This document shows positions 1 to 32,539 of a stretch of DNA of 32,539 bases, piece by piece. The notes under the pieces were generated by a model. The model searched no databases. It worked only from the letters and a program-made list of their open reading frames with translations, and was not told the DNA's origin. The DNA is from Candidatus Latescibacterota bacterium (GTDB taxonomy: Bacteria > Latescibacterota > UBA2968). Numbering within the stretch: position 1 is the first letter of the stretch; each line of letters begins with the position of its first letter. The stretch lies in the NCBI GenBank assembly GCA_022821275.1, contig JAJEDY010000032.1, positions 1-32,539 of the forward strand, written 5' to 3'. The position numbers and the translations under genes were made by a program.

Positions 1-1026
1 GCGCTGTTGGATCTGGTGCAGGCGATTTTTGAAACGTGTGGGATGCGCGCAGGGGATGCCCATCTGTTGGCGGATTCGCTGGTGGATGCGGATCTCAGTG
101 GGGTGCATTCGCACGGGGTATTGCGCGTTCCCGAATACGTGAGGAAGTTGACGGTTGACGGCGTAGATCCAAATGGCAAACCCGAGGTGGTGAAGGATAA
201 TGGGGCGTGTCTCGTGGTGGATGGGAGCAATTCTATGGGGCAGATTGGGACGGCGTTTGCGATGCAGCAGGTGATTGCTCGCGCTCGGGATATTGGTATC
301 GCAGCCGCGGGTATTCGGGGCAGTAATCACTGCGGTGCCGTGGGGTATTTTGCGCGTATGGCTCTGGATTGCGATATGATAGGCGTTGCGACTACGAATG
401 CCCTGCCCACAATGGCTCCGTGGGGAGGTGCTGAGCGCATCCTGGGTATCAATCCTCTGAGTGTGGCGATTCCCGCCGGTGGAGAATTTCCCATTGTTTT
501 TGATGCGGCATTTTCCGGCTCTGCACATGGGAAAATCCGCGTATATGAACAAAAAGGACTGAACTTGCCAGAAGGGTGGGCACTGGATATGGACGGGGTG
601 CCGACGACCGATCCCGTAAAGGCGATAGATGGCCTGTTGATGCCGATTGGACAATTTAAGGGTGTGGCGCTGGCCATGGTGATGGGGATTTTATCTTCTA
701 TGTTATCCGGCGCGAGTTATGGCACCGAATTGGGCAATATGGAAGACGGACCACAGGCAGGTGAAGATGGTCATTTTGTGGCGGCTATTCGGGTGGGTGC
801 TTTTGAAGATGTGGCGCGATTCAAGGCGCGAGTTGACAAGGCGATTCAGCAGATTCACGCCTGCAAAAGGGCACCGGGTGTGGATCGGCTATTTGCTCCT
901 GGTGAACCCGAAGCTCTGCGGCGCAACGCGTATCGCACGCAGGGCATACCCTTGAATACGGTTACGTTAAATGATTTGAAGAAAACAGCAGAAGAAAGAG
1001 GCCTGGCTTTTGCGCTGGGCAGTTGA
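1..1026 (+). CDS. Ldh-family (malate/L-lactate/ureidoglycolate type) NAD(P)-dependent oxidoreductase, 5' end cut by the window
   Basis: The reading frame is open from base 1, so the true start lies upstream; the internal TTG at 7 is not a credible start. About 341 residues are visible, close to the usual 340-360 of this family. Family hallmarks are present: the N-terminal [12 protein letters not shown] segment (the GVxSHGxxR-like substrate and catalytic-His region), the [12 protein letters not shown] segment, and the PLSVAIP and [10 protein letters not shown] motifs of the NADH-binding fold. These enzymes oxidise 2-hydroxy acids such as malate, sulfolactate or sugar acids in the cytosol; the substrate cannot be told here. 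The next gene starts 25 nt downstream with its own Shine-Dalgarno, so the two are probably one catabolic operon. Family call is firm, substrate unknown. Confidence 0.88.
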
Positions 1027-1051
1027 TAGATTTTCCAAAAAGGAGACAAAG

Positions 1052-1705
1052 ATGAGCAAGAAAGCTTTGATGGTATGGGGTGGTTGGGCCGGGCACGAGC
1101 CAAAAGAATGTGTGGATGTTTTCGCACCATTGCTGGAAGCAGATGGGTTTGACGTGGATGTTCGCGATTCAATGGATGTTTATACGGATGCGGATTACAT
1201 GTCGGAACTGAGCGTGGTTGTGCCTTGTTGGACGATGGGCAATATTGAGAAAGAACAGGAACAGGGGCTTCAAGGAGCGGTTAAGAGTGGCGTTGGACTG
1301 GCTGGGTGGCACGGGGGTATGTGCGATGCGTTTCGCAATAATACGAGCTATCAGTGGATGACGGGTGGGCAGTTTGTGTCGCATCCTGGTGGGGTGAACG
1401 ATTATGAAGTCAATATTGTGCCGGAAAAAGCAGACGATCCGATTGTGGCGGGTCTGAGCGATTTTGCGATGCATTCCGAGCAGTATTATATGCATACCGA
1501 TCCGGGTAATGAAGTGCTGGTGACGACGACGTTTGAGACCGATGTGGCTCCCTGGGTCAATGGTTGTGTGATGCCGGTGGTTTGGAAACGTATGTGGGGT
1601 GCAGGACGGGTGTTTTACTCTTCCCTGGGGCACAAAGCCGTGGATTTTGATGTGCCAGAGGCAAAGGAGATCCAGCGGCGCGGTATTAACTGGGCTGCTC
1701 GTTAA
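1052..1705 (+). CDS. ThuA-like domain protein (trehalose-utilisation / glutamine-amidotransferase-like fold)
   Basis: 217 residues from the ATG at 1052, chosen because AGGAG at 1041-1045 sits at good spacing; an in-frame ATG at 1010 lies inside the upstream gene and has no such site. The protein has ThuA-family features: [11 protein letters not shown] at the N terminus, the GLAGWHGG turn in the middle, HSEQYYMH, and the C-terminal [10 protein letters not shown]. ThuA proteins have a class I glutamine-amidotransferase-like fold without the usual catalytic triad and are found in carbohydrate-use loci; some members have been linked to keto-sugar metabolism. No signal peptide is visible, so it is probably cytosolic. 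It follows the Ldh-family gene by 25 nt and is followed directly by the tRNA-Cys promoter. Confidence 0.85.
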
Positions 1706-1714
1706 TAACCCCCC

Positions 1715-1743
1715 TTGACATTCGATATAAAGTTCGGTATTTT
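1715..1743 (+). promoter_or_regulatory. sigma70-type promoter of tRNA-Cys
   Basis: TTGACA at 1715-1720, a 17-nt spacer, then TATTTT at 1738-1743. The tRNA begins 30 nt after the -10 box, leaving a short 5' leader. The tRNA-Leu downstream has the same -35, spacer length and -10, which supports both. Confidence 0.72.
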
Positions 1744-1773
1744 AACGCTTCGCGGATTAAAAACAGTGTATTG

Positions 1774-1847
1774 GGTGCCGTGGCCAAGCGGTAAGGCAGA
1801 GGCCTGCAAAGCCTTTATCGGCGGTTCGAATCCGCCCGGCACCTCCA
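1774..1847 (+). tRNA. tRNA-Cys (GCA)
   Basis: A full cloverleaf can be drawn. The acceptor stem GGTGCCG (1774-1780) pairs with CGGCACC (1837-1843). The anticodon stem GAGGC/GCCTT encloses loop CTGCAAA with anticodon GCA at 1806-1808. The T arm is GGCGG-TTCGAAT-CCGCC (1820-1836). The discriminator is T, followed by an encoded CCA (1845-1847). Confidence 0.96.
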
Positions 1848-1853
1848 AAGATC

Positions 1854-1893
1854 AACCGGTCAATTTCGATGATGAGATTGACCGGTTTTTTTT
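1854..1893 (+). terminator. rho-independent terminator after tRNA-Cys
   Basis: The stem AACCGGTCAAT (1854-1864) pairs perfectly with ATTGACCGGTT (1877-1887) and runs into an uninterrupted T tract to 1893. It lies 6 nt after the encoded CCA. Confidence 0.9.
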
Positions 1894-1912
1894 GTAATTT
1901 AAAATTGTGTGT

Positions 1913-1941
1913 TTGACAAGCATGGCGTCTTTGTCTATTTT
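1913..1941 (+). promoter_or_regulatory. sigma70-type promoter of tRNA-Leu
   Basis: TTGACA at 1913-1918, 17-nt spacer, TATTTT at 1936-1941. The tRNA starts 13 nt after the -10 box. The architecture matches the tRNA-Cys promoter. Confidence 0.75.
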
Positions 1942-1953
1942 TTGCCATATTGT

Positions 1954-2038
1954 GCCGAGGTGGTGGAACTGGTAGACACGAGGGACTTAAAATCCCTTGG
2001 GCTAATCGCCCGTACGGGTTCGAGTCCCGTCCTCGGCA
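1954..2038 (+). tRNA. tRNA-Leu (UAA)
   Basis: A class II tRNA with a long variable arm. The acceptor GCCGAGG (1954-1960) pairs with CCTCGGC (2031-2037), and the discriminator is A at 2038. The anticodon stem AGGGA/TCCCT encloses CTTAAAA, giving anticodon TAA at 1988-1990. The variable arm TGGGC-TAAT-CGCCCG and the T loop TTCGAGT are clear. Unlike the neighbouring tRNA-Cys, CCA is not encoded; T residues follow directly. Confidence 0.96.
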
Positions 2039-2057
2039 TTTTTTATTGTACATAAGA

Positions 2058-2089
2058 AAGCCCGGCAGATCGCCGGGCTTATTTTTTAT
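2058..2089 (+). terminator. rho-independent terminator after tRNA-Leu
   Basis: The perfect 9-bp stem AAGCCCGGC (2058-2066) / GCCGGGCTT (2072-2080) has a 5-nt loop and is followed by ATTTTTTATT. Confidence 0.88.
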
Positions 2090-2092
2090 TTA

Positions 2093-2121
2093 TTGACAGG
2101 CAGACACGAGCGGTTTACAAC
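2093..2121 (+). promoter_or_regulatory. possible orphan promoter downstream of the tRNAs
   Basis: TTGACA at 2093-2098, exactly 17 nt, then TACAAC at 2116-2121. The -35 and spacer match the two tRNA promoters just upstream, but no tRNA or ORF follows before the convergent E1-beta gene ends at 2181. It could make a short untranslated transcript or be the remains of a lost tRNA unit. The -10 box is imperfect. Confidence 0.35.
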
Positions 2122-2158
2122 GGGTCGCACGCCAGCCCTGGTCACGCATCGCCCTGTA

Positions 2159-2192
2159 TTTTATCTGCGTTCATCTGCGTTCATCTGTGGAT
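2159..2192. repeat. ATCTGCGTTC tandem 10-mer repeat, copy 1
   Basis: TTTTATCTGCG followed by tandem TTCATCTG units, ending in GGAT. It differs by one base from the copy at 4189-4222. It covers the last three sense codons and the stop of the E1-beta gene on the other strand, so that protein's C terminus is written by the repeat. Confidence 0.75.
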
Positions 2193-3173
2193 GATTTTCA
2201 TGTCCTGCACCGCTTTTATCACATCTTCTGGTGTGGGAATTGTGGCGTCTTCGAGGGGTTTGCTAAATGGAACGGGTACGTCCATTGCGCCGAGGCGGAC
2301 GATGGGCGCGTCGATGTAGTCAAAGGCACCGTTATAGACGGTGGATGCGATTTCCCCTGTGATACCAAAACTTTTATAGCCTTCGTCGATGATAACGGCA
2401 CGGGTGGTTTTGACCACGGATTCGATGAGGGTTTCTCTGTCGAGTGGAACGAGGGTGCGCGGGTCAAGGACTTCGGCGCTGATGCCCTGTTCGGCAAGTG
2501 CGTCGGCAGCGTCGAGAGCGACGTGTACCATGCTCGATGTGGCGATGAGGGTGACATCGTCGCCTTCGCGTTTGATGTGGGCCTGTCCAAAGGGTATGGT
2601 GTAGTCTTCTTCGGTGGGGACCATGCCTTTGAGAGCGTACATCATTTTGTCTTCGTAAATGACGACGGGATTGTCATCTCTAACAGCGGTTTTGAAGAGA
2701 CCCTTGGCGTCGGCGGGTGTGGAGGGAATGGCGACTTTGAGGCCGGGGATGTGCGCGAGCCAGGCGTGTAAGCTCTGCGAATGTTGTGCGGCAGAGGAGC
2801 GTCCCGCGCCCATTGTGGAGCGGATGGTGATGGGTACAATGGCCTGACCGCCGGACATGTAGCGCAGTTTGGCGGCCTGGTTTACGATCTGGTCCATTGC
2901 CAGGGCGATGAAGTCGCCAAACATGATATCGACAATGGGGCGAGAGCCGGTAAGCGCAGCACCGACGCCCAGGCCGACGAGGCCCGCTTCTGCAATGGGT
3001 GTGTCGATGACGCGGTCGTCGCCAAATTCGTCGTGCAAACCGAGGAGTACTTTGAAGACCGTGCCCGCTTTGCCGACGTCTTCACCCATGAGAAAGACTG
3101 TGGGATCGCGGCGCATTTCTTCCGCCATAGCTTCTTTGACGGCTTCGCCATAAGTCATTTCACGCATAGACAT
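2181..3173 (-). CDS. 2-oxoacid (pyruvate/acetoin-type) dehydrogenase E1 component, beta subunit
   Basis: 330 residues from the ATG at 3173, chosen because GAGGAGGT (3182-3189) precedes it at good spacing; the frame is open further upstream but only as a shadow of the E1-alpha gene. It has the transketolase pyrimidine-binding fold: TYGEAVKEAMAEEMRRDP, GEDVGKAGTVFK, DTPIAEAG (Glu expected to activate TPP), the SQSLHAW loop, and the C-terminal transketolase domain with EVLDPRTLVPLD. With the alpha subunit it forms the alpha2beta2 E1 that decarboxylates a 2-oxoacid and passes the acyl group to lipoyl-E2. The start overlaps the end of the E1-alpha gene by 14 nt, which implies translational coupling. 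Substrate (pyruvate, branched 2-oxoacid or acetoin) is not decidable. Confidence 0.93.
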   Translation of the reverse strand: MSMREMTYGEAVKEAMAEEMRRDPTVFLMGEDVGKAGTVFKVLLGLHDEFGDDRVIDTPIAEAGLVGLGVGAALTGSRPIVDIMFGDFIALAMDQIVNQAAKLRYMSGGQAIVPITIRSTMGAGRSSAAQHSQSLHAWLAHIPGLKVAIPSTPADAKGLFKTAVRDDNPVVIYEDKMMYALKGMVPTEEDYTIPFGQAHIKREGDDVTLIATSSMVHVALDAADALAEQGISAEVLDPRTLVPLDRETLIESVVKTTRAVIIDEGYKSFGITGEIASTVYNGAFDYIDAPIVRLGAMDVPVPFSKPLEDATIPTPEDVIKAVQDMKIIHR

Positions 3174-4122
3174 GTTGATTGACCTCCTCAACATCGGGAT
3201 AAGGCGCGGCTTTGGCAGCTTCGAGCGCGTTTTCCATTTCTTTTTCAACTTCGCGCTCTTCCGCATCGAGTTCGGCTCCGGAGGCGATGTTGTCGTCCAT
3301 GATTTTTGTGCGAAGCAGCTGAATGGGGTCTTTGGCCATCCAGGATTCGATTTCTTCTTTTGAGCGATAGCCTTCCCCCGGATCGCCAACGTGGTGCCCG
3401 CGATAGCGATACGTGTCGCATTCGATGAGTGTGGCGCCGTCGCCCTTTCTGGCGCGTTCGACTGCTGCAGCAGTGGCTTCGTACACGGCAATGGCGTCGC
3501 TGCCATCTACGGTTGTGCTGGGAATGCCGAAAGGGAGAGAGCGATCTGCGATGCTTTTGCCCGCGGTGACGTTTTCCGTGGGGGTGTATTCGCCGTAGTG
3601 GTTATTTTCACAGACGTAGATAACCGGGAGTTTCCATATTGCGGCGAAGTTCATGACTTCGAAGAAGATGCCCTGATTGGAGGCACCGTCGCCAAAGAAG
3701 CAGACGGCAACCTGGTCGGTGCCGCGTTTCTGGGCTGAGAGTGCCGCGCCTGTGGCAATGCCAAATCCGCCGCCGACAATACCATTTGCGCCGAGGATGC
3801 CAACGGACATGTCGGCGATGTGCATGGAGCCGCCTTTGCCGCGGCAGTGGCCCGTGACGCGGCCCATCACTTCGGCCATCATGGCTTCGAGGTTCCCGCC
3901 TTTGGCAACGCAGTGCCCGTGCCCGCGATGGGTGCTGGTGATGAAGTCGTCGTCGCGCAGCGCGGCGCAAACGCCCACGGCAACGGCTTCTTCGCCGATG
4001 TAGAGGTGCGCCAGTCCGTGCATGAGGCCGCCGGTATAGACTTCCCATATTTGTTCTTCAAAACGGCGGATGCGGAGCATGGCGCGGTACATTTTGATCA
4101 GGATTTCAGATGGTAGGGACAT
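3160..4122 (-). CDS. 2-oxoacid (pyruvate/acetoin-type) dehydrogenase E1 component, alpha subunit
   Basis: 320 residues; the ATG at 4122 is preceded by AAGGAGCC. The TPP-binding motif is complete: G144-D145-G146 (FFGDGASNQG) through ENN at about 172-174. HRGHGH (about 65-70) and the phosphorylation-loop-like YRYRGHHVGDPGEGYR segment are typical of E1-alpha. The length matches the short bacterial alpha2beta2 type (320-370) rather than the homodimeric AceE. The gene lies between E2 upstream and E1-beta downstream, the reverse of the common E1-alpha, E1-beta, E2 order. A dihydrolipoamide dehydrogenase (E3) gene is not in the window, so E3 must come from elsewhere. Confidence 0.93.
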   Translation of the reverse strand: MSLPSEILIKMYRAMLRIRRFEEQIWEVYTGGLMHGLAHLYIGEEAVAVGVCAALRDDDFITSTHRGHGHCVAKGGNLEAMMAEVMGRVTGHCRGKGGSMHIADMSVGILGANGIVGGGFGIATGAALSAQKRGTDQVAVCFFGDGASNQGIFFEVMNFAAIWKLPVIYVCENNHYGEYTPTENVTAGKSIADRSLPFGIPSTTVDGSDAIAVYEATAAAVERARKGDGATLIECDTYRYRGHHVGDPGEGYRSKEEIESWMAKDPIQLLRTKIMDDNIASGAELDAEEREVEKEMENALEAAKAAPYPDVEEVNQHVYA

Positions 4123-4188
4123 AAAGGCTCCTTAGGTGAGACGTGAGACGCAAGAGTGAGAAGTCCCAATTTCCTTTCACCTCTTGCC

Positions 4189-4222
4189 TTTTATCTGCGT
4201 TCATCTGCGTTCATCTGCGGAT
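4189..4222. repeat. ATCTGCGTTC tandem 10-mer repeat, copy 2
   Basis: This copy matches 2159-2192 except for one base (CTGCGG here, CTGTGG there). It lies in the 99-nt gap between the E2 stop codon and the E1-alpha start and ends at the E2 stop codon, the same position relative to a gene end as copy 1. Confidence 0.75.
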
Positions 4223-5385
4223 CACAACCAGCTTTCCAATTTGTCGGTGTCTTCTATGTTTTGTTTTAGTGCCTGTAAAAATTGAGCTGCGACCACGCCA
4301 TCGACGAGGCGGTGGTCGGCGGAGAGTGTGACTTCGGCGATCTGGCGAACGGCAATGGTCATGGGGTCGCCGATGGGGACAACGCGCGCGATGGCTGCAC
4401 CGACAGCTAAGATGGCGGCTTCGGGGGGATTGACAATGGCGGTGAAGGATGTGACGCCGTACATCCCCAGGTTCGAGATGGTGAAGGTGGCACTGGCATC
4501 GCCGCGCAATTTACCCTGTCTGGCTTCTTCGACGCGCTGACCGCGTTCGTCGGCGAGGTCGGTCAGGAATGCCCGATCGGCATTTGGGATGACGGGGACG
4601 ACGAGGCCGTCGTCGGTGCCAACGGCAAGGCCGATATCGACTGTGTCGTGTACGATAACGGCGGTATCTCCGTCAAGGCTGGCGTTGAGCGCCGGGTACT
4701 GGGTGAGGGCATCGGCGGCGGCTTTGACAAAGAGGTCGGTGACAGAGAGCTTAATAGCGTCGGTCTCAGCGAGGTTTTTGCGCCAGGTTTCCGCGTCGGT
4801 CATGTCGATTTCAGTGGCGACGTAGAAGTGTGGGATGGTGCTTTTGCTATAGGCCATGGTTTTGCCAATGGCCTGGCGCATGCGCGATAGTGTGGTGGAG
4901 GATGGAGCCGCGGATGCCGCGAGTTCGACATCGGCGAGTACGATGCGGCTACCTGGACCAGTGCCTGCGATGGCGGCGAGGTCAATATTGAGTTCGCGGG
5001 CGCGGCGACGGGCGGCAGGAGAGCGTTTGATGCGCTGGGTGGGGGCTTCCAGCGCGGGTTCTCGCTCTGCGGTGTCCGCTATTTGGCGCGTTTCTTCTGT
5101 GGGGGTGCCAGCACTGGCAGGTGCTATATCTTCAATGGCTTCGTCGGCTTCGTCGGTGATGATGGCAATGACCGAGAGCACGGGCACTTCTTCGCCGTTT
5201 TGGGCGACGAGTTTGCGGACGTAACCGCTTTCGGGCGATTCGTATTCGAAGAGGGCTTTGTCTGTTTCCAGGTCGAGGAGGATGTCGCCCTTGTCGATGT
5301 GGTCGCCTTCTTTGATGCGCCATTCAACGACGGTGCCGTTGTCTTGCTGAAGCCCGTATTTGGGCATGATGATGGTTTTTGTCAT
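4222..5385 (-). CDS. dihydrolipoamide acyltransferase, E2 component of a 2-oxoacid dehydrogenase complex
   Basis: 387 residues with three E2 modules in order. The lipoyl domain (1-78) has the lipoylated lysine K43 in LETDKALFE. The peripheral-subunit-binding domain (about 118-154) contains SPAARRRARELNIDL and GTGPGSRIVLADV. The catalytic domain ends in SADHRLVDG with catalytic H358 and D362. There is a single lipoyl domain, so this is a short E2. It transfers the acyl group from E1 to CoA and forms the core of the complex. The ATG overlaps the upstream sulfatase stop as ATGA, so translation is coupled to a gene not normally linked to this complex. Confidence 0.93.
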   Translation of the reverse strand: MTKTIIMPKYGLQQDNGTVVEWRIKEGDHIDKGDILLDLETDKALFEYESPESGYVRKLVAQNGEEVPVLSVIAIITDEADEAIEDIAPASAGTPTEETRQIADTAEREPALEAPTQRIKRSPAARRRARELNIDLAAIAGTGPGSRIVLADVELAASAAPSSTTLSRMRQAIGKTMAYSKSTIPHFYVATEIDMTDAETWRKNLAETDAIKLSVTDLFVKAAADALTQYPALNASLDGDTAVIVHDTVDIGLAVGTDDGLVVPVIPNADRAFLTDLADERGQRVEEARQGKLRGDASATFTISNLGMYGVTSFTAIVNPPEAAILAVGAAIARVVPIGDPMTIAVRQIAEVTLSADHRLVDGVVAAQFLQALKQNIEDTDKLESWL

Positions 5386-6824
5386 GAGCTATCTTTCCAA
5401 AATCCCGGTGGCAGGGCTTCGCTACCTCTCGCGCGTCCCTGTGCGTCTTGTCGTACGAGAAAAGACGTGAGTTTGTGGATGAGTTGGTCGCGCGTGTCGG
5501 ACATGTCGGCGTCGAACCAGAGGTTGTTCATTTCGTCGGGGTCTGTTTCCATGTCAAAGAGTTCGCCGGGGCAATCGTCGAGACCGGGTTGTGGCGCGTG
5601 GTAGATGCTGAGTTTGTAGCGGTTTTCTCGCCACATGGTGATGTGCAATTCCGGGTTGTGATAGCCCCCGCGCGTGGTGCTTGAGTTGCGGTGCATGCAG
5701 ACGGCATGGCCGCGTTGTTGCAAGGCGTTGGTGTCCAGAAGGTCGCATGCGTCGGGCATGAGGTCGGGTTGTTCGCATCCAGCGATGGCGAGTGCGGTCG
5801 CAGCGATATCGTGGAGTTGGCAGGGCGCGTTGATGATTTTGCCGCCGGATTCGCCGGGTACGCGGATGATCATGGGCACCCGGGTGCAGGCGTCGTACAT
5901 GTACGCGCCTTTGACGGTGAGGCCGTGGTCGCCGAGCATGTCGCCGTGGTCGCTGGTAAAGATGACGATGGTGTTGTCCGCAAAGTTCGTGTCGTCGAGT
6001 GTTTGCAAGACGCGCCCAACCTGTTCGTCGATGAGGGTGATGGCTGCGTGGTAGCCGATGCGGCTTTCGCGCAGGGTGTCTGTTGATGGAAAAGATCGTC
6101 TGCTGCGTTCCCGCCAGTGTGCGATTGGGCGATGATCGAAGGATTCATCAACGGCAAAGGGTTCGGGCAGGGCGTCAATATCGAGGTAGTCGGCGTATTC
6201 TTTGGGATAATTTGTATAGGGGCTGTGGGGATCAAAGACGCTCATGCAACAGAAGAAGGGCTGGTGTGTGCCCTGCATGCGGTGGAGGTAGTCGATGGTG
6301 CGGTCGGCGGCCCAGGTGGTGAAGTGGCTCTCGGCGCGCACATGGCCGATGCTGTTGCTGTCGCGTTTCCAGCGTTGGAGAATGTCGGGGTGATATACCG
6401 CAAGCCAGCGGAAGTACGCAGTGTCGCAGCCCCGATACCCATTGGGATCGGGTGCCCATTCATAGGTGTTGAAGCCGTCGAAGCGGTGGCGATATTGCAT
6501 TTCCCACATGTGACCGGCAACGTGGAGTTTGCCAAAGAGCGCGGTGTCGTATCCGGCTTCGCGCAGGTGATGGGGAAAGAGGATTTCATCCTGGGGTAGA
6601 ACATCGTGCAGGCGGTAAACGCCGTGGCCGGGCAGGTGTTTGCCGGTCCAGAGGCTGGCGCGACTGGGCGTACATATCGGGTTGTTGACATAGCACTGGT
6701 CGTAGCGCGTGCCTTCACTGGCGAGGCGGTCGAGGTTGGGGGTGTGTACGCCGCTTACACCGCAGCAACCGAGAGAGTCCCAGCGCTGTTGATCGGTCAG
6801 GATGAGGAGGATATTGTAGGGCAT
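5382..6824 (-). CDS. sulfatase (arylsulfatase family, formylglycine-dependent)
   Basis: 480 residues beginning at an ATG 18 nt after the preceding gene. The N-terminal LLILTDQQRWDSLG carries the metal-binding Asp, and the FGly signature is intact as CTPSRASLWTG with C51 as the residue converted to formylglycine. IFTSDHGDMLGDHG (second metal site) and the C-terminal LFDMETDPDEMNNL motif complete the S1 sulfatase family pattern. No signal peptide is visible. It probably removes sulfate from a sugar or aromatic sulfate ester. The gene sits between a TIM-barrel isomerase gene and the E2 gene, overlapping E2 by 4 nt. Maturation needs a formylglycine-generating enzyme, which is not in the window. 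Confidence 0.93.
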   Translation of the reverse strand: MPYNILLILTDQQRWDSLGCCGVSGVHTPNLDRLASEGTRYDQCYVNNPICTPSRASLWTGKHLPGHGVYRLHDVLPQDEILFPHHLREAGYDTALFGKLHVAGHMWEMQYRHRFDGFNTYEWAPDPNGYRGCDTAYFRWLAVYHPDILQRWKRDSNSIGHVRAESHFTTWAADRTIDYLHRMQGTHQPFFCCMSVFDPHSPYTNYPKEYADYLDIDALPEPFAVDESFDHRPIAHWRERSRRSFPSTDTLRESRIGYHAAITLIDEQVGRVLQTLDDTNFADNTIVIFTSDHGDMLGDHGLTVKGAYMYDACTRVPMIIRVPGESGGKIINAPCQLHDIAATALAIAGCEQPDLMPDACDLLDTNALQQRGHAVCMHRNSSTTRGGYHNPELHITMWRENRYKLSIYHAPQPGLDDCPGELFDMETDPDEMNNLWFDADMSDTRDQLIHKLTSFLVRQDAQGRARGSEALPPGFWKDSS

Positions 6825-6842
6825 GGTTGATTTCTGATTTAT

Positions 6843-7676
6843 CTATGCAACACCTGCTTCTTTTCGCGCATTGTCGAGCGCTTTGAAGCATTGTTCGGCG
6901 ACGGGCCAGGGGTCGTAGTCGGGTTGTCTCCAGATTTGCGCGGTAACCTCGACGGTGATTGGGACGGTGATGTCTGCGGCTGAGACGGTTTTGAAGAAGG
7001 CGACGAGGTCGAAGTCGCCTTCGCCGGGCAGGAGGTAGCGCACCTGTCCGTTGACGCGATGACCGTCTTTGATGTGGGTGGAGACGGTGTAAGGGGCGCA
7101 CAGGTCAACGCTCGGCTGGAGGTCGAAGCCATCGACGTGAAAATGGCTCATGTCGAAATTGACTTTGACGTTGTCGTGATTGGTTTGCCGCATGAGCCAA
7201 TCGACTTTTTGGGGGGTGTCGAGCGGGTGGCCCGCATGGGGTTCGGTTGCGAGGATGACGTTGTGTTTGGCTGCGCGGTCGCCCAATTCTACGAGTTGAT
7301 CGCAATAGGTGTGTTTGACTTCGTCCCATGTGCCGTGCAGTCCGCCGAGTGTGCTGACGAGGATGCCGGGGGTATCTCCGAAGGCGAGGTCGCTGGCGAG
7401 GATACAGGCGTCGTCAAATTTTTCGAGGATGGCCGGGCGGTCATCGCCCTTTGTGCAGATGGGCATCAAGGCCATGGTGACGGGGGATTCAAAGCCGAGA
7501 TCCTGGATGGTTTTGGCGAGGATTTCGCGGGAAGTGGCGTCGAGTTTGTGCGGGGCGGTGGGCCAGTCGTCGCCCGTGTTGATTTCAAGGGCTTCGTAAC
7601 CTGTATCGCGCAGGCGCGGGAGCGCGTTGAAGATATTTTCCGTTTGCATTGCATATGTGCCGTATCCAATTTTCAC
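6843..7676 (-). CDS. sugar phosphate isomerase/epimerase family TIM-barrel protein
   Basis: 277 residues starting at a GTG (7674-7676), supported by AAGGAGGT-like sequence at 7681-7688; the nearest ATG is at Met10 and lacks such a site. The fold signature is an AP-endonuclease-2-like TIM barrel: MKIGYGTYAMQ, GYEALEINTGDDWP, ATEPHAGHP, NFDMSHFHVDG, THIKDGHRVNG and LPGEGDFDLVAFF, providing the Glu/Asp/His ligands for a divalent metal. Members isomerise or epimerise keto-sugars, or dehydrate inosose; the exact reaction is unknown. It lies in the middle of the FGGY kinase-to-E1 operon, 74 nt after the kinase. Confidence 0.88.
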   Translation of the reverse strand: MKIGYGTYAMQTENIFNALPRLRDTGYEALEINTGDDWPTAPHKLDATSREILAKTIQDLGFESPVTMALMPICTKGDDRPAILEKFDDACILASDLAFGDTPGILVSTLGGLHGTWDEVKHTYCDQLVELGDRAAKHNVILATEPHAGHPLDTPQKVDWLMRQTNHDNVKVNFDMSHFHVDGFDLQPSVDLCAPYTVSTHIKDGHRVNGQVRYLLPGEGDFDLVAFFKTVSAADITVPITVEVTAQIWRQPDYDPWPVAEQCFKALDNARKEAGVA

Positions 7677-7750
7677 AATTACCTCCTTCAGTTGATAATT
7701 TACAACTCCATGCTAATGCGATATGGCGCGAAACACAACCGAATTTCTGA

Positions 7751-9337
7751 TTAGTCGGTGTTGCGTCGGGCTACATGCTGGTCGTACATGGTCAACTGTT
7801 GCTCGTATTTCCAGGCGTGATAATCTGCGGTGTCTCGATTGGGTTCGATGACTTCGCCTGCGTGACACATCGCGTCCATTGCTTCCTGGATTGACGGGTA
7901 TGCACCCGCGGCGACGGCACCGAGGATTGCTGACCCGAGTAATACGGCTTCGGGTTCTTTTGGTAGGTGTATGGGACGCTGTGTGGCGTCGGCGTGTTCG
8001 CGTATCCACAGTTCATTTTTTGTGCCGCCTCCACATGCATTGATTTGTTCAATTGCGTAGCCCTGTTTTTCCATTTCGTCGATGATATTGCGCGTGCCAT
8101 AAGCGACTGCCTGGATGGTCGCATGGTAAATTTGCGCCAGCGTGTTGTAGGACATATCCAGGGTCAAGCCGTCCATCATTCCCCGCGCGTTGGGGTCGGC
8201 TTTGGGAGATCGGTTGCCGTGATGATCGGGCAAAATATGCAGCCGCTCTGTCCAATCTGATCGCACGCCTTTTGAGGCGATGTACGCGTTGAGTTCTGCG
8301 TACACGGCATTGATTTCTTTTCCGGTGAGTACATGCCAGTAGTGATCTTCTTCTTTGACCATGCCAAATCGCTCGATGGTGTGATCCAACAATGCGCCGG
8401 TCGCACTTTGCCCGCCTTCGCTGAGCCACGAGCCAGGTAGCATCGCACCGAAGTAGGGTCCCCACACGCCGGGGATAAATTGCGCCTCTTTTGACACGGC
8501 CATGTGGCACGACGAAGTGCCGCCGATCAATGCTAATATCGGTTCGCTGACGCCAACGCCAATACCCCCTGCATGTGCATCGATGATGCCGACACCCACG
8601 GCTGTTTGCGTTGTCAATCCCATCAAATCGGCGGCTTCTGTACTCAGTGTGCCCGCGTTTTCGCCCATGGGTGCGATATCTTCGGTCACTTTCCCGTCTT
8701 CGAATAAATCGTCCAAACCAATGGCGTCAAAGAAGGTGCGGTCCCAGCGCAATTCATGGCCCAGATAGGTCCATTTGCATACGTTGGTACACAAACTGCG
8801 GCGATCGGTCCCCGTTGCTTTATAGACCATAAAATCCGCCAGATCAAAAAATTTGCCCGCTTTTTGCCATGTTTCGGGCAGGTTTTCTTTGATCCACAAC
8901 AGCTTTGGCGGTTCTTGTTCGGGCGACATTGTGCCCCCGACATATTGCAATACATCATATCCGCCTGCATTGATGCGATTTACCTGATCTATTGCGCGGT
9001 GATCGCGCCACACGATGATGTTGCGTTCGGTTTCGCCCGTTTCAGATACGGTCAGGGGCTGTCCAGCAGCATTTAGGACGACGAGAGAACAGGTGGCGTC
9101 AAAACTCATGCCGATTATGGCATTGGGCGAGAGGCCAGAATGGGCGATGGCCTGGCGCACGACTTTTCCGGTTTCTGCCCAGATATTTTCCGAGGATTGT
9201 TCGTAAAAATCGGGTTTGGGATTAAATTCCAGGATGGGAGACGATGCCGTGCCCAACATCGTGCCGTACAGGTCAAATACGCCTGCTCGTACACTGCCTG
9301 TGCCCACATCGACTCCGATTACTGCTCGATTACTCAT
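7751..9337 (-). CDS. FGGY-family carbohydrate (pentulose) kinase
   Basis: 528 residues from the ATG at 9337. A GTG at 9340 is also in frame, but GAGGT (9343-9347) is better spaced for the ATG. The N-terminal phosphate-binding loop AVIGVDVGTGSVRAGVFD and the C-terminal ACGGGTKNELWIREHAD ATP-binding region are those of FGGY kinases. MSPEQEPPKLLWIKENLPETW and the length resemble the ribulokinase-like group rather than classic XylB, so D-ribulose or another pentulose is the likely substrate (inference). It is the first gene of the leftward operon that continues through the isomerase, sulfatase and E2/E1 genes. A terminator of the upstream unit lies just before it. Confidence 0.9.
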   Translation of the reverse strand: MSNRAVIGVDVGTGSVRAGVFDLYGTMLGTASSPILEFNPKPDFYEQSSENIWAETGKVVRQAIAHSGLSPNAIIGMSFDATCSLVVLNAAGQPLTVSETGETERNIIVWRDHRAIDQVNRINAGGYDVLQYVGGTMSPEQEPPKLLWIKENLPETWQKAGKFFDLADFMVYKATGTDRRSLCTNVCKWTYLGHELRWDRTFFDAIGLDDLFEDGKVTEDIAPMGENAGTLSTEAADLMGLTTQTAVGVGIIDAHAGGIGVGVSEPILALIGGTSSCHMAVSKEAQFIPGVWGPYFGAMLPGSWLSEGGQSATGALLDHTIERFGMVKEEDHYWHVLTGKEINAVYAELNAYIASKGVRSDWTERLHILPDHHGNRSPKADPNARGMMDGLTLDMSYNTLAQIYHATIQAVAYGTRNIIDEMEKQGYAIEQINACGGGTKNELWIREHADATQRPIHLPKEPEAVLLGSAILGAVAAGAYPSIQEAMDAMCHAGEVIEPNRDTADYHAWKYEQQLTMYDQHVARRNTD

Positions 9338-9355
9338 CACTTACCTCAGTTGTCA

Positions 9356-9385
9356 GAAAGAAAAGCCCCGGAGGACCGGGGCTAA
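9356..9385 (-). terminator. rho-independent terminator of the leftward TolB-M55-propeller unit
   Basis: On the minus strand AGCCCCGG (complement of 9376-9383) pairs with CCGGGGCT (complement of 9364-9371) around a 4-nt loop and runs into TTTTCTTTC. It lies 32 nt after the propeller stop codon and before the FGGY kinase, so it separates the two leftward operons. Confidence 0.85.
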
Positions 9386-9417
9386 TTGGAAGATGACATA
9401 AGCGTTCCACATACATC

Positions 9418-10122
9418 TCACCAGGAAATTTTGGCAACCCACCCCGATGTGGCGTCGCAATACAAGAATCCGCCATTGCAGATGGAGAGTCCGTGTGGCT
9501 CGGGATGGGGTTCGGGCACTTCTATGCGGTCGAGTTCTGCATTGGTCGCCAGATCGAGATTTACTATTACCCGATGACCTGTATGAACGACCCAGATCGA
9601 ATCTTCTTCCGTTCGCACGACGCCGTGTGCGCGAGGCAAAGGCAGTTTTAATGTGCGGATGACGGACCAATCACTAATACGCATCTGCGTAATGGTCTGC
9701 TCTTTTAAGGTGGTCAACCACAATGTGCCCGGTTCAATTGAATCGTATTCTATGCCGTGCGTGCCGCCGCCCGTGGGTAGTGCCCAGCGGCCCTGTGTTT
9801 CTCCGTTACAGGGATCTACGCGTAGAACTTCACCCTGGGGCGCATCGGTCTCGCGCGGCAGCCGCCAGCGAATCCCCGGTCCATTTGCCGCCAACCACAG
9901 CGACCCATCGCCTGCGGCCATGCCACTGGTGTTGGAGGATTCCGATGGAATGTCTCTCAACAGGCGGCGATTGCCGTAATAATCGTCTGCATCCTCTGTC
10001 ATGTTCATTAACGCCACCCGGTCCGTCACCTGATCTACAATCCACAAACCATCGTCTGTGAGTTGCAAACCGTTTGGTACGCCATAAGGCGCTCGAAATT
10101 GATTCTCTATTTTGACTTTCAT
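9418..10122 (-). CDS. small beta-propeller protein (SMP-30 / Vgb-like)
   Basis: 234 residues from an ATG at 10122 with a GGAGG-like site just upstream. It contains successive propeller-type strands: YGVPNGLQLTDDGLWIVDQ, GMAAGDGSLWLAANG, GGTHGIEYDSIEPGTLWLTT, PRAHGVVRTEEDSIWVVHTG and PEPHGLSICNGGFLYCDATSG. The repeating (H)G(I/L)xxxxGxLWxxD/A pattern resembles SMP-30/gluconolaconase-like and streptogramin-lyase-like propellers. No signal peptide is seen. It is the last gene before a strong terminator and follows the M55 peptidase by 136 nt that hold a REP-like palindrome. Enzymatic role is not clear: it could be a lactonase-type enzyme or a non-catalytic propeller. Confidence 0.7.
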   Translation of the reverse strand: MKVKIENQFRAPYGVPNGLQLTDDGLWIVDQVTDRVALMNMTEDADDYYGNRRLLRDIPSESSNTSGMAAGDGSLWLAANGPGIRWRLPRETDAPQGEVLRVDPCNGETQGRWALPTGGGTHGIEYDSIEPGTLWLTTLKEQTITQMRISDWSVIRTLKLPLPRAHGVVRTEEDSIWVVHTGHRVIVNLDLATNAELDRIEVPEPHPEPHGLSICNGGFLYCDATSGWVAKISW

Positions 10123-10159
10123 ACATCCTCCTCTGATTTAAAGGCGTGAGAAGACCTCA

Positions 10160-10187
10160 CACAAAGACACGAAGGCACAAAGATACA
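10160..10187. repeat. short imperfect direct repeat, CACAAAGA units
   Basis: CACAAAGACA (10160-10169) and CACAAAGATA (10176-10185) lie in the gap between the M55 peptidase and propeller genes. Directly before it is the small hairpin GTGAG-AAGAC-CTCAC (10146-10160). Confidence 0.45.
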
Positions 10188-10203
10188 AGACGTAAAAGAC
10201 AAT

Positions 10204-10236
10204 CGTCATCGCGGCATGATGTTAGCCGCGATCCAG
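10204..10236. repeat. REP-like palindrome, single copy
   Basis: CGTCATCGCGGC...GCCGCGATCCAG, with stem ATCGCGGC (10208-10215) / GCCGCGAT (10225-10232) and a 9-nt loop. It is the same family as 12341-12374 and 29571-29631, but the third stem pair is C-G instead of T-A, a paired change that keeps the stem. Confidence 0.75.
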
Positions 10237-10258
10237 GGGTGGTGTTGGGTTGGTCCTT

Positions 10259-11104
10259 TTACGTCTCACTGATTTTGGGAACTGGATAATCGCGCTTGCC
10301 ATAAACAATGTTGTGAAACACCTGCCAGAAGGATTTGCCTTCACATCGAATTGTACAGTCATCCACGCGCTCAACCCCTTCTGGTACTGAAAGACGACCA
10401 GGTTCTGGGCGCGTTACCTCCATTACTACAGGGCTTTCTGCAATGAGGGGTTCGGTATTTTCAACGATCTCCATCGCTTCTTGGACGCGCGTCTTGATGA
10501 GGGCGCGGGCATCTACTGGCGCCATGTGGAGCGCACATAATTCACCGAGGCCTTCTTTTACTGGTGCTGTGACTATGTCCTTGACCCAGCGTTGGGACTC
10601 GGTACATGCGTGCAAATCGCCCGATGTAAAGACCCAGGGGATCCCCAGATCCCCACATAAATAAGCCGCCATTTCCATCTCGCCGACTTCAGCGCCGTTG
10701 ACGCGATAGACCATATTGCGACTCATCGAATGTGCGAGACATCCGTTGGGTGTGTTGGTCATCGCGTGCATGCCCAATTGGATTAGTGCGTCGAATCTGG
10801 GGGATAATCCCGGTAGCCAGCAGGGCCGGTTGACGCCCTGTACGAGTTTCACGCCTGAGATCAGTTCTTCTGACAATATTGTGCGTCCCGCCCCATGTGC
10901 GTCATTGATGATTATCTCTTCTACGCCTGCTGCAAATAATCCTTCAGCCGCGGCGTTGACTTCACCTGTCAACAATCGCTGCATTTCAGCGCGGTCGTAC
11001 ACGCCTTTTGCCGTTGTCGCATCTTCCCGGTGTCTCGGGTCCCAGTCATCTACTCCGGCTGAGCCTTCCAAATCGGTCATCATGTAAACGGATTTTACGG
11101 ACAT
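10259..11104 (-). CDS. M55-family metallopeptidase (DppA-like D-aminopeptidase)
   Basis: 281 residues from the ATG at 11104; AAGGAG at 11110-11115 decides the start over a further upstream in-frame codon. M55 hallmarks are present: MTDLEGSAGV with metal ligands D11 and E13, IINDAHGAGRT with H70, LGMHAMTN, LAHSMSRN and TSGDLHACTE. DppA-type enzymes are zinc peptidases, forming decamers in B. subtilis, that cleave short D-amino-acid peptides in the cytosol; a role in peptidoglycan-peptide or peptide-antibiotic turnover is possible. The start lies 11 nt after the TolB-like gene stop, so the two are co-transcribed. Confidence 0.9.
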   Translation of the reverse strand: MSVKSVYMMTDLEGSAGVDDWDPRHREDATTAKGVYDRAEMQRLLTGEVNAAAEGLFAAGVEEIIINDAHGAGRTILSEELISGVKLVQGVNRPCWLPGLSPRFDALIQLGMHAMTNTPNGCLAHSMSRNMVYRVNGAEVGEMEMAAYLCGDLGIPWVFTSGDLHACTESQRWVKDIVTAPVKEGLGELCALHMAPVDARALIKTRVQEAMEIVENTEPLIAESPVVMEVTRPEPGRLSVPEGVERVDDCTIRCEGKSFWQVFHNIVYGKRDYPVPKISET

Positions 11105-11115
11105 GGGGTTCTCCT

Positions 11116-12249
11116 TCACAGGTCAATCACACACAATTGGCAAATTTCGGATGCGTCGCTGGCGTATAAAATCTGCGAGCTATCTTGCCGCCATACCGGG
11201 TGCAGATGGGTTCCGGCATGAGAGTGATCGAAGACCGGGAGTTCCAACAGGGTCTCAAATGTGTCGGTTTCGACATCTACGAGCAGGAATTTGGCTTCTT
11301 TTGTCGTGTTGTTCACCACATCGATCACAATGTATTTGCCGTCTGGGGAAAAGGAGGGATGTCCCGATCCCTTTACACAGGTTGCAGCCAGACGCTCTTC
11401 ACCTGTTTCCACATCGGTCAGTACCAGTTTATTGCCCGGTGAGCCTTCAAACGGGCTGTTGGTCAATATTTCTCGACCATTGGGATGCCACAGCGGGTGA
11501 TTGCCAAATTCGCCTATGCGTTTGAGATTGGAGCCGTCGGCATTGATGACGTACACATCTTTTACTCTGGGAAGTTCGCCGTATTTGCGGTCAAAATGGA
11601 TTTCGTTGGTGAATACGAACATCATCTGAGAGCCATCGGGGGACCATTTGGTGTGTTTGACGAACATGTGCCAGTCGGCAATTTCGTCCCGACGCGGATG
11701 CAGTGCCAAACAATCGGAAAGGGTTGCGAGTTGTTTGGATTCTCCCGTCTCTAAATCCTGCGCGAAGACACCGTGTACATCCTTCATTTTGGGAACGTCG
11801 TCTTCGGCGTAATCGCCATGCATGGTGTGATAGGCATGCAGGTGTCCAGCGGGTGAAATCATCCGCAAGTCTCCAGGGTGCGTGCCCGAGATACCGGTAT
11901 CTGGATCGACCCATCCGATCAAACGAGTTTCGCGGTCCCGATCCTTAAAATAGATCCGCGATCCATCCGATGCCCATTGCGCCAGCGCGCCGCCATTGGC
12001 GGACATCGCCCGCGATTCGGCCACTTTGTGCAAGTTGCCTCCATCGGCATCCATGACGCAAATATCACCTGTTTTTGAATCTGGGGCATCCATGCGGCTA
12101 AATGCAATGCGCCCATCCACGGGCGACCACGGGGGCAGGTCGTAATACCCATGCACCGACCGCCGCACATCCGTCGTCAGTTGTAATACGCGCCTTCCTG
12201 TCGGATTTATTAGCTCAATGGCTTCGGATGTGATGGTATCAATTGCCAT
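11116..12249 (-). CDS. TolB-like / oligogalacturonate-lyase-like beta-propeller protein
   Basis: 377 residues from the ATG at 12249, supported by GGAGGT 7 nt upstream. PD40/TolB-type blades repeat along the chain: PPWSPVDGRIAFSRMD, LAQWASDGSRIYFKD, HTKWSPDGSQMMFVF, HPLWHPNGREILTNS, HPSFSPDGKYIVIDV and HPVWRQDSSQILYAS. Each is the (W/F)SPDGxxIxF signature followed by an IxVxDADGxN-like strand. No signal peptide is present, unlike true TolB. Such proteins in catabolic loci are often annotated as oligogalacturonate lyase-like, but the catalytic residues cannot be confirmed by eye. The first 16 residues (MAIDTITSEAIELINP) are nearly repeated at the N terminus of the unrelated DUF2442 protein encoded at 13769-14071. 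Confidence 0.8.
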   Translation of the reverse strand: MAIDTITSEAIELINPTGRRVLQLTTDVRRSVHGYYDLPPWSPVDGRIAFSRMDAPDSKTGDICVMDADGGNLHKVAESRAMSANGGALAQWASDGSRIYFKDRDRETRLIGWVDPDTGISGTHPGDLRMISPAGHLHAYHTMHGDYAEDDVPKMKDVHGVFAQDLETGESKQLATLSDCLALHPRRDEIADWHMFVKHTKWSPDGSQMMFVFTNEIHFDRKYGELPRVKDVYVINADGSNLKRIGEFGNHPLWHPNGREILTNSPFEGSPGNKLVLTDVETGEERLAATCVKGSGHPSFSPDGKYIVIDVVNNTTKEAKFLLVDVETDTFETLLELPVFDHSHAGTHLHPVWRQDSSQILYASDASEICQLCVIDL

Positions 12250-12302
12250 GTCATATACCTCCAAATACTCAATGGTATTTCAAATAAGTTGTGTCTAACC
12301 CC

Positions 12303-12374
12303 ACTGGACTTCGGCTTGCGCCGGAGTGACGAACGGCGGTTGTCATTGCGGCATGCTTAAAGCCGCAATCCAGT
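12303..12374. repeat. inverted doublet of REP-like palindromes
   Basis: The first arm, ACTGGA...TGACGA (12303-12332), has an imperfect CTTCGGC/GCCGGAG stem. After 8 nt comes the second arm, TGTCATT...AATCCAGT (12341-12374), with the perfect stem ATTGCGGC (12345-12352) / GCCGCAAT (12362-12369). The reverse complement of the second arm follows the same ACTGGA-CGGCTT-GC-TGAC pattern as the first, so the arms are inverted copies. It occupies most of the 216-nt gap upstream of the TolB-like gene; the rest of that gap shows nothing recognisable. Confidence 0.8.
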
Positions 12375-12465
12375 CTATCGGAAAAACATATCAACAAATT
12401 TTTTTGAAAGAATCCTCAATGCTTGCTTTTGGTTAAGCCATTTGCGCGATTAGCCCACTTTGGAT

Positions 12466-12702
12466 TCAAGAATAACTCTTACGGACGCTATCCACAGCTT
12501 CGTCGGCGAGGGCTTGAGCTTCTTCAGCCGGAAGGTGCTTGTTCCGTTCCCAGACCGTTTCGACTGTCTCCCAGAAGATAGCTTGACGTACCGCACGGTC
12601 AACGAAACGGGATAGATCGCCTTTTTTGCCGCCAGTCCGGGCCAGATAACTCCGAACCTGGCGGTCGGTTTCCTCTGATATGACGATATTCCATTGGGTC
12701 AT
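12466..12702 (-). CDS. ribbon-helix-helix (CopG/ParD-like) protein, orphan antitoxin candidate
   Basis: 78 residues: a short beta strand WNIVISEETDRQVRSYL followed by two helices (GDLSRFVDRAVRQAIFWETVETVWERN, then an acidic helix PAEEAQALADEAVDSVRKSY). This is the layout of RHH antitoxins that bind DNA as dimers through the N-terminal strand. Such antitoxins are normally followed by a PIN-domain or RelE-like toxin gene. Here the stop codon is followed by 216 nt of non-coding DNA with REP-like repeats and then the TolB-like gene, so no toxin is visible. It may be a relic, a solitary repressor, or may act against a toxin elsewhere. The upstream neighbour is the HNH endonuclease gene. Confidence 0.75.
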   Translation of the reverse strand: MTQWNIVISEETDRQVRSYLARTGGKKGDLSRFVDRAVRQAIFWETVETVWERNKHLPAEEAQALADEAVDSVRKSYS

Positions 12703-12782
12703 GGATAGCCTCTCATCATGTGTCTATAGGTGGAAAGATAAAAGGTTGGCAGTAGTCATTTAGGTAAGACCTGCGACCCTTT

Positions 12783-13676
12783 TCACGATATTCTTTGCGA
12801 GGTTGCTATACGTGTTAGTAGATCCCTGTCCTGCTTATCATCCAGATAATGCATCTTTCTGTGACAATTCGGACATAGCGCGACGATATTATCTATTGAA
12901 TCTTTTCCGCCCTTTGAAAGCCACTTGACATGATGCGTTTCGAGAAACGGCCTACCAAAGCTGTCTTTGAAAGGCCCCCTTTTTCCACATAGGCGACATT
13001 TTCCATTCGCCATTCTTTTTGCCAGCTCCGCAATTTTTGGATTTCGTTCGTAAGTTGTTGCAACTATTTCCCTTTTGTTTGGCTTACATTTATGACCTCT
13101 GATAACTTCACCTTCATTCAATGAAGACGGGTCTCGGACACGCTGTTTGAAATACTCAACGTTCCTAAGATATCTGATAAGGCCATTGATCAAGTCCTCT
13201 TTTAGAGAAACGTTACCAATCAGAATACCTTTCTCAACCTTTGTGCCATTCTTGATCTCTATCATGGAGTCGTACTGTAAATACCAATTGAGAAAGTTTG
13301 TCTTGTTAATACCCTTACGACCACCGCCGATCCTTCCACTGTGTAACAAAAATATAGAACCCATTTCATCAACAGCAAACATCCCTGAAGCAACTTTAAG
13401 GGCCACTCCATCTGTTGGTATGTTTATTTCGACAACGATATTGTTTTGCTTATTTTTATCTGGATCCAGACCAAAAGCATTCCAGAACATGCTTCTGTTA
13501 TCATGTTTTTTTGACATAAACCAAACTGTTTGGTTGTGCTTTATAGGATATGTGGCATTTCTGCCACGATATCCAATTTTAAGACACCCTTTCAAATTTA
13601 GCCCTTTGCCCAGCGTGTTCTCAAGGAGCTTTTGACATCTCCTTGTTTCACTCTGACTCGTTACGCCTCTAAGCAT
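12783..13676 (-). CDS. HNH endonuclease with a novel-looking N-terminal domain
   Basis: 297 residues from the ATG at 13676, with AGAGGT at 13682-13687. The C-terminal HNH domain (about 222-280) is complete: zinc knuckle CRLCGKRG, the catalytic segment LETHHVKWLSKGG, the Asn in DNIVALCPNCHRKMHYL, and a second CxxC. This is the McrA-like arrangement used by restriction and mobile-element nucleases. The N-terminal ~200 residues, rich in Lys and Asn with a FLLHSGRIGGGRKGINKTNF segment, match no family I can name; by position they could be a DNA-recognition or modified-base-reading domain. The gene is visibly more A+T-rich than its neighbours, which suggests transfer. The last ~70 nt before its start are a decayed copy of the sulfatase 3' end. 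Confidence 0.85.
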   Translation of the reverse strand: MLRGVTSQSETRRCQKLLENTLGKGLNLKGCLKIGYRGRNATYPIKHNQTVWFMSKKHDNRSMFWNAFGLDPDKNKQNNIVVEINIPTDGVALKVASGMFAVDEMGSIFLLHSGRIGGGRKGINKTNFLNWYLQYDSMIEIKNGTKVEKGILIGNVSLKEDLINGLIRYLRNVEYFKQRVRDPSSLNEGEVIRGHKCKPNKREIVATTYERNPKIAELAKRMANGKCRLCGKRGPFKDSFGRPFLETHHVKWLSKGGKDSIDNIVALCPNCHRKMHYLDDKQDRDLLTRIATSQRIS

Positions 13677-13687
13677 AAATTACCTCT

Positions 13688-13756
13688 GTTTTCTGCAACT
13701 CTGCCTTCCTCCTTTTTATTTTTCGTGTGCAACTGCGCGGCTTGACTGGCAGAACC
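13688..13756 (-). pseudogene. remnant duplicate of the sulfatase-like gene 3' end
   Basis: Read on the minus strand in one frame, 13756-13688 encodes GSASQAAQLHTKNKKEEG followed by RVAEN. The C terminus of the sulfatase-fold protein encoded at 14913-16337 reads GSASQAARLQAGNKKVEG followed by TVEEK. By hand count about 52 of 69 bases match, with no gaps. Nothing else of the sulfatase gene lies upstream of this patch; the DUF2442 stop is only 12 nt away. It is best explained as an old flank duplication left by insertion or recombination. Confidence 0.75.
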
Positions 13757-13768
13757 TTCCTCAGCCAG

Positions 13769-14071
13769 TTAAAAAGATAATAAGACCTCGCTGTTCTCGT
13801 ATTTCTTAGAGTCCAAAAAAATGGTATCGGGACAAATATCTTGCTCATGCGGCCATGCGACGGTACCTCCCTCTGCTCGAACCTGACGGAAATAAACTTC
13901 ATCTGCCAGTTCTTTGAACACACCGAAATCCAGCAAAGGGCGGCAGTCGTAGATGCCAACTTCACCATTTGTAAAAGCAATTTTGAGCTGATAATCAGCA
14001 AGAGGTGTTACATCTTTTACTCTTGGATTCATCATCTCAATCGCTTCGGACGTTATGTTATCAATCGCCAT
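13769..14071 (-). CDS. DUF2442 domain protein with an added N-terminal tag
   Basis: 100 residues from the ATG at 14071, preceded by GAGGT (14083-14087). A GTG at 14104 is in frame but overlaps the previous stop and lacks a ribosome site. Residues 16 to the end follow the DUF2442 pattern: NPRVKDVTPLADYQLKIAFTN, GEVGIYDCRPLLDFGVFKEL, GTVAWPHEQDICPDTIFLDS. DUF2442 proteins are small, often sit next to DUF4160, HEPN or toxin-antitoxin genes, and have no established function; an antitoxin or regulatory role is speculative. The usual family start corresponds to the Met just before NPRV, so MAIDNITSEAIEM is an extension. It nearly equals the first residues of the TolB-like protein. Confidence 0.82.
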   Translation of the reverse strand: MAIDNITSEAIEMMNPRVKDVTPLADYQLKIAFTNGEVGIYDCRPLLDFGVFKELADEVYFRQVRAEGGTVAWPHEQDICPDTIFLDSKKYENSEVLLSF

Positions 14072-14103
14072 TGATGCATTGAACCTCAACCAATTTTCAT
14101 GCA

Positions 14104-14499
14104 CTAAGCAGCCACTACGCTTTGCGAACGAACCAACAGAGCGTATGGAATCTCAAATCCTGCTACGGTGGCGTCAGAGATAGTTTCTATTTCATTCGGG
14201 CTTACCTGCATTGAGGCATTAACAGAACGTACAAATGGATCCTGGGTTTTTAGAACGGTGATTCGAATAAGTGGTCGCCAAAAAGATTCGTCGCCATGTT
14301 TCCGCACGAGCGTTGTCATTTCCTTGATCGCTTCAGAGCGAGAAAGCTGGTCAAATTTTTTGGCGCTGACGATTAAGTGCCAGGGTTGTGCAAAGCCAGG
14401 CCCAAATGTATTGAGCATAAAGAGTGCCACAGGACCCCGTTTATCGCTCAGCTTATCAAGAAGCAGGCGAAGTTGATTCACCAGTATTTCATGATCCAT
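14104..14499 (-). CDS. hypothetical protein paired with HEPN; possible degenerate nucleotidyltransferase-like partner
   Basis: 131 residues from the ATG at 14499, overlapping the end of the HEPN gene by 22 nt, which indicates tight translational coupling. I do not recognise a named family. Features: an N-terminal helix MDHEILVNQLRLLLDKLSDK, a beta segment PVALFMLNTFGPGFAQPWHLIVSA, a helix with LSRSEAIKEMTTLVRKH, then ISxVTVL-like strands (IRITVLKTQDPFVRSV). HEPN genes are usually paired with minimal nucleotidyltransferases (MNT). The LFMLNTFGPG...WHLIVSA stretch can be laid on the MNT LFGSRARG...DIDLLV core, but the catalytic GS and Asp residues would be missing. That alignment is inference only. 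Confidence 0.6.
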   Translation of the reverse strand: MDHEILVNQLRLLLDKLSDKRGPVALFMLNTFGPGFAQPWHLIVSAKKFDQLSRSEAIKEMTTLVRKHGDESFWRPLIRITVLKTQDPFVRSVNASMQVSPNEIETISDATVAGFEIPYALLVRSQSVVAA

Positions 14500-14897
14500 T
14501 GTAAGACCCCATCTGTTTGATCTCTGATTGCATCCAACATATCAATGGCATCCTGCTGAGAATAGGTACCTGTTGCTGCGTATCGCCATAGAGGATTCCA
14601 CGGAACCGCTGTTGACCAGTTATTGAACAATGTTGTATTGTTGGAATCCAGTTCTGGTTTAAGACCTGCGAGGAGTAGCAGTTGATCAAGGTCGTGAACA
14701 GCATAGACAGGCTTTAATTTCCCTTGATCCGGGTAATCGCGCAACCCCAATACCTTACAGATTCTGGCTTTCAAAGCGAGTTCCACGGCATATCCTGCAA
14801 GATAGACACTACCATTATACTGGCCTGCATTGTACAGCGTCTCTGCCTCCTGTAATCGGAGAGAGGCCAATGCTTTCAATTCATCCTGTGTTGGCAC
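14478..14897 (-). CDS. HEPN domain protein (nucleotide-binding / RNase-toxin-type fold)
   Basis: 139 residues from a GTG at 14897, with AAGGGG just upstream, 15 nt after the sulfatase stop. The first half is the classic HEPN four-helix pattern: ALASLRLQEAETLYNAGQYNGSVYLAGYAVELALKARIC, then a loop and VYAVHDLDQLLLLAG. HEPN toxins cleave RNA using an R-x4-6-H motif. Here H68 is present, but the residue six positions before it is a lysine (K62), not arginine, so RNase activity is doubtful. The C-terminal half (WSTAVPWNPLWRYAATG, IRDQTDGVLQWI) also fits helices. It heads a coupled trio with the 131-aa protein and DUF2442, which suggests a toxin-antitoxin or defence-related module. Confidence 0.82.
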   Translation of the reverse strand: MPTQDELKALASLRLQEAETLYNAGQYNGSVYLAGYAVELALKARICKVLGLRDYPDQGKLKPVYAVHDLDQLLLLAGLKPELDSNNTTLFNNWSTAVPWNPLWRYAATGTYSQQDAIDMLDAIRDQTDGVLQWIMKYW

Positions 14898-14912
14898 TTT
14901 GCCCCTTTTATT

Positions 14913-16337
14913 TTATTCGTCTTTCGTCTTCTCTTCAACCGTGCCTTCCACCTTCTTATTCCCCGCCTGCAGCCGCGCGGCCTGGCTGGCAGAGCCGATG
15001 TGCATGTAATTATACGCGTCTTCTGAGGATTTGAAGGGACCGTCGTAATTCTTGCGGCCGTGCCAGTTCAGGTTTGTGTACATCGGATTGGTGTGGCCCA
15101 CTTCTTTTTCGCGTTTGGCAATATAGGCTTCCATCCGCCCGCGCAACAGAGCGACCATTTCGGGTTCTTTGTCTGCGAGATTTGTGGTCTCACCCGGGTC
15201 CTGAATCAGATTGTAAAGCTCTACTTCGGGTTTAAAATGGAAGTCGGGTTCCAATGCCACGATCAGCTTCCACTCAGGGGTGCGCCAGCCGTGTTTTCGC
15301 ATCCATGTACACTCGGTAATATAAAATTCCGATTCGTGCGTGTGGCGTTTTCCCTCAACCATCGGGATCAAGCTGCGTCCGTCAAACGCGATGTCTGTTT
15401 CTACATTCAGGAGTTCCAGAATCGTGGGCGTGAGATCTTTGTGCTGATTGTAGCCCTTCACGCGCACGCCTTCGGGCAAGCTCCCGGGCAGGCGCATTGC
15501 GAGGGGTACTTTCAAGGTGCATTCGTACATCCCGTGGTGATCGAAATAACAATCGTGCTCGTCGAGGGTCTCGCCGTGGTCGCCATTGATTACGACGAGG
15601 GTATTGTCTCTCAGACCCAGTTCATCAATACGGGTGAGCAGGTGCTGGATACACGCATCCATATAGGCGACTTCACCGTCGTATTGCGCCACTACAAAAT
15701 CGGCGTCGGTAATGCCCGGCGGCATCCAGCTCAAATGGAAATCTCGGAAGGGCTTGAATGCTTTGACCGGTTCCATGGTGGTTTTGGACGGGTCGCACGG
15801 GTCTTTGCTGTAGAACATCGAATCGTACGGTGGCGGCGGCAAATAGGGCGCGTGCGGGTCCATGTGTCGCAAAAATAGGAAAAACGGTTTGTCACCCGCG
15901 GCCAGGCGTTCCAGTTCTGGCAATGTCACTTCGTTGAGCAATTCGGCTTTGCGCAGCGGACGCTCGTCCCAACTTCCCCACGCTCGGAAGTTCACATATT
16001 CATCAAATCCGCGAGAACTCGGATTTCCCGTAAAGCCCACACACACGGTCTCATAGCCTTCTGCGCTCAAAATTTCGGGCAAGGTGGTGACGTCTTCTGT
16101 CAATCCGCCGCGATGGCGCAGTGCCACGACATCGGTGGAAAAACAATCCATGCCCGTCAGCATGGATGCATAGGCCGGTGTGGTGGGGATATGTGCGCTA
16201 AACGTGTTTTCGAACAAGACGCCCTGTGTAGCAAATTTGTCGATATGCGGTGTCGTGAGTCGATTATAACCATAGCAACTCATGTGATCTGACCACAAAC
16301 TATCGATTCCAAATAAAATTACATTCTGTTTTGCCAT
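14913..16337 (-). CDS. sulfatase-fold (alkaline phosphatase superfamily) hydrolase with Thr at the nucleophile position
   Basis: 474 residues from the ATG at 16337, chosen because GGAG lies 6 nt upstream; a TTG at 16349 is in frame but inside that site. Sulfatase-fold landmarks: NVILFGIDSLWSDHMSCYGY (metal-binding Asp), FLRHMDPHAPYLPP, VINGDHGETLDEH (second metal Asp/His), LYNLIQDPGETTNLADKEPE. At the place where sulfatases have C-x-P-S-R the chain reads T52-T53-P54-A55-Y56 followed by ASMLTG. Both the formylglycine cysteine and the conserved arginine are gone. Thr is the nucleophile in other superfamily branches (NPP diesterases, phosphopentomutase), so a phosphodiesterase-type activity, or none, is more likely than sulfatase activity. 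The low-complexity charged tail GNKKVEGTVEEKTKDE is the part duplicated at 13688-13756. Confidence 0.88.
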   Translation of the reverse strand: MAKQNVILFGIDSLWSDHMSCYGYNRLTTPHIDKFATQGVLFENTFSAHIPTTPAYASMLTGMDCFSTDVVALRHRGGLTEDVTTLPEILSAEGYETVCVGFTGNPSSRGFDEYVNFRAWGSWDERPLRKAELLNEVTLPELERLAAGDKPFFLFLRHMDPHAPYLPPPPYDSMFYSKDPCDPSKTTMEPVKAFKPFRDFHLSWMPPGITDADFVVAQYDGEVAYMDACIQHLLTRIDELGLRDNTLVVINGDHGETLDEHDCYFDHHGMYECTLKVPLAMRLPGSLPEGVRVKGYNQHKDLTPTILELLNVETDIAFDGRSLIPMVEGKRHTHESEFYITECTWMRKHGWRTPEWKLIVALEPDFHFKPEVELYNLIQDPGETTNLADKEPEMVALLRGRMEAYIAKREKEVGHTNPMYTNLNWHGRKNYDGPFKSSEDAYNYMHIGSASQAARLQAGNKKVEGTVEEKTKDE

Positions 16338-16349
16338 GCTGTTCTCCAA

Positions 16350-17168
16350 TTAAAAATTTTCGACAATTTTCCTGAACCCATCGCCATAAGCTTTCAGGGT
16401 TTCATCTGAATCGTGATCGCTTCCTGGCTTGTGGATGACTTCCACGGAAAAGAACCCGTCAAATCCGGCATCGTGCAATAATTTTAGGGGCGTGACATAG
16501 TCCAGGTCGCCTTCGCCCAGAGCGACGGTGGTAATTTTTCCATTTTCGGTGTCATAACGCCCGTCGTGTGCGTGCAGATGTTTGGTCATCTCACCAATCG
16601 TCTGCATGGTTTCTTCGGGGCGTTCCATGTGGCGCTGCGGGTGCATGAGGTCCCACAAGATACCCAGATTGGGATGATTTACTTTTTCTACCACTGCGCG
16701 CACTTGTGTCGAGACACACCACTCGTCGTGCGTTTCCATCATGACAATGACGCCGCGTTCTGCCGCGTGATCCATTACGCGCTTGTATGCCTCAGCCGTG
16801 CGGTTCACCATCCAGAATATTTCGCCTTTACCGCGCGCGCCGCCAAATGTGCGGATCAATCCGGCACCCAGATCAGCCGCGAGGTCTATTGCTGCGTTGG
16901 CCTCGGCGATGGACTGGTCCAGAACAGCGGGGTCTTCTGCGGCAAATTTTGCTCCGGTAGCCACGCAGGATATTTTTAGTCCGGCATCTTCCATTTTTGC
17001 TCGGGCCGCATCTCGCGCAGCCGCAGGCATGTCCAGTTCAAAACCCGAGGCGTGTCCCCACCCCGCGCGAGGCTCCAATCCTTCAAATCCATGGCGCTGC
17101 ATCCCATCGATAATCTGCTCGATAGACCAATCTGGACACACACTCGTCATTGTTCCCAACCGAATCAT
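16350..17168 (-). CDS. sugar phosphate isomerase/epimerase family TIM-barrel protein
   Basis: 272 residues from the second of two adjacent ATGs (17168); AAAGGAG is 6 nt from it and only 3 nt from the first. Xylose-isomerase-like TIM-barrel motifs: IRLGTMTSVCPDWSIEQIIDGM, GFEGLEPRAGWGH, MMETHDEWC, NLGILWDLMHPQRH, HLHAHDGRYD, ALGEGDLDYVTPL and GFFSVEVIHKPGSD. These supply the Glu, Asp, His and Glu metal ligands. It is the first gene of the second leftward catabolic run and is followed by the Thr-type sulfatase-fold gene after 12 nt. It is a distant paralogue of the protein encoded at 6843-7676, so both leftward operons pair such an isomerase with a sulfatase-fold enzyme. The substrate is unknown. 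Confidence 0.88.
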   Translation of the reverse strand: MIRLGTMTSVCPDWSIEQIIDGMQRHGFEGLEPRAGWGHASGFELDMPAAARDAARAKMEDAGLKISCVATGAKFAAEDPAVLDQSIAEANAAIDLAADLGAGLIRTFGGARGKGEIFWMVNRTAEAYKRVMDHAAERGVIVMMETHDEWCVSTQVRAVVEKVNHPNLGILWDLMHPQRHMERPEETMQTIGEMTKHLHAHDGRYDTENGKITTVALGEGDLDYVTPLKLLHDAGFDGFFSVEVIHKPGSDHDSDETLKAYGDGFRKIVENF

Positions 17169-17613
17169 CATCTGCTCCTTTCTCATTTCAGTGTTGTTCT
17201 CGAAATATCGGTGCTTAACCTAATGCTATCCTCCTGCTATCGCAAGCGGAAAAGGGATCAATAATAATAGGTCGATTTTTTTTGAGTCTGTATGGAACGC
17301 GCACGGCCATTTTCTGATCTAAGGATACAAGACCGGGGATCAATTCTGCATGGATGTGGGGGTATGGCAGTATAGATGTCGCCACATTTCAGGACGTAGC
17401 AAAGCGGGTTCTATCGGTCTTTTTAAGTGTACAAATGTAACATTTTAACAATTTATTACAATTTTCATGGGAACGAAGTGACCTGCTGATTGTTTAAAAT
17501 ACTGTAGCTACAAAGTGTAGCTAATGGTGTTGATTACATTTTGGTTCCGGCCGGACAAATGAGATCAATGCCTGAGAACGGTTCACAAAAATTCAATAGT
17601 GAGGAGCAAGGCC
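17169..17613. other. divergent intergenic region between the leftward isomerase operon and the rightward envelope cluster
   Basis: 445 nt without a convincing ORF. It must hold the promoters of both divergent units, but I see no clear TTGACA/TATAAT pair for either. It is A+T-rich between 17420 and 17560 and contains the direct repeat TGTAGCTA at 17503-17510 and 17516-17523. The ribosome binding site GAGGAG for the 17614 gene is at its right edge. Confidence 0.6.
17503..17523. promoter_or_regulatory. TGTAGCTA direct repeat, possible operator
   Basis: Two exact 8-mers, TGTAGCTA, start 13 nt apart, about 90 nt before the secreted repeat-protein gene. Each contains the palindrome TAGCTA. The position suits a regulator site, but no regulator can be assigned. 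Confidence 0.35.
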
Positions 17614-18336
17614 ATGAAAAAGTGGATGACCTATAGTATTGCGTTGGCACTGACATGTGCCCTGTGGGGAGGGCAGGACACGCAGGCGGCAGGACCTGTA
17701 TTTGTGGATGAAAATGCCGATGGTATTGATGACAATGTGCGAATATCGTATCATCGCGGACACAGGGGTGTTTTGGGAGGACGCGGCGCATCTTCGCAAT
17801 TGACCGAAGAGCAACGCGCTGAATTGAAAACGCTGGTTGATGGTTTGAAGGAATCGGATACGTCGAGGGAAGATATTCGGGCGGCGGTGGATGCGAAGTT
17901 GGAAGAATGGGGTGTTGAACGTCCTGCCATTTCGTCCGGTCTGGCAAAGTTGCTTACCGAGGATCAGCAGGCTGAATTGACGACGTTGATCGAAGGGTTG
18001 AAAGAGTCGGATACGTCGAGGGAAGATATTCGCGCGGCAGTGGACGCCAAATTGGAAGAGTGGGGCGTTGAACGTCCCGAGCGCGGTCTGGAGGCTCTGT
18101 TGACCGAGGACCAGGAAGTTGCAATCAGGGTTTTGATTGCGTGGCTGCAAGTAGAGGGTAAAACCAGGGAAGATATTCGTGCAGCGGTAGATGCGAAGTT
18201 GGAAGAGTGGGGGATAGAACGTCCCGAGCGTTTGCGAGGAGGTAAGCGCGGACATGGTGGTAAACGGGGCGGGCATGGTCAGCGAGTTGGGTTCCGAGGC
18301 AGAGGGCATCTGCCCGGATCCACAAGCTCGGGATAA
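17614..18336 (+). CDS. secreted protein with a DxNxDGxxD motif, three 42-residue repeats and a Gly/Arg/Lys/His-rich tail
   Basis: 240 residues from the ATG at 17614 (GAGGAG upstream). A signal peptide is clear: MKKWMTYSIALALTCALWGG with likely cleavage near DTQAA. Residues 32-40 form a calcium-loop-like DENADGIDD (D32, N34, D36, G37, D40). Three near-identical repeats follow at 63-104, 114-155 and 163-204, each of the form LTE(E/D)Q...REDIRAAVDAKLEEWGxERP, predicted as helix pairs. The last ~35 residues are very basic and Gly-rich (RLRGGKRGHGGKRGGHGQR) and could bind nucleic acid, polyanions or the cell surface. No named family is recognised. The neighbouring outer-membrane barrel carries the same DxNxDGxxD motif near its N terminus, which suggests they work together in the envelope. 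Confidence 0.8.
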   Translation: MKKWMTYSIALALTCALWGGQDTQAAGPVFVDENADGIDDNVRISYHRGHRGVLGGRGASSQLTEEQRAELKTLVDGLKESDTSREDIRAAVDAKLEEWGVERPAISSGLAKLLTEDQQAELTTLIEGLKESDTSREDIRAAVDAKLEEWGVERPERGLEALLTEDQEVAIRVLIAWLQVEGKTREDIRAAVDAKLEEWGIERPERLRGGKRGHGGKRGGHGQRVGFRGRGHLPGSTSSG

Positions 18337-18350
18337 TTTATCGGTTCATG

Positions 18351-18374
18351 GGGGAAGGGTATTTGCCCTTCCCC
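18351..18374 (+). promoter_or_regulatory. strong intergenic hairpin without a T tract
   Basis: The perfect 9-bp stem GGGGAAGGG (18351-18359) / CCCTTCCCC (18366-18374) has a 6-nt loop. It is followed by TGATAAACCC rather than a T run, so it is more likely an mRNA-stability or partial attenuation element between the two exported-protein genes than a true terminator. Confidence 0.5.
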
Positions 18375-18406
18375 TGATAAACCCATCGCTATAAAAAGGA
18401 ATGCGT

Positions 18407-19474
18407 ATGAAATGGCTATTGATCTTTGCCTGTGCATTGTTCCTGGGGCTGAAAACCGCAGATGCAGATGTGCTTACAGATGTGGCTGTGGGAACGATTT
18501 ACGATACCAATGTGGATGGGGTTTATGATGGGGTGAGTTCTTTTGTGACGCAATTTTCCGCTTCTGTGATGCGTCCCGTGGATATGGATGATTCATATCT
18601 GCGGTTCTTTTTTTCAGGTAATGGTTTTTTATTCTTTTCCAATGGTGATCGGACATTTGCGACCAATCGCCTGGGGGTGGATTTTGCGCACGATCTGAAT
18701 AGTGGTGAGCGCGATAGGATATTTGCGGGTTTTTCGCTGGCTGCGCGTGCAAATCGCTCTATTTACGATGTGTATGATTATACCGGGCTGGCGGGATATG
18801 TGCAGGGCAAATGGTATAGCAATGAGAATACGATGAAGCGAGTGGGGTATCAGCTCAATTGGCGGTCATATCTGAATTTGAATGTGTCGCGTTATGTCGA
18901 TCACTACGCATTTTTTCAGATCAACCATTTTTTTCCCACGCGCACGACACTGAGAGGCGATCTCGGTTTGGGCTATAAGTTGCGCGAGGGGGCTGAAGGA
19001 CAGATGGTTTTGGGATTGCAGGTGGCGCAATCTCTGACGGATAATACGGGCTTGCGAGTGCGCTATCAGCGACGCATCAATTTGCGGGCAGCAAATGATG
19101 ATCCCACGCGATTTAATGCACTCATTTACGGCGATGATGATATATTAAAGGATCGCTACGATTATAGCGGCGATCAAATAACTGCGCGGCTGACCCAGCA
19201 ATTGCCCTTGCAAGTTCGGATCATTCTGGAAGGTGGGTACGAAAGGCAGTCTTATAAAGACGATCTGGCGCGGGATGTCAGTGGCGCGGTTTTTCCAGAG
19301 GGCGCGTTGCGCGAGGATGAGTATTTGTTTTTTGACGTGTTTTTGGAACTGCCCTTAACGCAGCGCGTGACAACGGAATTCGGATACGGCATTTCGCGCA
19401 ATTTTTCAAATGACGAGTTTTATCACTACGATAGGCGACAAAGTGTATCTTTTAATTTGAATGTGGAATTTTAG
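18407..19474 (+). CDS. outer-membrane beta-barrel protein
   Basis: 355 residues from the ATG at 18407; AAGGA at 18396-18400 is 6 nt away, whereas the ATG at 18401 is too close to it. The signal peptide MKWLLIFACALFLGLKTADA ends at a typical A-x-A site. Mature residues 33-41 are DTNVDGVYD (DxNxDGxxD). The rest alternates aromatic/hydrophobic and polar residues in antiparallel strand pairs (for example TTLRGDLGLGYKLREG, QMVLGLQVAQSLTDNTGLRVRYQRRI, RVTTEFGYGISRNF) and ends in a terminal Phe (SFNLNVEF), the usual Bam recognition signal. Around a dozen or more strands are plausible. No family name can be assigned. It lies 70 nt after the secreted repeat protein and 26 nt before the dioxygenase. 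Confidence 0.78.
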   Translation: MKWLLIFACALFLGLKTADADVLTDVAVGTIYDTNVDGVYDGVSSFVTQFSASVMRPVDMDDSYLRFFFSGNGFLFFSNGDRTFATNRLGVDFAHDLNSGERDRIFAGFSLAARANRSIYDVYDYTGLAGYVQGKWYSNENTMKRVGYQLNWRSYLNLNVSRYVDHYAFFQINHFFPTRTTLRGDLGLGYKLREGAEGQMVLGLQVAQSLTDNTGLRVRYQRRINLRAANDDPTRFNALIYGDDDILKDRYDYSGDQITARLTQQLPLQVRIILEGGYERQSYKDDLARDVSGAVFPEGALREDEYLFFDVFLELPLTQRVTTEFGYGISRNFSNDEFYHYDRRQSVSFNLNVEF

Positions 19475-19500
19475 AGTTGTGAGTGTGTTGGAGGATGAGA

Positions 19501-20223
19501 ATGAATCGAAGAGATGTTTTGAAGCGCGTAGGGGGTGTTGGTCTGATGGGCGTTGGCGGCCTGATTATGAAAGCTTGCAGGGGGGACCTGATCACCCGTA
19601 GTGACGATGATCCTCTCCTGAGTGAGGGAAGTTGCATTTTAATACCGCGAGAAACAGCAGGGCCTTTTCCATTAAATTTGAGCAATAATCCCGAATATTT
19701 TCGGCGGGATATTGCGGAAGATAGATCGGGCGTACCACTTCATTTGACTTTGAAAGTGGTGAATGCAAATGCTGAGTGTGCGCCAATTGCCAATGCGCGC
19801 GTTGATGTGTGGCATTGCGATGAACGCGGAGTTTATTCCGGATTTTCCAATCAATCTGGCGGTGTCAATGCGAGTGGACAGACTTTTTGCCGGGGCATTC
19901 AGTTGAGTGACGAGAATGGCGATGTCACATTTACAACGGTTTATCCGGGATGGTATCGGGGCAGAGCGACGCATATTCACTTTCAAGTTTTTTTGAATAA
20001 TGGATTGGTGGCAACATCGCAATTGGCTTTTCCCGAAGAGATCAATACAGTGGTGTACAATACAACGGACTATGCTGCTCGGGGCCAGAATTCCACGAAA
20101 AATACCGATGATGGCATTTTTCGTTCGCCAGCCAATACACTCCAATACCAAATGGCCAATGCGATTGCCAATGTCACGACAGGAGGCTTTGATGCCGCGC
20201 TGCAAGTTGGTATAGCAGTGTAA
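19501..20223 (+). CDS. Tat-exported intradiol ring-cleavage dioxygenase
   Basis: 240 residues from the ATG at 19501 with GGAGG at 19490-19494. The N terminus MNRRDVLKRVGGVGLMGVGG is a twin-arginine signal, so the enzyme is folded with its iron before export. Intradiol family motifs: ETAGPFP, ANARVDVWHCDERGVYSGF, LSDENGDVTFTTVYPGWYRGRATHIHF. The expected Fe(III) ligands are visible as Y112, Y152, H158 and H160. The family splits catechol or protocatechuate-like rings between the two hydroxyls. Exported members form a separate group with poorly known aromatic substrates. The neighbouring outer-membrane barrel could admit the substrate and the Rieske protein could serve redox needs (inference). 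Confidence 0.88.
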   Translation: MNRRDVLKRVGGVGLMGVGGLIMKACRGDLITRSDDDPLLSEGSCILIPRETAGPFPLNLSNNPEYFRRDIAEDRSGVPLHLTLKVVNANAECAPIANARVDVWHCDERGVYSGFSNQSGGVNASGQTFCRGIQLSDENGDVTFTTVYPGWYRGRATHIHFQVFLNNGLVATSQLAFPEEINTVVYNTTDYAARGQNSTKNTDDGIFRSPANTLQYQMANAIANVTTGGFDAALQVGIAV

Positions 20224-20273
20224 CTGTAAGTGTGGATTGATCAAAAAAATAAGGTATTGTCGGGAGATTTTCT

Positions 20274-20867
20274 GTGCTCAATTGGTCAACATGTGACGAT
20301 AAATTGCTCGTTGGATATGCTCAGAAGGGGCATGCAAAGGCGTTTTCTGAATTGGTTCGGCGGCACCATATGCGGGTTTTTCATACGGCATTTGGCATGG
20401 TGGGCAATAGGGAAGATGCCGATGATCTGGCACAACTTGCGTTCATCAAGGCGTTTCAGTCGCTTCACCAGTTTAGAGGGCAATCGCTGTTTTCCACCTG
20501 GTTGTATCGCATCAGCATCAATTGTTGTCTGGATTGGATTAAGTCGCAACAGCGCAAATATGATGTTAAGATGGATGATGAATGGTGGTTCAGACAAGCA
20601 GATAGTGAAGCGCTGTTTGCAGGTCCAAAGCGAACCGATTACAGGGTTGAGCAGAGTGAGTTGCGCGATGTTTTGACGCAGGTGTTGGCGGATATGCCGC
20701 CCATTTTTCGGTCTGTGCTGGTTCTGCGCGAGTTGAACGGGCTGTCGTATCAGGAGATCGCCAGTATTGAGGGGTGTTCAGTGGGCACTATAAAATCGCG
20801 TTTGTTTCGGGCGCGCGCCCAACTTCGCAAATTGTTGAGGCCTTTTTACAAAGCACTTGTGGCATAA
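20274..20867 (+). CDS. ECF-type RNA polymerase sigma factor
   Basis: 197 residues from a GTG at 20274; GGGAG at 20262-20266 supports it and no suitable ATG is nearby. Region 2 is clear (AFSELVRRHHMRVFHTAFGMVGNREDADDLAQLAFIKAF, then FSTWLYRISINCCLDWIK). The linker is followed by region 4, DMPPIFRSVLVLRELNGLSYQEIASIEGCSVGTIKSRLFRARAQL, a helix-turn-helix for the -35 element. There is no recognisable anti-sigma gene beside it. The next gene, 26 nt on, encodes a membrane-directed Rieske protein. It may control this envelope cluster, including itself. Confidence 0.92.
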   Translation: MLNWSTCDDKLLVGYAQKGHAKAFSELVRRHHMRVFHTAFGMVGNREDADDLAQLAFIKAFQSLHQFRGQSLFSTWLYRISINCCLDWIKSQQRKYDVKMDDEWWFRQADSEALFAGPKRTDYRVEQSELRDVLTQVLADMPPIFRSVLVLRELNGLSYQEIASIEGCSVGTIKSRLFRARAQLRKLLRPFYKALVA

Positions 20868-20893
20868 TAGAATTTATTTGAGGAGGCATATCA

Positions 20894-21343
20894 GTGGATG
20901 ATAAGACGGAAAGAAGAGTGTTTTTAACGCAGGCTCTTGCACTTGTGGGGGGGTGCATGTGCGCCGGATGGATTTCGGGTTGTGAGAATGATGTGTTGAA
21001 GTCGTCTGGTGAGAGTGTGCAATTCGATGTGGGCAGCGCGCCTGCGTTGGCACTGGTGGGAGGGTCTGTGAAGCAAGTTTTTGAAGGGCAAAATGGCGGC
21101 GCACCCGTGATCATTTTCCGCGCTGCCGAAGAAAATTTTGTGGTTTTGAGTTCTGTGTGTACGCATGAGGCGTGCGAGGTGGATTTACCGGGGGAACGCG
21201 ATCCACAAATCTGGTGTTCGTGCCACGGTGCGATGTTTGACAGAACAACGGGGGCGGTTCTGCGAGGACCTGCTACTGCACCTTTGCCGCGGTTCGAGAG
21301 TACCTATGACAATGGGACACAGACGTTGTCAATTCTGTTTTAA
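20894..21343 (+). CDS. exported Rieske [2Fe-2S] protein
   Basis: 149 residues from a GTG at 20894, placed 7 nt after AGGAGG; the ATG at 20898 is in another frame. The N terminus carries RR at 7-8 followed by VFLTQALALVGGCMCAGWISGCE, a Tat-like signal that may stay as a membrane anchor or be lipidated at one of its cysteines. The cluster-binding motifs are C89-T-H91 and C108-S-C110-H111, with the Pro/Gly-rich tail LRGPATAPLPRFESTYDNG. It resembles small stand-alone Rieske proteins rather than full cytochrome bc1 subunits. In this context it could pass electrons for the exported dioxygenase or sense redox state for the preceding sigma factor; neither is proven. Confidence 0.88.
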   Translation: MDDKTERRVFLTQALALVGGCMCAGWISGCENDVLKSSGESVQFDVGSAPALALVGGSVKQVFEGQNGGAPVIIFRAAEENFVVLSSVCTHEACEVDLPGERDPQIWCSCHGAMFDRTTGAVLRGPATAPLPRFESTYDNGTQTLSILF

Positions 21344-21374
21344 GGAGCGAGAGACCAGGGGCTGTCGCTTATAA

Positions 21375-21420
21375 TAAAAAAACCGATCTCTGAAGTTATA
21401 GTGATCGGTTTTTTTATTTT
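21375..21420 (+). terminator. rho-independent terminator of the envelope cluster
   Basis: AAAACCGATC pairs with GATCGGTTTT (core 21381-21388 / 21403-21410) around a 14-nt loop and runs into a long T tract. The A-rich 5' side makes it potentially bidirectional. Confidence 0.85.
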
Positions 21421-21462
21421 TAGTTTGTTGAATGTCGAGATGGATTGCCTTTCAGGACCGAA

Positions 21463-21491
21463 TTGCGCTATATTGTGATATGTTGTATAAA
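21463..21491 (+). promoter_or_regulatory. candidate promoter of the aminotransferase-GWxTD operon
   Basis: TTGCGC at 21463-21468, 17-nt spacer, TATAAA at 21486-21491, 29 nt before the start codon. The -10 is good and the -35 weak. It lies right after the preceding terminator, where a promoter is expected. Confidence 0.5.
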
Positions 21492-21520
21492 TTCAGCGGT
21501 CCATTGAGAGGAGCGGAAAG

Positions 21521-22786
21521 ATGTCTGATCTGGCTATTGACGGTGGTCCCAGAACTGTTACTGCTCCGATGAGTGATTCGTGGCAGGATGTGAGCGATTT
21601 GGAGAAGCAGTACGTCAATTATGTTTTGGATAATAAAGATGATGCTTATGTAGAACTCGACAAGTTCGAAGAAGAGTATCGAGCTTTTGTGGGGACCAAA
21701 CACGCGCTTTGTATGTGCAATGGCACAGCCGCACTACACTCGGCGATTTTTGCCGCGGGTGCATGTGCAGGGAAAGAGGTGATTGTGCCCACTGCGACGT
21801 GGCACGCGACGATTACGCCAATTTTGCACTGCAATGCCACACCCGTTTTCTGCGAGGTAGATCCGGAAACATTTTGCGCCGATCCCGAGGATGTGAAGAA
21901 GCGGATTACACATCGCACATGCGCGATTATAGTGACACATATTTACGGCAACCCGGCAGATATGGATGCGTTTTTAGATATTGTGGAGGGGACTGATATA
22001 GTGCTGATTGAAGATGCCTCCCATGCGCCCGGGGCGATGTGGGGTGATAAGATGGTCGGCTCTATTGGGCATATCGGATGTTTTAGTCTTCAGGAAAAAA
22101 AGCCAGTATCTGGTATAGAAGCGGGTGTTGCGACGACGAATGATGATGATCTCTACGACCGCATGCTGGCTCTGGGGCAGTGCGGGCGGTGCGATGCGCT
22201 GTGGCAGACGGATCATTTTAAGGCTCTTCGCAATATGGGGTTGGGGATCAAATACCGCGCAAATCCTCTGGGTATTGCGATGGCCCGCGCACAGTTGGAG
22301 CGCTTGCCGGGGCTGAATGAGAAGCGGACAGCCTGGTTTGAGCGGATGGATAGCCTGCTCGGTGAAATCCCAGGCGTGGCTCCGCAAAAGACATATCCCA
22401 AGGCGAAGCGAGGCGGCATGTTGCTCTACGCGGGAACGGTTGATCCCGATGTGTTTGGTGCCCCGCTCCCGCTTATCATAAAAGCACTGGTTGCGGAAGG
22501 GGTGTACGCCGCAGAGACTACGGCCTGGGGGTATAGCGCGATGCACCTTGAACCGCTTTTTAACGATTTTTCGTTTGATGGTTTGGGTGGGCCATGGGCG
22601 GATTTGTCCGCAGGGGCGAGGCGACCCAGGTGTAATCTGCCGGTGAGTGAGCGGTTGCAGGACATGAGTTTCTGGCTTGCCACGCCAGTCGCGCCCTCTG
22701 CAGAGTGGGTGGAGCAGAACGCACAGGCATTTGCCAAGGTGGCGGCTCACCGCGAGCGATTATCTGAGATTGCGAATGGATTTTGA
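21521..22786 (+). CDS. DegT/DnrJ/EryC1/StrS-family PLP-dependent aminotransferase
   Basis: 421 residues; ATG with GAGAGGAG upstream. The family fold is clear: LEKQYVNYVLDNKD, EEYRAFVGTKHALCMCNGTAALHSAI (phosphate-binding GTAAL), EVIVPTATWHATITPILHCNATPVFCEVDPETF, IEDASHAPGAMWG (PLP-ring Asp) and FSLQEKKPVSGIEAGVATT, where the lysine that binds PLP lies in QEKK. Members transfer an amino group to keto-sugars or cyclitols in surface polysaccharide or antibiotic synthesis. The sugar here is unknown, and the Lys region is less standard than the usual S-F-x-x-x-K-x-(L/I)-x-x-G-G, so a specialised substrate is possible. The next gene starts 2 nt after its stop. Confidence 0.9.
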   Translation: MSDLAIDGGPRTVTAPMSDSWQDVSDLEKQYVNYVLDNKDDAYVELDKFEEEYRAFVGTKHALCMCNGTAALHSAIFAAGACAGKEVIVPTATWHATITPILHCNATPVFCEVDPETFCADPEDVKKRITHRTCAIIVTHIYGNPADMDAFLDIVEGTDIVLIEDASHAPGAMWGDKMVGSIGHIGCFSLQEKKPVSGIEAGVATTNDDDLYDRMLALGQCGRCDALWQTDHFKALRNMGLGIKYRANPLGIAMARAQLERLPGLNEKRTAWFERMDSLLGEIPGVAPQKTYPKAKRGGMLLYAGTVDPDVFGAPLPLIIKALVAEGVYAAETTAWGYSAMHLEPLFNDFSFDGLGGPWADLSAGARRPRCNLPVSERLQDMSFWLATPVAPSAEWVEQNAQAFAKVAAHRERLSEIANGF

Positions 22787-22788
22787 CT

Positions 22789-25700
22789 ATGCGCTTTTTA
22801 ATTTTTTCCATATTTCTCGCGTTTTTCCCATTGAAGGCGACTGCTGAAGAGGAAAGGGTGTCTTCGGAGGGCAGTCTCGCACTCGCCGTTGATGTATGTA
22901 GTTTTCGCGGAGACGATGGGCCTTATGAAGAGGTTGTCATCCGTTTTCCCGCGACGCATCTTGCGTTTGATACACAGGGTGATAGTCTTTTTGTCGCGCG
23001 TTATGTCCCGCGCCTCGAATTGTTCGATGAGAATGGCAATTCGGTCAAGAGGATAGAGGGCGAGCGCGTATTTTCTTCTGTTGAGCGGATCGACGAACCA
23101 GAGCATTTTGTTTATGATATCGCGCGATTTCAGGTTCCATCGGGATATTATCACGCGGTTCTGGACGTCAATGTCGTGGGCAATGATCGCCGGGGACGGG
23201 CTGTGTTTTCTATTGAGGTGCCCGAGTACCAGACGGGCCGACTCGCGTTTAGCGATCTGTTTTTTGTGAGTGAAATTGATCCGCTTTTTCATCAATTCGA
23301 TTCCTTCCGCAAGGCAGGTCATGTTCTTTTACCCGCACCTGGGCGCGAGGTTGGAGATGGTGCGCCTCTGCACTTTTATGTCGCGCTTTATGAGATCGGA
23401 CGGCTTGCCCACAGTGTGCGGTTTCAAATCAGCGACCGTTTTGGTCATGTCGTTTTTGATCATCTGCGGGAGTTCCCCACGTATCGCGAGGATGCAAAGT
23501 TTGTCGAGGGGATTCCGCTGCGCGGGTTGCCTGCAGGTGAGTACACGCTGAACGTTAAAGCGCGTGCAGGGGGGCAGGTAGCGCATACGCAACGCGATTT
23601 TCGCATAGCGGGTTCGCCGGTTGAATTATCGCTTACGGCGCAGCAGCAGGCTCTTATGGAGAAAATTCTGGAACGCTTTTCAACTCCGGAGGCTGTGCAG
23701 GAATACGCGCAAGTCGATGCGGGGGAACGCGCTGTTTTTATGTACGGGCATTATCTCGAGCGGATGCCACTTTTTGCACAGGCTTATATCGCACCGGTTG
23801 TGGGATTGGGCAATCGCGAGGTTGGGATGGCGATGTTGCGGGCGATAGGTCTCGAGGAAACGCTCAAGAAGCGCGTTGACAAGACGTTTGGCGAGCGTTT
23901 GCCCGAGGCGGATATGCTTGCGGTGCGAATGGCGCGCGATATGGTCGATTTTGTGCTGGCTGAAGATCCGCGTGATCCACAGGCGTTGACTGCCAAGGCA
24001 GTGCTCGCGCTTGAGAGTGGGACACTGGCAGAAGGCGAGGAGCGGGTGCGAAAGGTGCTTGATGTCGCTCCCGATTTGTCCGAAGCGCGCAATGCTATGG
24101 GTATTGTGAGGATGGGGCGTGGCGATTGGGATGGCGCTGTTGAAAAATTTCAAGAGGCCGCATGTTGGACAAATGCAGAACTGGCGCGTTTTCTATCTGG
24201 GAAGGGCGAGGGGATGGAATATCTGAAAGCGGCTGCTGCGCGAGATCCCACCCATCCTTTTTTCTATTATATGATGGGGCGGGTGTTAGAGCGCAGGGGT
24301 GAATTTGTCGAGAGCGCTGCTGCGTATAGCCAGCAGATTGCAGTGGATCCCCTGTTTGCGAGGGCGCGCTTTGACTTTGGACGCGTGTTGTTCAAACAAG
24401 GGCATATTGATTCGGCTACGGTTATTTGGCGAGAATTGATGGAAGCGCGGCCAGATTTTCGCAGTTTATGCATGCATCCACTTCTGGAGGCGTATCTCAA
24501 TATTGGGGAAACGGGCAAAGCGCACGCGCTGATTGCAGAGGAGTTGCGCACGCTTAGCGATGAGGCGAGAGAACGTGTGGAAGATATTTCACTCGTGGCG
24601 GGTCCAGAGGAATTGGCGGCGTACCAGCGTCTGGCACCCGAGGAGCGGGCACAGTTTGTTCGGGCGTTCTGGCAACAACGCGATCCCACGCCAGCAACAC
24701 CTGGCAACGAGCGGTTGGTTGAGCACTATCGGCGCGTTGTTTATGTGTCGCAGAATTTTTCAAAAGATGGACGAAAATGGGACAGACGAGGCGATGTGTA
24801 TATCCGTTATGGCGAACCCGCGCATGTGAGTAAAAGATCGGATATTCGATTTGAGACAGATGCGGAGGTCGTGCGGGTAAAGGAGCGGTTGATAGCGGTG
24901 CTGTCGCCAGAGGCCAAGCAGGAGATTATCGCGCGGATAGGTCGGTTGCGCACATCAACGCGCGATGTCGAAATCGAGTCTGATTTGGGAGAGGTGGTCT
25001 CGATTAGCGATTTCGAGTCTATTGACTTTGAGATGAATCCCAATCGCGTGTTTTTTGCCAGGAGGACCGATGATGTGAATACTTATGTTCGCGGCAAGGA
25101 ACTCTTCGGGCGGGATCGTCCGGGCATGAGCGAGCGTCCGATGCGGGGGATACCGCTTTATCCGGTCAATGGAAGCGAGCCTTGGGAATACTGGATCTAT
25201 CCGGATGTGGGTGGGGGTATTGAAGTCGTTTTTACAGCGTTGACGCCGAAGGGCGATTTCGATTTTCCCGATGTTTCTCAGGGGCGGAAAATTGCGCGGT
25301 TTAACCAGCGGTTTTGGGAAGATACGCGGCCCGAGGTTATTATTTCACGGGCGGTGAATGCGCAACCCGATCGCTATGTGCCCGTTGGCAAGGGCGTGCT
25401 GGATTTTCACTCTGCTTCGGCAGATTTCAGAGGGACAGATGATAAATCTCGGCTGGAGGTGTATTATGGCGTGCCGGTTTTAGATGCGATTGATGGTGGG
25501 GGCGAAGAGGTCGTTTTTGAGCGCGGTATCGCGCTTTTTGACAGTAGCTGGACACCGATCTATCGCAGGCTGGAGCCGATGCCGGTGCGCGTGGATGTAG
25601 GCGGTGTTGAGGCCGGTACACTGGCGATAGATGAGCTCGCACTTCAGGTTTTGCCCGGGCGATATTATTTGGGGCTTCAGATCAATCATCCGGCATCCGG

Positions 25701-26199
25701 GCGCAGGGGTGGATATACGCAGGAACTCGTGGTGGAGGATTATGTGGTCGCTGGACTCAAGATCAGCGATATAGAGCTTGCGGGAAGGGTGCAAGTAGAT
25801 TCTTCGGCTACGGACAAAGGTGGCGTCGAGGTTATTTCACTGCCGTCGCGCACCTATAAGACCGGGCAGCCGGTTGTTATTTACTACGAAGTTTACGATT
25901 TGAAAATTGACGATTTTGGGCAGACGAAATATCGCGTGGATTACCGCATTACGCCCCGGGAAGGCAAACTCAGTGGTGTGCAGGTTTTGCGAGCGCTGGG
26001 GCGTTTGCTCGGTATTGAAGAAAAAGCAGTTGTTACGATTTCTTATGAGCGGACGGGTACAGAGTCTGACGAGTACAATTATCTGGAGATTGACCCGGGC
26101 GAGTCAAAACCGGGGCGTTATGAAATTGCAGTAACGATTACCGATTTGAATGACGAGCAAACCGCTGAGAAAACGGTGATATTTTTTATTGGCGAGTAA
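22789..26199 (+). CDS. large exported GWxTD-domain protein with TPR repeats
   Basis: 1136 residues from the ATG at 22789, only 2 nt after the aminotransferase stop and without a strong ribosome site, so probably translated by coupling. The signal peptide MRFLIFSIFLAFFPLKATA is clear. Residues ~20-290 are beta-rich, with two similar Ig-like or bacteroidete-type segments. About 375-610 is helical and TPR-like (LTAKAVLALESGTLAEGEERVRKVLDVAP and onward). The GWxTD region follows the conserved FWQQRDPTPATPGNERL stretch, with the motif seen as GRKWDRRGDVYIRYGEP (~661-677), a variant of GW-x-TD-RG. The last ~450 residues are again beta-rich. GWxTD proteins are typical of FCB bacteria and Acidobacteria, with no established function. 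Its partner gene is the polytopic membrane protein 9 nt on. Confidence 0.82.
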   Translation: MRFLIFSIFLAFFPLKATAEEERVSSEGSLALAVDVCSFRGDDGPYEEVVIRFPATHLAFDTQGDSLFVARYVPRLELFDENGNSVKRIEGERVFSSVERIDEPEHFVYDIARFQVPSGYYHAVLDVNVVGNDRRGRAVFSIEVPEYQTGRLAFSDLFFVSEIDPLFHQFDSFRKAGHVLLPAPGREVGDGAPLHFYVALYEIGRLAHSVRFQISDRFGHVVFDHLREFPTYREDAKFVEGIPLRGLPAGEYTLNVKARAGGQVAHTQRDFRIAGSPVELSLTAQQQALMEKILERFSTPEAVQEYAQVDAGERAVFMYGHYLERMPLFAQAYIAPVVGLGNREVGMAMLRAIGLEETLKKRVDKTFGERLPEADMLAVRMARDMVDFVLAEDPRDPQALTAKAVLALESGTLAEGEERVRKVLDVAPDLSEARNAMGIVRMGRGDWDGAVEKFQEAACWTNAELARFLSGKGEGMEYLKAAAARDPTHPFFYYMMGRVLERRGEFVESAAAYSQQIAVDPLFARARFDFGRVLFKQGHIDSATVIWRELMEARPDFRSLCMHPLLEAYLNIGETGKAHALIAEELRTLSDEARERVEDISLVAGPEELAAYQRLAPEERAQFVRAFWQQRDPTPATPGNERLVEHYRRVVYVSQNFSKDGRKWDRRGDVYIRYGEPAHVSKRSDIRFETDAEVVRVKERLIAVLSPEAKQEIIARIGRLRTSTRDVEIESDLGEVVSISDFESIDFEMNPNRVFFARRTDDVNTYVRGKELFGRDRPGMSERPMRGIPLYPVNGSEPWEYWIYPDVGGGIEVVFTALTPKGDFDFPDVSQGRKIARFNQRFWEDTRPEVIISRAVNAQPDRYVPVGKGVLDFHSASADFRGTDDKSRLEVYYGVPVLDAIDGGGEEVVFERGIALFDSSWTPIYRRLEPMPVRVDVGGVEAGTLAIDELALQVLPGRYYLGLQINHPASGRRGGYTQELVVEDYVVAGLKISDIELAGRVQVDSSATDKGGVEVISLPSRTYKTGQPVVIYYEVYDLKIDDFGQTKYRVDYRITPREGKLSGVQVLRALGRLLGIEEKAVVTISYERTGTESDEYNYLEIDPGESKPGRYEIAVTITDLNDEQTAEKTVIFFIGE

Positions 26200-26208
26200 G
26201 GAGGCTTT

Positions 26209-28140
26209 ATGACGCTACGCGCCATTCTCATCGGATTGTTCATATCTGTTCTCGTCAGTTTATGGCCTTCTTATACCACGTATATCCTCCGATCTGCGCG
26301 TGCAGATTACGCGCATCTCTCCGTTGCAATTCTCCTTCCTTTTCTCTTTTTGCTGTTGGTCAATCTCTATTTTTCTCGCAAAAGCAAGGGGCTTACGCCT
26401 TCTGAGCTTATTCTCATCGCTTCGATGGGGATGGTTTCTGCCCTGACGCAGGGCGAGTGGCTCGCGGGGTATTTTCTCGGCGTGATTACGGCACCGGTCT
26501 ATTTTGCCTCTCCAGAAAATGGGTGGGCAGATACATTGCTTACGCGTTTGTCCGACTGGTCTGTGGTTTCCGATCACCACGCCGCGGTTGCTTTTTACGA
26601 GGGGTTGCCGGCAGGGACAGCTTTTCCCTGGGGAAGTTGGATCGTTCCCCTTTTCTGGTGGGGATGTTTCTTTTTGGCGTTTTATGCTGCCAATTTGTGT
26701 CTTATGGTGGTGTTTCGACGGCAGTGGATGGATTACGAGCGTTTGCCTTTTCCGCTGGCTGCTGGTCTTCTGGAACTTACCGGGGAACACGGGCAACGGG
26801 GTACATTGATGGAATTGTTGCGCAATCCGCGTTTTAAGATCGGTTTTTTTGTCGCTCTTTTTCTGTTTGGATGGGATATCGTTTCCTGGTTTACCGAGTT
26901 GATTCCGCCGCTTCAGGCGAATATTGATCGGCAAATTTTCATCGGCGAGGGATTTCCATATCTGCGGTTTAAGACGAATCCCCTGACGATTGCGTTTGGT
27001 TATTTTACAGAGTCCAATGTGTTGTTTAGCATCTGGTTTTTCCATTTGGTGATGGTGTTGCAGGTGGGGCTGATGAATCGTTTGGGATTTGAGATGGGGT
27101 CGCCCGATCCGTGGTGTTCTTATCATCCTGCCGTGGGATGGCAGAGTTTTGGTGGCTTGCTGGCATTTGTGTTATGGGGCTTGTGGGTTGCGCGAGATCA
27201 TCTGTCCGCAGTTTTTCGAAAGGTGTTTACTTCGGGCGGGGACGATGTGGATGATTCGGGTGAGCTTTTTTCGTATCGCACGGCAGTGTTCGTTTTTTTT
27301 GGGTGTGTTCTGTTCAGTGTGTTGTTTTTCTGGGAACTCGGGCTTTCGGGATGGGCTGCACTGGCTTTTTGGAGTGCCACGTTGGTGCTTTACCTCGGTC
27401 TGGCACGCATTATTGTGGAGACGGGGCTGATTTATTTGAGGACGCCGATTACTGCACAGGCTTTTACCTGGCATGTTTTGGGGATAACGGGTATTGGGCC
27501 GATGCATGCGATGGCACTCGGTCTGGCGTACACGTTTTTTGCCGATGCGAAGACGATTGGCGTGACAACGCTGGCGCATATTCCGCGTCTTGGGCAGGCA
27601 ATGGGGCGCAGCGGTCGGAGGCTCGTGCCATCTGCTGTGGGCATGGCGTTTATCGCTGGCGCGCTGGCGGTTTTTGTGTTTATCATTTATCAGGGCAATT
27701 ACACGGTGGGCAGTTATAATTTTGGCAGTGTGAGTTTTAATGGCTCGGGCGATGGGGGGATTGGGGTGTGGCTTTTGACTGCCAATCGCATTCGGAGCAA
27801 TGCGTTAGAGACGGACTGGATGCGCCTGGGCTGGCTGGGGTTTGGCGCGATTTTTACGCTGGGGCTGTACGCGCTTCGCTACCGTTTTCCGGGGATTGCA
27901 CTGCATCCCATCGGTTTTGCGATTTCGGCATCCGATGTTTTGCGCAGTGGTATTTCGTCGATTTTTATTGTGTGGGTGTGCAAGACATTGATTTTGCGCT
28001 TTGGCGGCCTTGAGAGTTACCGCCGCAATACACCGCTTTTTATGGGGTTCGTGGTCGGTTTTTTAGCGGCGATTGCCTGTGGTGCAATTGTGGATTTTAT
28101 CTGGTTTCCCGGTCAGGGCCATAAGATTAATGGATGGTGA
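26209..28140 (+). CDS. polytopic membrane protein of the DUF6785/6784 type (OPT-transporter-like)
   Basis: 643 residues; ATG at 26209 with AAGGAGG directly upstream. At least twelve hydrophobic helices are visible, starting with ILIGLFISVLVSLWPSYTTYIL and LSVAILLPFLFLLLVNLYF. Conserved loops include LTPSELILIASMGMVSALTQG, DYERLPFPLAAGLLEL, LGLARIIVETGLIYLRTPI and ITGIGPMHAMALGLAYTFFAD. These are features of the DUF6785 group, distantly like oligopeptide-type transporters. It is a probable inner-membrane permease with unknown substrate. It lies 9 nt after the GWxTD gene and just before an amidase, so import of an amide or peptide that the amidase then cleaves is a reasonable guess. Confidence 0.8.
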   Translation: MTLRAILIGLFISVLVSLWPSYTTYILRSARADYAHLSVAILLPFLFLLLVNLYFSRKSKGLTPSELILIASMGMVSALTQGEWLAGYFLGVITAPVYFASPENGWADTLLTRLSDWSVVSDHHAAVAFYEGLPAGTAFPWGSWIVPLFWWGCFFLAFYAANLCLMVVFRRQWMDYERLPFPLAAGLLELTGEHGQRGTLMELLRNPRFKIGFFVALFLFGWDIVSWFTELIPPLQANIDRQIFIGEGFPYLRFKTNPLTIAFGYFTESNVLFSIWFFHLVMVLQVGLMNRLGFEMGSPDPWCSYHPAVGWQSFGGLLAFVLWGLWVARDHLSAVFRKVFTSGGDDVDDSGELFSYRTAVFVFFGCVLFSVLFFWELGLSGWAALAFWSATLVLYLGLARIIVETGLIYLRTPITAQAFTWHVLGITGIGPMHAMALGLAYTFFADAKTIGVTTLAHIPRLGQAMGRSGRRLVPSAVGMAFIAGALAVFVFIIYQGNYTVGSYNFGSVSFNGSGDGGIGVWLLTANRIRSNALETDWMRLGWLGFGAIFTLGLYALRYRFPGIALHPIGFAISASDVLRSGISSIFIVWVCKTLILRFGGLESYRRNTPLFMGFVVGFLAAIACGAIVDFIWFPGQGHKINGW

Positions 28141-28151
28141 GGAAATTAAAA

Positions 28152-29465
28152 ATGAAAAATACCCAAAAAACAGCGGCGCATCCACTAAGTCAAACCGCCG
28201 CTGAGTTGCGTTCTGGACAGCGGGATCTGGAGGCGTACGTTGCGGCGTGCTGCAAACGCATCGATGAATGGGATGGGGATATTCTGGCGATGTTGCCGGA
28301 AGCGAATCGCCTGCAACGCCTGTTGAATGATGCTGTCGGACTTGCGGGCAGAGGTGAAATTCCGCCGCTGTTCGGCACTCTGGTTGCGGTTAAAGATATT
28401 TTTCATGTTGAAGGGTTTGAAACGCGGGCAGGCTCTGGCGTGCCCCCAGAGGTTCTCACGGGTCCTGAGGGTGGGTGCATAAAGGCGCTGCGGGAGGCGG
28501 GTGCTCTGGTGCTCGGCAAATCGGTTACGACTGAGTTTGCGTGTTTTAAGCCGGGGCCAACGCGCAATCCCCGGGATCTGGATTTTACGCCTGGTGGGTC
28601 GAGTAGCGGTTCGGCTGCGGCAGTGGCAGCGGGGTATTGTCCACTTGCACTTGGATCGCAGACTATTGGTTCGGTTATCCGTCCTGCCGCGTTTTGCGGG
28701 ATTGTCGGTTTTAAGCCGAGTTATGCGCGGATTGATATTTCCGGATTCGTTCATTGCTCTCCGTCAGTCGATACGATTGGGATGTTCACGCAGGATGTTG
28801 CGGGTATGGAGATGGCGGCCGCTGTTCTGTGTGGCGGATGGCGCGCTTCTGTTGCGAGGTCGGAAAAACCGAGGTTGGGAATACCTGTGGGTCCCTATCT
28901 GGATCAAACAGAACCACGGGCGCGAGCGGATTTTGACACGCAGATACAGGCTCTGCGAGCGGCGGGATACAATGTCGCGGAGGTGCGGATGTTCGACGAT
29001 ATTGCCGATATCGATGACCGGCACCGAAATATGATGAAGGGGGAGATGGCAGAGGTTCACGCGCCGTGGTTCGATCAATACGCATCGACTTATGATGCGG
29101 GTACGCGCGCACTGGTTGAGGAGGGGCGTGCGCTTTCGCAATCCGAGATCGATGCGGGGCGAATGGGGCGTATTGAGTTACGCGAAGAGGTCGAGTCTTT
29201 GATGCAGGCAGAGGGGGTTGATCTTCTCGCCTGTCCGGCGGCGCCGGGCGCGGCTTTGAAAGGACTGGGGAGTACGGGCGATCCCTGTATGAATTTGCCG
29301 TGGACGCATACGGGGATGCCGGTGATTGCTTTGCCCGCGGGACGTGCGTCCGATTCGGGGATGCCTCTCGGGATTCAGTTTATCGCCCCGTTTCACCGCG
29401 ACGAGGAGTTGCTCGCATGGGCGGTACTTTTGGAGCGGGACCTTTCCGGTATTTTTGCATTTTAG
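28152..29465 (+). CDS. amidase (amidase-signature family)
   Basis: 437 residues from the ATG at 28152 (GAGGA at 28138-28142). An ATG at 28134 is in frame but lies inside the end of the preceding gene. The Ser-cis-Ser-Lys machinery is recognisable: K81 in LVAVKDIF, the Ser-rich loop TPGGSSSGSAAAVAAG (148-160), and the nucleophile position S174 in SQTIGSVIRPAAFCGIVGFKPS. The usual DTGGS is here QTIGS, a small departure from the consensus. The C-terminal core (DLLACPAAPGAALKGLGSTGD, NLPWTHTGMPVIALPAG, IQFIAPFHRDEELLAWA) is standard. It hydrolyses an amide in the cytosol; it is not GatA-like in context. It closes the aminotransferase-GWxTD-permease operon. Confidence 0.9.
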   Translation: MKNTQKTAAHPLSQTAAELRSGQRDLEAYVAACCKRIDEWDGDILAMLPEANRLQRLLNDAVGLAGRGEIPPLFGTLVAVKDIFHVEGFETRAGSGVPPEVLTGPEGGCIKALREAGALVLGKSVTTEFACFKPGPTRNPRDLDFTPGGSSSGSAAAVAAGYCPLALGSQTIGSVIRPAAFCGIVGFKPSYARIDISGFVHCSPSVDTIGMFTQDVAGMEMAAAVLCGGWRASVARSEKPRLGIPVGPYLDQTEPRARADFDTQIQALRAAGYNVAEVRMFDDIADIDDRHRNMMKGEMAEVHAPWFDQYASTYDAGTRALVEEGRALSQSEIDAGRMGRIELREEVESLMQAEGVDLLACPAAPGAALKGLGSTGDPCMNLPWTHTGMPVIALPAGRASDSGMPLGIQFIAPFHRDEELLAWAVLLERDLSGIFAF

Positions 29466-29495
29466 CCATTAACATAGTTAAAAGCATTTTCTATC

Positions 29496-29631
29496 CTGGA
29501 CGCCTGCTTAAGGCATGCAGAGCCTGCCCCTGCATGGTCTAAGCAGGGGCGTGACGATAGGAATAGCGATTGTCATTGCGGCATGTTCCCTGCTTAAATC
29601 ATGCAGGGACATGCTTTAGCCGCAATCCAGT
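29496..29631. repeat. inverted doublet of REP-like palindromes with nested hairpins
   Basis: The first arm runs CTGGA...TGACGA (29496-29557), the second TGTCATT...AATCCAGT (29571-29631), the same layout and orientation as at 12303-12374. The second arm keeps the stem ATTGCGGC (29575-29582) / GCCGCAAT (29619-29626). Both loops hold extra palindromes built from CCTGCTTA and CATGCAGG blocks, for example CCCTGCTTA...CATGCAGGG inside the second arm. It fills most of the 213-nt gap between the amidase and alcohol dehydrogenase genes; nothing else is seen there except the AGGAG ribosome site. Confidence 0.8.
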
Positions 29632-29678
29632 GTCTTTTATTTTTCCCCACCTTTAATTGTTATTATAGGAGCAAAAAA

Positions 29679-30746
29679 ATGAAAGCAGCTATTCTCCACA
29701 AGCCTCACACCCGTGTTTCTGTCGAAGATGTGGATATCGAATCTCCCCATGAAGGAGAAGTGCTTCTCGATATTGTCGGCGCGGGCGTTTGTCACAGCGA
29801 TTATCACTATGTGGATGGACATGTCAGGCCCCGCGCACTTCCCTGGGTTATGGGTCACGAGGGCGCGGGTGTGGTGAGAGAGGTCGGTTCCGGCGTGACC
29901 AGTGTTCAGGTTGGTGATAAAATTGTTCTTTCTCTGGATGCGATGTGCGGCTATTGCCGCAATTGTAGCGAGGGCAGTCCGGCGCTTTGCGAGACCCATC
30001 CAGGTGGTGTGCCGAGTCGGATTTCTAAGAATGGGACGGTTTATCACCACGGGCGGCCCACATATACCGAGCAGTCGATTGTGTTGGCGGATGCGTGTGT
30101 GAAGGTGCCGGATGATACAGATCTTCGGATCGCGTGTCTGATCAGTTGCGGGGTGATTACGGGTATCGGTGCTGTGGTGAATCGCGCGAAGGTCGAGGCG
30201 GGCGCGACAATGGCTGTGTTTGGTTGCGGGGGTGTCGGTCTCAATGTTATTCAGGGTGGTGTTCTCGCTTCGGCGGGGAAGATTATCGCAGTGGATAATG
30301 TGCCGTATAAACTGGAGTTGGCGGAACAGTTTGGGGCGACGCATTTTGTGAATGCGGATAGGGAAGATCCGGTTCAGAGGATTATGGAGATTACGGGCGG
30401 TGGGGCGGATTACGCGTTTGAGGTTGTCGGATTTCCGGCACTCGTGAGACAGGCGTTCGCGTCGGTTCGGATGACTGGTGCCGCAATTGTGGTGGGGGTG
30501 CAGCCGACTGGGGAGGATATATCCGTCGATGGCACAGATCTTTTGCGCGACCGCGCTATTATGGGGTCGTGGCACGGCGCTGCCCGCGCCCGCGTTGATT
30601 TTTTGTGGATTCTGGATCTCTATCGGCAGGGGAAGATTAAATTGGATGAGTTGATATCGCGCTTTCGCCCGCTGGATGAGATCAATGAGGCTTTTGAAGA
30701 TATGGTTCAGGGGAAGGTGGCGCGCACGGTGCTGGTATTTGATTGA
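29679..30746 (+). CDS. zinc-dependent alcohol dehydrogenase (MDR superfamily)
   Basis: 355 residues from the ATG at 29679 (AGGAGC upstream); the frame is open further left only through the repeat region. Catalytic zinc ligands C38 (GVCHSD), H60 and E61 (GHEG) and the structural-zinc cysteines C90, C93, C96 and C104 (MCGYCRNCSEGSPALC) are all present. The Rossmann segment GCGGVGLNVIQGGVLASAGKIIAVDN ends in an Asp after the strand, which favours NAD(H) over NADP(H). It resembles the class III / NDMA-type MDR branch. It oxidises an alcohol or reduces an aldehyde; the substrate is unknown. The gene appears to stand alone, with REP-like repeats before it and hsdM starting 26 nt after it. Confidence 0.92.
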   Translation: MKAAILHKPHTRVSVEDVDIESPHEGEVLLDIVGAGVCHSDYHYVDGHVRPRALPWVMGHEGAGVVREVGSGVTSVQVGDKIVLSLDAMCGYCRNCSEGSPALCETHPGGVPSRISKNGTVYHHGRPTYTEQSIVLADACVKVPDDTDLRIACLISCGVITGIGAVVNRAKVEAGATMAVFGCGGVGLNVIQGGVLASAGKIIAVDNVPYKLELAEQFGATHFVNADREDPVQRIMEITGGGADYAFEVVGFPALVRQAFASVRMTGAAIVVGVQPTGEDISVDGTDLLRDRAIMGSWHGAARARVDFLWILDLYRQGKIKLDELISRFRPLDEINEAFEDMVQGKVARTVLVFD

Positions 30747-30772
30747 GATGCTTGATGTAAGAGGACTGAGAA

Positions 30773-32410
30773 ATGGCAATAAAAAAATCCCAACTCTATT
30801 CATCACTCTGGCAAAGTTGCGATGAGTTGCGCGGTGGTATGGACGCTTCGCAGTACAAGGATTATGTGCTGACACTGCTGTTCATGAAATATATCTCGGA
30901 CAGGTACGCGGGCGATCCAGACGCACTCATTGAAGTGCCCGATGGGGGCAGTTTTGCCGATATGGCTAACCTGAAGGGCGACAAGGAGATCGGCGATAAA
31001 ATTAACAAGATTATTAGTCGTCTCGCCGAGGCCAACGATCTCCAGGGTGTCATTGATCTGGCCGACTTCAACGACGAGAGCAAACTCGGCGCGGGCAAGG
31101 AGATGCAGGATCGACTGTCGAAGTTGGTCGCCATATTCGAGGGCCTTGACCTGCCCGGCAATAGAGCAGAGGGCGATGATCTGCTGGGCGATGCGTACGA
31201 GTACTTGATGATGCATTTTGCCACTGAGTCCGGTAAGAACAAGGGGCAGTTTTACACGCCGGCTGAGGTGTCGCGCATTATGGCAAAGGTGGTGGGTATT
31301 GGCCCGCACACCCGTCAGGACGAGACGATTTACGATCCGACTTGTGGCTCTGGCTCGCTGTTGCTCAAGGCTGCGGACGAGGCACCAAATGGCATCACGA
31401 TATACGGGCAGGAGATGGACAATGCCACCTGGTCGCTCGCGCGAATGAATATGATTCTGCACGGTCATCCGACTGCCGAGTTGTATAATGGCAACGCGCT
31501 GGCCGCTCCGTATTTCAAGAACCAATACGACAATCTCAGGACCTTTGACTTTGCCGTCGCCAATCCGCCTTTTTCCGCCAAGGCCTGGTCCAGTGGTCTC
31601 AATCCAGAGCACGACGAGTACGGGCGCTTTGAATACGGTATTCCCCCGGAAAAGAATGGCGACTATGCCTTTCTCCTGCACCTTATTACGTCGCTCAAGA
31701 GCAAAGGCAAGGGTGCGATTATTATGCCGCACGGCGTATTGTTCCGCGGCAATAAGGAGGCGGATATCCGCAAAAATCTCATCGAGCGTGGCTTTATCAA
31801 AGGTATCATCGGCCTGCCAGCCAATTTGTTCTATGGCACCGGCATTCCCGCGTGTATCCTGGTCATTGATAAGGAGAATGCACATGCCCGCTCTGGTATC
31901 TTTATGATTGATGCGAGTAAGGGGTTTCTCAAGGATGGCAATAAGAACCGCTTGCGTGCGCAGGATATACACCGGATTGTCGATGTGTTTAACAAGCAGA
32001 TCGAATTGCCGCGCTATTCCCGCATGGTGCCGATGGCTGAGATCGCCAGTCCTGCTAACGACTACAATCTCAATATCCCGCGTTATATTGATTCCAGCGA
32101 CCCGGAAGATTTGCACGATCTCGATGCACATTTGCACGGCGGTATCCCAGACCGCGATCTGGACGCGCTGGGTGATTATTGGGAGGTTTTTCCTTCGTTG
32201 CGTCAGGCGTTATTTATCGGCAATGGTCGCGCGGGCTATAGCGAGGCTCGGGTTGAGACGGTGAAGGATGCTATTCTCGACCACGGCGAGTTCAAGTCCT
32301 ATATGACGCATGTCTCGGATGTTCTGGATGATTGGCAGGCGACCCACGAGCCGCTTCTCAAGGGGCTTGAGAAGGGGGATAATCCCAGGGATATTATTCA
32401 ATGCGAATAA
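30773..32410 (+). pseudogene. hsdM: type I restriction-modification DNA methylase subunit M, C-terminally truncated at an insertion
   Basis: 545 codons remain. The N-terminal HsdM helical domain (SLWQSCDELRGGMDASQYKDYVLTLLFMKY) and the N6-adenine methylase domain are intact: motif I DPTCGSGSLLLK (~187-198) for SAM, and catalytic motif IV ANPPF (~263-267). The C-terminal GIPPEKNGDYAFLLHLI, RGNKEADIRKNLIERG and YNLNIPRYIDSS blocks also fit. From memory of this subfamily, homologues continue for some 250 residues past the DIIQ point into a long helical C-terminal part. Here the frame ends two codons later (CE-stop) where IS-like sequence begins. No hsdS or hsdR is in the window. The methylase core may still fold, but assembly with HsdS/HsdR is likely lost. 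Confidence 0.82.
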
Positions 32411-32422
32411 AGAGTTGAAAAG

Positions 32423-32492
32423 ATCGCGTTCTTGCCAGATGATTGAGTAGTCAAAGCAATCATCAACCCTTAAAAAGGAGCAAGAACGCGAT
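32423..32492 (+). promoter_or_regulatory. two-tier hairpin covering the transposase start codon
   Basis: The outer stem ATCGCGTTCTTGC (32423-32435) / GCAAGAACGCGAT (32480-32492) is a perfect 13 bp and includes the first two bases of the ATG at 32491. The inner stem GATGATTG (32438-32445) / CAATCATC (32457-32464) is a perfect 8 bp. Transcripts entering from hsdM would fold and hide the start region, as described for other IS elements that resist read-through expression. Confidence 0.65.
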
Positions 32493-32539
32493 GGATTGGC
32501 AAGATAGACTCATCGGTTTGTATCTGTATATATGCCAGC
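32491..32539 (+). CDS. probable IS transposase, first 16 residues only
   Basis: The ATG at 32491 has AAGGAG at 32475-32480. Visible residues are MDWQDRLIGLYLYICQ, running off the window. This resembles the N terminus of DDE transposases of IS4-like elements (W-x-x-x-L-I-x-L-Y-L-Y-x-C), but the stretch is too short to fix a family. Context supports it: it follows an abrupt end of hsdM and a structured leader. Low-to-moderate confidence in the identity, higher that it is a real start. Confidence 0.5.
   Translation, partial: MDWQDRLIGLYLYICQ

Follow-up and report, generated by a model that had tools for sequence, protein, structure and literature searches.

Insertion sequences (IS) that land in an active gene risk being switched on by the promoter of that gene, and protection against such activation is known from a few model elements. 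The window analysed here, a whole stretch of 32,539 nucleotides from Candidatus Latescibacterota bacterium (contig JAJEDY010000032.1), ends just inside a transposase gene that lies downstream of hsdM, and thereby raises the question of how this gene would respond to transcripts arriving from outside. The initial annotation had proposed that the transposase leader folds into a double hairpin that hides the start codon in transcripts entering from hsdM, that transcripts started inside the element escape this fold, and that the logic is that of IS10 and IS50.

Comparison of copies within the same genome identified the 3' end of the window as the left end of a 985-bp element of the IS982 family. 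The genome contains eight left ends, identical from 32401 onward and differing upstream of this position, and ten right ends, all finishing in GCGT and diverging beyond; seven of the eight left ends could be paired by eye with a right end bearing an identical 5-bp target duplication. A complete copy on contig C57 (L006, 1501-2485; 985 bp) encodes a 295-aa transposase that scored 138.3 bits against the NCBIfam profile NF033520 (IS982 transposase; cut-off, 130), and residues M1, D112, D192 and E237 (IS982B numbering) are among the invariant columns in an alignment of 14 family proteins that includes the transposase of the window. According to the available portion of the IS982 review (PMC7335449), members of the family are ~1 kb long with a single ORF, short terminal inverted repeats (TIRs) and variable direct repeats; their CDS usually starts near position 83-111 (table in the review), and the TIRs begin with 5'-AC in 57 of 69 members. 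The element described here agrees with that portion of the review in transposase family, size of ~1 kb, single ORF (tnp at 91 to 978 of the element), short TIRs and direct repeats, which are 5 bp long upon insertion. The TIR begins with AC at the right end and with AT at the left end, and the right-end partner, ACGCGAATCAAGAGTAAAAAGC, equals the left TIR at 18 of 22 positions (counted by eye). Owing to a contig break at the repeat, only the first 16 codons of the transposase gene lie in the window. The copy on C57, the only complete one, is flanked by unlike duplications, TATCG on the left (1496-1500) and ATTCA on the right (2486-2490), whose partners sit on other contigs; this mismatch reflects either recombination between copies or an assembly chimera.

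Judged from the sequence, hsdM is disrupted by the IS982 element, which lies in the same orientation. The right end bearing the matching ATTCA is that on C57, where the hsdM reading frame resumes (G000:C57, from L006:2486), and in a relative, G007 (OX638329, a Latescibacteria metagenome-assembled genome), one unbroken hsdM frame of 816 aa spans both halves (92% identity for the N-terminal part, 87% for the C-terminal part). Since the element sits within hsdM in the same orientation, hsdM transcripts would enter the transposase leader directly, making read-through a real prospect. The upstream hsdM invoked in the initial annotation was thus correctly oriented and a plausible source of read-through, but it is not an intact neighbour, being itself interrupted by the element. 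As hsdM is cut here and intact in G007, the genome of the window probably lacks an active HsdM, the type I modification subunit. An hsdM relative in another genome (G008:C1:3476272-3478523) is also split, into frames of 548 and 317 aa, with query residues 479-545 left without a match.

Coordinates and supporting evidence for the features of the hsdM-IS982 junction in the window.
Feature	Position	Strand	Basis
hsdM 5' part, cut by the insertion, stop codon from the element	30773..32410	+	TIGR00497; intact frame in G007
Target duplication ATTCA, left copy, within hsdM	32396..32400	+	Same 5 bp after the right end on C57
Left terminal inverted repeat	32401..32422	+	ATGCGAATAAAGAGTTGAAAAG; common start of 8 left ends
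-35-like hexamer TTGAAA, inside terminal repeat	32415..32420	+	Consensus scan
Outer stem, 5' arm, within promoter spacer	32423..32435	+	Repeat search, fold
-10-like hexamer GATGAT, 17-nt spacer	32438..32443	+	Consensus scan
Inner stem, 5' arm	32438..32445	+	Repeat search, fold
Inner stem, 3' arm	32457..32464	+	Repeat search, fold
Shine-Dalgarno-like AAGGAG	32475..32480	+	Sequence; AAGG pairs with CCTT 32468-32471 (fold)
Outer stem, 3' arm, over last Shine-Dalgarno base and AU of start codon	32480..32492	+	Repeat search, fold
IS982 transposase gene start, first 16 codons	32491..32539	+	Complete 295-aa copy on C57; NF033520
Second complement of 5' arm, codons 3-5	32497..32504	+	TGGCAAGA vs 32430-32437

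The repeats on which the proposed hairpins were founded are present in the leader. The outer repeat is a perfect 13-bp stem that ends inside the ATG (32491-32493), so that the A and U of the start codon would be paired, and the inner repeat is a perfect 8-bp stem. The GGAG of the ribosome-binding site (32477-32480) lies at the junction, with its final G opening the outer 3' arm; AAGG (32475-32478) is also paired in the predicted fold, within a 4-bp hairpin. None of 2000 dinucleotide shuffles of 32401-32520 reached a perfect repeat of at least 13 bp, and only one reached at least 11 bp. Within a span of 90 bases, perfect repeats of at least 11 bp occur four times in the whole window; the longest short-span repeat of the window is a 16-bp perfect inverted repeat, AATAAAAAAACCGATC, at 21373-21418.

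A read-through transcript is predicted to fold over both the ribosome-binding site and the start codon. The 117-nt RNA from 32404 to 32520 has a folding energy of -35 kcal/mol (z = -4.47), a stability matched by none of 200 shuffles, and longer read-through RNA retains the double hairpin in both the minimum-energy and the centroid structures. These folds support the proposal that an hsdM-derived transcript would pair the start codon. The converse claim, that an internally started transcript escapes, also agreed with computation, as RNA from 32448 lacks the 5' arms and has an ordinary folding energy (z = +0.21). A search of the leader against Rfam returned no match up to an E value of 1. Two other explanations of the hairpin were ruled out: it sits inside of the terminal inverted repeat and is separate from it, the TIRs being distinct sequences at 32401-32422 and at the far end of the element, and no terminator-like site was found in a scan of the leader.

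Furthermore, a candidate internal promoter is placed such that its transcript would omit the 5' arms. A sigma-70-like site, TTGAAA-17-GATGAT, spans 32415-32443 and holds the outer 5' arm in the spacer between its two boxes; this placement therefore fits what the IS10/IS50 logic needs. If the site is used, transcription would start at ~32450, 7 nt past the -10-like hexamer, yielding a transcript that is devoid of both 5' arms and has a leader of ~40 nt. Equal scores were obtained for three other sites in the 200-base stretch, shuffles averaging 0.3, and the TTGAAA-17-GATGAT site is therefore a lead rather than proof. A GATC at 32422-32425 adjoins the -35-like box and is missing from the sister element described below; the promoters of IS10 and IS50 carry dam sites.

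Together, these features suggest how the leader could operate. RNA polymerase arriving from hsdM would produce a transcript whose ribosome-binding site and start region are paired with the 5' arm, and transposase would hardly be translated from this read-through RNA. Transcription from the element's own promoter would instead begin downstream of both 5' arms, ~40 nt short of the ATG, and give a translatable transcript. As a net effect, host promoters around the insertion point would be kept from activating the element.

We looked for the same leader in other copies. It is identical in all eight left ends of the genome, and a sister element in G007 (82% nucleotide identity) keeps it with changes: 12 of the 13 outer pairs are maintained, one U-A having become a C.A mismatch, and in place of the inner stem there is another perfect 8-bp repeat, GATTGAGG with its complement, at a displaced position. 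In both elements the first codons contain a second match to the 5' arm, 8 bp long in the window and 10 bp in the sister. The transposase frame of the sister is interrupted by stops, and selection there may therefore be relaxed. For covariation within the genus, a single full sister leader was available; L022 lacks the left end, and L028 and L029 are decayed. These last two, fragments of transposase starts in two relatives, are flanked by the same sequence and may therefore descend from one ancient insertion passed on vertically, or else belong to a different repeat. Aureibacter, the closest group beyond the genus (41% protein identity), has no long-range arm and carries a short hairpin over the ATG instead.

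We then turned to the family at large. After 17 IS982-family leaders had been folded, further ones were added to reach 36 leaders, which fall into 25 clusters at 75% identity, with start codons as annotated or aligned. Leader sequences differ wholly between subfamilies, and a 3' arm ending at or across the ATG occurs repeatedly. Its upstream arm is ATAAGTCGTGC at -56 in IS982B, TGACATAGCC at -68 in a Xenorhabdus copy, AACGCATAT at -45 in ISEfm1, GGACATAAC at -46 in ISAba9, AAAGTAGCG at -68 in a Porphyromonas copy, and GCCGAGAC at -41 and GGACAGGT at -46 in two Nostoc copies. Unrelated sequences thus make the same arrangement in most of the leaders examined. Neither of the two outcomes named in the initial annotation as refuting its reading came about: the other copies do have the inverted repeats, and these repeats are distinct from the TIRs.

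The arrangement was quantified with a pairing score, the mean probability that -4 to +3 pairs with anything at -25 or further upstream, which was defined only after the folds had been inspected. Its mean over 32 leaders was 0.66; shuffles reached 0.23, and sliding positions within the same elements 0.24. Over the 25 clusters (36 leaders) the mean was 0.60, with 13 clusters scoring at least 0.8; control genes averaged 0.23 in E. coli (43 genes, 2 at or above 0.8) and 0.31 on Lactococcus plasmids (47 genes, 5 at or above 0.8). Clusters and the 90 control genes differed significantly (Mann-Whitney p = 6.8e-5). Nine genes of other IS among the controls averaged 0.43, four of them reaching at least 0.5, and the trait is therefore not special to IS982.

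The effect of removing the upstream part of the leader was computed as well. In the full leader, the predicted openness of -12 to +3 was 0.26 for the IS982 clusters, compared to 0.49 for E. coli genes (42) and 0.45 for Lactococcus genes (47). Upon cutting at -35, it rose to 0.52 in IS982 and to 0.53 and 0.55 in the two gene sets, i.e., gains of 0.26 versus 0.04 and 0.10 (p = 1.2e-5 for the difference). Furthermore, 18 of the 22 arm-bearing clusters have the arm downstream of the -35 box and upstream of the predicted start, compared to 8.8 expected from shuffles (p = 4.4e-5). A second complement of the upstream strand, at least 7 bp long within codons 2-8, was found in 9 of 25 clusters versus 6 of 88 genes; the far-upstream control gave 2 of 25. 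In Geobacillus (L114), the second complement in the first codons reaches 14 bp.

The arrangement is not universal. Three of the 25 clusters, Aureibacter and two Streptomyces, are without such an arm, that of L062 at -93 is meaningless, and for some leaders the fold is no more stable than that of shuffles (L058, z = -0.87; L059, z = -0.39). A later set of 11 further copies comprised two without a start candidate, six repeats of known leaders (0.64-1.00) and three new leaders that scored 0.23 (L144), 0.00 (L174) and 0.24 (L170), thus providing no independent confirmation; in L144 the start was placed 17 codons downstream of the expected position, and L170 has a long hairpin finishing 5 nt before the ATG. 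Leader counts exclude L047 (frameshifted, without an annotated start), L065 (start not located by the script), the partial L067, L022 and L063, and the decayed L028 and L029. Scans of viral contigs for relatives gave matches in some and none in others; the viral loci L093, L095, L096, L098-L101, L103-L107 and L109-L113 were left out as partial or as 96-100% repeats of IS982B, ISEfm1 or the Porphyromonas element. RNA alignments by group showed that arm changes among close relatives are mostly uncompensated: the cyanobacterial pair has one both-sided change and no broken pair, the IS982B group has 2 broken pairs out of 20, and the Geobacillus group 7 out of 24, a number to which alignment gaps contribute. 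Alignments across subfamilies (groups 6 and 7) were set aside as not meaningful because the leaders do not align.

These uncompensated changes, along with the several members that lack the structure, are what would be expected of a chance or relic structure in the terminal region with no effect on expression, yet the failure of all 2000 shuffles to reproduce the repeat and the family-wide excess over genes make this explanation highly improbable. The inverted repeat could also act as DNA, serving as a subterminal binding site or as an operator recognised by the transposase or by a host protein, with RNA pairing being incidental. Any perfect palindromic pair forms a dyad in DNA as well, and the one-sided changes between close relatives (T replaced by C in a single arm, scored by eye) would leave a G.T wobble on just the other strand. 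However, across unrelated sequences the repeat stays with the start codon, as shown by the scores of real starts and sliding positions, and no common binding motif was found among the leaders by eye; we consider a DNA site quite unlikely.

A different possibility is that no transposase transcript escapes the hairpin, which would either damp translation constantly or belong to a switch controlled by a small RNA, like that of ISPpu9. There is precedent for a damper of this kind that is opened by antisense RNA in the available portion of the ISPpu9 study (PMC8450116), and the short hairpin over the ATG in the Aureibacter relative would be retained by internal transcripts. Nevertheless, transcripts from the best internal promoter-like site would start past both 5' arms, and placement of the arm in the spacer recurs across the IS982 family, so that we regard action on all transcripts as unlikely. 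We therefore favor, with good though not full confidence in what is a model built on predicted folds, the reading of the leader as a read-through filter that would shield the transposase from host promoters.

Such filters have known counterparts. Davis, Simons and Kleckner reportedly described in 1985 the protection of IS10 (Tn10) from external promoters. In IS10, an IS4-family element with a weak ribosome-binding site and the antisense RNA-OUT, transcripts from upstream were proposed to hide the transposase start region, and the native promoter lies inside the element. The element of the window is alike in the proposed hiding of the start region from upstream transcripts, but it has a transposase of another family and a long perfect stem that takes in the ATG itself. 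In IS50 (Tn5), also of the IS4 family and endowed with dam sites and an inhibitor protein, the transposase start of read-through RNA is masked by an inverted repeat located close to the outer end; the element described here belongs to IS982 instead, with its GATC being present in the window and absent from the sister. The attribution to IS10/IS50-type logic is backed by computation, namely the fold, the arm in the promoter-like spacer and the recurrence in the family.

Other elements share part of this design, as far as the available portions of the respective papers go. A stem-loop in IS200 occludes the ribosome-binding site and another terminates incoming transcripts (PMC3196728); the occluding stem-loop is alike, whereas the leader studied here has no terminator-like site that we could find and the transposase is unrelated. 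The 5'-UTR structure of ISPpu9 likewise buries the ribosome-binding site, and its weakening raised expression of a fusion 26-fold (PMC8450116), but there the native mRNA itself carries the structure, and an antisense small RNA opens it. More generally, 5' terminators of IS are said to prevent expression upon insertion in transcribed regions, with reference to work on Tn10 and IS200 (PMC2965389), and control of impinging transcription by mRNA structure is listed in PMC8944449. Expression control of Tn5/IS50 and IS10 is treated in PMC4265352 and PMC5006887, whose available portions do not describe the start-hiding mechanism; those of PMC10266640 and PMC11677980 held nothing informative on leader protection, and that of the IS982 review (PMC7335449) has no mention of a leader hairpin. 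No description of a start-occluding IS982 leader was found in the openly searchable literature, and an earlier one may exist in subscription papers.

The reading given in the initial annotation is thus right in kind. The element of the window adds a further case to an established protection logic, which the evidence extends to a likely common IS982 design. From the modelled folds, IS10/IS50-like protection appears to be a common IS982 trait; use of the promoter, the translation block in the cell and selection for shielding are what we infer from them. Evenly balanced, in our estimation, is the broader proposition that start-codon hiding is general in IS982, the arm in the -35/-10 spacer being excluded from native transcripts, the sequence turning over with pairing kept, and many members clamping the start from both sides via codons 2-8. 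If this design is general and its sequence changes freely, it would be selected as a structure, could be used to check the start codons of IS982 elements, and would provide a simple rule for which insertions stay silent.
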